Shown: one piece after another, positions 1-64,000 of the stretch | Numbering within the stretch: position 1 is the first letter of the stretch | Layout: every line of letters starts with the position of its first letter | Source: a bacterium | GTDB taxonomy: Bacteria; Actinomycetota; Acidimicrobiia; Acidimicrobiales; Bin134 | Assembly: GCA_026708015.1 (NCBI GenBank) | Contig: JAPOVT010000054.1 | Location: forward strand, 62,001 to 126,000 | Direction of reading: 5' to 3' | DNA: 64,000 nucleotides | The notes under the pieces: generated by a model | What the model was told of the DNA's origin: nothing | Seen by the model: only the letters and a program-made list of their open reading frames with translations | Database searches by the model: none | Position numbers and translations under genes: made by a program

Positions 1-233
1 GCCTCGACCAGTTGGAGCACCGCCTCGACGCCTTCGGGCTGCTTGAGATTGAAGGCCACGGTTCGCTTGCCCCGCTCCATGGGTCCTGACTGCGAGGCCA
101 CCGGATTGCCCGACCCGCCCACCCGGTCGACCCGGATCACCTCGGCGCCCATGTCCGACAGCATCATGCCGGCGAACGGGGTCGGCCCGATCCCGGCCAA
201 CTCGACGATGCGCATTCCCTTCAGCGGACCCAT
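1..233 (-). CDS. CaiB/BaiF-family acyl-CoA transferase, N-terminal part (runs off the window)
   Basis: About 77 residues are visible on the minus strand from the ATG at 233, reading MGPLKGMRIVELAGIGP and then a GMMLSDMGAEVIRVDR segment. This is the Rossmann-like N-terminus typical of alpha-methylacyl-CoA racemase and other family III CoA transferases. The family moves CoA between carboxylic acids or epimerises 2-methylacyl-CoAs in the cytosol. The catalytic Asp lies further downstream and is not in the window. The gene is divergent from the SDR at 284, and two further CaiB/BaiF genes lie at 9.5-12.0 kb, so it probably belongs to the same CoA-thioester catabolism. Substrate cannot be told from this fragment. 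Confidence 0.85.
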   Translation of the reverse strand, partial: MGPLKGMRIVELAGIGPTPFAGMMLSDMGAEVIRVDRVGGSGNPVASQSGPMERGKRTVAFNLKQPEGVEAVLQLVE

Positions 234-283
234 GGCCCTACGGTATGCCCGCGAGACGGAGCAACCGAAAGGCAGAGAACCAG

Positions 284-1102
284 ATGAGCGCCACCGGACC
301 AAAGACCGCCCTGGTCACCGGAGCCAGCAGGGGCATCGGAAAGGCCAGCGCCATCGCCCTGGCCCGAGCCGGATTCGACGTGGCCGTGTCGGCCCGCACT
401 CTGGTGGACGGCGCGGGCCGAGACATGTACAACCCCGACCTGGCCATCCCTGGCGGCCTCGACACCACCGTGGCCGCCATCGAAGCCGAGGGCCAGCAGG
501 GACTCGCCCTTGCCATGGACTTGCTGGACCGGGAAAGCGTGACAGCGTGCATTGATGGAGCGTTGGAGCACTTCGGCCATCTGGATGTGCTGGTGAACAA
601 CGCCATCTACCAGGGCAAAGTGAGCATGACCCCGATCATGGAGATGGAGGAGCCTGAGGTTCACAAATTGTTCGAGGGCAACGTGTTCGCCCAGATGGCG
701 ATCACCGAGCGGGTGCTGGCCGCGATGGTGGAGCGGGGCTCGGGCACCATCGTGAACATGATCTCGGCCTCGGCCTACACCGACCCGCCCGGCCCCATCG
801 GCAAAGGGGGCTGGGGCATGGCCTACGCCATGAGCAAAGGGGCCTTCACCCGCATGACCCCGCACATCCACGTGGAACACGGCCCCGACGGAATCCGGTG
901 CTTCAGCATCGACCCCGGCTACGTGATCACCGAGGCCGCCCGGGCCCGCAATACCGCCGGATCGTTCCCCTATCCCGGCGGGGAGCCCGCCACCATCGGA
1001 GCGGTGGTGGCCTGGCTGGCCACTTCTCCTGATGCCGACGAGCACTTGGGAGGCATCGTGTACGCTCAGAGCGAGTTCAAGAAGCAGGGCCTGTCGGCGT
1101 GA
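284..1102 (+). CDS. Short-chain dehydrogenase/reductase (SDR)
   Basis: A 272-residue classical SDR. The NAD(P)-binding motif TGASRGIG lies near residue 12, an NNA motif near residue 105, and the catalytic YAMSK motif (Tyr-x3-Lys) near residue 183. A GTG/ATG-initiated reading could begin 39 bases earlier at 245, but the SDR fold starts directly after the ATG at 284 (MSATGPKTALVTG), so that start is preferred. It is probably a cytosolic oxidoreductase acting on a hydroxyacyl-CoA or alcohol. Substrate is unknown. It is divergent from the CaiB/BaiF gene and its 3' end overlaps, tail to tail, the decayed PIN gene on the other strand. Confidence 0.88.
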   Translation: MSATGPKTALVTGASRGIGKASAIALARAGFDVAVSARTLVDGAGRDMYNPDLAIPGGLDTTVAAIEAEGQQGLALAMDLLDRESVTACIDGALEHFGHLDVLVNNAIYQGKVSMTPIMEMEEPEVHKLFEGNVFAQMAITERVLAAMVERGSGTIVNMISASAYTDPPGPIGKGGWGMAYAMSKGAFTRMTPHIHVEHGPDGIRCFSIDPGYVITEAARARNTAGSFPYPGGEPATIGAVVAWLATSPDADEHLGGIVYAQSEFKKQGLSA

Positions 1103-1307
1103 GGGCGGTGCGCCACACAGAGGGATGGCAGCCCAAGTCGATGCGCTCTTGGAGGTGAAGGCGCGTGGCCTCCATGAAGGTGGCCGACGAGACGGCTACG
1201 CCGCCATCACCCAACACAGACTCCACTTGTGCTTTGAACGACTTGCTGATTCTTGAACTGTCGGCAACCAACCTCAGCAAAATGTTGGTGTCCAGCAAAA
1301 TGGTCAC
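1077..1307 (-). pseudogene. Truncated PIN-domain (VapC-like) toxin
   Basis: The 76-residue product starts with a normal PIN N-terminus (MTILLDTNILLRL, first catalytic Asp) and keeps a probable second acidic residue in SSATFMEATRL. It then ends in unrelated residues where the last 26 bases overlap the SDR gene. PIN toxins are normally about 130 residues, with two further conserved Asp residues near 95 and 115; these are absent here. The start overlaps the upstream antitoxin stop by four bases (ATGA), as in intact toxin-antitoxin operons. I read it as a toxin that lost its 3' half, probably inactive as an RNase. Confidence 0.7.
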
Positions 1308-1606
1308 GCTCCGCCCTCAGGATTGAGGATCCGTTCAGGACGGGCGACAACATCCCAGTCATCCAAGGGGATAGCTGGCTCGGCATCGATGTCAGACAAA
1401 ATCCGAAGCTGGCCAACGCACGATCCCACCAACTTGGGCTGGTCCTCACGAAACGGGCTGACCCGCACAACCGGTCGGCGGTGCTTCGTGACCACGATCT
1501 CCGCGCCAGTCTCCTGCACTTCGTCCATCAGCCGTAAGCAGTTGGTCTTGAACTCCCCAGCCGGCACGAAGCGCCCTGCTGACTGGGTCCCCGCTGGTGT
1601 TTCCAT
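1304..1606 (-). CDS. Phd/YefM-type antitoxin
   Basis: A 100-residue protein with the Phd/YefM pattern: an N-terminal DNA-binding part (RFVPAGEFKTNCLRLMDEVQ), then the EIVVTKHRRPVVRVSP strand typical of the family, then a toxin-binding tail. A GGGGGA Shine-Dalgarno lies directly upstream of the ATG at 1606. A perfect inverted repeat at 1619-1634 is a likely autoregulatory operator. It is translationally coupled to the downstream PIN gene, which is truncated, so the antitoxin may now be an orphan regulator. Confidence 0.8.
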   Translation of the reverse strand: METPAGTQSAGRFVPAGEFKTNCLRLMDEVQETGAEIVVTKHRRPVVRVSPFREDQPKLVGSCVGQLRILSDIDAEPAIPLDDWDVVARPERILNPEGGA

Positions 1607-1618
1607 TCCCCCATTATT

Positions 1619-1634
1619 GTCATATTCATATGAC
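1619..1634. promoter_or_regulatory. Inverted repeat, probable Phd operator
   Basis: GTCATA-TTCA-TATGAC is a perfect 6-bp inverted repeat 13 bases upstream of the antitoxin start. Phd antitoxins autorepress by binding such palindromes, so the operator role is inferred from family knowledge. A looser GTCATCA/TGATGAC repeat lies upstream of the second Phd gene at 56.5 kb. Confidence 0.55.
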
Positions 1635-1656
1635 TATGGTTGATAGATTTTGTGAC

Positions 1657-2403
1657 TCAGGCCAAGAACGACTCTCGCAGGCGTTCGATGGTCTGGGGCT
1701 TGACGCCATAGGACAAGGCGAAGCCCTCGGTACCGTCCCACCGATCTTCAATGATCTCCAACAATTCGGTCATGGCACTCGTCGGGGCAGTGGTGATGTC
1801 GTCGGGCAGCCGCTCCCAGACCTGGGCCAAGTCGGGCAGCTCGGACAGGGACCGCTCCCGGATGTAGGGAACGGCAGGAGCGGTGGCCGCATAGTCGGCC
1901 ACGATGTCTTGTCGGTCTACCCCGACCAGGCCCAGGATCAACGCAGCCAGACATCCGGTGCGGTCCTTGCCGGCCATGCAGAAGAAGGCGGTCGGCCAAT
2001 TCTTGGGATCGGCCACCACCTCGATGGCGGCGGCAAACCGCTCTCCCCCACTGCTGATCATGCTCTCGTAGATCTGGGCGAAGGATCGGCTCTTCCAGTC
2101 GGGGTCGGGACGCTCATAGGAGTGCATGTTCCGGTCGGTGGTGCCCACGTGGTGCTCGACAATGCCGAGGGCCGGATCGAGCACCCCAACCCGCTCTCGT
2201 TCGTCGTCTGCCCGCAGATCCACGGCGGTGCGGATATCCAATTGACCGGCGACCACCTCGCCGTCAGCCGGGCTGAGGCGGTGCAGCGAGTCGGCTCGAA
2301 ATAGCACACCCCACTTGGTAGTACCGCCAATTGAGCTGGCGTAACCCCCTAAGTCGCGGAAGTTCACGCACCCCTCCAGCGGAATGCGCCGCAGATGATT
2401 CAT
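1657..2403 (-). CDS. Tyrosine-protein phosphatase-like protein (Y_phosphatase3 type)
   Basis: A 248-residue protein. The N-terminus NFRDLGGY and the central FRADSLHRLS segment are characteristic of bacterial tyrosine/serine phosphatases of the PtpB/IphP type. The P-loop reads FFCMAGKDRTG, with the nucleophilic Cys, GKDRTG and the phosphate-binding Arg in place. The position before the Cys, nearly always His in HCxxGxxR, is Phe here. The enzyme would dephosphorylate protein Tyr/Ser or phosphoinositide in the cytosol, or be secreted by a non-classical route. It is transcribed alone, convergent with no neighbour and 179 bp away from the divergent ATPase gene. Confidence 0.82.
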   Translation of the reverse strand: MNHLRRIPLEGCVNFRDLGGYASSIGGTTKWGVLFRADSLHRLSPADGEVVAGQLDIRTAVDLRADDERERVGVLDPALGIVEHHVGTTDRNMHSYERPDPDWKSRSFAQIYESMISSGGERFAAAIEVVADPKNWPTAFFCMAGKDRTGCLAALILGLVGVDRQDIVADYAATAPAVPYIRERSLSELPDLAQVWERLPDDITTAPTSAMTELLEIIEDRWDGTEGFALSYGVKPQTIERLRESFLA

Positions 2404-2570
2404 TGCTTGTATTCCCGTCTCCCTCCGGCCCGCAATCTAGTTCTAAAACGGATGGAGCCATGGACGGAACGGACTGTGAGGCACGCTTCTCGCCCGCGGG
2501 CAGGCTCAGGTCCGCCTTGACCAAGCGGTCAGGGGCATGGCTCGCTGACCGGATGATGGTCGTGGGGGGC

Positions 2571-2576
2571 TAGTCT
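2571..2576 (+). promoter_or_regulatory. Probable -10 element, leaderless start of the ATPase gene
   Basis: TAGTCT ends six bases before the GTG at 2583, and no Shine-Dalgarno lies between them. The same hexamer at the same spacing precedes the esterase gene at 54014. No convincing -35 element is visible. Leaderless transcription is inferred. Confidence 0.4.
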
Positions 2577-2582
2577 GGCTGG

Positions 2583-4040
2583 GTGAGCGTCTCGGTAGAG
2601 CTGTCCAATCTCGGACCCCTTCGAGCGGCCGAACTGGAGCTAGCCGACCTCACGCTGCTGATCGGCGATAACAACACAGGCAAGACCTTTTTCGCCACCG
2701 TGCTGCACCGTGTTCTCAACCCCGCGCCATTCTGGCCGGCGTGGCGACACAGACGCGAGGAAGACGTGCCATCGGAAGTCGAAGACTGGATCACGAGCGT
2801 ATTGGATGCTCAGAGGGAAGACCCGTCGGCATTGGACGGCATTGGATTTGCGCCCAGCAAGGCCACCATCACTTGGGCGAGGGCAATCACAAGCCAAGCG
2901 CTGAGGGATTATGGTGCCAGCGTTCGCCACTCTATTGCCTACGCCTTCGGCGCTGAGTCTTCCCGCCTGAGACGGCGAACACCTAGCCGTCACGCTGCTG
3001 ACTGCTATCTGCGGATATCCAGCTCGATACCCGATTGGCGACTGGAGATTCGATTTGACTCCGAAGGCATAACTGTTGAGCCTCCCGACGCTGAAGAATG
3101 GCTCAAATCAATTCAGAGCCCCGAGCATATACAGCGATTGATCCGACCGTTCTCACATCTGCGTCGCCCTTCGTCGCTATGGATGAGCGATATTTTGGGA
3201 TTATATCCGGGAAGAGTCCCCTCTAGCGCTCTGGCAGGAGTCTTCGCGTCATGGCCACGCAGAGCCTTCCATCTGCCTGCTGACCGCACAGGAATAATGC
3301 AAAGCCACAACGTCTTAGCAGGAGCAGCTGTGCGGCAGTCCGCAACGGCGGGGATCCGGCCGATCGAAATAGAGACTCTGCCCGGCACCTCTGCCGACTT
3401 CCTATCACTCATTCTCGAAATCCCCGAGACTTTGCCCATCGCGGGTAACCAGCAGCCCAAGTTCGCTGCACTCGTACGCAAGTTCGAGCAGGAGATGCGA
3501 GCCGAAATAGCGGTTGACCAAAGGTCGGATGGTCTCGACGCGATCATGGCGGTGACTTCCGAGGGCCGATTCCCCATGGCACGCGCATCGTCGATGCTGT
3601 CGGAACTCGCCCCTCTGCTCCTGCTCTTGAAATCCCCTCTCAATGTCGACCACCTGACAATCGACGAACCCGAGGCACACCTGCACCCAGAGATGCAAGT
3701 ACGGGTCGCTTCCTTCTTGGCGAAGTTGGTGAACGAGGGAATGCAGATCGTGCTCACCACGCACTCGGACTTCTTCGTCTCCCAGTTCAACAACATGATG
3801 AGACACCATGAATTGTCTGAGAGGTCGGACATCACGTTATCTTCCAATTTACCAACCCTAGACCGTTCCAAAGTGCAGGCATTGCGCTTTTCGCGCGAGA
3901 ACGGCTGGTGTCTCGCCCGCGAATCATTGGCCGACTCGATCGACGGTATTGACGAATCTACCTTCACCGACGTGATGAGGTCTCAATACGATGAGACTGC
4001 CAGACTTGTCAACGGCTTGCTAGAAGCCAATCGCACTTGA
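2583..4040 (+). CDS. OLD/RecF-like AAA (ABC-type) ATPase, candidate defence protein
   Basis: A 485-residue ATPase with an ABC/SMC-type head. Walker A GDNNTGKT lies near residue 29. A region around residue 338 (ASSMLSELAPLLLLL) holds the place of the signature motif. Walker B LTIDEPEAHLHPE lies near residue 358, and an H-loop in TTHSDFF near residue 395. This is the AAA_15/AAA_21 layout found in OLD nucleases, PtuA and AriA, but there is no TOPRIM domain in the C-terminus, so a partner should supply any nuclease. The start GTG fits the -10 element six bases upstream. The next gene follows after 15 bases. Base composition is visibly lower in GC than the flanking genes, which suggests transfer. 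Confidence 0.85.
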   Translation: MSVSVELSNLGPLRAAELELADLTLLIGDNNTGKTFFATVLHRVLNPAPFWPAWRHRREEDVPSEVEDWITSVLDAQREDPSALDGIGFAPSKATITWARAITSQALRDYGASVRHSIAYAFGAESSRLRRRTPSRHAADCYLRISSSIPDWRLEIRFDSEGITVEPPDAEEWLKSIQSPEHIQRLIRPFSHLRRPSSLWMSDILGLYPGRVPSSALAGVFASWPRRAFHLPADRTGIMQSHNVLAGAAVRQSATAGIRPIEIETLPGTSADFLSLILEIPETLPIAGNQQPKFAALVRKFEQEMRAEIAVDQRSDGLDAIMAVTSEGRFPMARASSMLSELAPLLLLLKSPLNVDHLTIDEPEAHLHPEMQVRVASFLAKLVNEGMQIVLTTHSDFFVSQFNNMMRHHELSERSDITLSSNLPTLDRSKVQALRFSRENGWCLARESLADSIDGIDESTFTDVMRSQYDETARLVNGLLEANRT

Positions 4041-4055
4041 CCACCATAACTGTCC

Positions 4056-4574
4056 GTGGCAGAAATCGTGAGTTGCTCTAATGACGAATGCCAGATTTGC
4101 AGTCTCAACTTGCGGTTGATCGAAGACGGGGCTGAAAGCGTCTCTTGGTCTGATCTCTGGGAGAATGAATGCCACATATATGTGCGTACGAGTGCCAACC
4201 ATAGCTGCATTCATGGACTGCGCCTTGACATACAAGGTGCCGCATATCGGAGAATCTCAAAAGGCAAAGACACCAGGATGTGTGACTTTTCTGTCGTTGC
4301 CGTTCTGGGCAACGCTGCACAATTGATTGTCGTAGAGTTGAAAAGTGGAGTCGCTTATTCCGACCAGATTGAGCAGCTTGCCGAAGGATTGCGCGTCCTG
4401 CACGAATACTTTCAAGAGAACGGCCTAGTGGCTCGCCCCGAAGCTTACTGGGTAGTGGGCAGAGAAGTGGAAAAACTCAGTTTCTCTCTGCGAGACAAGC
4501 TGACAAGTTTGAGGTTCGGTTCCGAGGTGGTCCTGCTGCACATTCTAGAATGCGGAACAGTGCTTCACTTGTGA
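4056..4574 (+). CDS. Small PD-(D/E)XK-like protein paired with the ATPase
   Basis: A 172-residue protein I do not recognise by family. The N-terminus has a CSNDECQIC cluster (three Cys) that could bind metal. The centre reads CDFSVVAVLG and then LIVVELKSG, i.e. Asp, a hydrophobic strand and Glu-x-Lys, the layout of a PD-(D/E)XK nuclease core. A helix follows (YSDQIEQLAEGLRVL). It starts 15 bases after the ATPase stop and shares its lower GC, so the two look like one operon. I infer that this is the effector or nuclease subunit of a two-gene ATPase system; an immunity or regulator role is also possible. Confidence 0.6.
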   Translation: MAEIVSCSNDECQICSLNLRLIEDGAESVSWSDLWENECHIYVRTSANHSCIHGLRLDIQGAAYRRISKGKDTRMCDFSVVAVLGNAAQLIVVELKSGVAYSDQIEQLAEGLRVLHEYFQENGLVARPEAYWVVGREVEKLSFSLRDKLTSLRFGSEVVLLHILECGTVLHL

Positions 4575-4698
4575 TCAGTCAGTAGAAATGCTTATGGGGG
4601 ATTGCAATTGAACCTCGGCCCTCTTCGCATTGACATTGCTTCATCCTCCCAACGAACGGAGACCGCGTAATACTTGAAGAGGCCCAGAGTCTGGTGGG

Positions 4699-5517
4699 CT
4701 AGGGGTGCTGGGAGCTGACTGAGACGATCTCGCCGGTCATGTAGGTGGAGTAGTCGCTGGCCAGAAACACCATCACGTTGGCCACCTCCCACGGCTCGGC
4801 GGCCCGGTCGAACGCCTCCAGCGAAATCAGGTCGTCGAGGAACTCCTGGCTGGACACCTTGGCCAGAAAAGGGTGCATAGCCAGGCTGGGGGCCACACAG
4901 TTGACCCGCACCCCGGCCTCGGCGGCCTCCATGGCCGCGCAGCGGGTAAGGGCCATCACCCCGGCTTTGGCCGCGGCGTAGTGGCACTGGCCGGCCTGGG
5001 CCCGCCACCCCATCACCGAGGCGTTGTTGACGATGACCCCGGTGCCTCTGGGCATCATGTGGCGCAGCGCTGCCCGGGTGGTGCGCATGGTGCCGTTGAG
5101 GGTGACGTCGATCACCACGTGCCACTGCTGGTCGGTCATGTCCACCAGGTCGGCGGTGCCTCCCAGTCCGGCATTGTTGATCATCACGTCCACATGGCCA
5201 AGTTCAGCCACCGCGGCGTCGAACAGGGCTTGGACCTCATCCTCGACCGTGACATTGCACATCTGGGTGGCGGGGCGCCCACCGAATTCCTCGGCCAGGC
5301 GGTCAGCGGCCTCGCGCAGACGGCGCTCGTGGATATCGCTGATAAGCACCTGGGCGCCCTCGGCCAAACACCGCCGAGCAGCGGCAAAGCCGAGGCCGGT
5401 ACCCGCCGCGGCGGTCACCACCACGGTCTTGCCCTCCAGCAGCCCTCTACCCGGCGGCTCGGCGGGCACTTCCCGGCTCACAGCGGCACCTCGCCCCTCG
5501 AGCGCGCCGCCGGACAT
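4699..5517 (-). CDS. SDR oxidoreductase, IpdF-like
   Basis: A 272-residue SDR. The nucleotide-binding motif is the unusual TAAAGTGLG (near residue 35), followed by NNAG, NNASVMGWRAQ, the catalytic HYAAAK and a C-terminal ASDYSTYMTGE...SVSSQHP. From memory these features match mycobacterial Rv3559c (IpdF), which reduces a 5-hydroxy hydroindane CoA ester during cholesterol ring C/D breakdown. The assignment to that exact step is inference. The ATG at 5517 overlaps the upstream SDR stop by one base (TGATG). A longer reading to 5685 lies inside the upstream gene and was rejected. It is the last gene of a roughly 9 kb minus-strand operon. Confidence 0.85.
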   Translation of the reverse strand: MSGGALEGRGAAVSREVPAEPPGRGLLEGKTVVVTAAAGTGLGFAAARRCLAEGAQVLISDIHERRLREAADRLAEEFGGRPATQMCNVTVEDEVQALFDAAVAELGHVDVMINNAGLGGTADLVDMTDQQWHVVIDVTLNGTMRTTRAALRHMMPRGTGVIVNNASVMGWRAQAGQCHYAAAKAGVMALTRCAAMEAAEAGVRVNCVAPSLAMHPFLAKVSSQEFLDDLISLEAFDRAAEPWEVANVMVFLASDYSTYMTGEIVSVSSQHP

Positions 5518-6422
5518 CAGCTGCTTCCCGGAGCGGCCTGGCGTTGGGCAGCCTGTGCGGCCAACAGGGCCATGGTGGGATGTTCTTCCTCGCCGATAGT
5601 GCGGGGCAGCGCCTCCTCGATGCCCTCTGGGGTCCAACTGCTGTCGGGGGCATACATCGAGCGGACCTCGCCAAACTGGGCCCACACGGAAATGCGGGGG
5701 CCGACCACGGTGTACACCTGGGCGGTGATGTCCCGGGCTGCGTCGCTGAGCAAGTACACGGCCAATGGCGCGACATCTTCTGGAGCACCGGCCTCGATCT
5801 CAAACGGCACGTTCTCCGACATGCGGGTCTTGGCGCTGGGAGCGATGCAGTTGGCGTTGATGCCATATCGCTTCAGGGCCAGCGCCGCGCTCTTGGTGAG
5901 GGAGATGATGCCCCCCTTGGCCGCCGCGTAGTTGCACTGGGAGGTGGAGCCAGTGAACGCCCCCGAGGTGATTCCCACCAGTGATCCGCCCGACTCCTGC
6001 TTGCGCATGATGGCCGAGGCATGCTTGTACACCGTGAAGTGGCCTTTGAGGTGTACCCGGATCACGTCGTCGAACTCTTCTTCGGTCATGTTGAAGATCA
6101 TCCGCTCCCGCAGGATGCCGGCCACGCACACCGCTCCGTCGATCGATCCCCAGGTGTCCACCGCGGCTTGTACCGCTGCCGCGCCGCCTTCCATGGTGCT
6201 GATGTCGGAGGCCAAGGCCAGGGCAGTTCCGCCTGCCGCTTCGATCTCCGTCACTACCGCTTCGGCCACCTCCGACGACGGGTCGGAGCCGTCCAGCGAC
6301 ACGCCGTAGTCGGCAACCACTACGTTGGCGCCCTCCGCAGCGCAGCCCATGGCGATGGCCCGGCCGATACCGTTGCCCGCCCCGGTGACGACGATGTTCT
6401 TGCCTTCGAGATATCCGGTCAC
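5517..6422 (-). CDS. SDR oxidoreductase (Rv3548c-like)
   Basis: A 301-residue SDR beginning at a GTG (VTGYLEGKNIVVTGAG) 12 bases after the stop of the TlpA-like gene. It has the TGAGNGIG cofactor motif, VHLKGHF near residue 125 and a catalytic NYAAAK. Instead of NNAG it has CVAG. The C-terminal 60 residues (QFGEVRSMYAPDSSWTPEGI and on) extend past the SDR core, as in multifunctional-enzyme-type SDRs of beta-oxidation. It resembles the SDR encoded near the mycobacterial cholesterol ring-degradation genes. A 3-hydroxyacyl-CoA dehydrogenase role is the best guess. It is coupled to the next SDR by a TGATG overlap. Confidence 0.82.
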   Translation of the reverse strand: MTGYLEGKNIVVTGAGNGIGRAIAMGCAAEGANVVVADYGVSLDGSDPSSEVAEAVVTEIEAAGGTALALASDISTMEGGAAAVQAAVDTWGSIDGAVCVAGILRERMIFNMTEEEFDDVIRVHLKGHFTVYKHASAIMRKQESGGSLVGITSGAFTGSTSQCNYAAAKGGIISLTKSAALALKRYGINANCIAPSAKTRMSENVPFEIEAGAPEDVAPLAVYLLSDAARDITAQVYTVVGPRISVWAQFGEVRSMYAPDSSWTPEGIEEALPRTIGEEEHPTMALLAAQAAQRQAAPGSS

Positions 6423-6433
6423 GGGCGAAAACC

Positions 6434-7063
6434 CTACCCGTCGCCTGGAGCCAACAGTTGGTCGAAGAGCTGAGCCAGCCCCTCGGGGGGAATTCGGCCG
6501 CTTCCCCTGAGCGCCAGCGTCCCGTCCCCGAACACAAAAACCCAGAACGGGGTGCCCGCCTGGCCGAAGGCGACCGCAATCTCGTTGTCGGAGCTGTCCA
6601 CCAGAACAGGAAATGGCCAACCCTCATCGGCGAGCCATTGGCTGGGCGGGTAGTTGTCCCTGTCGGAGTCGACCAATGTGACCACGCTGAGAAGGTCCAC
6701 CCCATCAGGCAGTTTGTTGCCTGCGGCCAGCCAGTCGTTCATCTCAGCAACCTCGGCCTGGCACGCCGGGCACCAGTGAGCCAAAAACACGATGGCCGCG
6801 GGCCGTTCCCCTGGAGTCCATGCCAGCGGCGAGCCATCCATGGAAGTACCGGAGAGACCAGGCACCGGTTGGCCAAATGCGGGGTCAGCTTCTGGTGATT
6901 CCCCAATGGGTCCAAGCGGATCACCAGAGATCTGCACCGGGGCAACCTCGACCGCCTCGGAAGTGGCATCGTCGTCATTTCCGCCGCAGGCAGCGGCCAG
7001 CAGCAACACGGCTGCCGCGAGGGCTACTGCTCGACGAGTACTGCGCTTCGAATCCATGAACAC
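6434..7063 (-). CDS. TlpA/ResA-like thioredoxin-fold lipoprotein
   Basis: A 209-residue protein with a lipoprotein signal: basic N-terminus, hydrophobic stretch and lipobox LAAAC at about residue 26. A thioredoxin-like domain follows, with HWCPACQ (WCxxC redox motif) near residue 93. It should sit on the outer face of the membrane as a thiol-disulfide oxidoreductase. The start may be the ATG at 7063 or at 7057 (MDSKR). Its place between SDR genes is odd for the operon's apparent CoA-thioester role and may reflect simple co-transcription. Confidence 0.85.
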   Translation of the reverse strand: MFMDSKRSTRRAVALAAAVLLLAAACGGNDDDATSEAVEVAPVQISGDPLGPIGESPEADPAFGQPVPGLSGTSMDGSPLAWTPGERPAAIVFLAHWCPACQAEVAEMNDWLAAGNKLPDGVDLLSVVTLVDSDRDNYPPSQWLADEGWPFPVLVDSSDNEIAVAFGQAGTPFWVFVFGDGTLALRGSGRIPPEGLAQLFDQLLAPGDG

Positions 7064-7077
7064 AGGCTATGGGCTGG

Positions 7078-7878
7078 CTACAGCGGCATCACCACGCCGC
7101 CGTTGGGCCGCACCGTCTGGCCAGTCACGAACCGTCCGGCGTCCGAGCACAAGTACAAGATGGCGTAGGCGATGTCGGTGGGATCGCCCACAAAGCCCAG
7201 GGGGTTCATCTGGGCGATGGTGTCGAAGTGGTTTCTCTGGCGCGCGGGGTCGACTTTGCCGTCGTCATCGAGAAAGTGGCGGTCGTAGATGGGGGTCTCG
7301 ATGGAGCCTGGAGCCACTGCGTTCACCCGGATGGGGGCCATCTCCAACGCCGCGGTGCGGGTAATCATCTTCACCGCCGCCTTGGTGAGGGCGTAGATCG
7401 AGATCATCGGGGCGGGCATGTCGGCTCCGGCCGACGACAAGTTGACGATCGAACCCGACTTCTGGTCGGCCATGACCCGACCGGCCGCCGCGGTGCCCCA
7501 ATAGACGCCCTTGATATTCACGTTCATCACCCGCTCAAGCTGCTCGGGGGTGGTGTCCACAATGAGGCTGTCGGTGATGATCCCGGCGTTGTTCACCATG
7601 ATGTCGAGCCGGCCATGCCGGTTCACCGCATCGGCCACCAGTGCGTCCACCGCCGACTTGTCGCTCACGTCGGTGGGCACCGCCGACCACGAGGCGCCCA
7701 GCGCATCCAGCTCGCCGCCGGTCTCCCCCATTCCGTCGGCGTCGACGTCGCCCAGCACCACCGATGCCCCGGCCTTGGCCAGCGTCACCGCCGTCCCCCG
7801 GCCGATCCCCGACGCCGCCCCGGTGACCACCGCCACCCGGTCGGAAATGTCAAACGCAGCCATGATGTCGTCATGCAT
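7078..7878 (-). CDS. Short-chain dehydrogenase/reductase
   Basis: A 266-residue classical SDR with TGAASGIG near residue 19, NNAG near residue 96, and the catalytic Ser plus Tyr-x3-Lys in YALTK near residue 165. The C-terminus FVTGQTVRPNGGVVMPL is the usual SDR end. An in-frame ATG at 7863 (MAAFDISDR) is an equally good start. It lies 14 bases upstream of the TlpA-like gene and 50 bases downstream of the DUF35 gene, on the same strand. Substrate is unknown; a hydroxyacyl-CoA or steroid/terpenoid alcohol fits the neighbourhood. Confidence 0.86.
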   Translation of the reverse strand: MHDDIMAAFDISDRVAVVTGAASGIGRGTAVTLAKAGASVVLGDVDADGMGETGGELDALGASWSAVPTDVSDKSAVDALVADAVNRHGRLDIMVNNAGIITDSLIVDTTPEQLERVMNVNIKGVYWGTAAAGRVMADQKSGSIVNLSSAGADMPAPMISIYALTKAAVKMITRTAALEMAPIRVNAVAPGSIETPIYDRHFLDDDGKVDPARQRNHFDTIAQMNPLGFVGDPTDIAYAILYLCSDAGRFVTGQTVRPNGGVVMPL

Positions 7879-7928
7879 GGCCCCATCATGGCCCGCGCCG
7901 AATTGGGATCAGGAACCGTGATGGGGGT

Positions 7929-8348
7929 CTACTGGCTCGGCTCCCAGAAGACCATGGCGTGGTCGTCGTCGTAGGTGCGGGCATAGGCAGTGACAGCCAT
8001 GCCGACCTCGACCGCTTCGGGGTCGATGCCGGTGAGGCCGCCGAACATCCGCACTCCCTCGGGGAGGTCGACCATGGCCAGGACATAGGGCAGTTCGGCG
8101 AAGGCGGGCACTCCGTACTGGCGGACGATGGTGTAGGTGTGGACGGTGCCAGCGCCGGCGGCCTCCATCCACTCGGGCACGGCCGCGCAGGCGGTGCAAA
8201 TTGCTCGGGGGTAGTGCTGGCGATGGCCGCACTGTGGGCACTGCTGGATGAGCAAGCGGCCCTCGGCGGCGGCCGCGAAGAACTCGCCGTACTCCCCCTC
8301 ACCGGCGGGGACCGGCCCCTGCCACTCAAGATCACGGACGACCCTCAT
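7929..8348 (-). CDS. Zn-ribbon/OB-fold (DUF35) acyl-CoA-associated protein
   Basis: A 139-residue protein with a rubredoxin-like Zn ribbon (CPQCG...CTAC, Cys near residues 37, 40, 51 and 54) followed by an OB fold (TVHTYTIV, MVDLPEGVRMFGGL). DUF35 proteins bind acyl-CoA and form complexes with thiolase-like or hydratase partners. The ATG overlaps the thiolase stop by four bases, so the two are very likely a complex, in the manner of ChsH2/Ltp2 of steroid side-chain breakdown or thiolase-DUF35 pairs. Confidence 0.88.
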   Translation of the reverse strand: MRVVRDLEWQGPVPAGEGEYGEFFAAAAEGRLLIQQCPQCGHRQHYPRAICTACAAVPEWMEAAGAGTVHTYTIVRQYGVPAFAELPYVLAMVDLPEGVRMFGGLTGIDPEAVEVGMAVTAYARTYDDDHAMVFWEPSQ

Positions 8349-9523
8349 GAGGGGCGGTCCTTTCCCAAGATGACGGTGGCGATGGCCGACAGCCAGCCGC
8401 CGGAGCCACAGGCCAAGGCCACCTCGGCGTCGGGCACCTGGGCTTCGCCTCCGTGGCCCCGAAGCTGGCGAACCGCCTCGATCAACAAGAAGATGCCCCG
8501 CATGCCGGGATGGTTGGACGACAGGCCTCCGCCGTCGGTGTTGGTGGGCATTGAGCCGCCCCGGCGCAGATGGCCCTCTTCCACATAGGCACCGCCCTCT
8601 CCCCGACCGCAGAAGCCCAAGCCCTCCAGCATGAGCATCACGGTGATGGTGAAGCTGTCATAAAGCTGGGCGGTGTCGATGTCGGCCGGTGTCACTCCCG
8701 CTTGGGCGAACGCCTCTGGTCCGCACACCGCGGCGCCCATCTCGGTGAAGTCGGGCATCTGGTGGATGTTCCAGTGGGTCTGAGTGCCGGCTGCCCCCAG
8801 CACGTAGATCGGAGGCTGGCGCAGGTCCCGGGCGATCTCCTCGGTGGTCATCACCAGCGCCCCGCCCCCGTCGGTGATCACACAGCAGTCCAGCTTGTGC
8901 AGCGGATCGGCGATCATGCGGCTGTTCACCACGTCGTCCACCGTGATGGGGTCTCGGTAGCGGGCGTCGGGGTTGAGCCCGGCGAACTCCCGAACCCCAA
9001 CCGCGATCTCGGCTAACTGCTCAGAGGTGGTGCCGAATTCGTGCATATGACGGTGGGCGGCCAAGGCATAGGCCCCCACCAGGGGCAATCCGTAGGGAGT
9101 GGCCATCTGCATGGCCCCGGCCACCGGCTGGGCGTCGCGCTGAAAACCGCCGGTGCCCAGCACCCGGCCCATGCGGGTGAGCTGGTCGGAGCCGTAGGTC
9201 ACCAGGACGGTGTCGCACAACCCCTCTCGGATGGCGGCGGCGGCGTGCTGAACGTGGAACTCGAATGACGATCCCCCCACCATGGTCCCGTCGATGTAGC
9301 GGTGGTTCACCCCCAGGTACTCAGCCATGGACACAGCGTCGTCACCCGCTCCTGGTCCCCCGCCGCTGGTGCTGACATAGCCGTCGATAGCCGTTTTGGC
9401 GATGCCGCAGTCGGCGATAGCCCGGCGGGCGGCCAGGGCGTGGTGCTGCACCGAGTTCAGATGGGGCACCACTGGATAGTCGCTCAGACCGATGCCACAG
9501 ATGACCGGATGACGGGATGGCAC
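8345..9523 (-). CDS. SCP-x/Ltp-type thiolase-fold protein
   Basis: A 392-residue thiolase-superfamily protein of the SCP-x/lipid-transfer group. At the position of the nucleophilic Cys of true thiolases it has GTMVGGSSFEFHV, so the cysteine seems to be absent. The family features LYDSFTI, GRGEGG, NTDGGGLSSNHPGMRG and ACGSGGWLSA are all present. Members without the Cys include Ltp2-like retro-aldolases that shorten steroid side chains with a DUF35 partner. The coupled DUF35 gene supports that reading over a normal thiolase. Activity and substrate remain inferred. Confidence 0.83.
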   Translation of the reverse strand: MPSRHPVICGIGLSDYPVVPHLNSVQHHALAARRAIADCGIAKTAIDGYVSTSGGGPGAGDDAVSMAEYLGVNHRYIDGTMVGGSSFEFHVQHAAAAIREGLCDTVLVTYGSDQLTRMGRVLGTGGFQRDAQPVAGAMQMATPYGLPLVGAYALAAHRHMHEFGTTSEQLAEIAVGVREFAGLNPDARYRDPITVDDVVNSRMIADPLHKLDCCVITDGGGALVMTTEEIARDLRQPPIYVLGAAGTQTHWNIHQMPDFTEMGAAVCGPEAFAQAGVTPADIDTAQLYDSFTITVMLMLEGLGFCGRGEGGAYVEEGHLRRGGSMPTNTDGGGLSSNHPGMRGIFLLIEAVRQLRGHGGEAQVPDAEVALACGSGGWLSAIATVILGKDRPS

Positions 9524-9532
9524 TGGGGCAGC

Positions 9533-10765
9533 TTAGGCGAGCAGGTGGTTGTGCTCGCCGATATGGGGGGCCCGATGGCGGACTCGGTAGGGCGATTTGG
9601 GGGCGATATAGGGCGCGCCCACATAGGTGAAGCTGCGGCCCAAGTCCTCGTGCTCTACCTCGACGGGAAAGCCCCGCTCCTGGAAGTGAGGATCGGCCAG
9701 CACCTCTTCGGGCGAGTAGATGATGCCCACCGCCAGTCCCCGCTCTTGGGCGCCGATGAAGAACTCATAGGCGGTGATGTTCTGGGCGATGAACCGCACA
9801 GCCTCTCGGGCGGCGCCGAACATGGCGGTCACCTCGGGATCCTGGCCGATCTGCGATAGGTGCAGGTCCTCTTCGAGCTGGGTGCCCATCTCCAAGAAGA
9901 AGAACTCTCCGAATTGGTCCTTCAGTCCCAGGGTCTCCATCCACTCCACCACCACGGAGAAGTCGCGGGCCGAGCGGGGCGGAAAGCCGGTGTTGACGTC
10001 GATATTGTCCACCGACAGCGCCCGGGTGAACGTGGTGGGCTCAACGGCGGCGTGGCGCCCGGTCTGGCGCTGCACTTCGTCACCGGCCACCAGCCACTGC
10101 ACCGAACCGAACTCGGTGGTCACGTTGGCCGCCGCGTGCAGGCTCACGTCCACGAACTGGCCTTGGCCGGTGTGATCTCGGGCCAACAGCGCGGTCTGAG
10201 CCGAGAGAACCGCAAACACCGACCCGGTCTGGTACCCCTGGTTGCCCCCGCCCCGCTGGGGCGCGATGGCGTGGTCGTCGTAACCGCAGCTCCACACCGG
10301 TCCGCCGGCGGCCAGCACGGTCAGATCGATGCTCTCCTCGTGAGATCGCGGCCCGGTGCGGCCGAACGGGGTTAGCGACACCCAGATCAACTCGGGATGA
10401 TCGGCCCGCAACGTGTCGTGGTCGATGCCCAGGTCGGCGAGCCGTCCCGGTCGTTCCGACTCCAGCACCACGTCGGCAGTGCCGGCCAGCGACCGGAGCC
10501 GGTCCCGGTCGCCTCCTTCTCCAAGATCCAGGGTCACGCCCAGCTTGGAGGCGTTGTAGTGCCACCACCACAGGCTGCGCTCCGGCCCGGCCTCGTCATC
10601 CAAGAACGGCTCGAAGCCTCTGGAGTGATGGCCTTCGGGGGGCTCCACTACGATCACCTCGGCCCCCATGCCGGCCAACATCAGCCCGGCATAGGCCGAG
10701 GCCTCGCCGGCCAGTTCCACCACTCGGATTCCGGCCAGCGCGCCGGGAAGATCGTTGCCCGCCAT
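9533..10765 (-). CDS. CaiB/BaiF-family CoA transferase
   Basis: A 410-residue family III CoA transferase. The N-terminus has GIRVVELAGEASAYAG and GMGAEVIVVEPPEG, and the catalytic Asp lies in GQGQFVDVSLHAA near residue 205. The start ATG overlaps the stop of the preceding CaiB/BaiF gene by one base (TGATG). Two adjacent, coupled members often act as a heteromer (as in BbsEF or SmtAB), which I infer here. It lies nine bases upstream of the thiolase gene in the same operon. Confidence 0.87.
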   Translation of the reverse strand: MAGNDLPGALAGIRVVELAGEASAYAGLMLAGMGAEVIVVEPPEGHHSRGFEPFLDDEAGPERSLWWWHYNASKLGVTLDLGEGGDRDRLRSLAGTADVVLESERPGRLADLGIDHDTLRADHPELIWVSLTPFGRTGPRSHEESIDLTVLAAGGPVWSCGYDDHAIAPQRGGGNQGYQTGSVFAVLSAQTALLARDHTGQGQFVDVSLHAAANVTTEFGSVQWLVAGDEVQRQTGRHAAVEPTTFTRALSVDNIDVNTGFPPRSARDFSVVVEWMETLGLKDQFGEFFFLEMGTQLEEDLHLSQIGQDPEVTAMFGAAREAVRFIAQNITAYEFFIGAQERGLAVGIIYSPEEVLADPHFQERGFPVEVEHEDLGRSFTYVGAPYIAPKSPYRVRHRAPHIGEHNHLLA

Positions 10766-11994
10766 CAGATCACCCCCTCGGCCGCCAAGTCGGCCAGATC
10801 GGCGTCCGAATAGCCGAGCAGGCCTACGAGGATCTGGCGGTTGTGCTGGCCCAACAGTGGGCCGCCGCGCTCCAGCACCCAGTCGGTTTCAGAGAAGTGG
10901 GCGGGGATGCCGTCGACCCGCACCCGGCCCATCTCGCCGTGGGTGACGGTGGGCCACAAACCCCAGACCTCGGTGTTGGGGTCGTTGTCCACCCGGTCGG
11001 CCGGCTTGGCCACCCCGGCGGCGGGCACCCCGACGGCTTGGAGCTCGGCGGCGGCCTCGAATCGATCCCGACCCGAGGTCCAAGCCCGCACCGCGTCGTC
11101 CAGATCGTCCTCATGGGCCAGCCGGCCAGCTAGGTCGTCGAACCGACGGTCGTCGATGCCCATGAGCTCGGCGATGGCATGCCAGTCGCGCTCGTCTCGG
11201 GCGGCCAGGGCCAGCCAGGCGTCGTGCCCATCGGCCTCGTAGATGCCGTGGGGGGCCATGGCCGGGAACTGGCTGCGGTTGGAATAGGGCATGCCGTCGC
11301 GCCGCAGTGGCCGCCCGTTCACGGTGTAGTCCAACACCGCCGGGCCGAGCATGGTGGCCCCGGCATCGGTACAGGACATGTCGATCCACTGGCCCTCGCC
11401 GGTGCGGCTGCGGTGGATCAGCCCGGCCATGATGGCCATAGCCATGAAGTTCCCTCCGTGGTGGTCCATGTAGGAGTAGCCCCAACCGGCCGAGGGCATG
11501 TCGGGCAACCCGGAGGTGAAGGTGAGGCCGCAACAGGCCTGCACGATCGGCCCCCACGTCTTGTACCTGCGATAGGGGCCGGCGTGGCCGAATCCGCAGT
11601 TGGACACGTACAGGATGTCGGGCTTGATCTCCCGCAGGCGGTCGTAGCCGAAGCCGAGGCGCTCCAGCACCCCGGCGGCGAAGTTCTCGGTGACTGCGTC
11701 GCACTCGGCGATCAGCTGGGTCAGGAGCTCCTTGCCCTTGTCGGTGCGGAGGTTCAGGGTGATGCCCAGCTTCTCCACGTTGTGGTTGTTGAAGCACCCG
11801 CCGAACTCGTGGCCCCGGCGCTCATCCACGAACGGGGACGTTCCCCGGAGCACGTCCCACTTGCCGAGGCGCGCCGGGTCTTCAACCCGGATGATCTCGG
11901 CGCCGAATGCGGCCATCCACCGGGTGGCCCCCGCTCCGGCCAACTGTCCGGTGAAGTCGCAGATGCGAATGTGGGACAAAGCCTCAGATTTCAC
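10765..11994 (-). CDS. CaiB/BaiF-family CoA transferase, second subunit or paralogue
   Basis: A 409-residue family III CoA transferase with ATRWMAAFGAEIIRVEDPAR at the N-terminus, KLGITLNLRTDKGKELL, and the probable catalytic Asp in GEGQWIDMSCTDA. The C-terminal LLGQHNRQIL motif is usual for the family. Its ATG overlaps the stop of the AAA/DUF4143 gene by four bases, and its stop overlaps the next transferase start, so translation is coupled through three genes. Acyl donor and acceptor are unknown. Confidence 0.87.
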   Translation of the reverse strand: MKSEALSHIRICDFTGQLAGAGATRWMAAFGAEIIRVEDPARLGKWDVLRGTSPFVDERRGHEFGGCFNNHNVEKLGITLNLRTDKGKELLTQLIAECDAVTENFAAGVLERLGFGYDRLREIKPDILYVSNCGFGHAGPYRRYKTWGPIVQACCGLTFTSGLPDMPSAGWGYSYMDHHGGNFMAMAIMAGLIHRSRTGEGQWIDMSCTDAGATMLGPAVLDYTVNGRPLRRDGMPYSNRSQFPAMAPHGIYEADGHDAWLALAARDERDWHAIAELMGIDDRRFDDLAGRLAHEDDLDDAVRAWTSGRDRFEAAAELQAVGVPAAGVAKPADRVDNDPNTEVWGLWPTVTHGEMGRVRVDGIPAHFSETDWVLERGGPLLGQHNRQILVGLLGYSDADLADLAAEGVI

Positions 11995-13709
11995 GGCCCG
12001 ACCTTACGCGGTGTCGCTCGGTCTTCCTCGACGGGTGTCCGGTACTCGAGCAGCGACGATTGGCCGCGCATGGCGACGATGCACAGGTCGCGTCTCTTGC
12101 CGTTGGCGTCTTCGAGGCGAAGCGGCTCACCGCCGATTGCAAAGTGGACGGCGCCGGAGCTGAGATTGCCGTTGACGGCGATGTTGGTCGTGTACAGATA
12201 GGTCCGCCCCTGCTCATCGAGAATGGGGTTGAGCCGGCCTTCGATCCCAGGCAAGTTGCCGGTCTGGTCTTCGAAGATCACCGACCCTCCCTCGCCGAGC
12301 GGTTCCAGATCGGCCCTCAACGCGCCCGATGCCGGGATCCAGTCTGTCGAAATGTGGGCCCCGAGGCCCGGTCCGGCGATGAACACGGTCATCGGCTGAT
12401 CGTCGGAGTGCAGTTCGAGGCGAGCCACTCCGCCGGGGTCGGTCGCAGCAGCGCGCCGCGTGCCGTTGGGGAACAGTGCGAGCACGGCCGCACCGACGAC
12501 CGGAGCGCCCTCGCAGACGACCAGCACAGCCGACTCTGTGTCGAACCGCCGCAGGGCTGCGGGGAACCTGCTGAGCGGGACAACCTCGACATCGGACCGC
12601 GACTGCGCTTGGTTGCCGCCATAGACGACAGTTCGCTCGGTAATCGCGGGAACAGTGGCGGCGACTCGGCTCAGCGGCCGCATCCAGCCAGAGGCAACCG
12701 TGGCGCCCGACTTGGCCTCGATGGCGTTGATGCCGCGCCCGCTTTCGTAGAAGAGGTCGCACTCAAGCCCACCAGACTCCCGGTAAAAGCTAAGCCGAGG
12801 CTGGCGGCCGTTGTTCCAGCAGTGCTTCACGGCCTCGGCGACAACGATGTTCTCGAACAGCTGGCCGCGAAGGGGATGGGTCGCGATCTGGTCGGCTTCC
12901 TGAATTCCCAGGAGATAGCTGGCGAGTCCGACATCGTAGAAGTAGATCTTTGGCGTCTTCACCAGCCGCTTGCGCATGTTCGCGTGGAACGGTTGGAGCA
13001 GAAAAACGATGTAGCTGCGCTCAAGCACGGCGAGCCAGTTCCGGACGGTCGTGCGGCTCACGCCGACATCGTCGCCAATCGACGTGAAGTCCAGCAGGCT
13101 GCCAACACGGCCAGCGCAAAGCGCAGCGAACTGCCTGAATGCCGGCAGATCGCCAACGCCGCCCATCCGGCGCACATCGCGCTCAACATAGGTCTCGAAA
13201 TAATCGGCGAGCGCCTGGCGAGGCTCGAGCTGCTGATCGATGATTCGCGGGTAGAAGCCTCCGTAGGCAATGTCGGGGAACGAGGCGGCCCCACCCGCTC
13301 TGCGGCGTTCTTCGAGCGAGAACGGCAGCAGCCGCAACTGGGCGACGCGACCGGCAAGCGACTCGCTAACGGCCTCGTTGAGATCGAAGTTCTCGCTGCC
13401 GCTCAGCACGTACTGGCCGTTGGCACCACTGGAGTCGGCTGATTCCTTGAGATACGGGAACAAGGACGGCACGTGCTGCACTTCGTCGATGATTGCCGGA
13501 GTGCCGATGTCGCGCAAAAAGCCCCTAGGGTCGTCCTCAGCCCGATCGCGGACATCCAACCCGTCCAAGCTGACGTATTTGACCCCTGGATCGGTAAAGA
13601 CGGCCTTGCACAGCGTCGTCTTGCCTGATTGGCGCGGCCCGGTCACAGACACGAACGGGTACTGCCGAAACAACTTCGGAAGGAGGCCAGCAATCTCGCG
13701 TAGGATCAT
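11991..13709 (-). CDS. AAA_14/DUF4143 ATPase with a C-terminal beta-rich extension
   Basis: A 572-residue protein. The N-terminal ATPase has Walker A GPRQSGKTT near residue 24 and Walker B AIIDEVQHVP near residue 71. A winged-helix-like part with SIGDDVGVSRTTVRNWL sits near residue 212. The DUF4143 domain (KIYFYDVGLASYLLG, FYRESGGLECDL, EAKSG) runs to about residue 385. Such proteins usually stop near 400. Here about 185 more residues follow, beginning VLVVCEGAPVVGAAVLALFP and resembling a carboxypeptidase-regulatory-like beta sandwich. A palindrome lies just upstream of the start. Function of the family is poorly known. Its overlap with the CoA-transferase gene may be fortuitous. Confidence 0.85.
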   Translation of the reverse strand: MILREIAGLLPKLFRQYPFVSVTGPRQSGKTTLCKAVFTDPGVKYVSLDGLDVRDRAEDDPRGFLRDIGTPAIIDEVQHVPSLFPYLKESADSSGANGQYVLSGSENFDLNEAVSESLAGRVAQLRLLPFSLEERRRAGGAASFPDIAYGGFYPRIIDQQLEPRQALADYFETYVERDVRRMGGVGDLPAFRQFAALCAGRVGSLLDFTSIGDDVGVSRTTVRNWLAVLERSYIVFLLQPFHANMRKRLVKTPKIYFYDVGLASYLLGIQEADQIATHPLRGQLFENIVVAEAVKHCWNNGRQPRLSFYRESGGLECDLFYESGRGINAIEAKSGATVASGWMRPLSRVAATVPAITERTVVYGGNQAQSRSDVEVVPLSRFPAALRRFDTESAVLVVCEGAPVVGAAVLALFPNGTRRAAATDPGGVARLELHSDDQPMTVFIAGPGLGAHISTDWIPASGALRADLEPLGEGGSVIFEDQTGNLPGIEGRLNPILDEQGRTYLYTTNIAVNGNLSSGAVHFAIGGEPLRLEDANGKRRDLCIVAMRGQSSLLEYRTPVEEDRATPRKVGP

Positions 13710-13730
13710 TACCAGATTCTAATCCCTAAA

Positions 13731-13767
13731 CCCTGCAATTCGGAACTTTAGATTTCGAATTACAGGG
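13731..13767. promoter_or_regulatory. Inverted repeat between the ATPase and dehydrogenase genes
   Basis: CCCTGCAATTCGGAA (13731-13745) pairs with TTTCGAATTACAGGG (13753-13767), 13 of 15 bases, around a 7-base AT-rich loop. It lies 22 bases upstream of the ATPase ATG. It is more likely an operator than a terminator because neither neighbour ends there. The winged-helix region of the ATPase makes autoregulation conceivable. Confidence 0.5.
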
Positions 13768-13849
13768 CCACCTTCAGGCATCTTCTCATCGCCATTCCGC
13801 ATCCGTTCAGCCGTCGCCATCTCTGCGATACACCACTAGGCTGCGCACC

Positions 13850-14776
13850 TTGCGAGTGCTACACCACATGGAAGGCGGGCGGCTCGACCCGATCATCGCC
13901 CAGTTCCAAGACGTCGAATTCGTGTACGTGCCCCGCCAAGGCGACATTCCCGAGGATGCCTCCGGCGAGGCGCTGTTGACCATCCCCCGGGACTACCCCA
14001 ACCTGGCTGGGCTGCTGGACCGGGGCGTGGAGTGGGTTCATGTGACCAGCACCGGGATCGACGGGTTTCCTTTGGAGCTGCTGGGCGACCGGGTGATGAC
14101 CTGCTCGCGGGGAGCCGGGGCCATCGCCATCTCTGAATGGTGCCTGGCCATGATGCTGGCCTTTGAGAAGGACCTGCCCAACGTGTGGCTTAGCAGTCCG
14201 CCCGAGCAGTGGTTCACCGCCGATCTGGGCGCCCTCTACGGAAAGACGCTGGGTCTCATAGGTCTGGGCGGGATCGGCACCGCAGTGGCCCGCCGGGCCC
14301 TGGCCTTCGACATGACAGTGCTCGCTATTCGCCGCACCGCGGCACCTGCCCCATTGGAGGGGATTGAGATCGTCAACTCGCTGGCTGAATTGCTGGGCCG
14401 CTCCGACCATCTCGTGGTGGCCGCGCCGGCCACCGCGGCCACTCGCCATCTGCTGGATGCTGATGCCCTGGCCGCCACCAAGCCAGGGGTCCATATCATC
14501 AACATCGCCCGAGGCGACCTCATCGACCAGGGTGCCCTGCGGGCCGCGCTGGACAGCGGTCACATCGCCCGAGCATCACTGGACACGGTGGAGCCCGAAC
14601 CCCTGCCCGAAGGCCATTGGCTCTATGACCATCCCAGGGTCCGGCTCAGTGCCCACGTGTCCTGGTGCATGCCCGAATCCTGGGATCTGCTGATCGCCCC
14701 CTTCGCCGAAAACCTCCAACGCCGCCTGGCCGGCCAGCCCCTCGAGGGAATCGTCAATCCCAACGAAGAGTACTAG
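13850..14776 (+). CDS. D-isomer-specific 2-hydroxyacid dehydrogenase
   Basis: A protein of about 306-308 residues, starting at TTG 13850 or more likely GTG 13856. The NAD-binding motif GLIGLGGIGTAVAR lies near residue 137. The catalytic Arg is in NIARGDLID, the Glu in VEPEPLPEG, and the His in RLSAHVSW, so the triad is complete. The family reduces 2-oxoacids to D-2-hydroxyacids in the cytosol. It stands alone between the palindrome and the poly-C tract. The specific substrate is unknown. Confidence 0.88.
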   Translation: MRVLHHMEGGRLDPIIAQFQDVEFVYVPRQGDIPEDASGEALLTIPRDYPNLAGLLDRGVEWVHVTSTGIDGFPLELLGDRVMTCSRGAGAIAISEWCLAMMLAFEKDLPNVWLSSPPEQWFTADLGALYGKTLGLIGLGGIGTAVARRALAFDMTVLAIRRTAAPAPLEGIEIVNSLAELLGRSDHLVVAAPATAATRHLLDADALAATKPGVHIINIARGDLIDQGALRAALDSGHIARASLDTVEPEPLPEGHWLYDHPRVRLSAHVSWCMPESWDLLIAPFAENLQRRLAGQPLEGIVNPNEEY

Positions 14777-14797
14777 CTCAGGGCTGCGACCTGGGGC

Positions 14798-14828
14798 TTG
14801 CCCCCCCCCCCCCCCACATCTTTAGAAT
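14798..14828 (+). promoter_or_regulatory. Predicted promoter with a 15-C tract in its spacer
   Basis: TTGCCC at 14798-14803 is a 4/6 match to a -35 element and TAGAAT at 14823-14828 a 5/6 match to a -10. The spacer is 19 bases and consists mostly of an unbroken run of 15 C (14801-14815, the first three shared with the -35). The -10 ends six bases before the GTG at 14835, consistent with a leaderless mRNA. Changes in C number would alter the spacer. The run is a sequence fact; promoter and slippage are inference. Confidence 0.5.
14801..14815. repeat. Homopolymeric C15 tract
   Basis: Fifteen consecutive cytosines lie 20 bases before the start of the His-rich secreted protein and 25 bases after the stop of the dehydrogenase. 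No other homopolymer of this length was noticed in the window. It could mediate slipped-strand variation or be a sequencing-length error. Confidence 0.9.
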
Positions 14829-14834
14829 GCCCGC

Positions 14835-16577
14835 GTGCAAAAAACAGGTTTTCGTATTGTGGCTGCGGTGGCGACGTTGGGGCTGGGCATCGCGGTGGCG
14901 GCTGGGGCGGGGGCGTTCTCGTCTGATCGGGTTGATGTGTCCGCGGGGGCGATGAACGCCGACGAGGTGGTGGTGCATGAGCTGTGGCACCAGCACCAGT
15001 GGGACCACAACGACCGCGGCCCCCACAACCACCCCCGCGACAGCCACAACCACAGGACGCGGCAGAACCACTCGCACCCTGCCGCCGACGAGGAGCACAC
15101 CCACCACGGAAAGTGGGGTGATATACGCACCCACCACGACCACTCGCACCCCGCCGCCGACGACGGCCACCACCACCACGCGGGCGACGGCGCTCTCACG
15201 CACAGCGGCGCCCACCACAACGCGTTTATCGGGCACAGGCTGACCCACGTACAGACGCTCCACACCCACGGCCACAGCCACAGCCACAACGCCGTGACCA
15301 CGACCCACGAACACGATGGGTTCGGGCTCCACAGCAGCCACCCGATAGCGAACCGGGCCGGGCACACGGGCACTCACGACCACGGCGACTTGGGCAGCCA
15401 TACCCACACCTACAGCAACGGCAGCGCCGGCGTGTCGTTCACCTACCCGCACACCCACAACCACAACAACTACGGCACCCACACCCACCTGGGCAGCGAC
15501 AACAGCCACTCTCACAGTCACAGCGGCACGGGCGTCCACACCCACGGCAGCACCGGCAGCATCACCCTGCCAGTGACCCACGCCCACGACGGCCACGGCA
15601 CCCACACCCACGGCACGGGCGGCGGCGTGGAACTGCCGGTGACCCACGCCCACGACGGCCACGGCACCCACACCCACACGTCCAGCAACGTAACGCTGCC
15701 GATGACCCACACCCACGCCACAGGCGCCCACGCCGCCCACACCCACAGCGACCACAACCACGACGGGGCGGCGTTGCACAAGCACGTCTCATGGACGCCG
15801 AAGGCGCGCACGTTGGCGCCGGTGGGCGGCGACCCGTCGGGAGACACCTACACCATCACCGTGCCGCAGCGGCCCGCTGAGGGCCAGACCCTGACGGTGT
15901 GGATCGGCGTCGAGCGCGCCGAGGTGGCCGGCTCGGTCGCCGTCGAGCCGGCCCGGCTCGACATCACCCGGGCCAACTGGGACCAGACCCACACCATCAC
16001 CGTCACCGCGTCGGACGACGCGCAGCCCGGCGACTGGTTCGTGATACGGCACTGGTTCAGCCGCGGCTTCTCCGACCCCTACATCGCCGCCTACGAGCGG
16101 GCCGGAACGCTGTGGTCCTCGATCCCCAGGTTCGACGTGACCGGCCGGGTGTTCGACCCGCACGACGTGCTCGACAGCGACGACACCTACGCCACCGACG
16201 ACACCGAAGCCAGCGACGACACCTACGCCACCGACGACACCGACGCCACCGACAGCGGCGGCGCGCTGGGGCCGGGCGACAACGGCCGGGAGGGAGGCAG
16301 CCTCGGCGGCGGCGCTACGGCGTGCGCCACCGACGACACCGATCTGCTCGCCAAGGTCCGCTCCAAGACCCAGGACCAGTGGAACGGCGGCCGCCCCGAC
16401 CTGCTGGAGACGTTCACCCGCGCGTACCGGACCATGCTGGGCGAGGACGACTACACCGTCGCGCAGATCAAAGCCCGGCCCGACCGCCAAACCCCCAACT
16501 GGCAGGGCAGCGGCCCCAACACGCTCTGGCAGGCCGTCTACGCCGAACTCGACCGGCTCCAAACCTGCCGCAACTGA
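14835..16577 (+). CDS. Secreted histidine-rich repeat protein
   Basis: A 580-residue protein of unknown function. It begins with a Sec signal peptide (MQKTGFR, a hydrophobic stretch, then AGAGA|FSS, near residue 27). Residues about 48-320 hold roughly 69 His, mostly as HxH pairs (THTH, HSHSH, HAHDGHGTHTH), mixed with Gly, Asp, Asn and Thr. A 22-residue unit is repeated nearly in tandem. A beta-type domain follows (TYTITVPQRP...HTITVTASDDAQPGDW, about 335-400), then an Asp/Thr-rich linker (DDTYATDDT, twice) and a C-terminal helical domain flanked by two Cys. Zinc, copper or nickel capture at the cell surface is the obvious guess, but nothing here proves it. It is monocistronic. Confidence 0.82.
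   Translation: MQKTGFRIVAAVATLGLGIAVAAGAGAFSSDRVDVSAGAMNADEVVVHELWHQHQWDHNDRGPHNHPRDSHNHRTRQNHSHPAADEEHTHHGKWGDIRTHHDHSHPAADDGHHHHAGDGALTHSGAHHNAFIGHRLTHVQTLHTHGHSHSHNAVTTTHEHDGFGLHSSHPIANRAGHTGTHDHGDLGSHTHTYSNGSAGVSFTYPHTHNHNNYGTHTHLGSDNSHSHSHSGTGVHTHGSTGSITLPVTHAHDGHGTHTHGTGGGVELPVTHAHDGHGTHTHTSSNVTLPMTHTHATGAHAAHTHSDHNHDGAALHKHVSWTPKARTLAPVGGDPSGDTYTITVPQRPAEGQTLTVWIGVERAEVAGSVAVEPARLDITRANWDQTHTITVTASDDAQPGDWFVIRHWFSRGFSDPYIAAYERAGTLWSSIPRFDVTGRVFDPHDVLDSDDTYATDDTEASDDTYATDDTDATDSGGALGPGDNGREGGSLGGGATACATDDTDLLAKVRSKTQDQWNGGRPDLLETFTRAYRTMLGEDDYTVAQIKARPDRQTPNWQGSGPNTLWQAVYAELDRLQTCRN
15573..15677 (+). repeat. Direct repeat inside the His-rich gene
   Basis: A 39-base unit encoding VTHAHDGHGTHTH occurs identically at 15573-15611 and 15639-15677, a 66-base period. 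A diverged third copy (MTHTHATGAHAAHTH) follows. A second pair encoding HSHPAAD lies near 15069 and 15141. Identity at the DNA level suggests recent duplication and room for length variation. Confidence 0.8.
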
Positions 16578-16691
16578 CACCACCCCACAGCCGCACACCG
16601 GAGCGCCTGACTTCCTCTTGGAACAGCACCAAAAGGCAACACTCATCGTAGCACTGCTCTCGGCCAGCACCGCCGTCAGTTCCGAAAGCCA

Positions 16692-18173
16692 CTAACTGCC
16701 AGCAGACAAAATCGCCTCCAGCACCTCGCGGCGGCGGACTTGGCCGGTGGCGGGGGTACGGGGGATGGCGTCCATGGCCTCGATCCGGCGGGGGTGCTTG
16801 AACCGGGCCAGCCGGTCGTTCAGATGGGCGTGTACCGCATCGGTGCTGGGCAGGGCAGCGCCTGGAGCCAGCACGAACACGGCGCACACCACCTCGCCCC
16901 AGCGGTCGTCGGGGATTCCCACCACTGCGACTTCAGCCGCCCCAGGGAAATCGGCCAGGTGGCCCTCCACCTCGGCAGGCGACACCGTTTCCCCGCCAGT
17001 ACGGACCACGTCCTTCACCCGCCCGACGATGGAATAGAAGCCATCGGCATCCACCTCGGCCAGATCGCCAGTGCGGAACCAACCATCGTCGGTGAACGCC
17101 TCGGCGGTGGCTTCGGGATTGTCGAAGTAGCCGTCGAACATGAACGGTGAACGGGTCTGGAGCTCTCCCTGATCGAGGCGCACCTCGGCCCCGGTGTGGG
17201 CCTGGCCACAGCTTCCCGGCCGGAACTCCATGTCGACATCGTCCAGCATGGTGACCGACCCGGCTTCGGTGGAGCCGTAGAACACCCGTCGATGGGCATT
17301 GGGGAACGCAGCCTTCAAGTCGGCCAGCAGCTCGGGCGGGGTGGCCGAGGTTCCCGAGGTGGCGAACCGCAGCGAGGAGAGACCTTCGTGCCGATCAGCG
17401 TCCAGCACCCGGCGCCACACCGCGGGGATGCAGTTCATGTAGGCCGCTTGGTGAACCTGGACTGCGTCGATCAGCACATCGGCGTCGGCCCGGTCGGTGA
17501 ACACCACCAGCCCGCGGGCCTGCCAGGCCTGAAGGGCGATGGTCCACGCCCCCATGTGGAACATCGGGAACATGCACACCGTGGCGTCGCGGGGCTCGAG
17601 CAGCGCCGGAGTGCGGGTGCGGAGCCAATTGCACCGGTGCGACAGCACCACGCCCTTGGAGCGCCCGGTGCTCCCGCTGGTGAAGAACACCACATGATGG
17701 TCGGTTTCCTCCACGCCTGCCGAGGGCAGCGCCGATTCCGATGCGGAGGCAGCTTCTGTAACCAAATCAAGCCCCGGCCCGGTCCCGCCCAGGCGGAGCA
17801 ATGGGACTCCCATCGCCTCGGCCACCGACTGGCCGGCCTCGGCATGGCCGGAATCGGCCACCAGCAGCCGGGGCCGGGCCAGCCCCACCATCTCGGTCGC
17901 CTCATCGGGCGACAGCCGGGCGTTGGCCGGGGCGAACACCGTCCCGGCTCGGGCCAATGCCACAAACAGGGCTACTGATTCCAGGTTGTTGTCGCTCCAG
18001 GTGACCACCCGGTCGCCTCGACCCACGCCGAGCCCGGCCAGCACGTGGCCCATCTGGTTGGCCTGTCGGTGCAGCTCCCCATAGGTGAGCGACTTCTCCC
18101 CCCGCGTCACCGCGGGGCGGGACGGCACCGTCGCCGCCGCGTTGTCGAACACCGAGCCAATCACCAACTCCAT
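16692..18173 (-). CDS. AMP-forming acyl-CoA synthetase/ligase family protein
   Basis: A 493-residue ANL-superfamily enzyme starting at the ATG at 18173 (MELVIGSVFDNAAATVP). A longer reading to 18431 adds a proline-rich stretch without family similarity. The ATP-binding FFTSGSTGRSKGVV, the FYGSTEAGS region, GWFRTGDLAEVDADG and the hinge GRVKDVVRTGGE are all present. The C-terminal motif that normally holds the adenylation Lys (TGK) reads PATGQVRRREVL, so Gln replaces it. It may still thioesterify or be impaired. It is alone on the minus strand, 114 bases from the convergent His-rich gene. Confidence 0.86.
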   Translation of the reverse strand: MELVIGSVFDNAAATVPSRPAVTRGEKSLTYGELHRQANQMGHVLAGLGVGRGDRVVTWSDNNLESVALFVALARAGTVFAPANARLSPDEATEMVGLARPRLLVADSGHAEAGQSVAEAMGVPLLRLGGTGPGLDLVTEAASASESALPSAGVEETDHHVVFFTSGSTGRSKGVVLSHRCNWLRTRTPALLEPRDATVCMFPMFHMGAWTIALQAWQARGLVVFTDRADADVLIDAVQVHQAAYMNCIPAVWRRVLDADRHEGLSSLRFATSGTSATPPELLADLKAAFPNAHRRVFYGSTEAGSVTMLDDVDMEFRPGSCGQAHTGAEVRLDQGELQTRSPFMFDGYFDNPEATAEAFTDDGWFRTGDLAEVDADGFYSIVGRVKDVVRTGGETVSPAEVEGHLADFPGAAEVAVVGIPDDRWGEVVCAVFVLAPGAALPSTDAVHAHLNDRLARFKHPRRIEAMDAIPRTPATGQVRRREVLEAILSAGS

Positions 18174-18258
18174 CGCCGGGCACACTACCGGGGCAGGGGC
18201 CGGAGTATCCGCGGCGGGAACTCCGTCGCTTGCGACCGCCTCGACACCGGGCCCCTCC

Positions 18259-18684
18259 TTACAGCGGATTCCGCCAGCGCAGTCCGGGGAACCTGGCGAA
18301 GTCGGAATCGTTGGAATGAACCTCGGCCTGATGCTCGATGGCGAGTGCGGCAATGTGGGCGTCGGTGACGAGGTTTCCTCCGACACCGGCAGCCACAACG
18401 AGCTGGCGGAATATGGCCAGATGCTGGGCACCGGGGTTAAGCGGGGTTACTTGGGGCAAGCTGAACCATTCCCCAACCAAATCGACCGCCCGTTCTGGGG
18501 AGACCGGTCGAATCGCCGTTCGGTGTTGGGTGACGATCCGAACGAATCCCGCAGCCACCACCCAAGGAAGCCCGACTCGCTCAGTCCCGTTGGCCATTTC
18601 CTCCCACCAGTCGCGGGCCTCCTGGTGGAATGGCGCATCCTCGTTGTAGGCGTAGACCAGCAGGTTGACGTCGGGGACGATCAC
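18259..18684 (-). CDS. vapC: VapC-type PIN-domain toxin
   Basis: A 141-residue PIN protein with the first catalytic Asp in MIVPDVNLLVYA, further acidic positions in LVTDAHIAALA (near residue 107) and HSNDSDFARF (near residue 125). The length is right for a complete toxin. VapC toxins cut tRNA or rRNA in the cytosol. Its start overlaps the antitoxin stop by four bases, the usual vapBC arrangement. Confidence 0.88.
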   Translation of the reverse strand: MIVPDVNLLVYAYNEDAPFHQEARDWWEEMANGTERVGLPWVVAAGFVRIVTQHRTAIRPVSPERAVDLVGEWFSLPQVTPLNPGAQHLAIFRQLVVAAGVGGNLVTDAHIAALAIEHQAEVHSNDSDFARFPGLRWRNPL

Positions 18685-18974
18685 CGGTCAGACGCCACTT
18701 GACGCCCTTGGCTCTCCACACGGGCTTCCTTCTGCAGGAAAGCCTCTGCTTCGAGCTCGTCGTTGAGCTGGTTGAGCCGGAGGGGATCAACGCCCGGCTG
18801 CAACCCGCAATTGAGCGGTTGAACCCGGAACGGCTCAGACGGCGTCGCTCTCTCAGGCCCCAGTCCTTTCCTCAGAATCTCGTTGACCACCTGCTTGAAC
18901 GGCTGTTCGAGCAGCCGGGCCCGCTCCTTTAGCGCATCGGCCACGTCATCGTCTAGGGTCAGCGTCGTCCTCAT
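18681..18974 (-). CDS. vapB: Ribbon-helix-helix antitoxin (VapB type)
   Basis: A 97-residue protein with an N-terminal RHH DNA-binding fold (MRTTLTLDDDVADALKERAR, then FKQVVNEILRKGL) and a longer toxin-binding tail. The ATG at 18974 sits six bases after a -10-like CAAGAT and has no Shine-Dalgarno, so the operon is probably leaderless. It is the first gene of a two-gene operon with vapC and divergent from a methyltransferase gene. Confidence 0.85.
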   Translation of the reverse strand: MRTTLTLDDDVADALKERARLLEQPFKQVVNEILRKGLGPERATPSEPFRVQPLNCGLQPGVDPLRLNQLNDELEAEAFLQKEARVESQGRQVASDR

Positions 18975-18978
18975 GTGT

Positions 18979-19009
18979 ACATCTTGATGTCTGCTTTTGT
19001 TGATGTCAA
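18979..19009 (-). promoter_or_regulatory. vapBC promoter and operator repeats
   Basis: On the minus strand a consensus -35 TTGACA (19009-19004) is followed after 17 bases by CAAGAT (18986-18981), then six bases to the ATG. The region also holds the perfect inverted repeat ACATC-TT-GATGT (18979-18990) and a direct repeat TTGATGTC (18984-18991 and 19000-19007), which are good candidate operator half-sites for an RHH antitoxin. Confidence 0.55.
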
Positions 19010-19043
19010 GGTGTTACCAATGCTGCATGGCCTACGTGACACC

Positions 19044-19715
19044 ATGGGAGCCGTGAGCAGAAAGTCGTCCACAGAGCTCGCGCTCGAAAAGGCCTATGCG
19101 ACCAAGGGGCCGGAGGCCAATCGCGAGCTGTACGCGGATTGGGCTGAGACCTACGAATCTGAATTCGTCGTCGACAGCAGATACGTGTATCCCCAGCAGG
19201 TGGCCGAGGTCTTCTGCGGCGGCTTCGCCCAGCTCGACCAGCCGGTCCTTGATGTGGGCTGCGGAACCGGGCTCGTGGGCGCCCAGTTGGCCGAGGCGGG
19301 GGTGGCATTCATCGACGGCATCGATCTCTCGCCGGAGATGCTGGCCGAAGCCAAAGCCAAGACCCATGGTGGCCGCCCCCTATACCGACTGCTCTTTGAG
19401 GCCGACCTCACCGATTCAACGGAGCTGGTCGACCACGCCTACGCCGGCATCGTGAGCGCGGGAGCGTTCACCCATGGGATCTTCGGTTCTGAGACGATCT
19501 CTGAATTGCTGCGGGTGGCCCGGCCCGGAGCCCGCTTCGCACTCGGGATCAACTCGGCCCACTTTGACGAAGCCGGTTTTGGCGACTGGCTCGAGGAGCG
19601 ACAGTCGGAGGGGCTCATCACCGGGCTGAGATTCGACTTGCGGCCGATTTACGAGGAGGCAGACGAGGCCGATCCCGACCAGTGGACCCGCATCGCGGTG
19701 TTTGCCGCCGCGTGA
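19044..19715 (+). CDS. Class I SAM-dependent methyltransferase
   Basis: A 223-residue protein starting at ATG 19044 or GTG 19053. The SAM-binding motif LDVGCGTGLVGAQLA lies near residue 72, with an acidic motif II (IDGIDLSPEML) after it. The N-terminus (YADWAETYESEF) is typical of Methyltransf_25-type small-molecule methyltransferases. It probably acts on a small substrate in the cytosol. It is followed by the broken P450 gene and another methyltransferase, which may once have formed a modification cluster. Confidence 0.85.
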   Translation: MGAVSRKSSTELALEKAYATKGPEANRELYADWAETYESEFVVDSRYVYPQQVAEVFCGGFAQLDQPVLDVGCGTGLVGAQLAEAGVAFIDGIDLSPEMLAEAKAKTHGGRPLYRLLFEADLTDSTELVDHAYAGIVSAGAFTHGIFGSETISELLRVARPGARFALGINSAHFDEAGFGDWLEERQSEGLITGLRFDLRPIYEEADEADPDQWTRIAVFAAA

Positions 19716-19757
19716 GCGAAGCCGCACAACGAGCGGCAACGTGGCACCATTGGAGCT

Positions 19758-20374
19758 ATGAGCTTGACGTCTGCCAGCACCGAAGAGGACACGGCGTTTG
19801 ACCCGTTCGCCTATCCTGAGGAGGTGCCCATCGACGAACTGGCCGAGTTGCGGTCCGAGTGCCCGGTGGCCCGCACCCCCACCGGGTGGTATCTCACCAA
19901 GTTCGACCATGTGCTGGCCGCCACCAGAGACGTCGAGACCTTTGTGTCCAGCTTCCGCGACCCCGGCGTGGTGGTTCCCGAAGAGGAGTCGCTCCGCATC
20001 GACTCCCCTGCCCACATGCTCATCCGGGACTGCACCGCCGACACCGATGTGTTCGGCGCTCCCATGAGCCGCGGCGACAAGATCGTGTTCGGCGTGTCGT
20101 CGGCCAACCGGGATGAGGACTACTTCGACGATCCCGACGAGTTCCGGCTTGACCGGGAGCGCCCCAAAGACCACATTGCCTTCGGCGGCGGCCCCACATC
20201 TGCCCCGGAGCCAGCTTGGCCCGCCTCGAGGGCCGGGTGGCCTTGGAGGTGTTCTTGGAGCGGGTGGCAACCGCGGAGCTGGCCCCCGGCAGCGTCCGCA
20301 AGAAGACCCCGGTGTTCTGGGCCAATGGACCCGACCGCCTTGACGCGTTCTTGACTCCCGAACCCGTTGGCTGA
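19758..20374 (+). pseudogene. Cytochrome P450, internal deletion plus frameshift
   Basis: The first 75 residues match a P450 N-terminus (FDPFAYPEEVPIDELAELR, then a substrate-side segment to DSPAH). The frame then jumps to the C-terminal third (RDCTADTDVFG, ANRDEDYFDDPDEFRLDR, HIAFGGGP), so about 200 central residues including the I-helix are missing. At the haem loop one C is missing: the frame reads FGGGPTSAPE, while the +1 frame restores HICPGASLARLEGRV and continues to a TGA at 20372-20374. The gene cannot make an active P450. It is therefore a relic; its remaining end overlaps the next methyltransferase start by eight bases. Confidence 0.85.
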
Positions 20375-21188
20375 GCAACAGCCCGAGGGCGAGACTTACA
20401 CCCACGGTTACCATCAGGTAATCGTGGGATGGCACTCCCGGCGCACCGCGGAGTCATGTGCCGCCTTCTTGCTGCCACGACTGCGGCCCGATGCCGAAGT
20501 GCTCGACATCGGGTGCGGATCGGGCACCATCACTGCTGGCCTGGCTCGCCGCGCTGGCCGGGTGGTGGGCCTGGACCTGTCGGCCGACGTGGTGGACGCG
20601 GCCCGGGCCCACGCTGACGACTGTGGCCTGACCAACGCATCGTTCGAGGTCGGCTCGGTCTACGAGTTGCCGTGGGACGATGCCAGCTTCGATGTGGTGT
20701 ACGCCCATCAGGTGCTCCAGCACCTCTCCGATCCGGTGGGGGCGCTGCGGGAGGCCCGGCGGGTGCTGCGGCCCGGCGGGCTGGTGGCGGTGCGGGATTC
20801 CGATTACGAGACCATGATGCATGCCCCGGTGTTCCCGGCCATCGAGCGCTGGCGACGCCTCTACCACCAAGTGGCCTCGGCCAACGGCGGGGAAGCTGAC
20901 GCCGGACGCTATCTGCTGTCTTGGGCAATAGAAGCCGGCTTCACCGATATCGAGGCCACCGCCAGCACCACCGCCCACGCTGACCAAGAGGGACGAACGG
21001 TGTGGGGCGAGATGTGGGCGGTACGGGTGATCGAAAGCGATTTCGCCGACCACGCGGTAGGTCACGGATTCGCCACCCGCGATGAACTCAAGGAAATCTC
21101 CGCAGCCTTCTCCCAGTGGTCCACTGAACCCGATGGCTTCTGGGCCTGGGTGAACGGCGAGGTCATCGGGGTCTGCCCGCCCGACTGA
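20367..21188 (+). CDS. Class I SAM-dependent methyltransferase (Ubie/Coq5-like)
   Basis: A 273-residue protein starting at TTG 20367 (MAEQQPEGETYTHGY). Motif I is LDIGCGSGTITAGLA near residue 46, motif II VVGLDLSADVV, motif IV DDASFDVVYAHQVLQH, and the post-motif LREARRVLRPGGLVAVRDSD. The layout matches methyltransferases of menaquinone/ubiquinone type and many natural-product enzymes. Substrate is unknown. The start lies inside the tail of the P450 relic, so the two were probably once co-transcribed. Confidence 0.88.
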   Translation: MAEQQPEGETYTHGYHQVIVGWHSRRTAESCAAFLLPRLRPDAEVLDIGCGSGTITAGLARRAGRVVGLDLSADVVDAARAHADDCGLTNASFEVGSVYELPWDDASFDVVYAHQVLQHLSDPVGALREARRVLRPGGLVAVRDSDYETMMHAPVFPAIERWRRLYHQVASANGGEADAGRYLLSWAIEAGFTDIEATASTTAHADQEGRTVWGEMWAVRVIESDFADHAVGHGFATRDELKEISAAFSQWSTEPDGFWAWVNGEVIGVCPPD

Positions 21189-21200
21189 CGAGCTGTCCAG

Positions 21201-21225
21201 AAACTGTCACACCCATCCTTACTCT
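21201..21225 (+). promoter_or_regulatory. Promoter with the shared AAACTGTCACACCC motif (site A)
   Basis: AAACTGTCACACCC lies at 21201-21214 and the -10-like TACTCT at 21220-21225, ending six bases before the ATG at 21232. The motif begins 31 bases before the start codon, as at three other loci in this window. Confidence 0.5.
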
Positions 21226-21231
21226 CAGGTG

Positions 21232-22311
21232 ATGAACGAGAAACCGAGGATCGGGCAAATGCAGATTCCAGCGATGACGCCAAAGCGTCGTGGCCTTGCG
21301 CTCGCCGCCGCTGATAGGTCCACCGACGAGGATCGCGCTCGTGACATGCTGGTTAGCAGTGCAAAGGCGAAGGGCGACTCATCCAAGGCCGCGAACGCCA
21401 TGATGGCGCAAAGAGAGCCGACTGAGACCAAATCGTCCGTGCCTGACTTCGGCCCAGACTTCCCTGTCTCCCCCATCCCGGCAGTCAACGTCGCCTCGGT
21501 TCCTCAGCGCTCACCACTGCGATACCCAGGCGGCAAGACCTGGCTCATTCCCCATATCCGGGCCTGGCTCGCGCCCATGCAACCCAGACCAAGAAGGCTC
21601 ATTGAGCCATTCTGCGGCGGAGGCATAGTGGCTCTCACGGCAGTGTGTGAAGACCTGGTCGAGCAGTGCTTTATGGCCGAACTAGACCACGATGTGGCTG
21701 CGTTCTGGCACGCGGCGCTACGCCACAACGCCGAGTTGTCTCACCTCGTCTCTGAGTTCGAACCGACACGCGAGTCTGTTTCTGCTCTGGCTGACCAAGC
21801 CCCCCGAAGCCTGCTCGAGCATGGATTCCGCACCTTGGTCCTCAACCGGACCCGGCGCGGCGGCATCCTCGCCCCCGGGGCTGCCCTAACAAAGTCGGGT
21901 GAGAACAACAAGGGACTTGCCTCTCGTTGGTATCCCGACACCATCATCCACCGATTGCGGAACATCGAGGCCCACGCGCAACAGATCAACTTCTGTGAAG
22001 CTGATGGGCTCGACCTCCTAGAGGTCATTGCCGAGATTACCGGTACGGTCGCCTTCATTGACCCTCCCTACACTGCTGGCGGTAAACGAGCCGGCAGGCG
22101 TCTCTACAGCCACAACCAGATAGACCACCGACGACTCTTCAAGATCCTGGCGCAAACCCCGGTCGACTTTCTGATGACCTACGACCGCTCACCAGAGATC
22201 GCTGAACTCATTGCAGAGTACGGATTCCACGCCGTCGAAGTTGTCATGAAGAACACCCACCACGCCCACATCTCCGAACTCGTCATCACCCGACGAGCTG
22301 TCTTCGTCTAG
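21232..22311 (+). CDS. D12-class N6-adenine DNA methyltransferase
   Basis: A 359-residue Dam/D12-family enzyme. The core starts near residue 93 with SPLRYPGGKTWLIPHI (SAM motif I equivalent), then IEPFCGGGIVALT, and the catalytic FIDPPYTAGGKRAG (DPPY) near residue 275. Preceding it is a roughly 90-residue N-terminal extension rich in charged and small residues that Dam-like enzymes lack. The start at 21232 fits the leaderless promoter; the GTG three bases earlier is in frame too. The next gene is the remains of a NotI-like nuclease, so this is likely the modification half of a restriction-modification system whose nuclease has decayed. Confidence 0.87.
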   Translation: MNEKPRIGQMQIPAMTPKRRGLALAAADRSTDEDRARDMLVSSAKAKGDSSKAANAMMAQREPTETKSSVPDFGPDFPVSPIPAVNVASVPQRSPLRYPGGKTWLIPHIRAWLAPMQPRPRRLIEPFCGGGIVALTAVCEDLVEQCFMAELDHDVAAFWHAALRHNAELSHLVSEFEPTRESVSALADQAPRSLLEHGFRTLVLNRTRRGGILAPGAALTKSGENNKGLASRWYPDTIIHRLRNIEAHAQQINFCEADGLDLLEVIAEITGTVAFIDPPYTAGGKRAGRRLYSHNQIDHRRLFKILAQTPVDFLMTYDRSPEIAELIAEYGFHAVEVVMKNTHHAHISELVITRRAVFV

Positions 22312-22319
22312 CCAACAAG

Positions 22320-22981
22320 ATGCCCGACAACGCCAGGACGCGATACGGCATTGCAGAGTGGTATGGACAGGAGTTCACATCACTCAATGCAAGGCAGAGA
22401 AAGACTTACGCCGAGCACGCGCTGGGCGAATCTGAAGCTGAACATCCAGTTTGTCCGTTCCAGCCAGACCAGCCGGCAAGATAGACATGATTGTCGCCCA
22501 TCAACAGGGAGACAATCTGAGATGGCATGGCCTAGAAATTCAAGCCGTCTATTTCTCAGGTCAGGGGATGGAGACCGAATTCAAAGCCCTACGCGACGAC
22601 CTCCAGGAGCCCCCTCCGTTCCCTTCAGCCAACCGTCGACCCGACTGGCGATCCTCCAGCGCCAAACGCCTCATGCCGCAACTCCAGATCAAGGCCCCGA
22701 CAGTCCGACGATGGGGGGCCAAACTTGCCGTAGCTGTAGATCGACCATTCTTCGATGCCGTTGGCGGTCCTAGCCCCCAACCCAGCCACGATCTCAACGA
22801 GGGCGACATCATCTGGTTAGTCGCCCGTCTAGAACGCGCTTACGCTGGAACTCTTGAGCTAGCCCAAGCCCACTGGGAAGTTCTCACTCTGGAGGACTCC
22901 AACAAACGCCTCCAAGCAGCCGAAACCGTCAGCAGGGAGAACTTCGAAATAGCCTTGAGATCGCGGCTGCGACCCCTGTGA
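22320..22981 (+). pseudogene. NotI-family restriction endonuclease, frameshifted and internally deleted
   Basis: From ATG 22320 the frame reads RYGIAEWYGQEFTSLNARQR...CPFQPDQPAR then TAG at about 22483. I recall the GIAEWYG opening from NotI-type nucleases. A second frame (22451-22981) carries the other half: IDMIVAHQQGD then LRWHGLEIQAVYFSG, i.e. the Asp...Glu-x-Gln catalytic set of NotI, followed by about 130 C-terminal residues. The Cys-rich middle segment is missing and the two parts are out of frame. It starts eight bases after the D12 methylase stop. The family call is from memory and should be checked by profile search. Confidence 0.62.
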
Positions 22982-23015
22982 GACGGTGGGGTGGCTGCTG
23001 AGGCTGCTCTAACTG

Positions 23016-23041
23016 AAACTGTCACACCCCCTGTTTAGGGT
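23016..23041 (+). promoter_or_regulatory. Promoter with the shared AAACTGTCACACCC motif (site B)
   Basis: The 14-mer AAACTGTCACACCC at 23016-23029 is identical to site A. TAGGGT at 23036-23041 ends six bases before the ATG at 23048. The motif begins 32 bases before the start codon. Confidence 0.5.
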
Positions 23042-23047
23042 GAGGGC

Positions 23048-24115
23048 ATGATCAAGTCCGCACCGAGAATCCTCCCGACGTTTGACTCGCCATCTCGGCC
23101 CAAGTGGTTGGTCGAGGCTACGAAGGATGCAGCCTCAGCTTCATTCGCCGACTACAGCCGAACCGAATGGCCCGACAAAATCGCCGATGCCTGCGACAAG
23201 ATGCTGACACTCACAAGTCAAGGGTCTGACTGTCTTCCTCCGGTCTGCGACCCGAAGGCTTCCCTCCCCCTCGAGTCTGGATCGATGGGCGACAATCTCA
23301 GCGTGGCCTTGGCCGGCGAACTGCTAGGAGAGATGGTCGGCAGATTGTCATTCTCTTTTGAACACGACGAGATGTGTCGCAGTGCCTATCCAATTCTTTG
23401 GGACATGGCCCTTGACGAGTGTGCCAACGACCCTGACATGCCGGAAGCGCCAGATCAGATTCTGTACAATCACAGCGTCCCGCTGTCAGAAGCCTGCAAA
23501 AGCGGACCGCCCTGGCCATCAGGGATGCACTACGCCAGCCACGCAGTGATGGAATTCGCCCACCATGCCTCCGCATACAGCTCTACTGGCCTCGGATTGG
23601 CCCATGCTGCACCAGTCCCGGTGGTATGGCCGCCTCCTGACGCTCCCCCTGCCCTGGCCTCGGCCCGGGGCAACTTGTGCACTGCCCTTGAGACTGCGCT
23701 GTTGAACCAGGACGAATACACCGCCAATCTGCACGCCTACCTCGCCGCACGTGACAACCCAAATCTGCCCGATCCGACCCTTGCCGAGACCGATCAAGTG
23801 GCTGCGGCGCTGCGCGACTGGAACGAGACTGTCATTCCGGCGGCGAGGGGTCTCGCAGCGGCCACCTACGCCCATGCATGGGAATGGGCCAGCACCGATC
23901 AAGACCGCTGGGATCTCGGAGTGATCGTCTACGCCCACTCCGAGGCATTTCTCTCTGTCCATCATCTCAGGCAAGCCACCGACGCTTACGACCTAGTCGA
24001 TGCCGCCTGCCGCAGCTACGCATGGTGGTGGTGTCACGACCGAAAGTTAGATGTGGCCTCTTTGCGAGAGATTGCCAGCACCGGGTGGTCCCTCAATCGT
24101 CCTTCCACTCTGTAG
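23048..24115 (+). CDS. Hypothetical protein, no recognised domain
   Basis: A 355-residue soluble protein without a signal peptide or membrane span. It is Ala- and Trp-rich in its second half (WEWASTDQDRW, YAWWWCHDRK) and appears largely helical. I see no catalytic motif. The start is set by the leaderless promoter carrying the same 14-mer as the D12 methylase. It lies between the broken restriction gene and a vapBC-type module, in lower-GC accessory DNA, so a role in defence or as a mobile-region cargo is possible but unproven. Confidence 0.75.
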   Translation: MIKSAPRILPTFDSPSRPKWLVEATKDAASASFADYSRTEWPDKIADACDKMLTLTSQGSDCLPPVCDPKASLPLESGSMGDNLSVALAGELLGEMVGRLSFSFEHDEMCRSAYPILWDMALDECANDPDMPEAPDQILYNHSVPLSEACKSGPPWPSGMHYASHAVMEFAHHASAYSSTGLGLAHAAPVPVVWPPPDAPPALASARGNLCTALETALLNQDEYTANLHAYLAARDNPNLPDPTLAETDQVAAALRDWNETVIPAARGLAAATYAHAWEWASTDQDRWDLGVIVYAHSEAFLSVHHLRQATDAYDLVDAACRSYAWWWCHDRKLDVASLREIASTGWSLNRPSTL

Positions 24116-24129
24116 CACTGCCGTGCTAC
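24112..24129. promoter_or_regulatory. Perfect inverted repeat upstream of the antitoxin
   Basis: GTAGCAC-TGCC-GTGCTAC has 7-bp perfect arms. It overlaps the stop of the upstream gene and ends 10 bases before the antitoxin GTG. It is most likely the operator for the RHH antitoxin; a weak terminator hairpin without a T run is the alternative. Confidence 0.55.
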
Positions 24130-24139
24130 GTTGGTGAAC

Positions 24140-24373
24140 GTGAGCAGAACAACCACGGTTCGCCTCAGCGACGACGATACGCAGCTGCTCGCGGAACTCG
24201 CTCCAGAGTTCGGAGGGCGATCGAGCGCAATCCGACAGGGCATTCGTCTGCTCGCCCGTGAAAGCCAGCGACGTCAAGCGCTTCGGTCTTTTGTCGAAGC
24301 ATGGGATGAAGAGGCTGGCCCCCTTGACGAGAGGGAAATCTCGTCGATGCTGAATCGCTATTTCAAGCAGTGA
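24140..24373 (+). CDS. vapB: Ribbon-helix-helix antitoxin (VapB-like)
   Basis: A 77-residue protein from GTG 24140 (VSRTTTVRLSDDDTQLLAELA). An RHH fold covers the first 45 residues (TTTVRLSDDD as beta strand, RSSAIRQGIRLLARE as helix 2). The tail PLDEREISSMLNRYFKQ should bind the toxin. A TTG start nine bases upstream is possible. It overlaps the toxin gene by four bases (GTGA) and is preceded by a perfect palindrome. Confidence 0.83.
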   Translation: MSRTTTVRLSDDDTQLLAELAPEFGGRSSAIRQGIRLLARESQRRQALRSFVEAWDEEAGPLDEREISSMLNRYFKQ

Positions 24374-24765
24374 TCCTCGACGCTGGGCTGCTGATCGCGG
24401 TCGACCGTGAAGAACGTGCCGCGCGCTCCTTTCTTGCTGCGGCTGTCAGAACAGATGAAGTCCTGCGGACGACCGCACCAGTTGTGGCGCAAGTCTGGCG
24501 TGATGGACGACGGCAGGCTCGACTGGCGCAGTTTCTCGCAACGTTGGATATCCACCCATTCGACCGCGCCGACGCAGGTGCAGTCGGGAAGATATTAAGC
24601 AATTCGGGTACCGCAGATGTCGTAGACGCACACCTGGTGGTTCTCGCCGTCCAGATTGGCGACGGCATCATCACTTCTGATGCTCACGATTTCGCCGTAC
24701 TCGTCGGCCACCTCGGTTCTGATGCACCGAAGATCCATCACTGGCAACACGAGTCTCGTAGATGA
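24370..24765 (+). CDS. vapC: VapC-like PIN-domain toxin
   Basis: A 131-residue PIN-domain protein with Asp in VILDAGLLIAVD, the actinobacterial PVVAQVWRDGRRQARLAQFL helix, VVDAHLVVLA near residue 86 and ITSDAHDFAVL near residue 102. The Gln in AQVWRDG replaces the usual Glu, as I recall for this subfamily. The GTG overlaps the antitoxin stop. Predicted role: RNase toxin of a type II module. Confidence 0.83.
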   Translation: MILDAGLLIAVDREERAARSFLAAAVRTDEVLRTTAPVVAQVWRDGRRQARLAQFLATLDIHPFDRADAGAVGKILSNSGTADVVDAHLVVLAVQIGDGIITSDAHDFAVLVGHLGSDAPKIHHWQHESRR

Positions 24766-24793
24766 GGCCTCCGCTGCCAGTGATGGAAGCCCT

Positions 24794-25198
24794 TCAGCCC
24801 TTGATGGTAAGGAGCTCTAGGAGGTTGCCGTCGGGGTCGCTGAAGTAGACGGATTGGCCTCGTTCTCCGTTGCTAGCCGGGCGGGGGGCGGGACCCTCGA
24901 CAACCTCGATGCCGTGTTCGGCTAGATGGGCCTGGGCGGCGGCGATGGTGTCGCCCCAGCGGAAGCACAGGTCTACCGACCCTGGGGTGGGCAGGCGGGC
25001 ATGGGGAGAGGCGGGGGCGGCACCGGGATGAACGTTGATGCGGTTGGCCCCCACCTGCATCATCACGATCGGCATCTTGCCGGCCCGGAACTCCTCCAGA
25101 TACATGGGCTCAGCCCCCAGCACTTCTCCATAGAAGGCCACGGTGGCCTCCACGTCGGCCACGGTGATGGCCAAGTGGTCGAATCCCTCAACGGTCAT
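24794..25198 (-). CDS. Glyoxalase/VOC-family protein
   Basis: A 134-residue protein with a paired beta-alpha-beta-beta-beta fold: FDHLAITVADVEATVAFYGE at the N-terminus (metal His) and SVYFSDPDGNLLELL at the C-terminus (metal Glu). These are the usual VOC metal ligands. Members include lyases, isomerases and dioxygenases. The start is six bases downstream of the SDR stop, so the two form an operon. Specific reaction is unknown. Confidence 0.86.
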   Translation of the reverse strand: MTVEGFDHLAITVADVEATVAFYGEVLGAEPMYLEEFRAGKMPIVMMQVGANRINVHPGAAPASPHARLPTPGSVDLCFRWGDTIAAAQAHLAEHGIEVVEGPAPRPASNGERGQSVYFSDPDGNLLELLTIKG

Positions 25199-25203
25199 GA
25201 TGC

Positions 25204-25950
25204 CTACCCTCGCATCGGGATGCCCGCAGTGGAGCCCCCGTCAATGATGTACTCGTGGCCAGTCTGGTACGACGATGCTTCCGACACCAGATAGCAGGCC
25301 AGATCGGCTACCTCGGAGGCCACCCCGGCCCGGCGCAACGGCACATGGCCGAACAGCTCGGGTCGGCCGTGGCGGTCGGCCGACAACATGGCGGTCTCTA
25401 TCGGGCCGGGATGGATTGAGTTCACCCTGATTCCCCTGGGTCCCAATTCGATAGCCGCCACCTTGGTCAATCCCCGCACCGCCCACTTGGTGCCCCCGTA
25501 GGCCGAGTGGTGGGCGATTCCCTCCATGCCAGCAATAGACGAAATGTTGACGATCCCCCCGCCGCCGGCCTCGGCCATGGGGTCGGCCACGCTCTGGATG
25601 CCCAGGAACGTGCCCAGGTAGTTCACCTCCCAAATGCGACGCAGGCTCTCGGGGGTCTCGTCGGCAATGGGGGCGGTCCAGTGAATGGCGGCGTTGTTCA
25701 CCAGCGCCCGCAGCGGCCCCTGCTCCACCGCGGCGGCCACTACCCGGGCCCAATCCTCGGGCGAGGACACGTCGTGGTGGAGATACACGGTATGTTCGCC
25801 CAACTCGGCGGCCACTGCCTCCCCCGCCTCGTCGAGCACATCGCCCATCACCACGAACGCGCCTTCGGCGACAAACTTCCGGGCCTCGGCCTCGCCTTGT
25901 CCCCGGGCCGCCCCGGTCACGATCGCTACCCGTCCATCGAGACATCCCAT
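25204..25950 (-). CDS. SDR oxidoreductase (3-alpha-hydroxysteroid dehydrogenase-like)
   Basis: A 248-residue SDR: TGAARGQGEAEAR near residue 13 (the RGQG form common in hydroxysteroid and 3-oxoacyl dehydrogenases), NNAAIHW near residue 88, catalytic SSIAG and YGGTK near residue 151, and PGPIETAM. The C-terminus YIIDGGSTAG is standard. It is the first gene of the pair with the VOC protein and divergent from the cyclase gene. Confidence 0.87.
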   Translation of the reverse strand: MGCLDGRVAIVTGAARGQGEAEARKFVAEGAFVVMGDVLDEAGEAVAAELGEHTVYLHHDVSSPEDWARVVAAAVEQGPLRALVNNAAIHWTAPIADETPESLRRIWEVNYLGTFLGIQSVADPMAEAGGGGIVNISSIAGMEGIAHHSAYGGTKWAVRGLTKVAAIELGPRGIRVNSIHPGPIETAMLSADRHGRPELFGHVPLRRAGVASEVADLACYLVSEASSYQTGHEYIIDGGSTAGIPMRG

Positions 25951-26002
25951 GGCGAAGTTCTAGTCGATCAGACAGCGATGGCTAAGAGTAGTGTTCACGG
26001 CC

Positions 26003-26962
26003 ATGCCATACCCACAAGCAGTCTTGGATATCGCCGCCCGCATCAACAATTGGGGACGCTGGGGCGAAGACGACCAGATCGGCACGCTCAACTTCCTCAC
26101 CGACGAGGTGGTGAAAGAGGCGGCCCAGTGCATCCGCACCGGCAAGCGCATCTCGCTGGCCTATCCCCTGCACAAAGACGGCCTCCAGACCGGAGTCATC
26201 CCCGGCCGGGTCAACCCGCTGAAGACGATGGTGTCGCTCAATCACGGCATGATGGGCGACCCCGACATGTTCCACACCAGCGACGACGTGGGCACCATGG
26301 GCTTGCAATGCGCCACCCACTGGGATGGGCTCTGCCATGCCATGTACCGGGGCAAGCTCTACAACGGCCACGACGCCTCCACCATCACCGAATGGGGTGC
26401 GTCGGTGTGCGGAATCGAGCAGGTCAAGAGCCTCACGGGACGAGGGGTGCTGCTCGACATAGCCAAGCTCCACGGAGTGGACGTGCTGGAGCCGGGCCAC
26501 GCCATCGGCTACGACGACCTGACCAACGCGGCTGAGGCCCAAGGCGTCGAGATCCGCACCGGCGACATCATCCTGGTGCGCACCGGGCTTTTCGCCTACG
26601 CCAAAGCCGGCGACCTGGACAGCTACTACGGCGAGCCCATCCCCGAGTTGGGAGTGGTGCGCTCTGCCGGCATCGGTGTGACCGCCTGCGAGTGGTTCTA
26701 CGACCACAACATCGCCGCGGTGGCCACCGACAACATCGTGTTCGAGGTGCTGCCCTACGACCCGGCCTTCGAGGGGGCGATCATCGCCATTCACTGCCTC
26801 AACCTGGTGGACATGGGCCTCACCCAGGGACAGAACTGGGACTTGGAGGAGCTTGCCGCCGACTGCGCGGCCGACGGCCAGTACGACTTCTTCCTGGAAG
26901 CCTCTCCCCAGCCGTTCGTTGGCGGCCTGGGGTCACCGGTCAACCCAGTGGCCATCAAATAG
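26003..26962 (+). CDS. Cyclase-family (kynurenine formamidase-like) hydrolase
   Basis: A 319-residue protein starting at ATG 26003 (MPYPQAVLDIAARINNWGRWG); an in-frame GTG at 25991 is less likely because TAGTGT at 25989-25994 could be its -10. The PF04199 metal-site motif appears as THWDGLCHAMYRGKLY near residue 109. The large alpha/beta 'cyclase' family includes metal-dependent amidohydrolases and polyketide cyclases. Pathway is unknown. It is monocistronic and divergent from the SDR. Confidence 0.86.
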   Translation: MPYPQAVLDIAARINNWGRWGEDDQIGTLNFLTDEVVKEAAQCIRTGKRISLAYPLHKDGLQTGVIPGRVNPLKTMVSLNHGMMGDPDMFHTSDDVGTMGLQCATHWDGLCHAMYRGKLYNGHDASTITEWGASVCGIEQVKSLTGRGVLLDIAKLHGVDVLEPGHAIGYDDLTNAAEAQGVEIRTGDIILVRTGLFAYAKAGDLDSYYGEPIPELGVVRSAGIGVTACEWFYDHNIAAVATDNIVFEVLPYDPAFEGAIIAIHCLNLVDMGLTQGQNWDLEELAADCAADGQYDFFLEASPQPFVGGLGSPVNPVAIK

Positions 26963-26983
26963 CAGGAGATCCGGGCGGCAGGC

Positions 26984-28441
26984 TCAGGCCAGCGTGCCAA
27001 CCCGTTCTTCGAGCAAAGACAGATCGAGGTTGTCGCGAAGGGCGTCGGCCAGCCGATCGAGATCTTTCTGCCAGCGTTCCTGCAAATCCTCGCCCGGATC
27101 CGCTTTCCACCCCAACCACTCCTCCAGCACCGAGTGGCGGTATTCAGCCTGATCGAACAGCCCATGCACATATGTGCCCATCACCCGACCGTCTGCCGAC
27201 CGGGCAATAAAGGGATAGAGCATCGGATCCTGCGGACTCTCGCCGTGGCGGATCTCATAGCCGGAAAAATCCAGCTCACTCGGCCACCGAGCTCGCCCGG
27301 CGATGGTGCGGACCATCTTCTCCGGCTTGAGCTCGGCTTCCACCGGCAGCCAGCCTAGCCCTGGGGTCTCCACCGGCCCCTCGATTCCAAGGGGATCGAG
27401 GATGCGCTCGCCGAGCATTTGCAGCCCCCCGCACAGTCCGAGCACGCGGCCGCCGTAGCGCACATGGCGTTCCAGAGCCTCAACCCAGCCGCGTTGGCGG
27501 AGCCATGACAAATCGGCAGCCACTGCTTTGGACCCGGGCAGCACCACCAGGTCGAGCCCGGTAAGAGAGCCGGGATCAACCAACCAGCAAAAGTCAATTC
27601 TCGGATCGGCGGCAATCGGATCCAGATCAGCGGTGTTGCTGGCCCGGGGATAGTGGATGCCTCCTACCCGCAGCTCAGCGGGACCACCTTCCTGCTGCCT
27701 TCTGCCGCGACCCTCTCGAAACGAATACGGCGCGTCTTCTTCGGGCAACGCCAGATCGAAGATGTAGGGCACGAAACCCAGCAGCGGTCGCTGGACCCGC
27801 TTTTCCAGCCATTCGCAGGCATCCCCGAGCAGTGACGGATCTCCTCGGAAACGATTGACAACCAGAGCCTCCACCAGTCGACGATCCGGCTCATCGAGCG
27901 CGTCCACTGTGCCGAGCAGGGAAGCGAACACGCCTCCTCGGTCGATATCGCCCATCAGCCATACCGGCACATTCGCGGGCTGGGCGAAGCCCATGTTGGC
28001 AATGTCGCCTTGCCTCAAGTTGGGCTCTGCCGGCGAACCCGCTCCTTCGATCAGTACGAATTCGTATGCCTGGCCCAATCGGTGGAAGGCGGCCAGCACT
28101 TCGGGCAACAGTCCTTCCCGGTCTTGGCGGAATCGATTGGCCAGCAGCGTTCCCCGGACCTGTCCTGAGACCACGAGTTGGGCCCTACGATCGCCTTCGG
28201 GCTTGAGCAATACCGGATTCATATCGACCGTAGGCTCCAATCCGCATGCGAACGCTTGCAGCGCCTGGGCCCTTCCGATTTCGCCCCCAGAGGGGCAAGC
28301 GGCCGAAGCGTTGCTCATGTTTTGCGGCTTGAACGGGGCGACACTGACCCCGGAGCGGGCCAGCAGACGACACAACCCCGCAACCATCAGGGACTTGCCG
28401 ATGCCCGAAGCCGTCCCCTGGATCATCAGCGCATTGGTCAT
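26984..28441 (-). CDS. cobQ: Cobyric acid synthase
   Basis: A 485-residue CobQ. The N-terminal dethiobiotin synthetase-like ATPase has MIQGTASGIGKSLMVAGLCR (modified P-loop) and FKPQNMSNAS. The C-terminal glutaminase has nucleophile Cys in LGLCGGLQMLG near residue 340 and His in GTYVHGLFD near residue 436. It amidates adenosylcobyrinic a,c-diamide to adenosylcobyric acid in B12 synthesis. No other cob gene and no cobalamin riboswitch is visible here. A small overlapping ORF precedes it. Its 3' end converges with the cyclase gene. Confidence 0.95.
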   Translation of the reverse strand: MTNALMIQGTASGIGKSLMVAGLCRLLARSGVSVAPFKPQNMSNASAACPSGGEIGRAQALQAFACGLEPTVDMNPVLLKPEGDRRAQLVVSGQVRGTLLANRFRQDREGLLPEVLAAFHRLGQAYEFVLIEGAGSPAEPNLRQGDIANMGFAQPANVPVWLMGDIDRGGVFASLLGTVDALDEPDRRLVEALVVNRFRGDPSLLGDACEWLEKRVQRPLLGFVPYIFDLALPEEDAPYSFREGRGRRQQEGGPAELRVGGIHYPRASNTADLDPIAADPRIDFCWLVDPGSLTGLDLVVLPGSKAVAADLSWLRQRGWVEALERHVRYGGRVLGLCGGLQMLGERILDPLGIEGPVETPGLGWLPVEAELKPEKMVRTIAGRARWPSELDFSGYEIRHGESPQDPMLYPFIARSADGRVMGTYVHGLFDQAEYRHSVLEEWLGWKADPGEDLQERWQKDLDRLADALRDNLDLSLLEERVGTLA

Positions 28442-28602
28442 GGCGTCGGAGATGGCGACTCCCGGAGAGCGGCGGCCTCGGCGCGCCCCTCTTCGGAGCG
28501 GATTTCCTGGCGCAGCGGGATCTGCCGGTCCAAAGCTGTGGCCAACTCGGGATTGAACAGGCGGGCCATCATCTCAACAAGCCCTGCGCTTACCCCGTCC
28601 AC
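28438..28602 (-). CDS. Small ORF coupled to cobQ
   Basis: A 54-residue reading frame from GTG 28602 (VDGVSAGLVEMMARLFNPEL), with an alternative ATG start at about 28572. Its TGA overlaps the cobQ ATG by four bases, which suggests translational coupling. It begins three bases after the stop of the acyl-CoA synthetase gene. The sequence is plausible protein (amphipathic, Glu/Arg-rich) but matches nothing I recognise. It could be a real small protein or a leader that feeds ribosomes to cobQ. Confidence 0.4.
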   Translation of the reverse strand: MDGVSAGLVEMMARLFNPELATALDRQIPLRQEIRSEEGRAEAAALRESPSPTP

Positions 28603-28605
28603 CGC

Positions 28606-30171
28606 CTAGATGGCGCGGGTCTTGCCCTCCCAGTAGGGATCCCGCAAGCGGCGTTTGTATAACTTGCCGTTGGGGTCGCGGGGCATCTCGTCGGTGAAGT
28701 CGATGGAGCGGGGCCACTTCTGCTTGGCGATCTTATCCCTGAGGAACGCCATGATGGCTCCCCTGGTGTCGTCGTCGGGGGCCACCCCGGAGGCGGGTTC
28801 GATCACCGCTTTGATCTCCTCGCCGGTGTCCTCGTTGGGTATGCCGAATACCGCGGCGTCGCCTACCAGCGGGCTCTGGAGCAGCGCCCCCTCGATCTCG
28901 GCAGGGTAGATGTTCATCCCGCCCACGATGATCATGTCGTTGGAGCGGTCGTTGAGGAACAGATAGCCGTCCTCGTTGAAGTAGCCCACGTCGCCCACGG
29001 TGAAGAACTCGGTGCCCAAGCGGGCCTTGTCGGTCTTCTCCTTGTCCTTGTAGTACTCGAAGGTGGCTCCGTCGGGCATCTTCATGTAGATGGTCCCGCT
29101 GGCGTCGGGGGGCAAGCGGTTTCCGTCCTCGTCCACCACGATGACCTCCGACCCCGGCCAGGGGCGGCCCACCGTTCCGGGATACTGGCGCCACTCGTCG
29201 GGCGGGATGTAGGTGCCGCCGCCCTCAGTGGCCGCGTAGTACTCCCAGATGCAGTCGCCCCACCAGTCGAGCATCTTCTGCTTGGTTTCCACCGGACAGG
29301 GGGCGGCGGCATGGATCATGCGCCGCAACGACGACACGTCGTAGCGCTCCTTCACCTCATCGGGGAGTTGGAGCAGGCGGTGGAACATGGTGGGGACCAT
29401 GTGGCTCTGGGTGACCTTGTAGCGGTCGATGCGCTCCAGCGCCCCCTCGGCGGTCCAGCGGCCCATGAGCACCGCGGGATGCCCCATGTGCAGCGAGGTG
29501 GTGGTCCAGATGTTGACCGCGGTGTGGTAGAGCGGGGCCTGGGTGATGTGGACATTGTCGGCGTGGGGCATGATGCCCAGCAGCATGAACAGTCCGCCGG
29601 AGCCCGCCGCGGCCTCGTCGGGGTGGACGCCGGGCAAGGCCCGCCGCACGCCTTTGGGCCGACCGGTGGTGCCTGAGGTGTAGAACATGAATGAGCCGGT
29701 GGTGAGGTCGTCGGGCCTGCTGGACGGCTGGGGGTCGATCAGCTCAGACAGCGGGCGGAAGCCGTCGATGCTGCCCACCGAGAACCGGTTGGCGGCAGGC
29801 ACATCGCTTTCCACCAACACCCTGGTGGCCTGTTCGGCAAAGTCTTCATGGACGATGAACGCCTTGGTCTCGCTGTCGTTGACGATGTAGGCGATCTCCG
29901 GGCCGGCTAGGTGCCAGTTCACGGTGGTGAGGTAGAAGCCCCCCTGGTAGGCGGCCAAGGAGACCGCCGTTTGCTCGATGCCGTTGGGCAGCACGGTGGT
30001 CACCTGATCGCCTACCCCCAGACCGGCAGCCCGCAGTCCGTACACGATGCGGTTGGTCAGCTCGGCCAGTTCCCGGTAGGTGATCTCGTTGTAGGCGGGG
30101 TCCACCACCGCGAGGCGCTCGGGATCGGCCTCGGCGATCTTCCAGAGTCCCAGCACGTCGGTCTCAGCCAT
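28606..30171 (-). CDS. Fatty-acid/acyl-CoA synthetase (FadD-like, AMP-forming)
   Basis: A 521-residue ANL-family ligase. ATP motif FMFYTSGTTGRPKGVRRA near residue 165, EYYAATEGGGT near residue 313, VGDVGYFNEDGYLFLNDR, and hinge DMIIVGGMNIYPAEIE. The adenylation Lys is present in DPNGKLYKRRLRD near the C-terminus, unlike the paralogue at 16.7-18.2 kb. It activates a carboxylic acid to its CoA ester. Neighbouring enoyl-CoA hydratase genes support beta-oxidation-type catabolism. Confidence 0.9.
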   Translation of the reverse strand: MAETDVLGLWKIAEADPERLAVVDPAYNEITYRELAELTNRIVYGLRAAGLGVGDQVTTVLPNGIEQTAVSLAAYQGGFYLTTVNWHLAGPEIAYIVNDSETKAFIVHEDFAEQATRVLVESDVPAANRFSVGSIDGFRPLSELIDPQPSSRPDDLTTGSFMFYTSGTTGRPKGVRRALPGVHPDEAAAGSGGLFMLLGIMPHADNVHITQAPLYHTAVNIWTTTSLHMGHPAVLMGRWTAEGALERIDRYKVTQSHMVPTMFHRLLQLPDEVKERYDVSSLRRMIHAAAPCPVETKQKMLDWWGDCIWEYYAATEGGGTYIPPDEWRQYPGTVGRPWPGSEVIVVDEDGNRLPPDASGTIYMKMPDGATFEYYKDKEKTDKARLGTEFFTVGDVGYFNEDGYLFLNDRSNDMIIVGGMNIYPAEIEGALLQSPLVGDAAVFGIPNEDTGEEIKAVIEPASGVAPDDDTRGAIMAFLRDKIAKQKWPRSIDFTDEMPRDPNGKLYKRRLRDPYWEGKTRAI

Positions 30172-30291
30172 TTGCTCTCCCTTTTGCAGCCAACTTCGTC
30201 ATGACAGCATCAGCCATGTCCATTTGTCCTCCCGTCGGCGTGCGCGCTTGGAGGATGGTAGGCGCAGCCTGATCAATCGCCGAAACCGTGC

Positions 30292-31065
30292 CTACATGCC
30301 GGTGAAGTCGGGAGGGCGCTTCTCCATGAAGGCGGCGATGGCCTCGACGTTGGCTGGCGCTCCCATCAAGCGGGAGAAGGCGGCGTTCTCCCGCTCTCGG
30401 GCGGCGGCCACTCCGTCATGCCAGCCGTGAGTTATGAGCACCTTCGACTCCATCAGCGACGACACCGGCAGTGCGGCCAGTTTCTGGGCGTGGGCCATCG
30501 TCGTGTCCATTAGCTCTTCGGGAGGGCACACTTTCCACACCAGGCCCATGTCCTCGGCCTCCTCGGCGCTGACCCACTCCGCGCTGAGCAGGGTCCACAT
30601 GGCCTGCTGGCGGCCCAGCAACAGCGGGAAGGTGTAGCTGCTGGCGGCCTCGGGGGCGACGCCCAGGCTGGAGAATGGGCACCGCAGCCGGGCTTCCGAC
30701 GACATGAAGGCCAGATCGGCAAAGCCCAGCATGGTGGCCCCCACTCCGAGGGCCAGTCCGTTCACCGCGACGATGAACGGCTTGGGAAAGGAGTCCATCT
30801 GGTCGATCAGCCCGGGAAACCCGTGGACGCCGGGCTCGACGCCAGCTCCGCCGGGATTGCGGGCCCCCATCTCCACCAAGTCGGTGCCGGCGCAGAACGC
30901 CCGTCCGGCCCCTGTCAACACCACAACGGCCACATCGGGGTCGGCGGCCGCATCGATCAGGGCTTGAGCAGTGGCGTCGTACAGGGCCTCGCTAAACGCG
31001 TTCAGGGCGTCGGGACGGTTGAGGGTGAGCAGCCGCACCCGGCCTTGGTCTTCGATTTCAAGCAT
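30292..31065 (-). CDS. Enoyl-CoA hydratase/isomerase
   Basis: A 257-residue crotonase-family enzyme starting at ATG 31065 (MLEIEDQGRVRLLTLNRP). The oxyanion-hole segment GAGRAFCAGTDL lies near residue 62, and the second, AVNGLALGVGATMLGFADL, near residue 103. LGVAPEAASSYTFPLLLG carries the position of a catalytic acid (Glu). It hydrates 2-enoyl-CoA or isomerises it. It lies just downstream of a shortened paralogue on the same strand. Confidence 0.9.
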   Translation of the reverse strand: MLEIEDQGRVRLLTLNRPDALNAFSEALYDATAQALIDAAADPDVAVVVLTGAGRAFCAGTDLVEMGARNPGGAGVEPGVHGFPGLIDQMDSFPKPFIVAVNGLALGVGATMLGFADLAFMSSEARLRCPFSSLGVAPEAASSYTFPLLLGRQQAMWTLLSAEWVSAEEAEDMGLVWKVCPPEELMDTTMAHAQKLAALPVSSLMESKVLITHGWHDGVAAARERENAAFSRLMGAPANVEAIAAFMEKRPPDFTGM

Positions 31066-31075
31066 TGACTTCCTT

Positions 31076-31408
31076 CTACAGCGGATTCCAGCGGGGTTCG
31101 CGGCTGTCGCGGAAGGCCTGCGACGCCTCGGACATATTCCCGGTGAACGTGCCCAACACCTGGGTGCGGTTCTCCAGTTCCATGGCATGGCGCAGGCTGG
31201 GGGTGTCGGGGGTGGCGTTGGCGCCAAGTTTGGTCATCCATACCCCGTACTCGTTGTTGGCTGCGATCAGCCGGGCCGCTTCGAGGGTTTCGTGCATGTC
31301 GGTGATGAGCTCAGGGCTCAAGGCGTTGAGCCGCTCAGGGCGGGACATCGTGATCTGGGTGATGCCCGGTTCGAGCGAATCGACCGCGACGGTGGATGCA
31401 TCAGTCAC
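31076..31408 (-). pseudogene. Enoyl-CoA hydratase with an internal in-frame deletion
   Basis: From GTG 31408 the product is about 110 residues. It starts like a crotonase (PGITQITMSRPERLNALSPE) and then jumps to the family's C-terminal end (IAANNEYGVWMTK, PSLRHAMELENRTQVLGTFT, EASQAFRDSREPRW). Both oxyanion-hole segments and about 150 residues between them are missing, with the frame kept. It cannot fold as a normal hydratase. An upstream extension to 31561 is not family-like. Confidence 0.8.
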
Positions 31409-31591
31409 GGGGCTCACACTAGAACTCGGTCGCGACGCAACCAGAGTTGCGTTCTGCTGTGCTCGCGATACAGTCTCTTTCGTGGGGGCAAAATGCCTGG
31501 TAGCAGCATTGGTACAAGCGGGAATCCCTTGAACAGGGCAAGAATTATAAGCAACGGGCACGCCCAGATTGCGGATTTCCCTGTGAACCAG

Positions 31592-31620
31592 TTGTGGACA
31601 GAGCAGATCATATCTATAGT
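31592..31620 (+). promoter_or_regulatory. Sigma70-type promoter
   Basis: TTGTGG (31592-31597), a 17-base spacer and TATAGT (31615-31620). The ATG of the small membrane protein follows 12 bases after the -10. This is among the best promoter matches in the window. Confidence 0.6.
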
Positions 31621-31632
31621 GCCGGTTCTGGC

Positions 31633-31899
31633 ATGACTTTGGGCATTGCAGTAGGGGCCTATCTCGTCGTGCATTTGCTCGGCGTCTACTTGCTGCGCGC
31701 GTCCGGGGTGGCTCAAGACCTGTTCGGCCGATTCCGCAACGTTCCAGACCTGCCCGAGCCCAAGCAATTGTCCGAATTCACCGCCTTCGTGGAGACCCAC
31801 TCCTTCTGGGACACCGAGGAAGACGAAGCCCTCGAGGCCTTCGACGAGTTCGAACTTCAAGCCGTCTTCTGGAACGAGAGGCGCCGCCGCAGCGCCTGA
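31633..31899 (+). CDS. Small single-span membrane protein
   Basis: An 88-residue protein from ATG 31633 (MTLGIAVGAYLVVHLLGVYLL). One N-terminal membrane helix is followed by a short basic stretch and an acidic cytosolic or external tail rich in Glu/Asp/Phe (FWDTEEDEALEAFDEF). No family recognised. A strong promoter lies directly upstream, and the gene stands alone between convergent and divergent neighbours. Confidence 0.65.
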   Translation: MTLGIAVGAYLVVHLLGVYLLRASGVAQDLFGRFRNVPDLPEPKQLSEFTAFVETHSFWDTEEDEALEAFDEFELQAVFWNERRRRSA

Positions 31900-31922
31900 A
31901 TCCCCCCGCCCTCGCGGCAGGT

Positions 31923-32702
31923 TCAGTTCGACTTGGCGTGAAGGCCGCCGTCTACCAGCACCACGGCGCCGTTGATGAATGAGGCGGCGGGCAGCACCAG
32001 CGACAAGGTGACTTGGGCCACCTCCTCGGGGTCGCCGTAGCGTCGGGCCGGCACTCGGCGTCGGGCGTACTTCTGCTTGGCCTCCTCGGGGATGTCGCCG
32101 GTCATGGCGGTGCGGATCGGTCCGGGGCAGATCGCATTGGCAGTCACTCCGAATTGGCCTAACTCAACGGCCAGCGCCCGCGTGAGCCCTACCACCCCGT
32201 GCTTGCTCACCGTGTAGGGCGAGGTGTTGGGAGTGGCCATCACCCCCTCCGTGGAAGCCACGTTGACGATGCGCCCATCGCCGTTGCGCTTCAGGTCGTC
32301 CAGGCAGGCCCGCACCAAGCGCATCTGCGCGGTGAGGTTCACTTCCAAGGCGGCAGCCCACACATCCTCATAGTTGGCTGCTTCCACCGGGGCACCCGCG
32401 GCCACTCCCGCGTTGTTGATCAAGATGTCCACCGGGCCCAGTTCGGCCCGCACCTGCTCCACGACCGGTTCCACCACGGCGGGATCAGCCAGGTCGCACA
32501 CCACCGCCAGCGCCGTGCCTCCGGCGTCGACGATGGCGGCCACCGTCTCCTCCACCCCGGTGCGATTGACGTCCAGCGCAGCCACCTTGGCCCCCTCGTC
32601 GGCCAACAGCCACGCAGTGGCCCGGCCCATGCCTGAGGCCGCGCCGGATACTACCGCCACTCGCCCGGCCACCGACCGGTCCAACTTGGTGAGGCGAGTC
32701 AT
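31923..32702 (-). CDS. Short-chain dehydrogenase/reductase
   Basis: A 259-residue SDR from ATG 32702: SGAASGMGRATAWLL near residue 20, NNAGVAAG near residue 95, catalytic Ser in NVASTEG and Tyr-Lys in YTVSK near residue 160, PGPIRTAMTGD, and a C-terminal VVLVDGGLHAKSN. The start codon overlaps the ogt stop by one base (TGATG), so the two are translated in tandem. Substrate is unknown. Confidence 0.87.
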   Translation of the reverse strand: MTRLTKLDRSVAGRVAVVSGAASGMGRATAWLLADEGAKVAALDVNRTGVEETVAAIVDAGGTALAVVCDLADPAVVEPVVEQVRAELGPVDILINNAGVAAGAPVEAANYEDVWAAALEVNLTAQMRLVRACLDDLKRNGDGRIVNVASTEGVMATPNTSPYTVSKHGVVGLTRALAVELGQFGVTANAICPGPIRTAMTGDIPEEAKQKYARRRVPARRYGDPEEVAQVTLSLVLPAASFINGAVVLVDGGLHAKSN

Positions 32703-33268
32703 CAATCCCGGTGGGCGCGCTCGTGGTCGATGAGCCAGGTCTTGACCTCAGGGCGGCCTCCGAACTCCCCCACCGACCCGTCGCTTCGCACCACCCGGTG
32801 ACAGGGCACGATGAGGGGAATGGGGTTGGTGGACATGGCCGTTCCCACGGCGCGGGCCGCGCCCGGCGAACCGGCCATATGGGCCAACTCCCCATACGAC
32901 ACCGTGGTGCCGTACTCCACCGTCATCAGCGCATCTTGCACCTGGCGATAGAACCCATGGCTCAGGCGCCAGTCCAAGGCCACCTCGAACCAGCGGCGGC
33001 TCCCGTCGAAATACTCGCGGAGCTGGGTGATGGGTTCGACCAGCCAGTCGGAGTCGCCTTGGCCCATCGAGCAGGGCAGATCGGCGAGTTCAGCCATCAT
33101 GTCATCTCTGGTTTCCATGTAGCCGAATCCGATCCTCACCAACCCCTGGGAAGTTGCCGCCAATTGCAGCGTTCCGATGGGCGTGTCCACGGAACCCAGG
33201 GCCACGCCGAGTCCATCGGCCTCAGGGGAAACAGGGTCGGAGCGGGAAAGCAGCGCAGTTTGAGACAT
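32702..33268 (-). CDS. ogt: Methylated-DNA-protein-cysteine methyltransferase
   Basis: A 188-residue Ogt/MGMT protein from ATG 33268 (MSQTALLSRSDP). It carries the active-site motif IPLIVPCHRVVRSDGSVGEF with nucleophile Cys, the helix-turn-helix segment YGTTVSYGELAHMAG, and an N-terminal ribonuclease-H-like part. It repairs O6-alkylguanine by taking the alkyl group onto Cys. The start codon and that of the divergent kinase gene share the four bases CATG. The longer reading beyond 33268 is antisense to the kinase gene. Confidence 0.92.
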   Translation of the reverse strand: MSQTALLSRSDPVSPEADGLGVALGSVDTPIGTLQLAATSQGLVRIGFGYMETRDDMMAELADLPCSMGQGDSDWLVEPITQLREYFDGSRRWFEVALDWRLSHGFYRQVQDALMTVEYGTTVSYGELAHMAGSPGAARAVGTAMSTNPIPLIVPCHRVVRSDGSVGEFGGRPEVKTWLIDHERAHRD

Positions 33269-34355
33269 GGCACTGACCGTAGCGGAATACCAGACTGAGG
33301 CGGTGGAGTCCTCGAGCGCCGATATACCGGGAGTCGACGTCGCGCCGGTTACTGCCTGGCTCGACGACAACATCGCCGACAGCGAACCCCCGTTCACCTT
33401 CGATCTGATCGCGGCAGGCGGATCGAATCTCACCTTCCGGCTGGCTGATTCTGAAGGCCAACAGTGGGCGCTGCGGCGGCCACCGGTGGGATCGGCGCTG
33501 ACCACCGCCCACGACATGGGGCGGGAATGGCGCATCATGGCCGCGCTAGGCGAGGCCAGCGACGTTCCGGTGCCCGAGATGGTGGCCTTCTGCCACGACC
33601 ACTCCGTGAATGGGGCCGACTTCTATGTGATGAGCTTTGTGGAGGGGCTGATCTTGCGCGACCAGGAATCCGCAGCCGCCATGACCTCCGAGCAGGCCGA
33701 GATCGCCACCCAGAGCCTGCTCGATGTTCAGATCGCCTTTCACACCCTCGACCTAGACGCCGTCGGATTGGGCGACCTGGGCCGCCGGGAAGACTACGTG
33801 GGCCGCCAGTTGAAGCGATGGCGCCGCCAAGTGGAGGCCGCCGGGGTGCGGGAAGTGCCCCTGCTTATCGAGCTGCACGAGCGGTTGAGCGCGGCCAAGC
33901 CACCCGAGAAGGCGCCCGCCGCCCTGGCCCACGGCGACTACCGCTTCGACAACACCGTGCTCAACGACCAGTGGAAGATCGCCGCGGTTCTGGACTGGGA
34001 ACTCTGCACCACCGGCAACCCCATCGCCGACTTCGCCTGGTCGCTCCAGTACTGGGCCGACCCCGACGACGAGATGAGCTTCCTCACCGACCCACCCACT
34101 CTTCAAGACTGCTTTGTGCGCCGACAAGAAGTGGCCGACCGCTATGCCGCCCAATCGGGCTTCGACCTTTCCGACCTCCCCTACTACGCCGTGTTCAGCT
34201 GGTGGAAGCAGGCCTGCATTGTGGAGGGGGCATACGCCCGCCGCCTGAAGGGCATGAGCGGGGGCATGGCCACCACCGGCGACGTCCACGACATCGCCCG
34301 CCGAGTGGACGCCATGCTGGACCACGCCGCCGACATGGCCGTTGGAGTGCTGTAG
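33267..34355 (+). CDS. Phosphotransferase (APH-family) protein, FadE36/ACAD10-like
   Basis: A 362-residue protein. An N-terminal lobe (GGSNLTFRLADSEGQQWALRRPP) and the catalytic loop ALAHGDYRFDNTVLN with Asp, then VLDWELCTTGNPIADFAW (metal Asp), match the aminoglycoside-phosphotransferase fold. The subgroup with LAPTAHDMGREWRI-like N-termini is common beside acyl-CoA dehydrogenases and acts on hydroxyacyl substrates by phosphorylation. The listed ATG overlaps the ogt start; an in-frame GTG at 33303 (VESSSADIPGVD) would leave room for a promoter. Confidence 0.84.
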   Translation: MALTVAEYQTEAVESSSADIPGVDVAPVTAWLDDNIADSEPPFTFDLIAAGGSNLTFRLADSEGQQWALRRPPVGSALTTAHDMGREWRIMAALGEASDVPVPEMVAFCHDHSVNGADFYVMSFVEGLILRDQESAAAMTSEQAEIATQSLLDVQIAFHTLDLDAVGLGDLGRREDYVGRQLKRWRRQVEAAGVREVPLLIELHERLSAAKPPEKAPAALAHGDYRFDNTVLNDQWKIAAVLDWELCTTGNPIADFAWSLQYWADPDDEMSFLTDPPTLQDCFVRRQEVADRYAAQSGFDLSDLPYYAVFSWWKQACIVEGAYARRLKGMSGGMATTGDVHDIARRVDAMLDHAADMAVGVL

Positions 34356-34365
34356 ATCGCTGAGC

Positions 34366-36123
34366 TCAGGCCGCGGCGGCTACCAGAGCAGTGAGCAACA
34401 CCAGGGTAAGCACCGACATGGGCACCCCCAACCGCAGGTAGTCGGTGAAGCGATAGCGGCCCGGACCGTAGACCATGGTGTTGGTCTGGTAGCCGATAGG
34501 GGTCAGAAACGACGCCGAGGCGGCCACCGCCACCCCCAATGCCAAGGTGCGGGGATCCAAACCGGATTGAGCGGCCGCCTCCAATGCCACCGGGAACACC
34601 AGAGCCACCGCAGCCACGTTGGTGATCATCTCGGTGAGCAGCATGGTGGCAATCACGATGCCCAGCACCACTCCGGCATCGCCCAGGAAGTCGAAGCCGG
34701 TGACGATGCCGTCGGCCAGGTCCTCAGCCAACCCCGCTTCGTCGAGCGCCGCTCCCAAGCCGAATGCCGCTCCGATGGTGATGAGCACACTGAAGTCAAC
34801 CGCTTCTCGGGCCTCTCGGGGAGTGAGCACTCCGCCGACAACCACTGCACCAGCCGCGATCAATGCCGCTTCCAACACGCTCAGCACCCCGGCGGCGGGC
34901 AGCACGACCAGGGCAACTACCGCGGCCAGCGCCACCGGCGCCCGACGACTGACCCGGGGCGGCGAACCACCCAGCCGAGACACCAACAGGAAGTCGTTGT
35001 GATTGCGCCACCGTTCGTCGAAACCATCGGCCGCCAGCACCAGCAAGGTGTCGCCGATACGCAACCGAACCTGGCCGAACTTGGCCTCCACCGGAGCACC
35101 GGAACGGTGGATGCCCACCACCGCGGCCTGGTAGCGGCCCCGGAATCCGGCCTCGGCCAGCGACCGTCCGCTGAGGGGTGAAGCCGCCCCCACTACGGCC
35201 TCGAAGAACGTGTGGTCGTCGGAGTCCACCGCCTCCAGATGGGGATCTTCAGCCGAGATCAGCCCGGACATAGCCTGGAGGTCGACTACCAGGTCGACCC
35301 GACCGGCGAACGTGAGCCGGTCGCCGCCTCGGAGCACGAAAGTGGGGGCCACCGGGGCGATAACCGTGCCCTGCCGCTCCACTTCAACCAGGAACACCCC
35401 TTGAAGATGGCGCAAACCTCCGGCCTCCACCGACTGCCCGTCAAATGCCCCCTGATCCACCACCTCCATCGACACCAGATAGGAGCGACCTTCCCCAGCA
35501 GATTCGGGGTCGCGCCGTTCGGGCAGCAGCCAGGGGCCGGCAACAACGATCAAAGCCAGTCCGGCCCCGGCCAGCGGCAAACCGAAACGGGCCAGCTCGA
35601 ACATCTCCAACTCGTCTTGGCCCACTGATTGCAAAAGGCCGCCCAATACCAGATTGGTGCTGGTGCCGATGGCGGTGATCGCCCCGCCCAAGATGGTGGC
35701 GTACGACAACGGGATCAGATACCGGGAGGCGGCTCGGCCGTAGCGCTCGGTCCAGCCCCGCACTGCGGGCACCAGCATGGCCACGATGGGGGTGTTGGCC
35801 AAGAAGGCCGAGGCGGCACTGGCCGGGGTCAGAAGCCGGAGCAGCGACACCCTGGTTCGAGACCCCCGGTCCAGCATTCTGGCCACCATGGGCTGCAAGG
35901 CATTGGTTTTGGTCACGGCGCCGGCCACCACGTACAACGCGCCGATGGTGATGGGGGCGGGGTTGGCGAAACCGCGGAAGGCCTGGTCGGCGTCAATCAC
36001 CCGCAGCAGAAACAGTCCGCCGGTGGCACCCAGTACCCCAGCGGCGGGCGAGAGCCGGTTGCTGATGAGCCCGGCACCCATAACCGCCAACACCGCAATG
36101 GTGAGCACCGCATCGCCATCCAT
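34366..36123 (-). CDS. DASS/SLC13-type anion permease with two TrkA-C domains, probably sulfate
   Basis: A 585-residue membrane protein with about ten membrane helices in two halves. Each half carries an SNT-type motif (GTSTNLVLGG near residue 154 and a second in ITNVAAVALVFP). Two TrkA-C-like regulatory domains (residues about 215-295 and 310-390: FVLRGGDRLTFAGR, RLRIGDTLLVLAA) separate the halves. This is the sulfate-permease layout of the family. It is divergent from the ATP sulfurylase-APS kinase gene, which supports sulfate as substrate. Confidence 0.88.
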   Translation of the reverse strand: MDGDAVLTIAVLAVMGAGLISNRLSPAAGVLGATGGLFLLRVIDADQAFRGFANPAPITIGALYVVAGAVTKTNALQPMVARMLDRGSRTRVSLLRLLTPASAASAFLANTPIVAMLVPAVRGWTERYGRAASRYLIPLSYATILGGAITAIGTSTNLVLGGLLQSVGQDELEMFELARFGLPLAGAGLALIVVAGPWLLPERRDPESAGEGRSYLVSMEVVDQGAFDGQSVEAGGLRHLQGVFLVEVERQGTVIAPVAPTFVLRGGDRLTFAGRVDLVVDLQAMSGLISAEDPHLEAVDSDDHTFFEAVVGAASPLSGRSLAEAGFRGRYQAAVVGIHRSGAPVEAKFGQVRLRIGDTLLVLAADGFDERWRNHNDFLLVSRLGGSPPRVSRRAPVALAAVVALVVLPAAGVLSVLEAALIAAGAVVVGGVLTPREAREAVDFSVLITIGAAFGLGAALDEAGLAEDLADGIVTGFDFLGDAGVVLGIVIATMLLTEMITNVAAVALVFPVALEAAAQSGLDPRTLALGVAVAASASFLTPIGYQTNTMVYGPGRYRFTDYLRLGVPMSVLTLVLLTALVAAAA

Positions 36124-36210
36124 TCAGGGAAATGCTACGGCCTCGGCACGGAAACAGGACTTTGGCCACCATCCCTGGTTCCGATGACTCAGCCGACGGG
36201 TAATTGCGAT

Positions 36211-37938
36211 ATGAAATGTCTCGTGGCTTCAAACTTGATCCAACCCCACGGTGGCGAGCTGACCGACCTGATGGTCGACGACGCCACCGCTGAAGATCTC
36301 AAGGCAGCGTCGCGCGACCTCCCTTCGTTCACCCTCCAGCCTCGCCACCTGTGCGATCTCGAGCTGCTGCTCAACGGAGGCTTCTCCCCCCTGCGGGGTT
36401 TCATGGGCCAAGCCGACTACGAGCGGGTGTGCTCCGAAATGCGGCTGGCCGACGAGACGCTGTGGCCCATGCCCATCACCTTGGACGTGGACGGCGATAC
36501 CGCCGAGGCGGCCCAGGCTGCCGGCCAGCTGGCCCTGCGAGACGTGGAAGGGGTCATGTTGGCGGTGCTCACCGTGGGCGACGTGTGGGAACCCGACACC
36601 GCGGCCGAGGCCGAGTCGGTTTTCGACAGCTTGGATTCCGACCACCCCGGCGTGGGCCACCTGGTTCACAACACGTCCCGGTTCTACCTGGGCGGGTCGG
36701 TGCAGGGCCTGCAACTCCCAGTCCACTACGACTTCACCGAGCTGCGGCGCACCCCAGCCGAGCTGCGGGCCGCGTTCGATGCGGCGGGCTGGAGCCGGGT
36801 GGTGGCCTTCCAAACCCGCAACCCGATGCACCGGGCCCACGTGGAGCTCACCCGACGAGCCGCAGTGGAGGCCGACGCCAATCTACTCATCCATCCTGTG
36901 GTGGGAATGACCAAGCCCGGTGATGTGGACCACTACACCCGGGGCCGCGTGTACCAACACATCATCAAGCGCTACCCGGAGAATTCCGCCATGCTGGCCA
37001 TGCTGCCGCTGGCCATGCGCATGGGCGGCCCCCGGGAGGCGGTGTGGCACGCCATCATCCGCAAGAACCACGGCGTTTCCCACTTCATCGTCGGCCGGGA
37101 CCACGCCGGACCGGGCTCCGACGCGTCGGGCAACCCCTTCTACGGCCCCTACGACGCCCAGGACATGTTGCAGGACTACACCGACGAGCTGGGCGTGACC
37201 ATGGTGCCGTTCAAGATGATGGTGTACGTCCCCGACAGCGACAGCTACCACCCGGTGGACGAAGTGGACGAGGGTACGGCCACCCTCAGCATCAGCGGCA
37301 CCGAGCTGCGGGACCGCCTGGCATCGGGCGACGAGATTCCCGAGTGGTTCAGCTATCCCGAAGTGGTGGCTGAGTTGCGCCGTACCCATCCTCAGAAGTC
37401 CAAGCAAGGCTTCACCGTGTTCTTCACCGGCCTCAGCGGTTCGGGCAAATCCACCATCGCCAACGCGCTCATGTCCAAGCTGTTGGAGCGGGGCGGACGG
37501 CCAGTGACCCTGCTGGACGGCGATGTGGTGCGCACCAACCTGTCGTCGGAACTGGGCTTCTCCAAGGAGCACCGCGACATCAACATCACCCGAATCGGTT
37601 ATGTGGCCTCGGAGATCACCAAGCACGGCGGCATCGCCATTTGCGCGCCGATCGCCCCCTATGCCGGACCCCGGTACAAGAACCGGGAGGCCATCTCAGC
37701 CAACGGCGGCTACGTGCTGGTGTATGTGTCCACCCCGCTGGAGGTGTGCGAGGAGCGGGACCGCAAAGGGCTGTACGCCAAGGCCCGGGCCGGAATCATC
37801 AAGGAGTTCACCGGCATCTCCGACCCTTACGAGGAACCGGCCGACGCCGACGTCGTTCTGCCCACCGTGGACCAGACGCCTGATGAAGCAGCCCAAATCA
37901 TCATCGACCACCTGGTGGCCGAGGGGTACCTCGAATAG
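36211..37938 (+). CDS. sat/cysC: Bifunctional ATP sulfurylase/APS kinase
   Basis: A 575-residue fusion. The sulfurylase half has the start-like ASNLIQPHGGELTDL, FQTRNPMHRAHVEL near residue 195 (QxRNxxHxxH), and IVGRDHAGPG near residue 295. The APS kinase half has Walker A FTGLSGSGKSTIA near residue 408, LLDGDVVRTNL and YKNREAI. It makes APS from sulfate and then PAPS. Start: ATG 36211 (MKCLVASNLIQ); ATG 36184 and GTG 36223 are also in frame. The reading up to 35629 is antisense to the permease. Two CysQ-like genes follow on the same strand. Confidence 0.93.
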   Translation: MKCLVASNLIQPHGGELTDLMVDDATAEDLKAASRDLPSFTLQPRHLCDLELLLNGGFSPLRGFMGQADYERVCSEMRLADETLWPMPITLDVDGDTAEAAQAAGQLALRDVEGVMLAVLTVGDVWEPDTAAEAESVFDSLDSDHPGVGHLVHNTSRFYLGGSVQGLQLPVHYDFTELRRTPAELRAAFDAAGWSRVVAFQTRNPMHRAHVELTRRAAVEADANLLIHPVVGMTKPGDVDHYTRGRVYQHIIKRYPENSAMLAMLPLAMRMGGPREAVWHAIIRKNHGVSHFIVGRDHAGPGSDASGNPFYGPYDAQDMLQDYTDELGVTMVPFKMMVYVPDSDSYHPVDEVDEGTATLSISGTELRDRLASGDEIPEWFSYPEVVAELRRTHPQKSKQGFTVFFTGLSGSGKSTIANALMSKLLERGGRPVTLLDGDVVRTNLSSELGFSKEHRDINITRIGYVASEITKHGGIAICAPIAPYAGPRYKNREAISANGGYVLVYVSTPLEVCEERDRKGLYAKARAGIIKEFTGISDPYEEPADADVVLPTVDQTPDEAAQIIIDHLVAEGYLE

Positions 37939-37989
37939 ATCGGTTGTCGAGGCGCTTCTCCCCGACAATCTGATTGGATAGCCGCTGAG

Positions 37990-38775
37990 ATGTCCCGCTC
38001 CGATGATCTGGACCGCATTGCCGAGGCGCTATCGGCAGCCGACGAAGTGCTGAAGCGGTTCACGCCCGGAGAGATCGCATCGGAGTTGAAAGACGGCGGC
38101 GACCCGCTGACCGCGGCCGACACCGCGGTGAACGATGTGCTGGCCAAGGTTCTGCGGGGGGGCGACGAGGGCTGGCTGTCTGAGGAGACCACCGATGCCG
38201 GAGGGCGCCTTGACCGGCGCCGGGTATGGGTAGTGGACCCCATCGACGGGACCCGCGAGTTCATCGACGGCATCCCCGAGTGGTGCGTCTCCGTAGGGCT
38301 GGTGGAAGACGGCGTGCCGGTGGCCGGAGGCGTGCTGAGCCCGCCCAACGGGAACCTCATCATCGGGTCGGACGACACCGGCGTGATGTGCAACGGCCAG
38401 CCTGCGGGCACCACAGACACCACCGACATTCGGGGCGCGCTGGTGCTGGCCTCCCGCAGCGAGGTGAAGCGGGGCGAGTGGGAGCGCTTCTTCTCCACGC
38501 CGATCGCGGTGCGAAACATGGGCTCGGTGGCCTACAAGCTCAGCCTGGTGGGCGCCGGATTGGCCGACGCCACCTGGACGCTGGTGCCCAAGAACGAGTG
38601 GGACGTGGCCGGCGGGGCTGCGCTGGTGAGAGCAGGCGGCGGACGGGTGTTCGGAACCGACGGCGCCGATGTGGTGTTCAACCGGGCCGACCCGCTGATG
38701 GAGGGCTTCATCGCCGTTGCCCCCGGCCTGTGCGACCAGGTCATGGACCTGCTCGAGATAACGCCGAGGCCGTGA
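37990..38775 (+). CDS. cysQ: 3'(2'),5'-bisphosphate nucleotidase (CysQ type)
   Basis: A 261-residue inositol-monophosphatase-family enzyme with Glu in WLSEETTD (metal ligand), VVDPIDGTREFIDG near residue 83 and EWDVAGGAALV near residue 205. CysQ removes the 3'-phosphate of PAP or PAPS, so it controls PAPS produced by the upstream gene. It begins 51 bases after the sat/cysC stop. Its stop overlaps the start of the next gene. Confidence 0.88.
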   Translation: MSRSDDLDRIAEALSAADEVLKRFTPGEIASELKDGGDPLTAADTAVNDVLAKVLRGGDEGWLSEETTDAGGRLDRRRVWVVDPIDGTREFIDGIPEWCVSVGLVEDGVPVAGGVLSPPNGNLIIGSDDTGVMCNGQPAGTTDTTDIRGALVLASRSEVKRGEWERFFSTPIAVRNMGSVAYKLSLVGAGLADATWTLVPKNEWDVAGGAALVRAGGGRVFGTDGADVVFNRADPLMEGFIAVAPGLCDQVMDLLEITPRP

Positions 38776-39500
38776 ACGACCACCAACTCGCCGCTCACTT
38801 GGCTTGGAAAGCGGGTGAGCTGCTGGTTGAGTTGCGGGCCGAGCTGAGCGCTCAGCGGTTGTCTCCATTCGCCGTCGGGGCCCGAGGCGATGCTCTGGCC
38901 CACGACTACATCGCCAAAGCCCTCCTCCAGCACCGTCCCGACGATTTGGTGCTGTCGGAGGAGTCGGTGGACAACCGCCGTCGCCTAGAGCACAGCCGGG
39001 TATGGATCGTGGACCCGCTGGACGGGACCCGGGAGTTCTCCATCCCGGGCCGCACCGACTGGGCCGTCCACGTGGCCTTGGTGGCCGACGACAAGCCCAT
39101 CGCCGGGGCGGTGGCGCTGCCCGCCCAGGGGATCACCCTGGCCACTGATCCCGCTCCCCCCACACCAGTGGCCGCGGCCAGCCCTCGGGTCATCACCAGC
39201 CGGAGTCGGCCCGGTCGCCTGGCCCGTCGCATCGCCGACGACCTCGGGGGCACCATCGTGCAAATGGGCTCGGCCGGAGCCAAGGCCGCCGCGGTGGTCT
39301 GCGGCGAAGCCGAGGTGTACGCGCATGCCTCGGGACTGCACGAGTGGGACCTGTGCGCTCCGGCGGCAGTGGCGGCGGCCGCCGGCCTGCATGTGTCCCG
39401 TCTCAACGGCGACGAGCTGAGCTTCAACCAGTCGGACACCTATATGTCCGACTTCGTCATCTGCCATCCCGACTTCGCCGCCGCCGTAGTGGCCAAATGA
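38772..39500 (+). CDS. Second CysQ/IMPase-family phosphatase
   Basis: A 242-residue paralogue starting at GTG 38772 (VNDHQLAAHLAWKAGELL), overlapping the first cysQ stop by four bases. LSEESVDN, IVDPLDGTREFSIPGR near residue 81 and HEWDLCAPAAVA near residue 194 give the full metal site. It may split the work with the first copy (PAP versus PAPS or an inositol phosphate). A longer reading to 38226 is out-of-frame overlap with the first cysQ and was rejected. Confidence 0.87.
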   Translation: MNDHQLAAHLAWKAGELLVELRAELSAQRLSPFAVGARGDALAHDYIAKALLQHRPDDLVLSEESVDNRRRLEHSRVWIVDPLDGTREFSIPGRTDWAVHVALVADDKPIAGAVALPAQGITLATDPAPPTPVAAASPRVITSRSRPGRLARRIADDLGGTIVQMGSAGAKAAAVVCGEAEVYAHASGLHEWDLCAPAAVAAAAGLHVSRLNGDELSFNQSDTYMSDFVICHPDFAAAVVAK

Positions 39501-39535
39501 CCCCCGCCCCCTCGTCCCCGTAGATTTGAACCACT

Positions 39536-39559
39536 GTGCGGCTGGTGATTGCTCGATGA
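39536..39559 (+). other. Seven-codon mini-ORF echoing the NucS N-terminus
   Basis: GTG at 39536 opens VRLVIAR followed by TGA. The nucS gene 61 bases downstream starts VRLVVAR. The two differ by one conservative residue and at many synonymous sites. It could be a relic of a duplicated or moved start, or a leader peptide. Chance cannot be excluded. Confidence 0.4.
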
Positions 39560-39596
39560 AGCCCTCCGAGGCTGCTTCCGCAGACGGGATGACCCT

Positions 39597-40256
39597 GTGA
39601 GACTGGTAGTTGCCAGGTGTTCGGTGGACTACGACGGCCGGTTGGCCGCGCACTTGCCCGAAGCGGTGCGGCTCATCATGATCAAGGCTGACGGCTGTGT
39701 GGCCATCCACGCCGACGGGGGCGCCTACAAACCGCTGAATTGGATGAACGCCCCCAACCGGCTGTCGGAGGAAGACGGCGTGTGGACGGTGGTCAACCCG
39801 TCGGGCGAGAAGTTGACCATCACCATTCACGAGCTGATCTCCGACACCGACCACGATCTGGGCCACGACCCCGGCTTGGACAAAGACGGCGTGGAGGCCC
39901 ACCTCCAGGAACTGCTGGCCGCGTCGCCCGACGTGCTGGGAGACGGATTCCGTCTGGTGCGGCGGGAATACCCCACCGACATCGGCCCGGTGGATTTGCT
40001 GTGCCGCGACGCCGACGGGAACGCCATCGCGGTGGAGATAAAGCGGCGGGGGGAGATTGCCGGGGTGGAGCAGCTCACCCGCTACCTCCAATTCTTGAAC
40101 CAAGATCCGACCCTGGCCCCGGTGCAGGGCATGCTTGCCGCCCAGGTCGTCCGCCCCCAAGCCCGAGCCCTGGGGGCCGACCGGGGCATCGAATGCGTGG
40201 AGATCGACTACGACCTGCTCCGGGGCATCGAGCCCGACCAGGCCAAGCTGTTTTAG
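39597..40256 (+). CDS. nucS: Mismatch-specific endonuclease NucS
   Basis: A 219-residue NucS/EndoMS from GTG 39597 ([20 protein letters not shown]), which matches the known actinobacterial N-terminus. The DNA-binding part has [14 protein letters not shown]. The C-terminal RecB-like nuclease has [10 protein letters not shown] and [21 protein letters not shown] (Asp, Glu-x-Lys). It is the non-canonical mismatch repair enzyme of actinobacteria and archaea, working with the sliding clamp. An extended reading from 39549 lacks family similarity. Confidence 0.94.
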
Positions 40257-40317
40257 CTCCCGCCATGCCTGCTGAACCCGACCGGCGGGAAGCTCCCACT
40301 ACGATCCCCTAATCCCC

Positions 40318-42303
40318 ATGGATCGCCAACCGCCACTCAAACTGCGCCGGCCTCCCCGCCCGCTTTGGATGTGGGTCCTCATGTTCGTTCCGGTGCTGAT
40401 CCTGGTGGTTTGGCTGTTGATCTGGCTGATCGACTACTCCGGCAGCGGCAACAGGACTCCCCGGGGCTTGAAGATCGAGAGCCCAATCATCTCCGACAGC
40501 GGCATCGACATCGGCGGATTGAGCGAGGACGACGTGACCGCGGTGGTTGTCGACCTGGCCGAGCGCTTCCAGCAGACCCCGGTGGAGATCGCAACGCCCA
40601 GCCAAGCCATCACCGTGACTGCCGCTGACACCGGGCTGGAGGTGGACGTAGAGGGCACTGTGGACGCGATCATGGAATTGGACAGTGGGACGGGCAATCC
40701 CATCGGCTGGACGGCCTCGTTCTTCGAGAGCTCGCGGTTAGAGCTGTTGCTCACTTTGTCGGCCGAAGAAAGCAAGATCGCCCGCCTAGAGGCCGAACTG
40801 CACCGCGCCCCGGCCGATCCGCACATAGTGCTGGAAAACGGCATATTCCAGGTGGCCCCCGGCGTGCCCGGCGAGGTTGCCGATCTATCGCCAGCGCTCC
40901 CCCAACTGCTGGAAGCAGCTGTCCGGGGCGACGACCCCCTGAGGATCGAGGCCGAAGTGAGCCTGATCCCCCCCGAGCGGGGCGAAGAGGTGATGCTCCA
41001 AACGGTGGACTGGGTCAATCAGCGCACTGCCCAGGGGATCCTGGTGACCGTGCAGGAGGTCACCAAGCGTGTGCAGCCGGCCCAGCTCCGCTCCTGGCTC
41101 ACGCTCCATTCCGAGAACGACCAGTGGTCCTACGGAATCGACCAGCAGCGGATCAAAGGGGATCTGGCCGAGCTCTTCATCGAGGTTGCCACCGTGGCAT
41201 CCGAACCGATCCTCACCATTCAAGATGATGTGCCGGTGCTGGTGAGCGAAGTCCCGGCCTACATCTGCTGCCAGCTGAGCGCGTCTCAAGAGGTGCTGGC
41301 CGCCCTGAACACCGCCCAGCCCGCGGTGGAATTGGAGCTGCGGGAGTCCGATGAGATCAACGACCAGAGCTGGCTGGAGGAACGGGGGATCGTGGAGCTG
41401 ACCGGGCGGTTCACCACCCACTACACGCCGGGCCAGGATCGGGTCTCCAACATCCACCGCATCGCCGAGTTGATCCAGGGGGCAGTGGTGTATCCGGGTG
41501 AGATTTTCTCGGTCAACGAATACGTGGGCGAGCGCACCGAGGAGAAGGGGTTCGTGGATGCCGGGGTGATCTACGACGGGGTGTACACCGATGACGTGGG
41601 GGGAGGCATCTCCCAATTCATCACCACCTTGTTCACCGCCACCTTCAACGCCGGAATGGAGTTTCCCGAATACCAGGCCCACAGCATCGACATCGCCCGC
41701 TACCGCGATGGTGTGGACGCCACCATCTCCTGGCCCAAGCCCGACTTCAAGTTCCGAAACCCCAACCCCTATGCGGTGCTGCTGTGGCCCACCGTGACCA
41801 GCGGCAGCGTCACCGTGAGCGTTTACTCCACCGCCTATACCGAGGTGGAGTGGACCAACCGCTATGACACCCCGCGGGGGCACTGCACCCGGCGCACCAC
41901 TGAGCGCAGCCGGACCTACTCCGACGGCACGGTTTTGCGCGACTCGGTCTCCGCGCTCTACCAGCCCCGAGAGGGCATCAACTGCCAAGGAGTGTGTACG
42001 TCTTCGGTGCTGCCGATGGACGCGGACGGCGATGGCGTGGTGGAGCTGGACGAAGCGGGGCTGCCCGAGGAGTGCATCGACCCCGAAGATTGCACCGGAA
42101 CCCATGCCCCCGCTGACGTGAACGAGGACAATCGGGCCGATCTCTGCACTATTGCCCCGCCTGAGGAAGAGGTAGAGCCCGGGGAGGCTGTTCCTCCCGA
42201 GGAAAAGGGGGAACCCGGAGAGACACCCGCTCAAGATCCCGACGCCCAACCCGGGCAATCGCAGGCCTTAGATCCCCAGCAAGCGGCGGGCCAGGCCGCG
42301 TGA
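40318..42303 (+). CDS. VanW-family membrane-anchored protein
   Basis: A 661-residue protein with one N-terminal membrane helix (MWVLMFVPVLILVVWLLIWL) and a mostly external body. A PG-binding-4-like region precedes the VanW core: FTTHYTPGQDRVSNIHRIAE, GEIFSVNEYVGERT, VGGGISQFITTLF near residue 420. VanW proteins are cell-envelope factors of uncertain role. The C-terminus has an EF-hand-like loop DADGDGVVELDE, a second acidic DVNEDNRADLC stretch and a Pro/Glu/Gln-rich tail. It probably works in the wall. The next gene follows after 13 bases. Confidence 0.86.
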   Translation: MDRQPPLKLRRPPRPLWMWVLMFVPVLILVVWLLIWLIDYSGSGNRTPRGLKIESPIISDSGIDIGGLSEDDVTAVVVDLAERFQQTPVEIATPSQAITVTAADTGLEVDVEGTVDAIMELDSGTGNPIGWTASFFESSRLELLLTLSAEESKIARLEAELHRAPADPHIVLENGIFQVAPGVPGEVADLSPALPQLLEAAVRGDDPLRIEAEVSLIPPERGEEVMLQTVDWVNQRTAQGILVTVQEVTKRVQPAQLRSWLTLHSENDQWSYGIDQQRIKGDLAELFIEVATVASEPILTIQDDVPVLVSEVPAYICCQLSASQEVLAALNTAQPAVELELRESDEINDQSWLEERGIVELTGRFTTHYTPGQDRVSNIHRIAELIQGAVVYPGEIFSVNEYVGERTEEKGFVDAGVIYDGVYTDDVGGGISQFITTLFTATFNAGMEFPEYQAHSIDIARYRDGVDATISWPKPDFKFRNPNPYAVLLWPTVTSGSVTVSVYSTAYTEVEWTNRYDTPRGHCTRRTTERSRTYSDGTVLRDSVSALYQPREGINCQGVCTSSVLPMDADGDGVVELDEAGLPEECIDPEDCTGTHAPADVNEDNRADLCTIAPPEEEVEPGEAVPPEEKGEPGETPAQDPDAQPGQSQALDPQQAAGQAA

Positions 42304-42316
42304 GCCCGTCAGATCG

Positions 42317-43525
42317 ATGAACGACGACTGGGACGCGGCCGTCATCGGAGCCGGGCCAGCCGGGTGCGCGGCGGGCATCACTTTGGCTCGGGCCGGAAAG
42401 CGGGTGGTGATGGTGGACAAGGCCCGCTTCCCCCGTCCCAAAGCGTGCGGCGACGGACTCACTGCCGGCGCCCTGAGGATCCTGGAAGGCCTAGGGCTGG
42501 ACCCGGCCCCCATCTCCACGTGGATGCCAGTGGAGGACGTCTACATCCGATCGCCCTCAGGCCGCACTGTCGAGTTTCCACTTCCCCGATCGGGCGGTCA
42601 ATTCGCCGCGGTTGTCCCCCGGGCCGAGTTGGACAACGCCCTGGTGGAGAAGGCCAAGGCCGAGGGCGTTGATTTGGCGGAGGGCGCCGCCTGCCAGGGG
42701 CTTTCCGAGGATGACGGCCGAGTGACCCTGGAATTGGAGGGCACAGGGACGATGACCGCTGGCTACGCCATTGCTGCTGATGGGATGTGGTCGCCCACCC
42801 GCAAGTTCCTGGGGCTGGCCCACGACGGATACCGGGGCGACTGGCATGCGTTCCGCCAGTACTGGTCGGGGGTGGACACTCAGGCCAGCCGGGCATTGTG
42901 GGTGTGGTTTGAGGAGGAGATCCTGCCTGGCTATGTCTGGTCGTTTCCCCTGCCCGACGGCCGGGCCAACGTGGGGTTCGGCGTGCGCCGGGACGGCCCG
43001 GTGGCGGTGGGCGATATGGGCAAGCTGTGGCGAGACCTGCTGGAGCGAGACCACATCCGAGCCGTGCTGGGCGATGGCGCCGCCCCTGAGACGTCTCACC
43101 GGGCCTGGCCCATTCCCGCCCGTATAGACAAGATCTCCCTGACTGCCCGTCGAACCATGTTCACCGGCGACGCCGCGGCAGCCACCGACCCGATGAGCGG
43201 CGAGGGCATCGCCCAGGCCCTGATCACCGGTATTGGTGCGGCCAACGCCGTGCTCACCGGCGGCGGTGACGCCAACCTGGTGATGGCCCACTACCGCCGT
43301 TTTGTGCGCCAAGAGCTGTTCGCCGACCATCGCATGGCCCGCCGTCTGGGCCGGGTTTTGGCCACCCGCCCCGGGGCCCGGGGAGCGGTGCGCATCGCCG
43401 GGCTCACCCCTTGGACCCGGCGAAACTTCGCCCGCTGGCTCTTCGAAGACTACCCCCGGTCCATCATCACCACCCCCCGCCGCTGGCGCCACAAACCCCT
43501 CACCACCCCCGGCGCTTACCGCTAG
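42317..43525 (+). CDS. Geranylgeranyl-reductase-type FAD oxidoreductase
   Basis: A 402-residue flavoprotein: dinucleotide-binding AAVIGAGPAGCAAGITLARAG at the N-terminus, PRPKACGDGLTAGALRIL (the Cys-containing family motif), YAIAADGMWSPTRK, and the second FAD motif MFTGDAAAATDPMSGEGI near residue 279. Members reduce polyprenyl chains or hydroxylate aromatics. The first reaction is more likely by motif. Its start follows the VanW stop after 13 bases, so the two may be co-transcribed. Confidence 0.87.
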   Translation: MNDDWDAAVIGAGPAGCAAGITLARAGKRVVMVDKARFPRPKACGDGLTAGALRILEGLGLDPAPISTWMPVEDVYIRSPSGRTVEFPLPRSGGQFAAVVPRAELDNALVEKAKAEGVDLAEGAACQGLSEDDGRVTLELEGTGTMTAGYAIAADGMWSPTRKFLGLAHDGYRGDWHAFRQYWSGVDTQASRALWVWFEEEILPGYVWSFPLPDGRANVGFGVRRDGPVAVGDMGKLWRDLLERDHIRAVLGDGAAPETSHRAWPIPARIDKISLTARRTMFTGDAAAATDPMSGEGIAQALITGIGAANAVLTGGGDANLVMAHYRRFVRQELFADHRMARRLGRVLATRPGARGAVRIAGLTPWTRRNFARWLFEDYPRSIITTPRRWRHKPLTTPGAYR

Positions 43526-43553
43526 CGCACTCAATAGCCGTAACCTTCCGGTC

Positions 43554-44459
43554 ATGGCATTGAGTTTTGACAACAGGGTTGCGATCGTCACGGGAGCCGG
43601 CGGCGGGCTGGGGCGACTGTACGCCCTGGAGCTGGCCCGGCGGGGGGCCCGGTTGGTGATCAACGACTTGGGCGGGGCCGCTGATGGCACCGGGGCCAGC
43701 GAGGGCCCGGCCCAGTTGGTGGCCAACGAGATCAATGACGGCGGCGGCGAGGCGATGGCCGACACCAACTCGGTGGCCACCTCCGAGGGCGGGGCCGCCA
43801 TTACTGCCACCGCGATGGAAGCGTTCGGGCGGGTGGACATTGTGATCAACAACGCCGGAATCCTGCGGGACAAGACCTTCCACAAGCTGGAGGACGATCA
43901 GCTCCACCCGGTACTGGCCGTCCATCTTCGGGGGGCGTTCAACGTCACCCGGCCGGCTTTCGTCCAGATGCGCGAGCAGGGCTATGGCCGCATCGTCTGC
44001 GCCACATCCAACGCAGGAGTGCTGGGCAACTTTGGCCAGTCCAACTACAGCGCGGCCAAGATGGGCCTTGTCGGGCTCACCAACACGCTGGCTCTGGAGG
44101 GGGCCAAGTACAACATCAAGGCCAACTGCATCGCGCCGGTGGCCACCACCCGCATGACCGAGGCCATACTCGGCGAGGAGGTCAAAGAGACCATGAATCC
44201 TGAGCTGGTCACTCCGGTGGTGTGCTTTCTGGCCCATGAGGACTGTCCGGTCTCGGGCGAGGTGTACTCCGCGGCCGGCGGCACGGTGGCCCGTTTCTTC
44301 ATCGGCCGGACCCCCGGCTACTACAACCCCGATCTCACCGTGGAGGACGTGGCTGAGAATTTCGATCAGATTCGCGACGAGTCCGGCTACAAGGTTCTGA
44401 ACGACGCCAACCACGAGGTGGGCGTGGCCTACAAGATGATCCGTGCTGCCCCGGAATGA
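43554..44459 (+). CDS. SDR oxidoreductase, MFE-2/17-beta-HSD4-like
   Basis: A 301-residue SDR from ATG 43554: TGAGGGLGRLYALELARRG near residue 13, NDLGGAADGTGAS (the insert typical of MFE-2 hydroxyacyl-CoA dehydrogenases), NNAGILRDKTF near residue 98, YSAAK and a long C-terminal tail (RDESGYKVLNDANHEVG). TAACCT seven bases upstream could be a leaderless -10. It likely oxidises 3-hydroxyacyl-CoA. The stop overlaps the next gene by four bases (ATGA). Confidence 0.88.
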   Translation: MALSFDNRVAIVTGAGGGLGRLYALELARRGARLVINDLGGAADGTGASEGPAQLVANEINDGGGEAMADTNSVATSEGGAAITATAMEAFGRVDIVINNAGILRDKTFHKLEDDQLHPVLAVHLRGAFNVTRPAFVQMREQGYGRIVCATSNAGVLGNFGQSNYSAAKMGLVGLTNTLALEGAKYNIKANCIAPVATTRMTEAILGEEVKETMNPELVTPVVCFLAHEDCPVSGEVYSAAGGTVARFFIGRTPGYYNPDLTVEDVAENFDQIRDESGYKVLNDANHEVGVAYKMIRAAPE

Positions 44460-45136
44460 CCGCTGACATGGCCGAACACCCCGATGACGCTTCTGACGCG
44501 GCCGACTTGCTAAAGGACCTCGACGACGAGGACATCCAGGACGTGGCGTTCTTCGGCGAAGCGCCCGGCTACGAGGCGCTAGACGAGGAGGGGTTCGAAG
44601 ACGAAACCCCCGAAGGCACGTCGGCGGCTGTGGAGGCATTCGACGAGGCCGCCGAGCAGCTTTTCAACCGTCTCCGGGGCCATCCGATGGCCGACCGGGT
44701 GTTCTACACCGCCTCAGAACTGGGCAACTTCAGCATCCTGTGGCACGCCCTGGCCTGGGCTGGTGCGACCTCCAAGCGGGGTCGGCGCCGAGCCCTGCGG
44801 GTGTCTGTAGCTTTGGCGGTGGAGTCAGCGCTGGTCAACGGACCGATAAAATCAGCCTTCAACCGCTCCCGGCCGCTGGCTGAGCGCGACCATCCGCACC
44901 GGCTGCGCCAGCCGCTCACCAGCAGCTTTCCGAGCGGCCATGCCAGCGCCGCGGTGGTAGCCGCCGCGCTCTTGGCCGAGTCCCGACGCCGCCGCTGGCC
45001 GTTCTGGGCGGCCGCCTCAGTGGTGGCGGCCAGCAGGGTCCATGTGCGCATCCACCACGCTTCCGACGTGGTGGTCGGCGCCCTGGTGGGCGCAGTGATC
45101 GCCCGGCTGTTCAAGAAGATCTGGCCGCTTCGCTAG
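44456..45136 (+). CDS. PAP2-family phosphatase
   Basis: A 226-residue protein with an acidic N-terminus of about 65 residues, then a PAP2 core: KSAFNRSRPLAE (motif 1), SSFPSGHASAAV (motif 2) and SRVHVRIHHASDVVVG (motif 3). Several membrane helices surround the motifs. It dephosphorylates lipid phosphates such as phosphatidic acid or undecaprenyl-PP. The start could also be ATG 44468. Its TAG stop lies exactly at the left end of the inverted-repeat element at 45134-45299, so the original C-terminus may have been changed. Confidence 0.86.
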   Translation: MTADMAEHPDDASDAADLLKDLDDEDIQDVAFFGEAPGYEALDEEGFEDETPEGTSAAVEAFDEAAEQLFNRLRGHPMADRVFYTASELGNFSILWHALAWAGATSKRGRRRALRVSVALAVESALVNGPIKSAFNRSRPLAERDHPHRLRQPLTSSFPSGHASAAVVAAALLAESRRRRWPFWAAASVVAASRVHVRIHHASDVVVGALVGAVIARLFKKIWPLR

Positions 45137-45299
45137 TGGTCCGTCTGCAAATTGGTCAGGGCGTCCTGCTAGCCATCGACGCCCCTCGCGGCGTTGCTCC
45201 TCCTTGCCGTACGCTCCGGGTATGGCTGCGTCGGTGCGCCTTGCGAGGAACGCCGATGCCGTCGCAATCCGCGCCAGCCAATTCACAGACGGACCACTA
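45134..45299. mobile_element. MITE-like element with terminal inverted repeats
   Basis: TAGTGGTCCGTCTG at 45134-45147 is matched exactly in reverse complement by 45286-45299. Extended inward, 20 of 22 bases pair. A second pair, 45174-45189 with 45243-45258 (13 of 16), lies at the same distance from each end, so the whole 166 bp forms a long imperfect hairpin. The ends begin and finish with TA, as for IS630/Tc1-type targets. No transposase is encoded. A transcription terminator is unlikely at this length. Confidence 0.6.
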
Positions 45300-45306
45300 A
45301 TGGACC

Positions 45307-46401
45307 ATGGCCGATCACAACACCGTCAGCGTCTACGAGGACCGGGCGGCCGAATGGCGGGCTGAGCGCCAGCCCAAGTCCACTTCAGCGGTCGAAGCTT
45401 TCGCCGCCCTAGATCGCCCTGACGGAATCACCGCCGATCTGGGCTGCGGCCCCGGCTGGCACACCGCCGCGCTGGCTGGCCCCGCCCTGCCCAGCCCCGC
45501 GCTGGCCATCGACGCGGCCCGGTCCATGCTGGAGATGGTTCCCGAACACGCCCCCGATGCCCTGCGCTGCCGGGCTGATCTGGCCGCGCTGCCCTTGGCC
45601 ACCGGGTCGCTGGCCGGGGCGTGGGCATCGCGCAGCTACGTACACCTCGACCGCCGCCATGTACCGCTGGCGCTGGCCGACCTGCACCGAGCTCTGGCTG
45701 TTGGCGCGCCGGTGGAACTTCACATCTTCGAGGGGGATGCCGATTTCGAGCCGTTCTCCGACGACGACTTCCCCGGCCGCCGCTTCTCCCAGTGGCCCGA
45801 AGAGTGGATTGCGCCCCTCATGGAGGGCGCCGGGTTCGAGCTCGACGCCCTGAAGCGGTTGGACCGGCCCCCCAAGGTTGCCACCCTCATCGTCAAAGGT
45901 CGCCGGGCCCGCACGCTGCCCGACACCGTGGGCCCAGAAATGCGGCTATTGATTTGCGGCCTGAACCCCAGCGTGTATGCGGCCAACGCCGGCGCGGGAT
46001 TCGCCCGACCGGGCAACCGGTTCTGGCCCGCGGTGCTGGCCGCCGGCTTGGTGAGTGCCGACCGCGACCCCCGGCGGGCGCTGATCGACCACGGGGTGGG
46101 CATGACCGATCTAGTCAAGCGGGCCACCCCCCGGGCCGATGAGCTCACCGCCGACGAGTACCGCCGGGGCCTCGACCGGCTGAAGTGGCTAGCGGAGTGG
46201 CTCAGTCCCTCGGCGGTGTGCTTCGTGGGGCTGGCCGGCTGGCGGGCCGCCGTGGACCGAAAGGCAAAGGCCGGGCCGCAACCTCAAGGGTTGGCCGGTC
46301 GACCGGTCTATGTCATGCCCTCCACCAGCGGGGCAGCCGCCGGCTATCAGATGGCCGACTACGTCAGCCACCTCCAGCGGGCCGCGGCGCTAGCGACCTG
46401 A
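45307..46401 (+). CDS. Fusion of a methyltransferase and a mismatch-specific uracil-DNA glycosylase
   Basis: A 364-residue protein with two domains. Residues 1-195 form a SAM methyltransferase (YEDRAAEWRAERQ, ADLGCGPGWHTAAL near residue 44, LALADLHRALAVGAPVEL). Residues about 210-364 form a MUG/TDG-type glycosylase with MRLLICGLNPSVYAANAG and ARPGNRFWPAVL at the active site and MPSTSGAAAG in place of the DNA-insertion loop. Mug excises U or T from mispairs. No frameshift is needed to join the domains. The start lies seven bases after the MITE-like element. Its 3' end overlaps the convergent LLM gene by 38 bases. Confidence 0.83.
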   Translation: MADHNTVSVYEDRAAEWRAERQPKSTSAVEAFAALDRPDGITADLGCGPGWHTAALAGPALPSPALAIDAARSMLEMVPEHAPDALRCRADLAALPLATGSLAGAWASRSYVHLDRRHVPLALADLHRALAVGAPVELHIFEGDADFEPFSDDDFPGRRFSQWPEEWIAPLMEGAGFELDALKRLDRPPKVATLIVKGRRARTLPDTVGPEMRLLICGLNPSVYAANAGAGFARPGNRFWPAVLAAGLVSADRDPRRALIDHGVGMTDLVKRATPRADELTADEYRRGLDRLKWLAEWLSPSAVCFVGLAGWRAAVDRKAKAGPQPQGLAGRPVYVMPSTSGAAAGYQMADYVSHLQRAAALAT

Positions 46402-47344
46402 CTGCCTCCCAAGGGTCGATCCCGCCCAAAGGCATCAACATGAGCGATGAGGTGGTGACGCCGTTATCGAAGTATCGGTCGATGTGCTTGCGGCACTCCT
46501 CGGGGGTGCCGTTCACAATCAGGTCGTCCACCACCTGCTCGGGAATGGCCTCCAGCGATCCGGCCCGGTCGCCGGCCGCCCACCGCTCCCAGTGCTCGGC
46601 CAGCAGCTCGCCACGCCCTAGCCACTGGTGGAACGCCCGGTAGACGGGCACATTGAGGTAGCCGGCCACCGCCCGCCGCCCCTGGGCGATAACCGTCTCC
46701 CGGTCGGGGTTCGGGCACACGAAGATGCGGGCCACGATCTCCTTGTCGGGACCCTGGGCATTGACGATCTCGCTCACCCGGGCGGTGTCGTCGGCCGACA
46801 GCCAGTTGATGATGGCCCCGTCGGCCTCTTTGCCGGCCAGCGTCAGCATCTGGGATCGCAGCGCCGCCACCAAGATCGGCGGCGGCTCGGGTGGGACCAT
46901 TCCCAGCCGAAAGCCCTGAACCGAGAAGGTGTCGTAGTCGCCGCTCACCTTCTCGCCGGCCAGGGCGGGCTTCAAAAAGCGCACCAAGTCGCGCACCCGC
47001 TGGTAGGGGGCGTCGAACGGAATGGAGTTCCACCGTTCCACGATCACGTCCGAGGAGCTACCCACCCCCAGCAAGAACCGCCCCGGCGCCAGCGACGCCA
47101 GCGTCGCCGCCGACTGGGCCACGAGGGCCGGACCCCGGGTATAGGCCGGGACGATAGCGGTGCCCAAGCGCAGCGTCGGCGCCCACTGCGAGGCCAGCAC
47201 CAGCGGGGTGAAAGCGTCGTGGGAGTTGGACTCCGACGACCACACGTCGGTGTAGCCCAATTCGACCAGCTCAGCCATCTGAGCGGCCTGCTGGTCGATG
47301 GGGCCGAACAGGGGAACCGTCATCCCGTCGCGTCGTGAAACCAT
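46364..47344 (-). CDS. LLM-class oxidoreductase, F420-dependent type
   Basis: A 326-residue luciferase-like TIM-barrel protein: MAELVELGYTDVWSSES near residue 24, LRLGTAIVPAYTRGP near residue 58, LASLAPGRFLLGVGSSSDVIVERW near residue 80 and PILVAALRSQMLTLAG near residue 155. The pattern is that of actinobacterial F420-linked oxidoreductases rather than FMN monooxygenases. Substrate is unknown. It is convergent with the glycosylase fusion and divergent from phaC. Confidence 0.87.
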   Translation of the reverse strand: MVSRRDGMTVPLFGPIDQQAAQMAELVELGYTDVWSSESNSHDAFTPLVLASQWAPTLRLGTAIVPAYTRGPALVAQSAATLASLAPGRFLLGVGSSSDVIVERWNSIPFDAPYQRVRDLVRFLKPALAGEKVSGDYDTFSVQGFRLGMVPPEPPPILVAALRSQMLTLAGKEADGAIINWLSADDTARVSEIVNAQGPDKEIVARIFVCPNPDRETVIAQGRRAVAGYLNVPVYRAFHQWLGRGELLAEHWERWAAGDRAGSLEAIPEQVVDDLIVNGTPEECRKHIDRYFDNGVTTSSLMLMPLGGIDPWEAVRSLAPRPAGGG

Positions 47345-47406
47345 GCGGCAACTCTATGGCTCCTGAGTGACGAGTCTTGGAGTTCTGCTTGATAAAGTTC
47401 CCAACC

Positions 47407-49170
47407 GTGAGTGAAGAGGTCGAAGCAGGGAAAATTGGGGCCACCGCCGGCGAGTCCGATGTCCTCGACCCCAACTGGGTGGGCGACCAGATCATCGACA
47501 CGCTCGACCCGGTCTACTTCGCCCGCACCCTGGTGAACGCGGGCATGAAGGCCGCGGCCAATCCGGTGGGGGTGGGTACCGCCCTCCTCAAGGCGGCCGC
47601 CGGAGCGATGAAGGTGGGAGCGGCCACCATGGCCAAGGCGGCCAACACCGCCGACCCCGAGGCCCCTGCGCCCATTCAGCCCCGACCCAAGGACCACCGC
47701 TGGACCTCCACAGCCTGGCAGGACAATCCATATTTCTTCGGTCTCCAGCAGACCTATCTGCTGACCAGGAACTTGGCCGACGACCTCATCGACGCGGCCA
47801 ACCTGGATGAAGCCGAGGACCGCAAAGCGAAATTCGCCGCCTCATTCGCCTTCGACGCCCTGGCCCCCACCAACATGCTGCTCACCAACCCCGATGCCCT
47901 GGCCAAGGCCGCGGCCACCGGCGGGGCCAGCGTGGTCAAGGGCGCGGCCAACATGCTCCACGACCTGCGCCACAACGATGGGTGGCCGTCCAAGGTGGAC
48001 GATTCGGGGTTCGAGCCGGGTCTGAACATGGCCCTGACTCCTGGCAAGGTGGTGTACCGCAGCGACCTGATCGAGGTCATGCAGTACGAGCCGCAGACCG
48101 AACAGGTCTACAAGATCCCGATGCTGTTCTGCCCGCCGTGGATCAACAAGTACTACATCATGGACTTGGCCCCGCAGAAGAGCCTGATCGAATGGGCGGT
48201 GCAGCACGGCCACACCTGCTTCACCATCAGCTATCGCAACCCCGACGGGTCGATGCGCGACACCAGCTTCGAGGACTATCTGCGCCAGGGACCCCTCGAC
48301 GCCCTGCGGGTGGTGCAGGAGATAACCGGGCAGACGCAGGTGAACACCGTCAACGTGTGTCTGGGGGGCACGCTCAGCGCCATCGCCATGGCCCACGGAG
48401 CGGCCACCGGCGACCAGCCGATCCACACCGCCACGTTCTTGAACACTTTGACCGACTTCTCCGATCCCGGCGTGCTGGGAGCGTTCACCGACGAGCCCAC
48501 CGTGGCCGGGCTCGAGCGCAAGATGGCCGACCAGGGATATCTGGAGGCCAGCGAGATGGCCCGCACCTTCGACGCCATCCGGGCCAACGACCTGATCTTC
48601 CAGTACGTGGTGAACAACTGGCTGTTGGGCGAGGACCCGCCGGCGTTCGACCTGCTGGCCTGGAACAACGACAGCACCCGGATGCCGGCCCGCATGCACA
48701 GCAGCTACCTGCGCCGCTGCTACCTCCACAATGAGTTCGCCAACGACACTTTCGAGGTCGACGGCACCTCTCTGCGCCCCGCCGACATCAAACAGGACGC
48801 CTACGTGCTGTCGGCCATCGACGACCACATCGTGCCGTGGACGGCGGCCTACCGAACCGCAACCCTGCTAGGGGGCCACAACCGATTCGTGCTCAGCACC
48901 TCCGGCCACATCGCCGGCATCGTCAACCCGCCCAGCCCCAAGGCCCGCCACTGGACCAACGACAAGATCCCAGAGTCGCCCGAGGGGTGGTTGGAAGGCG
49001 CCGAACAGCACCAGGAAACGTGGTGGGAGGACTGGGCCGAATGGATCGGCGAACGGGCTGGCGACAAGGTCGATGCCCCCAAGCAGCTCGGCAGCGAGGC
49101 CTACACGCCGATGGAGGACGCCCCGGGCCTCTATGTGAAAATGCGCTCCGATGACGCATTCTCAGACTGA
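47407..49170 (+). CDS. phaC: Polyhydroxyalkanoate synthase, class I type
   Basis: A 587-residue PhaC from GTG 47407. The box holding the nucleophile Cys reads NVCLGGTLSAIA (usually GxCxGG, here Asn in the first place). The Asp is in LSAIDDHIVPW and the His in STSGHIAGIVNPP, so the triad is complete. The N-terminal half is typical of PHA synthases. It polymerises 3-hydroxyacyl-CoA on granule surfaces. TAAAGT at 47393-47398 lies eight bases before the start. A phasin and a 3-hydroxyacyl-CoA dehydrogenase gene follow. Confidence 0.93.
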   Translation: MSEEVEAGKIGATAGESDVLDPNWVGDQIIDTLDPVYFARTLVNAGMKAAANPVGVGTALLKAAAGAMKVGAATMAKAANTADPEAPAPIQPRPKDHRWTSTAWQDNPYFFGLQQTYLLTRNLADDLIDAANLDEAEDRKAKFAASFAFDALAPTNMLLTNPDALAKAAATGGASVVKGAANMLHDLRHNDGWPSKVDDSGFEPGLNMALTPGKVVYRSDLIEVMQYEPQTEQVYKIPMLFCPPWINKYYIMDLAPQKSLIEWAVQHGHTCFTISYRNPDGSMRDTSFEDYLRQGPLDALRVVQEITGQTQVNTVNVCLGGTLSAIAMAHGAATGDQPIHTATFLNTLTDFSDPGVLGAFTDEPTVAGLERKMADQGYLEASEMARTFDAIRANDLIFQYVVNNWLLGEDPPAFDLLAWNNDSTRMPARMHSSYLRRCYLHNEFANDTFEVDGTSLRPADIKQDAYVLSAIDDHIVPWTAAYRTATLLGGHNRFVLSTSGHIAGIVNPPSPKARHWTNDKIPESPEGWLEGAEQHQETWWEDWAEWIGERAGDKVDAPKQLGSEAYTPMEDAPGLYVKMRSDDAFSD

Positions 49171-49201
49171 TCGAATTTCTCCGAAAAAAGTCTCTATTGA
49201 A

Positions 49202-49230
49202 TTGCCAATCAAGCTCCTGCTAAGTAAAGT
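49202..49230 (+). promoter_or_regulatory. Phasin promoter, leaderless
   Basis: TTGCCA (49202-49207), a 17-base spacer and TAAAGT (49225-49230). The ATG follows after seven bases. The same TAAAGT hexamer precedes phaC. The promoter lies in the 67-base gap after phaC, so the phasin can be made in excess of the synthase. Confidence 0.6.
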
Positions 49231-49237
49231 ATGCAAC

Positions 49238-49549
49238 ATGACCGACGTCAAAGAAATCACCGAAGCCGTGCAAGAACAGGTTCTGAGCGCCCTCAAGATG
49301 GGCCAGACCGCCATCGTCGAAGGTGTCCGCACCCTCACCGATACGGTCGGCAGCATCACACCCGAGAGCTTGAAGCTTGATTCCGTGCCCGGCCTTGACT
49401 CCCTTCCCGATCCCAAGGAGCTGATGAACGTCAGCTTCGGGTTCGCCCAGGAACTGCTCAACACCCAGAAGGAGTTCGCCCAGAACTTGCTGGCCGCAGC
49501 CACCGCCAACGGCGCAGCTCCGGCCCAGCCAGTTTCCAAGAAGAGCTGA
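49238..49549 (+). CDS. Phasin-like granule-associated protein
   Basis: A 103-residue helical protein (MTDVKEITEAVQEQVLSALK at the N-terminus; SFGFAQELLNTQKEFAQNLL in the second helix) with no Cys and a Lys-rich end. The amphipathic helices and position next to phaC fit a phasin that coats polyhydroxyalkanoate granules. The ATG at 49238 is set by the promoter; the frame extends upstream to 49151 only by reading into the phaC end. Confidence 0.8.
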   Translation: MTDVKEITEAVQEQVLSALKMGQTAIVEGVRTLTDTVGSITPESLKLDSVPGLDSLPDPKELMNVSFGFAQELLNTQKEFAQNLLAAATANGAAPAQPVSKKS

Positions 49550-49573
49550 TTCCCCCCTCAGCTCTTTCCTGCA

Positions 49574-49612
49574 AACGGGGCCGGTCGCTGACCGGCCCCG
49601 TTTTATTTTTCT
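49574..49612 (+). terminator. Rho-independent terminator after the phasin gene
   Basis: AACGGGGCCGGTC pairs perfectly with GACCGGCCCCGTT around a GCT loop (13-bp stem), followed by TTTATTTTT. It ends the phaC-phasin unit. It is the clearest intrinsic terminator in the window. Confidence 0.9.
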
Positions 49613-49678
49613 ATCGCTTGCGTACTATCCTAAACACCCACGTAGGGGTCACCGGATTCGGTGGACGGGAGGGAAGCC

Positions 49679-50596
49679 ATGACTACGGGTGCCGACTCCT
49701 CCGGCGCACAGCCGCCGCAGGATTTTGAGTCGTCGCTGGAGCCGATCAACAGAATCGGAGTGATCGGCGGGGGCACCATGGGTTCGGGCATCGCCGAAGT
49801 CTGTGCCCGGGTCGGCTTGGACACCCTGGTTGTCGAGGTGGACAAGGGGGCCATCGACGCCGCCCGCATGAAAATTGAGCAGTCGATGGAAAAGGCGGTG
49901 GCCCGAGAAAAGATGCCCGCCGCCACCCGAGAGTTGGCCTTGGACTCGCTCAGCTTCAGCACCGACTTGGGCGATCTGGCCGACCGAGACCTGGCCATTG
50001 AGGCCGTCATCGAGTCGCTGGAGGAGAAACTCTCGGTATTCCGGGCCATGGACAAGGTGATGGCCCCCAACGCCATCTTGGCCACCAACACCTCGTCGAT
50101 TCCCGTTATTACCTTGGGCTCCATCACCAGCCGGTCGGACATGGTGCTGGGCATGCACTTCTTCAATCCTGCCCCGGTGCAGCCCTTGGTGGAGTTGGTG
50201 CGCTCGCTGGGCACCTCCTTGGAGACCATCGACCGGGTCGACCGCTTCGCAGTGGAAGTACTGGACAAGCGGGTAATCCGCTGCCGCGACCGGGCCGGGT
50301 TCGTGGTGAACCGTCTGCTGGTCCCCTACCTGCTCGAGGCCATACGAATGTTCGACCAGGGCAAGGTGAGCGCGGCCGACATCGACAGCGGAATGATGTA
50401 CGGCTGCGGCCACCCCATGGGCCCGCTGTCGCTGTGCGACCTCATCGGGCTGGACACCATCGAGGCGGTGGCCGACGTGCTCTACGAGGAGTTCAAGGGC
50501 TCCCACAACGCCCCGCCCCCGCTGTTGCGGCGCATGGTGGCCGCCGGACATCTGGGGCGCAAGACCGGCAAGGGCTTCTACGAGTACGAGAGCTAG
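49679..50596 (+). CDS. 3-hydroxybutyryl-CoA dehydrogenase family protein
   Basis: A 305-residue HCDH protein from ATG 49679, with a GGGAGGG-type Shine-Dalgarno (GGACGGGAGGGAAGCC) directly upstream. NAD-binding IGVIGGGTMGSGIAEVCARVG near residue 25, active-site His in GMHFFNPAPVQPLVE near residue 156, and DRAGFVVNRLLVPYLLEAIR. It interconverts acetoacetyl- and 3-hydroxybutyryl-CoA, linking the PHA pool to fatty-acid metabolism. It lies just after the terminator, so it is transcribed separately from phaC. Confidence 0.92.
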   Translation: MTTGADSSGAQPPQDFESSLEPINRIGVIGGGTMGSGIAEVCARVGLDTLVVEVDKGAIDAARMKIEQSMEKAVAREKMPAATRELALDSLSFSTDLGDLADRDLAIEAVIESLEEKLSVFRAMDKVMAPNAILATNTSSIPVITLGSITSRSDMVLGMHFFNPAPVQPLVELVRSLGTSLETIDRVDRFAVEVLDKRVIRCRDRAGFVVNRLLVPYLLEAIRMFDQGKVSAADIDSGMMYGCGHPMGPLSLCDLIGLDTIEAVADVLYEEFKGSHNAPPPLLRRMVAAGHLGRKTGKGFYEYES

Positions 50597-50605
50597 GACT
50601 GGATC

Positions 50606-50968
50606 ATGGACCAAGCCGCCGTTGAGGCATTCGGGAACTATCTGCGCAGCCAGCGCAAACTGGCCCAACTCACTCTGCGGGAGCTGTCTGATCTGGCCGA
50701 GGTGTCCAACCCCTACCTCAGCCAACTGGAAAGGGGTCTGCACCAACCATCGGTGCGGGTGATCAAGTCGCTGGCCACTGCACTCAACCTGTCGGCTGAG
50801 ACCCTGTTGGCCCAAGCCGCCGGCATCAACGCCGCCAACGGCGAGAATCCCGAGGGCATCTCCGATACTGAAACCACCATTCGGGCCGACGCCAACCTCT
50901 CTGATGGGCAGAAGGCTGCCCTGTTGGAGGTGTACCGGAGCATGAGGGGCAGCAGTCAAGACTCGTAG
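50606..50968 (+). CDS. XRE-family DNA-binding regulator
   Basis: A 120-residue protein with an N-terminal Cro/C1-type HTH (LRSQRKLAQLTLRELSDLAE, then VSNPYLSQLERGLHQPSVRV). Residues 72-120 form a short unknown tail. It begins 10 bases after the 3-hydroxybutyryl-CoA dehydrogenase stop, so the pair is probably an operon. Given the PHA neighbours it may control granule genes, in the way regulators linked to PHA metabolism do; that is inference. Confidence 0.86.
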   Translation: MDQAAVEAFGNYLRSQRKLAQLTLRELSDLAEVSNPYLSQLERGLHQPSVRVIKSLATALNLSAETLLAQAAGINAANGENPEGISDTETTIRADANLSDGQKAALLEVYRSMRGSSQDS

Positions 50969-51022
50969 GGTCTTTCCCCACATCAGAGCAGCTTTCCGAA
51001 GACTTCCTCCCCTTCCCGGCCC

Positions 51023-51047
51023 AAACTGTCACTCCCATCGGGATACT
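51023..51047 (+). promoter_or_regulatory. Promoter with the shared AAACTGTCACTCCC motif (site C)
   Basis: AAACTGTCACTCCC lies at 51023-51036 and GATACT at 51042-51047, ending six bases before the ATG at 51054. The motif begins 31 bases before the start codon. Confidence 0.5.
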
Positions 51048-51053
51048 GGAAGC

Positions 51054-51224
51054 ATGAAGCAACAGCTCACCCTCTTGGAGGCACCACCAGAATGGCGGAT
51101 CGATGAGCGAACCAAGGAAATCGGGCGTCGAGGTCTGGCCCAAGCCCGAGCCGCCTTGCAGCGCCACTCCCCAGCCGTCCAACCCGCATCTTCCCCCTCC
51201 GACGACGTTCCCCGCGCCGCGTGA
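51054..51224 (+). CDS. Small conserved-looking protein (56 residues)
   Basis: Reading frame ATG 51054 to TGA 51224 gives MKQQLTLLEAPPEWRIDER, then TKEIGRRGLAQARAALQRH and a Ser/Pro-rich end. I recall similar EWxLDxxTxxxGRRGxAxAR peptides in other actinobacteria, though without a function. It is too short for standard gene calls. Its start is set by the leaderless promoter, and its TGA overlaps the GTG of the nuclease gene by four bases, so the two are coupled. Confidence 0.62.
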   Translation: MKQQLTLLEAPPEWRIDERTKEIGRRGLAQARAALQRHSPAVQPASSPSDDVPRAA

Positions 51225-51772
51225 GGTCGCCAGCCGCGGTCAGCGGCCTGCTGGTTGGCGGGCTCTTCTTGCTGGTTGGTTGCTCGGGAAGTTCAACCAG
51301 CCAGCCCGGTGACTCGCCCGAATTGGCCGCAGCGATGGTCGGCGCCGCCGCGACGGTGATGCAGGTGGTCGACGGCGACACAGTAGTGGTGCAGGTAGCA
51401 GGCCGGACCGAGCGAGTGCGACTGATCGGCATCGACACCCCCGAGACAATCGGGGGATTTCTGCCCGCCGAGTGCTATGGCGACGAGGCCACCGTATTCA
51501 CAAAATCGCTTCTGCCGGAAGGAACCGAGGTGCGGCTGACCCGCGACGCCGAAGCCCGCGACCGCTACGACCGCCTGCTGGCCTATGTGCATCGCTCCGG
51601 CGATGGCCTGTTCGTCAATCTCGAAATCGCCGCCAACGGATATGCCGAAGCCCTGGTCATCGAGCCGAACACCACCCACGCCGATGCCTTCTACGCCGCT
51701 GCGGCCAACGCCCGCGACCAGGGGCTTGGCCTGTGGAGCAAGTGCGGCAGCGCAGACGTGGTGCTTGAGTAA
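51221..51772 (+). CDS. SNase-like thermonuclease lipoprotein
   Basis: A 183-residue protein from GTG 51221. A lipoprotein signal with lipobox near LLVGC (Cys about residue 21) is followed by a linker and a staphylococcal-nuclease domain: VVDGDTVVVQVAGRTERVRLIGIDTPE (residues about 49-75; Arg and Asp of the active site), ARDRYDRLLAYV near residue 112, and the family tail ANARDQGLGLWSKC. It should hydrolyse extracellular or wall-associated nucleic acid. It is coupled to the upstream small protein by a GTGA overlap. Confidence 0.88.
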   Translation: MRSPAAVSGLLVGGLFLLVGCSGSSTSQPGDSPELAAAMVGAAATVMQVVDGDTVVVQVAGRTERVRLIGIDTPETIGGFLPAECYGDEATVFTKSLLPEGTEVRLTRDAEARDRYDRLLAYVHRSGDGLFVNLEIAANGYAEALVIEPNTTHADAFYAAAANARDQGLGLWSKCGSADVVLE

Positions 51773-51808
51773 GCCGCTTTGCGTTCGAAGGGCGGTAGCT
51801 TTCCGGTA

Positions 51809-52642
51809 GTGAGCGAGCTACTGGAACGCCTAGGCGGTGACCCCAACGGCCGAGGCCTCATCATCACCTGCGACAGCATGGGGCAATCCCATGCGGCCAA
51901 TGCGGGCATCGCTGAGTGCCTGGACCTAGGGGTGGCCACTGCCGCCAGCTTGATGGTGCCCTGTCCGTGGGCCCGGGACGCAGCCAGGCGCTTCGCCAAC
52001 ACCCCGGTAGGGGTTGACCTCACCCTCAACGCCGAGTTCGACAACTACCGATGGGGTCCGATAACCCAGGCGCCGTCGCTGCTGGACGGCGACGGCGGCT
52101 TCCCCCGGACCCCTTCCGACTCGTGGGAGCACAGCGACCTTGACGAGGTCCACCGGGAGTGCCGGGCCCAAATCGAGCGAGCCAGCCAGTGGGGCAGCGA
52201 CCTGACCCATCTGAGTCCGCACTTGGACACTCTGCTGATGCGCCCCGAGTTCTTCGACGTGTACTTGGAGCTGGCGGTGGAGATGGCGCTGCCGATTCGC
52301 CTTGGGGGAAGCGACCAAGAGCGCAGATCCGGCTTCCCGTTCCGCCGCTTAGCCGCCGATGCCGGTGTGCTGGCCCCCGAGCACCGGGCGCAGATCCGCG
52401 GCCGCCCCGCACGCCGCACCCTGGAGGATGCGCTGGAGAACCTGGCCCCAGGGGTGACCGAGCTTGTGGTGTCTCCGGCCATCGACACTCTCGAGCTGCG
52501 GGAGATGGACCCGGGCTGGCTCAGCAGAGTGGAGCAGTACCTGCTGGTGGCCTACGACCCAGGGCTGCGCACCGCGGTGGAGCACTCTGGTGCCCGGATG
52601 CTGAGTTACGCCGACCTACGCGATGCCCAGCGCCAGGGCTGA
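51809..52642 (+). CDS. ChbG/HpnK-family deacetylase-like protein
   Basis: A 277-residue YdjC/ChbG-type protein, starting at GTG 51809 (a TTG at 51779 is in frame). LIITCDSMGQSHAANAGI near residue 19 matches the family's first motif, but the usual DD is DS. VGVDLTLNAEF near residue 66 has Asp where a metal-binding His is expected. LTHLSPHLDTLL near residue 125 keeps the His/Asp/His site. The protein is probably a carbohydrate deacetylase relative with an altered metal site. Confidence 0.76.
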   Translation: MSELLERLGGDPNGRGLIITCDSMGQSHAANAGIAECLDLGVATAASLMVPCPWARDAARRFANTPVGVDLTLNAEFDNYRWGPITQAPSLLDGDGGFPRTPSDSWEHSDLDEVHRECRAQIERASQWGSDLTHLSPHLDTLLMRPEFFDVYLELAVEMALPIRLGGSDQERRSGFPFRRLAADAGVLAPEHRAQIRGRPARRTLEDALENLAPGVTELVVSPAIDTLELREMDPGWLSRVEQYLLVAYDPGLRTAVEHSGARMLSYADLRDAQRQG

Positions 52643-52649
52643 GCCTTAG

Positions 52650-53045
52650 CTAGAAGTCGGTGTGCTCGGCCAGAGCCGACCGGAAATCGTCGTACTCGGC
52701 TGAGTCCAGCAGCGGGCGCAGGCCGAAAACCCAGCGGGCGTAATCCCCCTCCAGCTTCATGCGTCCGGTCATGTAGGCCAGGTCGGGATGGTCGCCGCCG
52801 GATATCTCGGCTCGGGCGTCGGCGTACTTGTAGACGATGTTGACGTCAGCATCGGCCAACTTGCCCGAGCCCATTTCCGCCAAACGGCCGTCGCGGATGA
52901 CCGCGTGGTAGCGGACCTTCCCGTCGGGCGCTTCGCCCACCTCGAAGTTGGCCGAGCAGTCCACGCCAGATCGCTTCGGCCACCCCGAAGCCGCCTCCAG
53001 ATTCAACTCGAACCACTCATCGCTGAGATACCGGGCCCGATCCAT
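52650..53045 (-). CDS. SCP2 sterol-carrier-domain protein
   Basis: A 131-residue protein from ATG 53045. Its centre (VRYHAVIRDGRLAEMGSG, DVNIVYKYADARAEISGG, TGRMKLEGDYARWVFGL) has the SCP2 fold, which binds hydrophobic acyl or sterol ligands. It starts four bases after the stop of mca on the same strand. The link to mycothiol chemistry is unclear; the pair may simply share a promoter. A longer reading to 53303 lies within mca. Confidence 0.8.
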   Translation of the reverse strand: MDRARYLSDEWFELNLEAASGWPKRSGVDCSANFEVGEAPDGKVRYHAVIRDGRLAEMGSGKLADADVNIVYKYADARAEISGGDHPDLAYMTGRMKLEGDYARWVFGLRPLLDSAEYDDFRSALAEHTDF

Positions 53046-53049
53046 CGGC

Positions 53050-53904
53050 CTAGGCGATCCCCGCGAACAGGTCGGTTTCGGGCAGATCGGTGTCCACCAG
53101 GGTGCGGGCCAGAACGTAGTCCTCCCAGGGGTAGGCATCGGCCATGTGGTGATCAGGCAGGCCGAACCAGAATTTGGAGTCGGGGTCGACCTGGGTGCGA
53201 TGGGCCAACAGCGCCTTGGACCGGCGATCGAAGTACTCGGCGCACTGGATGCGGGTGGTGATGATGTCGTCGTTGGAGGGCCGGCTGAACCACCGCTCGT
53301 CATAGGGCGACTCCAGATCCAGCTCTCCGAACTTCTCGTGCAGGGCGGTGATCCGGTTCCGCGACCAGGTCACGTAGTACAACTTCAACACCTGCCACGG
53401 CTCCCCGGCGTCGGGATAGGCATCGGGGTCGGCGGCAGCCTCGAAGGCCGGGCCGCTTATTTCAGCCACCCGGAGATGGTCGGGGTGGCGGTAGCCCTGC
53501 TGGTCCTCCCCGTAGGTCACCACCACATGGGGGCGCTCGGCCCGGATGAGGGCCACCAGACGCCCGACAGCCTCTTCCAGAGGCGCTTGGGCGAAGCTGC
53601 GGGAATCGGCGTTGGCGTCGCTCTCGGGCATCCCGGAGTCGCGGTAGCCCAGCCAGTGAACGCTGCGATAGCCGAGCACGTCGGCGGCCTCCACCAGTTC
53701 TTCCCGGCGAACTTGGTTGAGATTGTCGCGAACCTCGGGGCGGTCCATGGCTGGGTTCAAGATGTCGCCCTCTTCCCCGCCGGTACAGCACACCAATGAG
53801 GCCACCACCCCCTGGTCCACATACATGGCCACCGTCGCCGACCCCTTGGACGCCTCGTCATCGGGGTGGGCGTGGATGGTGAGCATTCGGAGGTCGGCGG
53901 TCAT
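53050..53904 (-). CDS. mca: Mycothiol S-conjugate amidase
   Basis: A 284-residue LmbE/MshB-fold enzyme: metal motif TIHAHPDDEASKGSATVAMY near residue 10 (HxHPDDE), VVVTYGEDQQGYRHPDHL with His/Asp near residue 130, and the closing HHMADAYPWEDYVLA near residue 260. Mca cleaves mycothiol S-conjugates for detoxification. The extended C-terminal HHMADAYPWEDYVLA favours Mca over MshB. It supports a mycothiol-making actinobacterium. It is divergent from the esterase gene. Confidence 0.88.
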   Translation of the reverse strand: MTADLRMLTIHAHPDDEASKGSATVAMYVDQGVVASLVCCTGGEEGDILNPAMDRPEVRDNLNQVRREELVEAADVLGYRSVHWLGYRDSGMPESDANADSRSFAQAPLEEAVGRLVALIRAERPHVVVTYGEDQQGYRHPDHLRVAEISGPAFEAAADPDAYPDAGEPWQVLKLYYVTWSRNRITALHEKFGELDLESPYDERWFSRPSNDDIITTRIQCAEYFDRRSKALLAHRTQVDPDSKFWFGLPDHHMADAYPWEDYVLARTLVDTDLPETDLFAGIA

Positions 53905-54001
53905 CGCCCGCTTAGGCTACCGCCGCCCCGGTCCCGCCAAGAACCTGAACACGGCAACCCTCAGTAGGTTTCCGAGTCCCTTGGGGTACCAGGGCAAGGG
54001 T

Positions 54002-54007
54002 TAGTCT
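54002..54007 (+). promoter_or_regulatory. Probable -10 element of the esterase gene
   Basis: TAGTCT ends six bases before the ATG at 54014, the same hexamer and spacing as at 2571-2576. A partial -35 (TTGGGG, 53981-53986) is 15 bases upstream. Confidence 0.4.
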
Positions 54008-54013
54008 CCGGGA

Positions 54014-54916
54014 ATGCCAAGCCCAGAATTCGAAGCGGTGCGGTCCATGCTGGCGTCCGCACCGAAGCCCGACCCCTCCGAGACCCCCGCCGAGCGCCGA
54101 GCCCGCCTAGACGCCAACGCCGCGAACACTCCGCTGGCCGACGGGGTGCTCAAAGAGAGCGTGGAGATTTCCGGAGTGCCCGGTGCCGCTTGGCTTCGTC
54201 CCGAGTCTCACGATCCCGACGGTTTGCCAGTGCTGCTTTTCTTCCACGGCGGGGGCTATCGGGTGGGATCGATCATCTCTCATCAAGGCTTTGGATCCCA
54301 TCTGGCCTCTTTGATCCCGGCCCGGGTGCTGATGATCGACTACCGACTGGCCCCGGAGGATCCCTTCCCCGCTGCGGTCGACGACTGCCTGGCCGCCTAC
54401 CGCTGGATGCTGGACACCGGGATCGATCCTGCCCGCATTGCATACATCGGCGACTCCGCCGGAGGCGGACTGGTGGGTGCCGTCATGCTCGGGGCCCGCA
54501 ACCAGGGGTTGCCGCTGCCCGGGGCCGGTGTCTGCCTGTCGCCCTGGGTCGATCTGACCAACTCCTCGGCCAGCCATGCCGAGCGCGACGAGCTGGATGT
54601 GATGTTCGGCCACGACGACGCTGTGACCGCGGCCAGCTGGTATTTGGACGGCCACGACCCCCGAGACCCGTTGGTCTCACCGCTCTTCGGCGACCTTGAG
54701 GGACTGCCCCCCATGCTGGTGCATGCCGGGGACCACGAGGTGCTGTTGGACGATGCCACCGGATTCGCCGCGGCGCTGGAGTCGGCCGGCATCGAGGTGG
54801 ATCTCCGCATATGGCCGGAGATGATCCACGACTTCCAGATCATGTACCCCAACTATCCCGAGGCGATTGAGGGAACCGAGGCCATTGCGGCCTTTGTCCG
54901 ACGCGTCGTGGGATGA
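54014..54916 (+). CDS. Alpha/beta hydrolase, hormone-sensitive-lipase family
   Basis: A 300-residue esterase: oxyanion-hole LLFFHGGGYRVGS near residue 76, nucleophile Ser in YIGDSAGGGLVGA near residue 147, Asp near residue 240 in LVHAGDHEVLLDDA and His in MIHDFQIMYP near residue 274. The HGGG motif places it in the HSL/bacterial family IV group, acting on short- to medium-chain esters or xenobiotics. It is monocistronic with a leaderless-looking start. Confidence 0.9.
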   Translation: MPSPEFEAVRSMLASAPKPDPSETPAERRARLDANAANTPLADGVLKESVEISGVPGAAWLRPESHDPDGLPVLLFFHGGGYRVGSIISHQGFGSHLASLIPARVLMIDYRLAPEDPFPAAVDDCLAAYRWMLDTGIDPARIAYIGDSAGGGLVGAVMLGARNQGLPLPGAGVCLSPWVDLTNSSASHAERDELDVMFGHDDAVTAASWYLDGHDPRDPLVSPLFGDLEGLPPMLVHAGDHEVLLDDATGFAAALESAGIEVDLRIWPEMIHDFQIMYPNYPEAIEGTEAIAAFVRRVVG

Positions 54917-54965
54917 GGGCGTTGGCGGCGCCGGTTGCATCCGGCGCCGGGTTAGTGCGGTTGGC

Positions 54966-55268
54966 TCAGGCCGATTCCCGCTCGGTGCGGTGGCGCCGCA
55001 GACCGATGACCGGAGTTGAGGGGGCAAAGCCCGCCTCGGCCCGCTCGATCTCCGACTCGCCGCCCCAGAAACCGAGCTCGCGCTGGTCGCGGGCCCAACT
55101 CCGGCACGCCCGAATCACCACACACTCACCGCAGATGCGACGGGCTGCATTCTCCCGCCGCTCCCGTGCCGACGGGCGTTCGCCAGCCGGGGGGAAGAAC
55201 AGTTCGCTCTTCCCTTTGCAGTTCGCATTTTCCATCCACCAAGGACGAGGCTCCATTGCCATCTCCAC
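54966..55268 (-). CDS. WhiB-family Fe-S transcription factor
   Basis: A 100-residue WhiB-like protein. The four Cys are in ENANCKGK, RRICGECVV (CxxC) and IRACRSWA, followed by the ELGFWGGES turn motif typical of the family. A short basic C-terminus follows. It starts at GTG 55268 with GGGAGG six bases upstream; two in-frame ATGs lie six and 12 bases later. WhiB proteins bind a 4Fe-4S cluster and the sigma factor. I cannot say which of WhiB1-7 it corresponds to. Confidence 0.9.
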   Translation of the reverse strand: MEMAMEPRPWWMENANCKGKSELFFPPAGERPSARERRENAARRICGECVVIRACRSWARDQRELGFWGGESEIERAEAGFAPSTPVIGLRRHRTERESA

Positions 55269-55497
55269 CCATTGCCTCCCGTACGAGTCCGGGGGCCTTT
55301 CTCCGTTTGGCTATTACTTCAGCAACCAAATTTCCCAGCAACCGCTTAGATATTTGCTTGCTTTCCAGACAAAAAGTTAGACGCTCGAATAGCGCTCGTC
55401 ACGATATCCTATATGAATAGTTTTGATAAATCCATCTCTATAAGAGATAGTGCTTCGACAGGAAGCGACAACCTGCCCAAACGCCAAGTGCTGGTCA
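55269..55497. other. AT-rich intergenic region upstream of whiB
   Basis: About 230 bases without a coding signal, clearly richer in A+T than the rest of the window. It contains an inverted repeat, ATCTCT-ATA-AGAGAT, at 55434-55448. It probably holds the whiB promoter and any regulatory sites. I see no confident -35/-10 pair and no origin-type repeats. Confidence 0.5.
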
Positions 55498-55853
55498 TCA
55501 ACTAGTCCTAGTCGGCTGTCCGGCTGACCCTCTGGATGCGGGCATCAGGTGCAGGACCTCGCGCCACAACGCCTCTTGGAGGCGGTCGGAGAGGTAGCCC
55601 TCGATCTCGTTTCGCACCACCAGCGGATGCATGACCAAGTCGTCGTAGTGCTCCAGCGCGGCGGCCACCGCGTCGGGACCTGCGGCCTGACCGGCCACCA
55701 CCTCTACCAGCGGCAGCAGATACACCGGGTTGAACGGGTGGCCGATGAGCAGTCGCTCCGGGCGACCACGTCGTACCCCCGGGCCAGCACCCGCACCGCC
55801 CACTCCGAGCCGATGACCCCAGTGCCGACCAACCCGATGGTCTTTGCCGTCAT
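55498..55853 (-). pseudogene. Carnitine-dehydrogenase-like gene, frameshifted and truncated
   Basis: From ATG 55853 the frame reads TIGLVGTGVIGSEWAVRVLARGYDVV, the NAD-binding start of an L-carnitine/3-hydroxyacyl-CoA dehydrogenase. It shifts frame at about 55765 and resumes with ERLLIGHPFNPVYLLPLVEV, the conserved second region of the same family, to LQEALWREVLHL. Roughly 110 residues between the parts are missing and the C-terminal third is absent. It cannot be functional. Confidence 0.78.
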
Positions 55854-55869
55854 CGCTGAGGCCCTGCCG

Positions 55870-56259
55870 TCACCAAAGGACCCGGATGGGAAACTCTTGG
55901 AACGCGGCATCCTTGGTCACCAGCACAAGAGATTCCAACTCCGCTTGGGCAGCCAGTATCCGGTCGAACGGATCCCGGTGCTCGGCGGGATAGCTGCCAG
56001 CGCGCAGCCCGTGCTGGTAAGTGACCGGGAGATGGCGCATCGACGCGTCTATTGCGAACTCATTGAATCGCAGCACGGCACCTTCGTATTCAGGCAGTCG
56101 GCCGAGCCGGAATTTAGTGGCGATTTCCCACGCGCTGGCCGCACTGATGAAGACATCATTTTCGGGATCGGTGACCACCTCCCTAACTGATGGCGATAGC
56201 AGCGGATCATCCAACCAGCACCACAACAGCGCATGGGTGTCAAGCAGCAGGTCACTCAC
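55870..56259 (-). CDS. vapC: VapC-type PIN-domain toxin
   Basis: A 129-residue protein from GTG 56259 (VSDLLLDTHALLWCWLDD). Catalytic Asp at the start, Glu in SAWEIATKFRLGRL near residue 43, Asp in HRDPFDRILAAQA near residue 97 and VLVTKDAAF near residue 115: a complete PIN site. The start lies inside the antitoxin gene (8-base overlap). The ORF to 56310 is a longer reading with no family similarity. Confidence 0.87.
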   Translation of the reverse strand: MSDLLLDTHALLWCWLDDPLLSPSVREVVTDPENDVFISAASAWEIATKFRLGRLPEYEGAVLRFNEFAIDASMRHLPVTYQHGLRAGSYPAEHRDPFDRILAAQAELESLVLVTKDAAFQEFPIRVLW

Positions 56260-56497
56260 CTGAGTACGCGCCCTCCCACGCAGCGAGCTCCTCTTCCGGC
56301 AGCGGCTCAAAGAACTCCGAACCCAACGTAAGTCCAGCTAGCTGCCCGAGGCGCCGGGGCTCGCGGGGCGGCAATGGCATCAGCCGGGCATAGGGCTTGC
56401 CCGCTTTAGCCAAGATGATCTCTTCCCCGTTGTGAGCTCGCTCCAAGAGCCTAGATAAATGAGTTTTCGCCTCGTGGACATTGACCATCGCAGTCAT
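56252..56497 (-). CDS. Phd/YefM-type antitoxin
   Basis: An 81-residue protein from ATG 56497 with AGGAGG 7 bases upstream. MTAMVNVHEAKTHLSRLLER is a textbook Phd/YefM start, followed by EEIILAKAGKPYARLMPLP and a toxin-binding tail. It pairs with the PIN toxin downstream. A repeat GTCATCA/TGATGAC (56526-56552) lies just upstream as a likely operator. This is an intact version of the module that has decayed at 1.1-1.6 kb. Confidence 0.88.
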   Translation of the reverse strand: MTAMVNVHEAKTHLSRLLERAHNGEEIILAKAGKPYARLMPLPPREPRRLGQLAGLTLGSEFFEPLPEEELAAWEGAYSGE

Positions 56498-56525
56498 AGT
56501 TGGTCCTCCTGGCAGGTATTTTGCG

Positions 56526-56552
56526 GTCATCAATATGACTAAGTCTGATGAC
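56526..56552. promoter_or_regulatory. Inverted repeat, likely Phd operator
   Basis: GTCATCA (56526-56532) and TGATGAC (56546-56552) are exact reverse complements with a 13-base spacer, 29 bases upstream of the antitoxin ATG. The half-site core GTCAT is shared with the repeat at 1619-1634. Confidence 0.45.
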
Positions 56553-56614
56553 TAGACTAACTATGCTTGCTGGCCGCGGCAACCGATTAGCAAACAGAGG
56601 CTTCTGCCTTGGCC

Positions 56615-56640
56615 AAATTGTCACCCCGTTCCGCTACTTT
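56615..56640 (+). promoter_or_regulatory. Promoter with the shared motif, variant AAATTGTCACCCCG (site D)
   Basis: AAATTGTCACCCCG at 56615-56628 differs from site C at three positions. TACTTT (56635-56640) ends five bases before the ATG of jetC at 56646. The motif begins 31 bases before the start codon. Confidence 0.45.
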
Positions 56641-56645
56641 GCTCG

Positions 56646-59600
56646 ATGTGGACCGAATCAGGGATGCGAGCTGTGGACGAGTCCTCTAGGAGTCTTGACG
56701 CAGCCCACAGGCGTTGGAAGCTAAACCGTTCCGGCATCATCAACGTGTACCAGTACGAGAACGAGGTACTGCATTTCGGAGGTGGCCGGCTGCTGCTTCG
56801 AGGAGTGAACGGGTCGGGCAAGACCACGGCGATGAACATGCTCCTACCGTTTCTGCTCACCGCCCGTTTGCGTCGGATCGATGCGGCTGGCGAACAGAGC
56901 GGCATGCTCAAGGCATGGATGCTCGATGGCCGCGACGACCCCCAGCCGGTCGGCTATCTGTGGATCGAGTTCGAAAGACGAGGCGAATTTCTGGTGTGCG
57001 GCTGTGGCATCAAGGCCAGCCGATCCTCCGACACGGTAACCACATGGTGGTTCCTCACCTCCAAACGACCAGGCATCGATTTCCGGCTGGTCGAACAGAA
57101 GCTCCCCCTGTCTGCCGAGGGGCTGCGAGCCGCACTCGGCGGGGACCAGGTTTTCAACCACCACCAACGCCGCGACTACCGAGCTGAGGTGGAGCGCTGC
57201 CTGTTCGAAGGCGCGCCCATCGATCAGCACATTGGGCTCATCAACGTGGTCCGCAGCCCCCGAGTGGGCGACCGCATCGATGTGGACCTCCCCCAACACC
57301 TGACCGATGCGCTTCCCCAGTTGTCCGAGCAGGCGTTGGCCGATGCCGCCCAACCGCTTGACGACCTTGAGGAGCACCGTGGCAGCGTCGCCGAGCTGGA
57401 CAGAACGCTGAAGTCAGTCCGCGGCCTGCTGGATGTGTACCGGGCCTATTGCTTGGCCGAACTCCGCCAAAGGGTGGCCGATGGCAACGACCGCATCAAT
57501 GCCAAGGAGGATTGCTCACAGGCAGAAGCCCGAGCGCAGAAGGAAACAGCAGCCGCCCAGGCCGAGGTAAGCCGGCTCGGTGATGAAATCTCCACGCTGG
57601 ATGACGACGCCCGGCGACTGGCCAATGAGATTTCAGCCTTGGAGGAATCACGGGTTTACCGCGAAGGCCAGGATCTCGATGCATTGCGCCAACTCGTGGC
57701 CAGCCTCGAAAGCCAACAGGTGCGCGCCAAATCCCGGGTCGCCGACCGCGCTCAGCGTGTCGAGGCTGCGGCCCGCGAGCTGGTCCAGACCCGCCAGCAG
57801 AGCCGAAACGACGCGAGAAAGCTCAACAGCGAACTGGCCAGCGCCACTGAGTTGGGGCAACGCTGCCGGATCATCCAGCAGCCGCCCGGTCCGGTGCCAC
57901 TGGAAGAGGCCAACCTGGACGGCACCGACTTAACCCAACCGTTTGCGGAATTCGACCCCGAAGAAATCGGTCGACCACTTGCCGCAGCCAATGGATCGGT
58001 GCTCAACCGACGGGCGGATGTCGAAGAGGTCGAAACAACTCTCGCTGACCTCCAAACCGCTGAGCACCAGCTCAGCCAGACGGAGTCGGCTCTGCAATAT
58101 GCAGCCAGTGCCTCCGAGGCCGCGTCTTCTCACTTGGCAAGGCAGCACCAACGCCTCGGCGATGCCCGGCGGGAGTGGGATGGTCTGGCCCGGCAATGGG
58201 CAGTCGGGATTCATCCCCACCTGGACGAGGCTGGCATCAGTGCTCCTGCCATCTCCTCTCTTGCTTCCTCCGATGCCGACATCCGCGAATCGACTTCCGC
58301 TGACAGCTCCTCAATTGGGCCGAAGACCACGGACACCGGGCCACAAGCTGACCGCCGAGAGGCCGAGCGAGCCTCCTTGGAGACCGAAGCTGAGAACCTC
58401 GTCAGCCACTGGCGAGATGCGGTGGCTGCGATCGAACAGCGGTTGGTCGTTGAACGAGCCGCCCTCGAAGATGCCCAAGCACAGTTCGACGAGATGACGG
58501 CCCGAACCGAACCCGAGCCACCTCGCCAAGATTGGCAGACAGCGTCCGATCACTGCCTCGCCGATCTGGTCGATTTTGCAACCCATCTCAACGATCACGA
58601 GCAAGCGTCCCTCGAAGCCGCTCTCCACGCCTCCGGGCTGCTCTCGGCCAGGTTGGGCGACGACGCCACAGTGGAGTTGGCCAACGGCGAGTTGGTCGCC
58701 CTCGCCACTGAGGGCGTTTCCCATCCGATCAGCGAGTATCTCACGGTGACAGTCCCTGACCGGCTGATCGGCGAGGTGGATGAGGGTCTGGTTGCCAAAC
58801 TGCTTGATTCCATCTCCTGCGATCTTTCGAGCGACGCTCCCACCGTCGCTTCCCTCAACGGCACCTTCCGGGTTGGGTCGCTTCGCGGCCATCACACCAA
58901 GCAGCAAGCTGAGTTCATTGGAGTGACCGCCCGACGCGCCGCGCTTGAGCGCGCCCGGCGCGAAGCGGGCGACTACCTGGCTCAAGCCCGGGCTGTGGTC
59001 TCGTCCAGTGAGGCCGAAAAGACCGGTCACCAAGCATCGCTGACCCAAGCTCGCCAGCACCTTTCTGCTCTGCCGCGCACTGATGAAGTCGTTGCCGCAG
59101 CCGCACAGGTCAATGCCGCCAGCGCCGCGTCGGACAAGGCCGAAAGCGAACGGGAAGCAGCGGCCAAGCACGCGACCGAGGCCGAAGGCCGATCGGTCCA
59201 AGCTTCAAACGCCTTGCAGCAAACCGCAAGAACGCTGAACCTGCCCGCTGACCGCTCTGGCCTGACACAGGTCGTCTCCGAGTTGGGAGAACTTCAGGCA
59301 GCATTGGAGCGATGCGGTGCCTTGCTTGAAGCGCTAGGACGCTCATTCGAAGCCTGGCACCAAGCGGTTACCCGTTGGCAGGCAGAAATCAACGACCTCG
59401 AAGCCGAAAGGACCGAAGAGAATGCTGTCAAGACAAAGCACAGCCAACAGCGCACCCGCCTGACCACCTTGGAGGCAAACATCGGTGCCGAATACGCCGA
59501 TGTCTTGAATGCCCGCGATCAGTGCCGGAGCAAGCTGGAAGGGGTTGAAGCCCGCCTGCCGTCCACCCGAGACGCTCGCGACCAGGCGGTGAGACAGCAC

Positions 59601-60893
59601 GCTGACGCGCAGGCCGCAGCCCGAGCTGCAGCCGACCTCCTGGACGGGGCCGAGCAATCGTGCGAGGAATTGCGGCGTTCGTTGGCCAAGACTTTGGCAG
59701 TGCCGGGACTCCGAGCCGCTATTGCCGGACCCGACCATCCTGCCGCCACACCGACTGCCCCGACTGAGACCGGCACCGAGGGGTTGCACGAGATGATCAA
59801 GGCAGCCGAGCGCCTGATGGCCGCAAGTCCCACTAAAGATGATGCCGCGTTTTTCCCAACCCCCTCCTTGCAGGACCGCGATCCCGTGTCTGCCGCAACC
59901 CCTGACCTTGCCCCGGTCACCGCCGACGGGGTGCGGCAGTCGCTTCGCCAGCGCCGTGACGCACTCGGTGCCGGCTGGGATGCTGACACCCGCCAACCCG
60001 ATCCCGCCCAGCCACTCTTCGTCGAAGTAACCGGCCCTTTGGGCAAGGCCCCGCTAGCCGAGGCAGCACTGACAGTGGAACAACAGCACCAGCGGCTCGC
60101 CGGCCTGCTCAGCCACAAGCAGGACACCGCCCTTCGCGAGCTGTTGCAAGGACTGGTTGCCCGCGAAGTGGCGGAGAAAATTCGCGGGGCGCAGCGGCTG
60201 GTAGAGCTAATGAATCAGCGGTTGAGCACAGTGACGACCGCCCACCATGTGGGAGTGCGGCTGCGGTGGCGGCGCTCCCCTGAACTCGACCAGGCGAGTG
60301 CCCGCATGGTTGAGCTGCTGGCGACCCTCCCCGACCTGCGAACCGATGACGACGAGCAGGAACTGCGCCGCATTCTGTCCGACCGGCTAGATGAGGCTCG
60401 GGCACTGCAACCCGACATGCCCTACCGACAGCTCATAGCCGACACGCTCGACTACAAGAAATGGCATGAACTGTCGGTCATGCTCAGCCGACCGGGCAGC
60501 AACGACGTCAAGCTCGGGCGCAACACGCCGCTGTCAGAGGGCGAGAAGAAGCTGGTCACCTACCTGCCGCTGTTCGCAGCCGTGGCTGCTTCCTACGACG
60601 CTCTGGCTGAGCAGGCAGGATCACCCGGCAGCGCAGAGGCAGGCATCGCGCGCTTCGTTCTGCTCGACGACGCGTTCGCCAAGGTGTCCGAGGACAACCA
60701 TGAAGCCTTGTTCGGGCTCCTCGTCGAATTGGATCTCGACCTGATCGCCACCAGTGAGCGGCTCTGGGGCACACACCGAACCGTCCCCGAACTGGCCATC
60801 ACCGAAGTGGTGCGGGATGTGGCCCTCAACACGATTCTCCTAGAACATTACCGATGGGACGGCGACACCCTGGAACTCCAGGACACCGAATGA
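56646..60893 (+). CDS. jetC: Wadjet JetC, SMC-like ATPase (TIGR02680 type)
   Basis: A 1415-residue SMC-like protein. Walker A RGVNGSGKTTAMNML lies at residue 53-66 and a long coiled coil (about 250-1100) is Ala/Glu/Gln-rich. The ABC signature NTPLSEGEKKLVTY is near residue 1297 and Walker B RFVLLDDAFAKV near residue 1338. It belongs to the Wadjet condensin-like complex that extrudes DNA loops and cuts circular plasmids. It is the first gene of the operon; jetA follows with a four-base overlap. The start ATG fits the leaderless promoter. Confidence 0.9.
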   Translation: MWTESGMRAVDESSRSLDAAHRRWKLNRSGIINVYQYENEVLHFGGGRLLLRGVNGSGKTTAMNMLLPFLLTARLRRIDAAGEQSGMLKAWMLDGRDDPQPVGYLWIEFERRGEFLVCGCGIKASRSSDTVTTWWFLTSKRPGIDFRLVEQKLPLSAEGLRAALGGDQVFNHHQRRDYRAEVERCLFEGAPIDQHIGLINVVRSPRVGDRIDVDLPQHLTDALPQLSEQALADAAQPLDDLEEHRGSVAELDRTLKSVRGLLDVYRAYCLAELRQRVADGNDRINAKEDCSQAEARAQKETAAAQAEVSRLGDEISTLDDDARRLANEISALEESRVYREGQDLDALRQLVASLESQQVRAKSRVADRAQRVEAAARELVQTRQQSRNDARKLNSELASATELGQRCRIIQQPPGPVPLEEANLDGTDLTQPFAEFDPEEIGRPLAAANGSVLNRRADVEEVETTLADLQTAEHQLSQTESALQYAASASEAASSHLARQHQRLGDARREWDGLARQWAVGIHPHLDEAGISAPAISSLASSDADIRESTSADSSSIGPKTTDTGPQADRREAERASLETEAENLVSHWRDAVAAIEQRLVVERAALEDAQAQFDEMTARTEPEPPRQDWQTASDHCLADLVDFATHLNDHEQASLEAALHASGLLSARLGDDATVELANGELVALATEGVSHPISEYLTVTVPDRLIGEVDEGLVAKLLDSISCDLSSDAPTVASLNGTFRVGSLRGHHTKQQAEFIGVTARRAALERARREAGDYLAQARAVVSSSEAEKTGHQASLTQARQHLSALPRTDEVVAAAAQVNAASAASDKAESEREAAAKHATEAEGRSVQASNALQQTARTLNLPADRSGLTQVVSELGELQAALERCGALLEALGRSFEAWHQAVTRWQAEINDLEAERTEENAVKTKHSQQRTRLTTLEANIGAEYADVLNARDQCRSKLEGVEARLPSTRDARDQAVRQHADAQAAARAAADLLDGAEQSCEELRRSLAKTLAVPGLRAAIAGPDHPAATPTAPTETGTEGLHEMIKAAERLMAASPTKDDAAFFPTPSLQDRDPVSAATPDLAPVTADGVRQSLRQRRDALGAGWDADTRQPDPAQPLFVEVTGPLGKAPLAEAALTVEQQHQRLAGLLSHKQDTALRELLQGLVAREVAEKIRGAQRLVELMNQRLSTVTTAHHVGVRLRWRRSPELDQASARMVELLATLPDLRTDDDEQELRRILSDRLDEARALQPDMPYRQLIADTLDYKKWHELSVMLSRPGSNDVKLGRNTPLSEGEKKLVTYLPLFAAVAASYDALAEQAGSPGSAEAGIARFVLLDDAFAKVSEDNHEALFGLLVELDLDLIATSERLWGTHRTVPELAITEVVRDVALNTILLEHYRWDGDTLELQDTE

Positions 60894-62443
60894 CCGACTT
60901 CTCCCGTCGCAGCGATCCGGTTCGGGCCCGACTGCTGTTCCGATATCTGGGCGGCGACGAGTGGCACGAGTATCGAGAGATCCTCCGAGTGTTTGCCAGC
61001 ACATTCTTCGCTGAGTTCACCCCCCAGGAGGTGGAGGCCAAAGTTTCCCTCGTGGGCGTTGACCCCTCGGTGGTGCCCGACCGGTTGGAGAGCCTCCGAC
61101 GTTGGGGCAACCTCACCGTGTCATCGTCTGTGGGCAACCCATCGAACCTTGACGACTACTACCGCAAGCGCAACCGCTACCTCATCACCCGGGCGGGGCA
61201 AGAAGTGTTCGAGCTGGTCGAGGGGATATTGGCCGGAGTGGACGAGATCGGCGATGTTCAAGCCGGTCGCCTGCGCGATCTCCATCACGCCCTCCAGACG
61301 CTCTGCGAGATGAGCAGGGTCGGCTTCAACCGGGCCAACAGCCAAGAGCTCGCCGATGTGGTGCGAACGGTGTATGACCTTCACGAGGGTTTCACCAGGG
61401 AGCTGACGCAGTTCTTCACCGAGCTCAACCAGTGGCAGAGCCGCTATGACCTCGATGCCGACGAGGTTCAGTTCTTCGCCAGCGTTCTGGTGGATTACGT
61501 CCACGAGCAACTCACCGAAATCGAGCGCATGGCTCGGCCAATTGCCCGGACCCTGGAGGAGATTCTCCCGCTAGTTGAAGATCTTCTTCCTGCGCTGCAA
61601 TCCGGCTTGGCCGTTCGGGTGGATGAGGCTGGACTGTCCCAGAACATGCCGGTGCGGCGGCTTCCAGGCACGGTACTTGACGACTGGAGGCATCTTGAGA
61701 AATGGTTTGCCGCCCAGCCGGGACAGCCATCGCGGATCGACGGGCTGACACGACAGGCCGTGGCCGCAGTGCGCACCCTCACCGCCAACGTGACCCGACT
61801 GTCAAGGGTCGGCCTTGGCGCGGCATCTAGACGGTCTGACTTCGTGCGGCTCGCTAGCTTCTTCGACCAGGCCGACTCTCCCCATCTTGCCCACCGCCTG
61901 GCGGGGGCCTCGTTCGGACTCGGTTCGTGTCGCCGATTGGGGGAGCTGTCAGACGATGCCGACGACCCCGCTCCAACAATCACACCGTGGAGGGATGCAC
62001 CCCGCGCCGTCGTCCCGGTGGCAATGAGGAAGCGGGGGGAATCCACCACGCGAGGGTTGGCAACGCCGATCATGGATCGGGGGCGTGAGCGTGATCTGCT
62101 GCGCCGCCGCCGAGACCTCGACCGCGTCGCCCGCGAGATCGCAGCGTCAGAACTGCTGGCTGGTGCCGGAGACGGAGGCCACATCGACGGCGCTCGATTG
62201 TCGACCGCTTCGTTCTCGATGCTTCGCGACCTCATCAGCCGCTCGGGAATGCGGAACGGCGGCGGCACCAACCGTCGTTACGCAACCGAACTAGGAATCC
62301 GCTGCGAGGTGCAGCGAATCAAGGGGGCCTGCACCATCGTCTACTGCCCCGAGGGAAAATTCACCATGCCGGGACTCGCCGTCACTATCACCCCGGCCGA
62401 AGAGCACAGCAATGCCCCGTCGCCTAAATCTGTATCCCCATGA
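60890..62443 (+). CDS. jetA: Wadjet JetA, kleisin-like subunit (DUF2397/TIGR02677)
   Basis: A 517-residue protein from ATG 60890 (MTDFSRRSDPVRARLLFRYL), overlapping the jetC stop by four bases. The N-terminal helical part (YRKRNRYLITRAGQEVFELV) and the central ELNQWQSRYDLDADEVQFFASVL match TIGR02677-type JetA. It bridges the SMC heads as kleisin. The frame beyond 60890 upstream lies within jetC. Confidence 0.86.
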   Translation: MTDFSRRSDPVRARLLFRYLGGDEWHEYREILRVFASTFFAEFTPQEVEAKVSLVGVDPSVVPDRLESLRRWGNLTVSSSVGNPSNLDDYYRKRNRYLITRAGQEVFELVEGILAGVDEIGDVQAGRLRDLHHALQTLCEMSRVGFNRANSQELADVVRTVYDLHEGFTRELTQFFTELNQWQSRYDLDADEVQFFASVLVDYVHEQLTEIERMARPIARTLEEILPLVEDLLPALQSGLAVRVDEAGLSQNMPVRRLPGTVLDDWRHLEKWFAAQPGQPSRIDGLTRQAVAAVRTLTANVTRLSRVGLGAASRRSDFVRLASFFDQADSPHLAHRLAGASFGLGSCRRLGELSDDADDPAPTITPWRDAPRAVVPVAMRKRGESTTRGLATPIMDRGRERDLLRRRRDLDRVAREIAASELLAGAGDGGHIDGARLSTASFSMLRDLISRSGMRNGGGTNRRYATELGIRCEVQRIKGACTIVYCPEGKFTMPGLAVTITPAEEHSNAPSPKSVSP

Positions 62444-63642
62444 ATGACGCATCTGCGCTAGCTGACCCCGCTGACCCACAACGGAGGCTGGATATTCGTG
62501 CCGCGGCCCGTCACCTCGTCCGCCATCCCCTCGTGCTGGCTGAGAAAGATCCTGAAATGCTCATGCTTATCCGCCGTAATGAGCAGACGCTTGACCGCAT
62601 GTTCACCCAGCGCTTCGGATACCGCCTTCAGGTGACCGCCGACACAGCCCGGCTGTACAAGACTTCGGTGGTTGCCCACCGGCACCCCCTGCTAACGGCA
62701 ACCAGCCAGCCACGGCCGTTCTCCCAGCGCGAGTACACCCTGCTCGCCCTAACCCTTGCTGCGATTGCCGCAGGACCCAGTGTGATCAGCCTTCGCGATC
62801 TGATTCACGAGGTCCGCTCCGCCGCGGCTGACGCCGACATCGCCCTTACCGAGGAGGCCGCTGACCGCCGCGCCCTGGTAACCGCTCTGAAGTGGATGAT
62901 CCAGCACGGCGTGGCGCGCGAGGTGCATGAACACGTAGACCGCTACGCCGCCGACGAATCCGCCGATGCCGTGCTCAGCGTCCGCCCCGACCGCGTCGCG
63001 CTGCTGCCTCTCCCGGCACTGGCCCGATCGGAGACTGCTGAGCAGGTTCTCGACCGATCCGATCAGCGACTGTCGTCCCGGGCGTGGATGCGCTCAGTTC
63101 TGTTGGAAGAGCCGGTACTGCTTCGCACCGATCTTGCCGACAGCGAGTGGTCCGAGCTTCGACAGCGGCTCGGAGAAGAGGCCGCTGTCTTCGACGACAT
63201 GTTCGGGCTGCGCCTCGAGTCCCGCGCCGAGGGCATCATGGTGATCGACCCCGAACACGACCTGACAGACAGCCGATTCCCGCGCGGCGGAACCCTGGGT
63301 CACGCCGCCCTGCTCCTCATCGACCGGCTTGTCCACCTATGTGAAAGGCACCTCGAAGCCCCTACCGGCAGCACGGCGACCAACGACCGCACACCTGATG
63401 AGGCAGGACGCGTCCGGTTCTCGCTTGTCGAGGTCGTCGACGCGATGGCGAGTCTGGCCGACGAATACCGCAGCTACTGGGCGAAGGATGCCGCCGAAAA
63501 CCCCGATCGTCTCGCGGGAGGTGCGATTGAACTGCTCTGCGACCACCGTCTGGTCGAAGCGGATGGCGACGAGGTCTGGCTGCTGCCGCCTGCCTGGCGG
63601 TACTCAGTACAGGTCCAATACCGACAAGAGTCGCTGCTTTGA
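62440..63642 (+). CDS. jetB: Wadjet JetB, KITE-like subunit (DUF2398/TIGR02678)
   Basis: A 400-residue protein from ATG 62440, overlapping the jetA stop by four bases. The opening RRLDIRAAARHLVRHPLVLA and the repeated winged-helix-type parts (YTLLALTLAAIAAG, RALVTALKWMIQHG) fit TIGR02678-type JetB, which dimerises and binds JetA. The C-terminal QVQYRQESLL is short. Its stop overlaps the jetD start by four bases (TTGA). Confidence 0.86.
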   Translation: MNDASALADPADPQRRLDIRAAARHLVRHPLVLAEKDPEMLMLIRRNEQTLDRMFTQRFGYRLQVTADTARLYKTSVVAHRHPLLTATSQPRPFSQREYTLLALTLAAIAAGPSVISLRDLIHEVRSAAADADIALTEEAADRRALVTALKWMIQHGVAREVHEHVDRYAADESADAVLSVRPDRVALLPLPALARSETAEQVLDRSDQRLSSRAWMRSVLLEEPVLLRTDLADSEWSELRQRLGEEAAVFDDMFGLRLESRAEGIMVIDPEHDLTDSRFPRGGTLGHAALLLIDRLVHLCERHLEAPTGSTATNDRTPDEAGRVRFSLVEVVDAMASLADEYRSYWAKDAAENPDRLAGGAIELLCDHRLVEADGDEVWLLPPAWRYSVQVQYRQESLL

Positions 63643-64000
63643 GCCCACGTCCCATCCCAGAGTCGCTGCTCTCGACTGGTTTGGCCGAGCTCTGGTCCGC
63701 CGCTCGCCACCGACTCGACCGTTTCGGTCCTCAGCGCCGAGGATTTGTTGCCACCCCGGCGCTTGATCCAGGGAGCGTCCTGGCCTTGGAGTCGCTGCTC
63801 GGGAGAAGACCGGCCAAGCGTCTGGATCTCCAAGAATTGGAGGCGGCACTGGTGGCTAGGACCATCGGCAGCGATCTCTGCGATTCGCTCACCCGCCTCG
63901 GCCATCCCCCATCGGCGGAAGCCGCCCAACGGCGATCTGACCGGGCCCGCGCTCAACAAGCCCGAGAGTCACTGCGCCATGCTGTCGCGGGTTGGGACGA
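63639..64000 (+). CDS. jetD: Wadjet JetD, N-terminal part (TIGR02679; runs off the window)
   Basis: From TTG 63639 about 120 residues are visible: PESLLSTGLAELWSAARHRL, DRFGPQRRGFVATPALD, LLGRRPAKRLDLQELEAAL and RTIGSDLCDSLTRLGHPP, the TIGR02679 N-terminal pattern. The nuclease (TOPRIM-like, DUF2399) domain that cuts the loop-extruded plasmid lies beyond the window, so its catalytic residues cannot be checked. It overlaps jetB by four bases. Confidence 0.82.
   Translation, partial: MSPRPIPESLLSTGLAELWSAARHRLDRFGPQRRGFVATPALDPGSVLALESLLGRRPAKRLDLQELEAALVARTIGSDLCDSLTRLGHPPSAEAAQRRSDRARAQQARESLRHAVAGWD

Follow-up and report, generated by a model that had tools for sequence, protein, structure and literature searches.

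Does the long poly-C run that precedes a gene for a secreted histidine-rich protein act as an adjustable promoter spacer, such that expression of the gene could be switched by slippage, and is it a solitary oddity of its genome? As assembled, the homopolymer (C15) occupies exactly positions 14801-14815 on the forward strand of the window, the whole 64-kb stretch of DNA that we analysed from an acidimicrobiial host genome (G000). A TTG at 14798-14800, itself preceded by GGC (GGCTTG), forms with the first bases of the run a -35-like hexamer, TTGCCC (14798-14803, +), which is a weak -35 that takes three of its bases from the tract. A -10 element, TAGAAT, follows at 14823-14828 (+), and the tract fills most of the 19-base spacer between the two boxes (14804-14822). 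The GTG start codon at 14835 lies 6 nt past TAGAAT, for a full layout of TTGCCC-19-TAGAAT-6-GTG. These coordinates bear out the original prediction, which had placed C15 between a TTGC-type -35 and TAGAAT with a 19-base spacer and had given the spacer as 17 after loss of two C. All other homopolymers in the window are at most 7 nt long, and extrapolation of the C-run distribution gives an expectation of ~7e-5 runs of at least 15 per window. In this the locus is arranged as porA/opc-type promoters are, with a homopolymer of hypermutable length, far beyond chance, lodged between the -35 and the -10 of a secreted- or surface-protein gene.

The first T of TAGAAT lies 12 nt before GTG, as in a leaderless TANNNT promoter, a type that has been described for actinobacteria (PMC3160421). 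TANNNT motifs at gaps of 5-8 nt before start codons are enriched in the window (14 against ~2 expected), and promoters of the host organism generally have the motif 6-8 nt ahead of the start codon. Most of the leaderless promoters in the window, as judged by eye, have no obvious -35. High-GC actinobacterial leaderless promoters may function without need of a -35, and the length of the spacer would then be less important.

The gene downstream (14835-16577, +) starts with GTG, is probably leaderless, and encodes a protein of 580 aa. Its signal-peptide-like N-terminus (MQKTGFRIVAAVATLGLGIAVAAGAGAF) and its histidine content of 24% over residues 45-335 agree with the secreted His-rich product that had been predicted, and the protein is presumably located at the cell surface. 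It has no match in Pfam or NCBIfam, while its C-terminal ~85-120 aa are common to four other large ORFs of the genome. Tract promoter and gene together make up an insert of ~1.9 kb (14777-16691) between a D-2-hydroxyacid dehydrogenase gene on the left (PF02826; 13850-14776, +) and a convergent AMP-binding enzyme gene on the right (PF00501/PF13193; 16692-18431, -). The insert is absent in 13 relatives, in which the flanking genes abut, so the gene was either acquired in this lineage or lost from the other genomes, and it brings its own tract promoter. Other parts of this neighbourhood also differ between relatives. A 572-aa ORF, ATPase-like by eye (11991-13709), separates a CoA-transferase-like gene from the dehydrogenase gene; as these two are neighbours in relatives, the ORF is a second lineage-specific insert; it has its own TAGAAT-6nt-ATG start. 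A PIN-like toxin and antitoxin-like pair (18259-18974, by eye) lies between the AMP-binding gene and a methyltransferase gene, and the PIN-like ORF was found at the site in only 1 of the 13 relatives (L111).

The combination of boxes and tract recurs elsewhere in the genus. In a scan for tracts set between a TTG -35 box and a -10 box with A2/T6, at a spacer of 14-21, 12 of 180 tract-orientations carried the full design, the window locus among them, compared with 0.94 +/- 0.96 when the flanks were shuffled (maximum 5 in 500 shuffles). Other examples are TTGACA-16-GAAAAT (L231), TTGACT-16-GATAAT (L221), TTGACT-20-TACATT (L186), TTGATT-19-TACAGT (L196), and TTGAAA-15-CATACT (L045). A further scan, independent of the shuffled-flank test, defined leaderless-type tracts as those that precede a TANNNT lying 5-8 nt from a start codon; TTG was found no more than 12 nt upstream of 10/10 such tracts versus 17/170 others (Fisher P = 1.1e-9, or 5e-8 with orthologs collapsed). 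Other tracts, too, have GGCTTG or TTGAC immediately before them, and GGCTTG alone precedes eight tracts, including that of the window, where 0.55 were expected. At three orthologous loci from as many species, a collagen-like secreted gene is preceded by CACAAAGGCTTGC-Gn-TAACTA[G/A]CAT with n = 14, 16, and 16; both boxes are kept, even in the one species whose immediately preceding DNA is different. An architecture recurring in sister genomes far above shuffled controls lends support to the promoter-spacer phase variation that had been proposed for the window tract.

These associations bear on the possibility that the tract is real but passive, namely a slippage hotspot in a dispensable acquired gene whose leaderless -10, TAGAAT, alone drives expression, so that length hardly matters. 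This would fit both the scarcity of obvious -35 boxes among leaderless promoters of the window and the position of the gene on a lineage-specific insert. It accounts poorly, however, for the appearance of TTG upstream of a tract precisely when a leaderless -10 follows, and for the retention of both boxes in the collagen-like ortholog trio despite the altered DNA upstream of one, and we regard it as unlikely. As a separate observation on this protein type, secreted collagen-triple-helix proteins occur under poly-G spacer promoters in four genomes (L045 in G000, L189 in G012, L226 in G003, and L241 in G006); L045 and L189 have a Pfam collagen-triple-helix match, and the N-terminal repeat family of the collagen-like proteins (ENLLNTYRC...) has many copies in every genome of the genus.

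Comparison of strains, which the original prediction had proposed, yielded differences in tract length at sister loci, but not at the window gene itself. The promoter-type tract of the collagen-like orthologs differs in length between species (G14/G16/G16). A tract in a recombinase gene reads C16, C18, and C12 in G012, G010, and G019, respectively (L269/L270/L271), within 700 bases on the left and at least 300 on the right that are 100% identical; between G010 and G019, 1,700 flanking bases are identical while the tract differs by six. Of these lengths only C16 leaves the gene in frame, and the recombinase is probably phase-variable. The occurrence of identical flanks in MAGs of three different species points to recent mobility or contamination. 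The window gene was found once, with no second copy and no homolog for comparison of tract length, the relatives sharing short modules only; in the 13 relatives compared through orthologs of the flanking dehydrogenase, the site is empty and there is no tract to compare. Switching of the window tract is thus what we infer from tracts of the same kind that vary on identical or near-identical flanks elsewhere.

The original prediction was right about the reality of the tract, but the tract does not stand alone: the same genome holds 39 C/G runs of at least 10. Among the Acidimicrobiia MAGs used as relatives, C/G runs of at least 12 number 0-65 across members of the genus versus 0-3 in most other families of the order. 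ORFs with signal-like starts open at 7 of 28 clean G000 tracts and at 19 of 62 tracts elsewhere, compared with 2.4% per strand at random points. A start-codon criterion without the signal-peptide test was dropped and is not used as evidence, because random points satisfy it 49% of the time. As judged from gene content, ten or more tract loci are concentrated in surface, restriction, and recombinase genes, classes typical of phasomes.

Such counts raise the question of whether the run was created or lengthened by an assembly or sequencing artefact, either two-colour Illumina reads with poly-G dark cycles or a misjoin. In G000, poly-C/poly-G blocks do lie at N10 scaffold gaps or contig ends (C7:6333-6524, C41:104093-104253, C67:2598-2776, and C48:1-51, the last contig starting with C51); these probably arose as poly-G artefacts of short reads or where the assembly broke at a real tract, and they inflate naive tract counts. 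Since some G000 tracts look like debris, C numbers in this genome are uncertain, and counts of C runs of at least 12 spread from 0 to 65 between drafts, as artefact would also predict. The window tract, however, lies inside its contig between correctly ordered native flanks; tracts are placed non-randomly at promoters and start codons, and orthologs from three species have kept the tract of the collagen-like gene. Moreover, two relatives with single-contig chromosomes (OX638350.1 and OX638344.1), which project naming suggests are long-read assemblies of a sponge-associated genus, contain long tracts internally, C16 in G014 and C25 in G007. The G014 locus has the anatomy ATG-ACAGCACAATTCA-C16 followed by a frame for a secreted-type ORF; with 16 C the two are out of frame, and with 15 or 18 they would be in frame. 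Together, the single-contig genomes and the positional statistics render a pure artefact quite improbable.

A translational switch, in which an upstream start would read via the tract into the His-rich ORF as the anatomy of many other tracts of the genus would allow, is barely credible here, because an in-frame TAG (14823-14825, within the -10) separates tract and GTG at any C number and, unless translation starts elsewhere, blocks frame fusion. We therefore rejected a frame-fusion switch for the window gene. The window tract does not lie in a reading frame, whereas tracts at other loci of the genus do. Many of the clean tracts follow one of two designs, the promoter spacer or this start-codon-proximal one, in which the tract lies 4-16 nt past an ATG or GTG and an ORF opens from it. 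Seven of 23 such loci are in frame, the one third expected from random slippage or random length. In G000, loci of this design include genes for a fn3 protein that is secreted (L040), two related secreted proteins (L047 and L057), two tyrosine recombinases (L044 and L067), and a Mrr/ResIII type IIG restriction enzyme (L055); the gene for a secreted Calx-beta protein (L063) has a poly-G tract instead. Another type IIG gene, with an Eco57I methylase domain (L058), carries two poly-G tracts and has counterparts in G012 and G013.

The mismatch repair complement of the genus would permit slippage at such tracts. MutS (PF00488) was undetected in all 22 genus genomes, in a search whose control was positive in 11 of 14 named genomes, while NucS (PF01939) was found in 19 of the 22; in the window, the NucS/EndoMS C-terminal domain of this mismatch-repair endonuclease is encoded at 39891-40250 (+; C54:101891-102250). 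NucS of M. smegmatis leaves 1-2 base indels unrepaired, which its authors tie to mycobacterial phase variation (PMC11551767). With MutS apparently lacking and NucS blind to indels, repair would not counter slippage.

We consider it probable, on the basis of the genomic evidence, that the secreted His-rich surface protein is expressed from a leaderless promoter whose spacer is C15, and that the tract acts as a slipped-strand phase switch at one locus of a genome-wide set. Replication slippage in cells would add or remove C's from the tract, escaping repair in an organism that apparently has no MutS and uses NucS. The number of C's would then set how far TTGCCC stands from TAGAAT (19 at present, as against 17 at C13) and in what helical phase the boxes face each other, and these in turn would alter promoter strength while leaving the protein unchanged. 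The present spacer exceeds the usual optimum by two bases, so expression may be low or OFF in the state that was assembled. The locus would belong to a genome-wide collection of poly-C/poly-G contingency loci, both in promoter spacers and near start codons, through which random on-off switching of surface, restriction, and recombinase genes is probable.

The mechanism class is already known from porA and opc in Neisseria. In Neisseria meningitidis porA, a poly-G tract occupies the stretch from the -35 to the -10, so that indels alter the spacer. The window tract shares this position between the boxes; it is poly-C on the coding strand, with poly-G versions at sister loci, and its start codon coincides with, or adjoins, the inferred transcription start, unlike that of porA. 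The phasomes of Campylobacter and Neisseria resemble the present set in their many poly-G/C tracts, their surface and restriction-modification genes, and the approximately one third of tracts in frame; those are pathogens, whereas here the hosts are uncultured, presumably host-associated Acidimicrobiia in which tyrosine recombinase genes are prominent. Likewise, opc/opcA of N. meningitidis has a variable poly-C in a surface-protein promoter that leads to transcriptional phase variation (PMC3960869), though in a Gram-negative pathogen, in contrast to an actinobacterial, probably leaderless promoter in a genus with MutS undetected and with switching inferred. Gardnerella, another member of the Actinomycetota, is rich in G/C tracts, ~70% of them within 300 bp upstream of ORFs and often near surface-protein genes; it is a cultured human-associated genus in which some variants were verified, and the section consulted describes no leaderless TTG-tract-TANNNT design (PMC11287997). 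Mycobacterium tuberculosis also shows phase variation by homopolymer indels, in glpK and ESX-1 genes (PMC11898584, PMC11868660), and such actinobacterial indels are unrepaired by NucS (PMC11551767). Those cases concern single genes, at rates reported to be roughly tenfold lower than for most repeat-mediated switches (PMC11868660), whereas in the Acidimicrobiia long tracts recur at dozens of loci, including promoter spacers.

A literature search with partial coverage turned up no account of phase variation from Acidimicrobiia or from sponge symbionts. New here would be the lineage, a multi-locus set outside known pathogens, and the leaderless-promoter version. On balance, we favour the view that an uncultured, non-pathogenic Acidimicrobiia genus runs a multi-gene poly-C/G phasome under NucS-only mismatch repair, comprising leaderless promoters with near-all-homopolymer spacers (for secreted His-rich, collagen-like, and other proteins) and start-codon tracts (in genes for fn3 and other secreted proteins, type IIG restriction enzymes, and tyrosine recombinases). 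The phasome outside known pathogens is named as an open question in PMC11868660, and tens of poly-C/G loci in apparently non-pathogenic, uncultured Acidimicrobiia would make it testable in public metagenomes. The apparent loss of indel repair, with no MutS detected and NucS only, would be tied to very long homopolymers as switches, and the loci suggest a simple recurrent promoter design (-35 box, G/C tract, and leaderless -10) that can be searched for elsewhere.

Several start-codon-proximal or coding tracts have features of their own. In the type IIG restriction-modification gene the two poly-G tracts are separate and occupy matching positions across three species (L058 in G000, L194 in G012, and L208 with L202 in G013). 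A P4-type integrase in G000 (L031, C4:41519) carries a G17 run, in frame, in its N-terminal arm-binding domain and lies near a predicted tRNA-like sequence (by eye). In G003, L217 and L225 share an identical upstream stretch, including the ATG and first codons up to the tract (C12/C13), and beyond it they run into different secreted-protein genes; the poly-C may here be a recombination joint that swaps downstream cassettes.

Follow-up and report, generated by a model that had tools for sequence, protein, structure and literature searches.

The locus raises the question of whether a single reading frame really joins a SAM-dependent methyltransferase (MTase) to a MUG-type uracil-DNA glycosylase and, if it does, whether the two halves serve one reaction. 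An earlier note on the window (the whole stretch of 64,000 nucleotides that was analysed) had reported such a frame, considered the combination unusual and proposed that both halves act on the same base lesion or make up a sequence-guided repair tool. The gene and its two domains are as follows.

45307..46401, + strand: whole fusion gene, 364 aa, from its frame, Pfam and searches of its own genome and of class genomes
45307..45897, + strand: class I SAM-dependent MTase domain, residues 1-197, from Pfam Methyltransf_25/11 above cut-off and Foldseek matches to 3e23 and 3h2b
45901..46398, + strand: MUG/TDG-like uracil-DNA glycosylase (UDG) domain, residues 199-364, from Pfam, NCBIfam, a PDB sequence search and Foldseek

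The gene is a single unbroken frame of 364 codons on the + strand, running from an ATG at 45307 to a stop at 46401, and has one match in its own draft genome (3.5 Mb). Its product matches Pfam Methyltransf_25 at residues 44-131 (34.7 bits, cut-off 27), Methyltransf_11 at residues 44-133 (28.4 bits, cut-off 21.2) and UDG at residues 206-348 (45.4 bits, cut-off 24.3), the last placing it in the UDG superfamily. The AlphaFold model of the whole protein has a pLDDT of 93.9 and a pTM of 0.92. Relatives carrying names, at 82-94% identity, are Acidimicrobiia MAGs including Candidatus Poriferisocius aerobius. Pfam, PDB sequence relatives and Foldseek agree with the earlier reading of one frame as a SAM MTase and a MUG-type glycosylase, and the two-domain protein, an N-terminal class I SAM MTase followed by a MUG/TDG-like UDG domain, is confirmed as real. 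A chance ORF is ruled out by the Pfam matches above cut-off together with purifying selection on both parts, dN/dS over 12 full-fusion pairs being 0.06-0.37 for the N-terminal part and 0.07-0.28 for the Mug part, as estimated by a simple counting method in GC-rich genomes from pairs which partly share sequences and are not all independent.

An assembly error wrongly joining two genes is also ruled out, as the fusion was matched nearly full length and in one frame in 39 of the 296 sampled class genomes (counted from the match rows of the class sample), across 18 family groups. The fusion is genuine, and by the same count it is widespread in the class, which removes the claim that the combination is unusual. 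At E 0.001, 144 of the 296 class genomes gave a match of some kind, those to generic MTases being counted as well. A phylum sample gave matches at E 1e-20 in 117/396 genomes, 15 inside the class and 102 outside it; among the matches listed for these 102 (with no more than five candidates scored per genome) either the Mug or the MTase part was covered, never both, and in one of them (G577) the match passes the MTase boundary by about 25 positions, across a stop codon. In the plasmid and phage collections, 100 plasmid and seven phage records matched and no place covered 80% of the query, while one scan of viral contigs returned 33 stretches fitting the pattern and no confirmed relative; a mobile or phage origin is disfavoured by these searches, neither of which gave a near-full relative. 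On the sequences compared, the fusion is old and, within the samples searched, confined to the class, since full-length matches are spread within the class and none was found outside it. Two of the four genomes sampled from its own genus are without any match, and the gene is therefore not essential. No description of the fusion, or of two features presented below, the change from Asn to Asp and the repeated loss of one half of the MTase, was found in the open-access literature searched.

The glycosylase domain carries the following motifs, the first two of which had been named in the earlier note and are now placed.

45958..45972, + strand: motif 1 GLNPS, residues 218-222, with the catalytic-type Asn N220, from alignment to E. 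coli Mug N18 and TDG N140
46003..46032, + strand: ARPGNRFWPA, residues 233-242, with N237 aligned to TDG N157, from the alignment to PDB relatives and fused-clade rows
46108..46110, + strand: motif 3 base-recognition codon, Asp268, aligned to TDG N191 and E. coli Mug K68
46318..46341, + strand: motif 2 or wedge loop PSTSGAAA, residues 338-345, with A343 at a position that is Leu in most of the clade

Among PDB sequences, the C-terminal part comes closest to E. coli Mug (E 2.7e-17), aligned over residues 2-134 of 154, and next to human TDG, and the top Foldseek matches of the glycosylase half of the model are TDG and 1mug, giving it the MUG/TDG fold. A GxNP motif 1 with a catalytic-type Asn, as in UDG family 2, is present, and both N220 and N237 are kept in 60/60 fused-clade rows. 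The NCBIfam Mug models match at E 8.5e-22 and 2.1e-17, both under cut-off (PRK10201 / TIGR00584; 77.6 bits against 144 and 63.8 bits against 402.6); as the Mug equivalog cut-offs are missed, the fusion is not named a G/U-specific Mug. In motif 3, a gap-free alignment sets D268 against TDG N191 and E. coli Mug K68 (numbers counted from the alignment), so that the window protein has an Asp at the position which is Asn or Lys in a TDG/Mug pocket. This first motif-3 residue is Asn in 34/34 stand-alone Mugs and Asp in 60/64 fused-clade rows. Further rows gave Asp in 18/18 fused-clade sequences with a readable motif 3, of which L031 and L044 are already among the 64, and L046 and L047 lie on contigs of the same length as those of L003 and L085. 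Among three plasmid-borne Mugs of other bacteria, two have Asn and the motif search found no motif in the third (L167). A second difference is at the position of TDG H151 (counted from the printed alignment), with His in 34/34 stand-alone Mugs versus Gly in 55/64 fused-clade rows. As a side observation, the wedge loop at 46318-46341 reads SGAAA in the window protein and its two nearest rows (L031 and L044) and SGLNA in most of the clade; the position of Mug's intercalating Leu is Ala in these three.

In the MTase domain, two segments are conserved.

45436..45456, + strand: SAM-binding motif I DLGCGPG, residues 44-50, with D44, G46, G48 and G50 invariant
45775..45795, + strand: GRRFSQW, residues 157-163, between strand 5 and the next helix, from conservation in 29 rows

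The Methyltransf_25/11 profile and the DxGxGxG motif are both present, as in class I SAM MTases, and D44, G46, G48, G50 and the downstream D69 are invariant in 29/29 aligned full fusions. Because these SAM-binding residues are invariant, the MTase is probably active. R158 and F160 are invariant and W163 nearly so in the same 29 fusions; the GRRFSQW segment, which is absent from the stub forms described below (stub alignment, read by eye), is perhaps a substrate lid. No DNA-methylase family is among the fusion's four Pfam matches up to E 1, a negative limited by the HMMER filters, which discard most matches above E ~0.1, and the MTase substrate is judged more likely not to be DNA. The genomes were also searched for the cytosine-5 DNA methylase family PF00145, which had no match in 39 of the 54 carrier genomes tested. 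It is present in 11/34 full-fusion versus 4/20 stub genomes, and with no clear association a tie to cytosine-5 DNA methylation was rejected.

The SAM-binding half of the MTase is missing in 20 of the 60 fused-clade members checked, mostly with a short stub left in its place. At these 20 loci the frame is closed upstream, and no N-terminal MTase half was found in the 1.5 kb before the Mug domain in the three forward frames, where a search with pieces of at least 25 aa gave only weak, chance-level pieces; a frameshifted MTase upstream of the stubs is thereby excluded. Most stubs keep two MTase pieces, at about model positions 106-134 and 157-183, which correspond to the helix-strand following the SAM half and to the GAGF helix with its strand, and are without the SAM half itself (1-105) and the GRxFxxW segment. 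For L091, L098, L100 and L102-L104 the profile scores of the stub pieces are weak and their assignment comes from the alignment. One stub (L099) has no visible MTase remnant and was left out of the stub alignments and model, which rest on 19 of the 20; stub start codons were chosen by hand. Both forms occur within each of the family groups f35, f36, f43 and f9 and within the genus g72 (G056 full, G015 stub). A further locus, G127:C1:2434095-2434582 (L117), has its glycosylase domain divided between two overlapping frames, which reflects either a frameshift or an error in sequencing.

Of the 41 loci examined, 17 (13 full, four stub) have a transaldolase/transketolase pair that converges with the gene. 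Another 18 loci, also of both forms, have luciferase-like ORFs at most about 7 kb away; such ORFs follow the gene directly in the window, in L062 and L067, and in the stub loci L088 and L091. As full and stub forms share the same locus types, loss of the MTase in situ is the simplest reading. The neighbours in the window are PAP2, SDR and luciferase-like genes and, judged by eye, a PHA-synthase-like ORF, and those of the second locus type are transaldolase, transketolase and others. No repair gene is among the identified neighbours in either locus type, several conserved neighbour ORFs having no Pfam match, and a repair operon is accordingly disfavoured. Two features lie immediately before the fusion gene in the window.

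44456-45136: PAP2 phosphatase gene, directly upstream of the fusion gene
45134-45299: 166-bp element whose two ends, 22 bp each, are inverted and 91% complementary, between the PAP2 and fusion genes

In six close relatives PAP2 seems to stop within a few bases of the fusion gene's start or to run into it, so that the two genes there probably form an operon. The 166-bp element ends seven bases before the fusion ATG. Four other long stretches of the genome match it at 90-96% identity, two of them over nearly its full length, which makes it MITE-like. L031 and other relatives are without it, and there the PAP2 and fusion genes nearly abut. The genome also has two more UDG-superfamily genes, G000:C3:55382-55798 (L162) and G000:C48:191735-192235 (L163), apparently of UDG families 4 and 5 by their motifs, so that ordinary uracil repair need not depend on the fusion protein.

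The order of events was read from trees of the glycosylase domain. The comparison covered 98 domains, of which 40 come with a full MTase, 24 lack one and 34 are the stand-alone Mugs that were fetched. In it the 64 fused-clade rows split from the 34 stand-alone Mugs with a support of 100/100 and the full and stub states change 14 times, at least nine of these on well-supported branches. L084, L085, L090 and L106, which lie at contig ends or are genes split over contigs, were removed before the final tree and the count of 20 in 60. L030, L047, L052-L056, L115, L117, L118, L120 and L121 were left out of both trees as duplicates or partial, L119 was removed for a Mug match that was too weak, and only L031 and L044 of the close relatives L002 and L031-L046 entered the trees. 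The final tree of 66 rows has 11 full/stub changes on the best tree, with some branches poorly supported, and forcing the 20 stubs into one clade was rejected (p-AU 4.9e-5). When rooted with six stand-alone rows, four fusions with Asn268 (including L004), all with a full MTase, are sister to the other 56 (97/79, 90/81), and the Asp is present in 56/56 rows of the latter subclade, stubs included. The four Asn-bearing fusions mean that the fusion does not require the Asp. With moderate support for the split, the tree suggests that the fusion came first and was followed by a single Asn to Asp change and then by repeated loss of the MTase, the Asp always being kept.

The reading preferred here, given a probability of about 0.5, is of a clade-specific glycosylase of the MUG/TDG branch with a preference shifted by Asp268, and of an MTase fused once in the ancestor which is active as a dispensable accessory. 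The protein would be a chromosomal repair-type DNA glycosylase of the UDG superfamily, of a clade found in Acidimicrobiia, to which a SAM-dependent MTase was presumably joined N-terminally once. To judge from the Mug/TDG family, the glycosylase would flip a base out of the DNA, and Asn220 would hold in place the water that hydrolyses the glycosidic bond, as in Mug and as reported for the attacking water and N140 of TDG (PMC9800633, PMC5387724). Asp268 would move the preference to a 4-amino base, i.e. a damaged or modified cytosine, and away from uracil and thymine, and the MTase would have its own, probably non-DNA, substrate and be no obligatory partner in the glycosylase reaction.

The part of this reading in which the single post-fusion change has retuned the enzyme into a natural cytosine-type glycosylase for modified or damaged cytosine is tentative and rather doubtful. 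In some UDGs the first motif-3 residue, which is K68 in Mug, is described as contacting uracil through paired hydrogen bonds (PMC10776899), and hUNG N204D and EcUNG N123D are reported to excise cytosine (PMC11289083). From the numbering in PMC5387724, from papers on motif 3 and from the alignments, we infer that UNG N123/N204 is the same position as TDG N191, a residue reported as critical for excising carboxylcytosine (caC) and 8-oxoadenine (oxoA) (PMC9800633). Removal of normal cytosine would be toxic, and a cytosine glycosylase would therefore need extra discrimination.

Of the competing explanations the one that survives best, and a distinctly possible one, is an ordinary MUG-type G:U or G:T (or etheno-C) glycosylase in which Asp268 is tolerated and the MTase is an unrelated passenger fused by chance. 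It accounts for the overall MUG/TDG sequence and fold and for the catalytic-type Asn and N237 of all 60 rows, and E. coli Mug itself has a Lys in place of Asp268 (PMC10776899). In addition, TDG N191A is reported to lose only 6-fold in G:U and 10-fold in G:T activity, with formylcytosine (fC) excision unaffected (PMC9800633), and these mild effects, together with the activity of the Lys-bearing Mug on G:U, mean that the motif-3 residue is not all-determining. Such an enzyme sits less well with an Asp kept throughout the 56-row subclade, even after loss of the MTase, with the replacement of the stand-alone His by Gly at the TDG H151 position and with a score of 77.6 out of the 144 bits of the Mug equivalog cut-off.

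A coupled enzyme, whose two halves would work on a shared base or on consecutive intermediates of a single lesion, in line with the earlier note, is unlikely. There was one fusion with a constant domain order across 18 family groups, the predicted arrangement of the two domains is rigid (pTM 0.92) and distances in the MTase go together with those in the Mug part (Mantel r 0.61, 0/2000 permutations as high), a correlation for which common descent alone suffices. The same-lesion proposal is weakened by the repeated loss of the SAM half while the glycosylase motifs are kept, and by the lack of a DNA-methylase Pfam match in the fusion and of PF00145 in 39 of the 54 carrier genomes. Nor does any Mug column clearly separate the 40 full from the 20 stub forms, the smallest per-column Fisher p, uncorrected over all columns, being 0.003; as the Mug domain shows no clear change in lineages that lose the MTase, the two activities can probably be separated. 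The analyses described here gave no sign of the sequence-guided repair that the earlier note had also suggested. Least probable is that the MTase domain serves mainly as a structural platform whose kept C-terminal part (helix-strand-helix-strand-strand) stabilises or steers the glycosylase, for although nearly the same pieces are kept in most stubs and that of the one stub modelled, L107, is predicted to be well ordered except for the first residues (stub model pLDDT 93.4, pTM 0.90), the stub part is under far weaker constraint than the Mug part (dN/dS 0.54-0.64 versus 0.16-0.32, four pairs by the same counting method), L099 has no visible remnant and a SAM motif invariant in 29/29 full forms would be needless for a platform.

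The fusion itself is a class-wide feature; its interest lies in the replacement of Asn by Asp and in the repeated disappearance of half of the MTase. If the switch of the preferred reading is true, a bacterial clade has naturally evolved a glycosylase with the pocket change that glycosylase-based base editors use, and these bacteria would have a still undiscovered lesion or modification of cytosine that needs a glycosylase to itself. The recurrent deletion, each time similar, of half of a Rossmann MTase also provides a natural series for studying what the fusion adds, with the stubs as ready controls.

Among known systems, E. coli Mug and human TDG (UDG family 2) share with the fusion the fold (1mug TM 0.87 and 5t2w TM 0.76, by target length), a GxNP motif with a catalytic-type Asn, an NRFW/NHFW segment and a PSG/PSSS loop. 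They differ in motif 3 (Asp in the fusion, Asn in TDG, Lys in Mug), in motif 1 (GLNPS in the fusion, GINPG in the others), in the Gly that the fusion has for TDG H151 and in the N-terminal MTase. The 34 fetched stand-alone actinobacterial Mugs are the nearest family relatives found and have the same glycosylase domain; unlike the fusion they have no MTase match in front, form a separate clade and carry Asn in motif 3 and His at the TDG H151 position. The small class I MTases cg3271 (3h2b) and RPA2492 (3e23) resemble the N-terminal half in fold and SAM motif but are single-domain chains of about 200 residues. In the Ada-AlkA pair, the A domain of Ada takes an alkyl group onto its own cysteine with no SAM, and AlkA has another glycosylase fold. 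The mycobacterial Ada-AlkA is like the fusion in that a methyl-transfer repair domain is described as joined to a DNA glycosylase (PMC7432924). Human UNG N204D, an engineered cytosine-DNA glycosylase, has the same Asn to Asp change at what would be the equivalent first motif-3 residue (PMC11289083); it is a man-made family 1 enzyme, whereas the Asp of the fusion is natural and sits in a MUG/TDG-type pocket.
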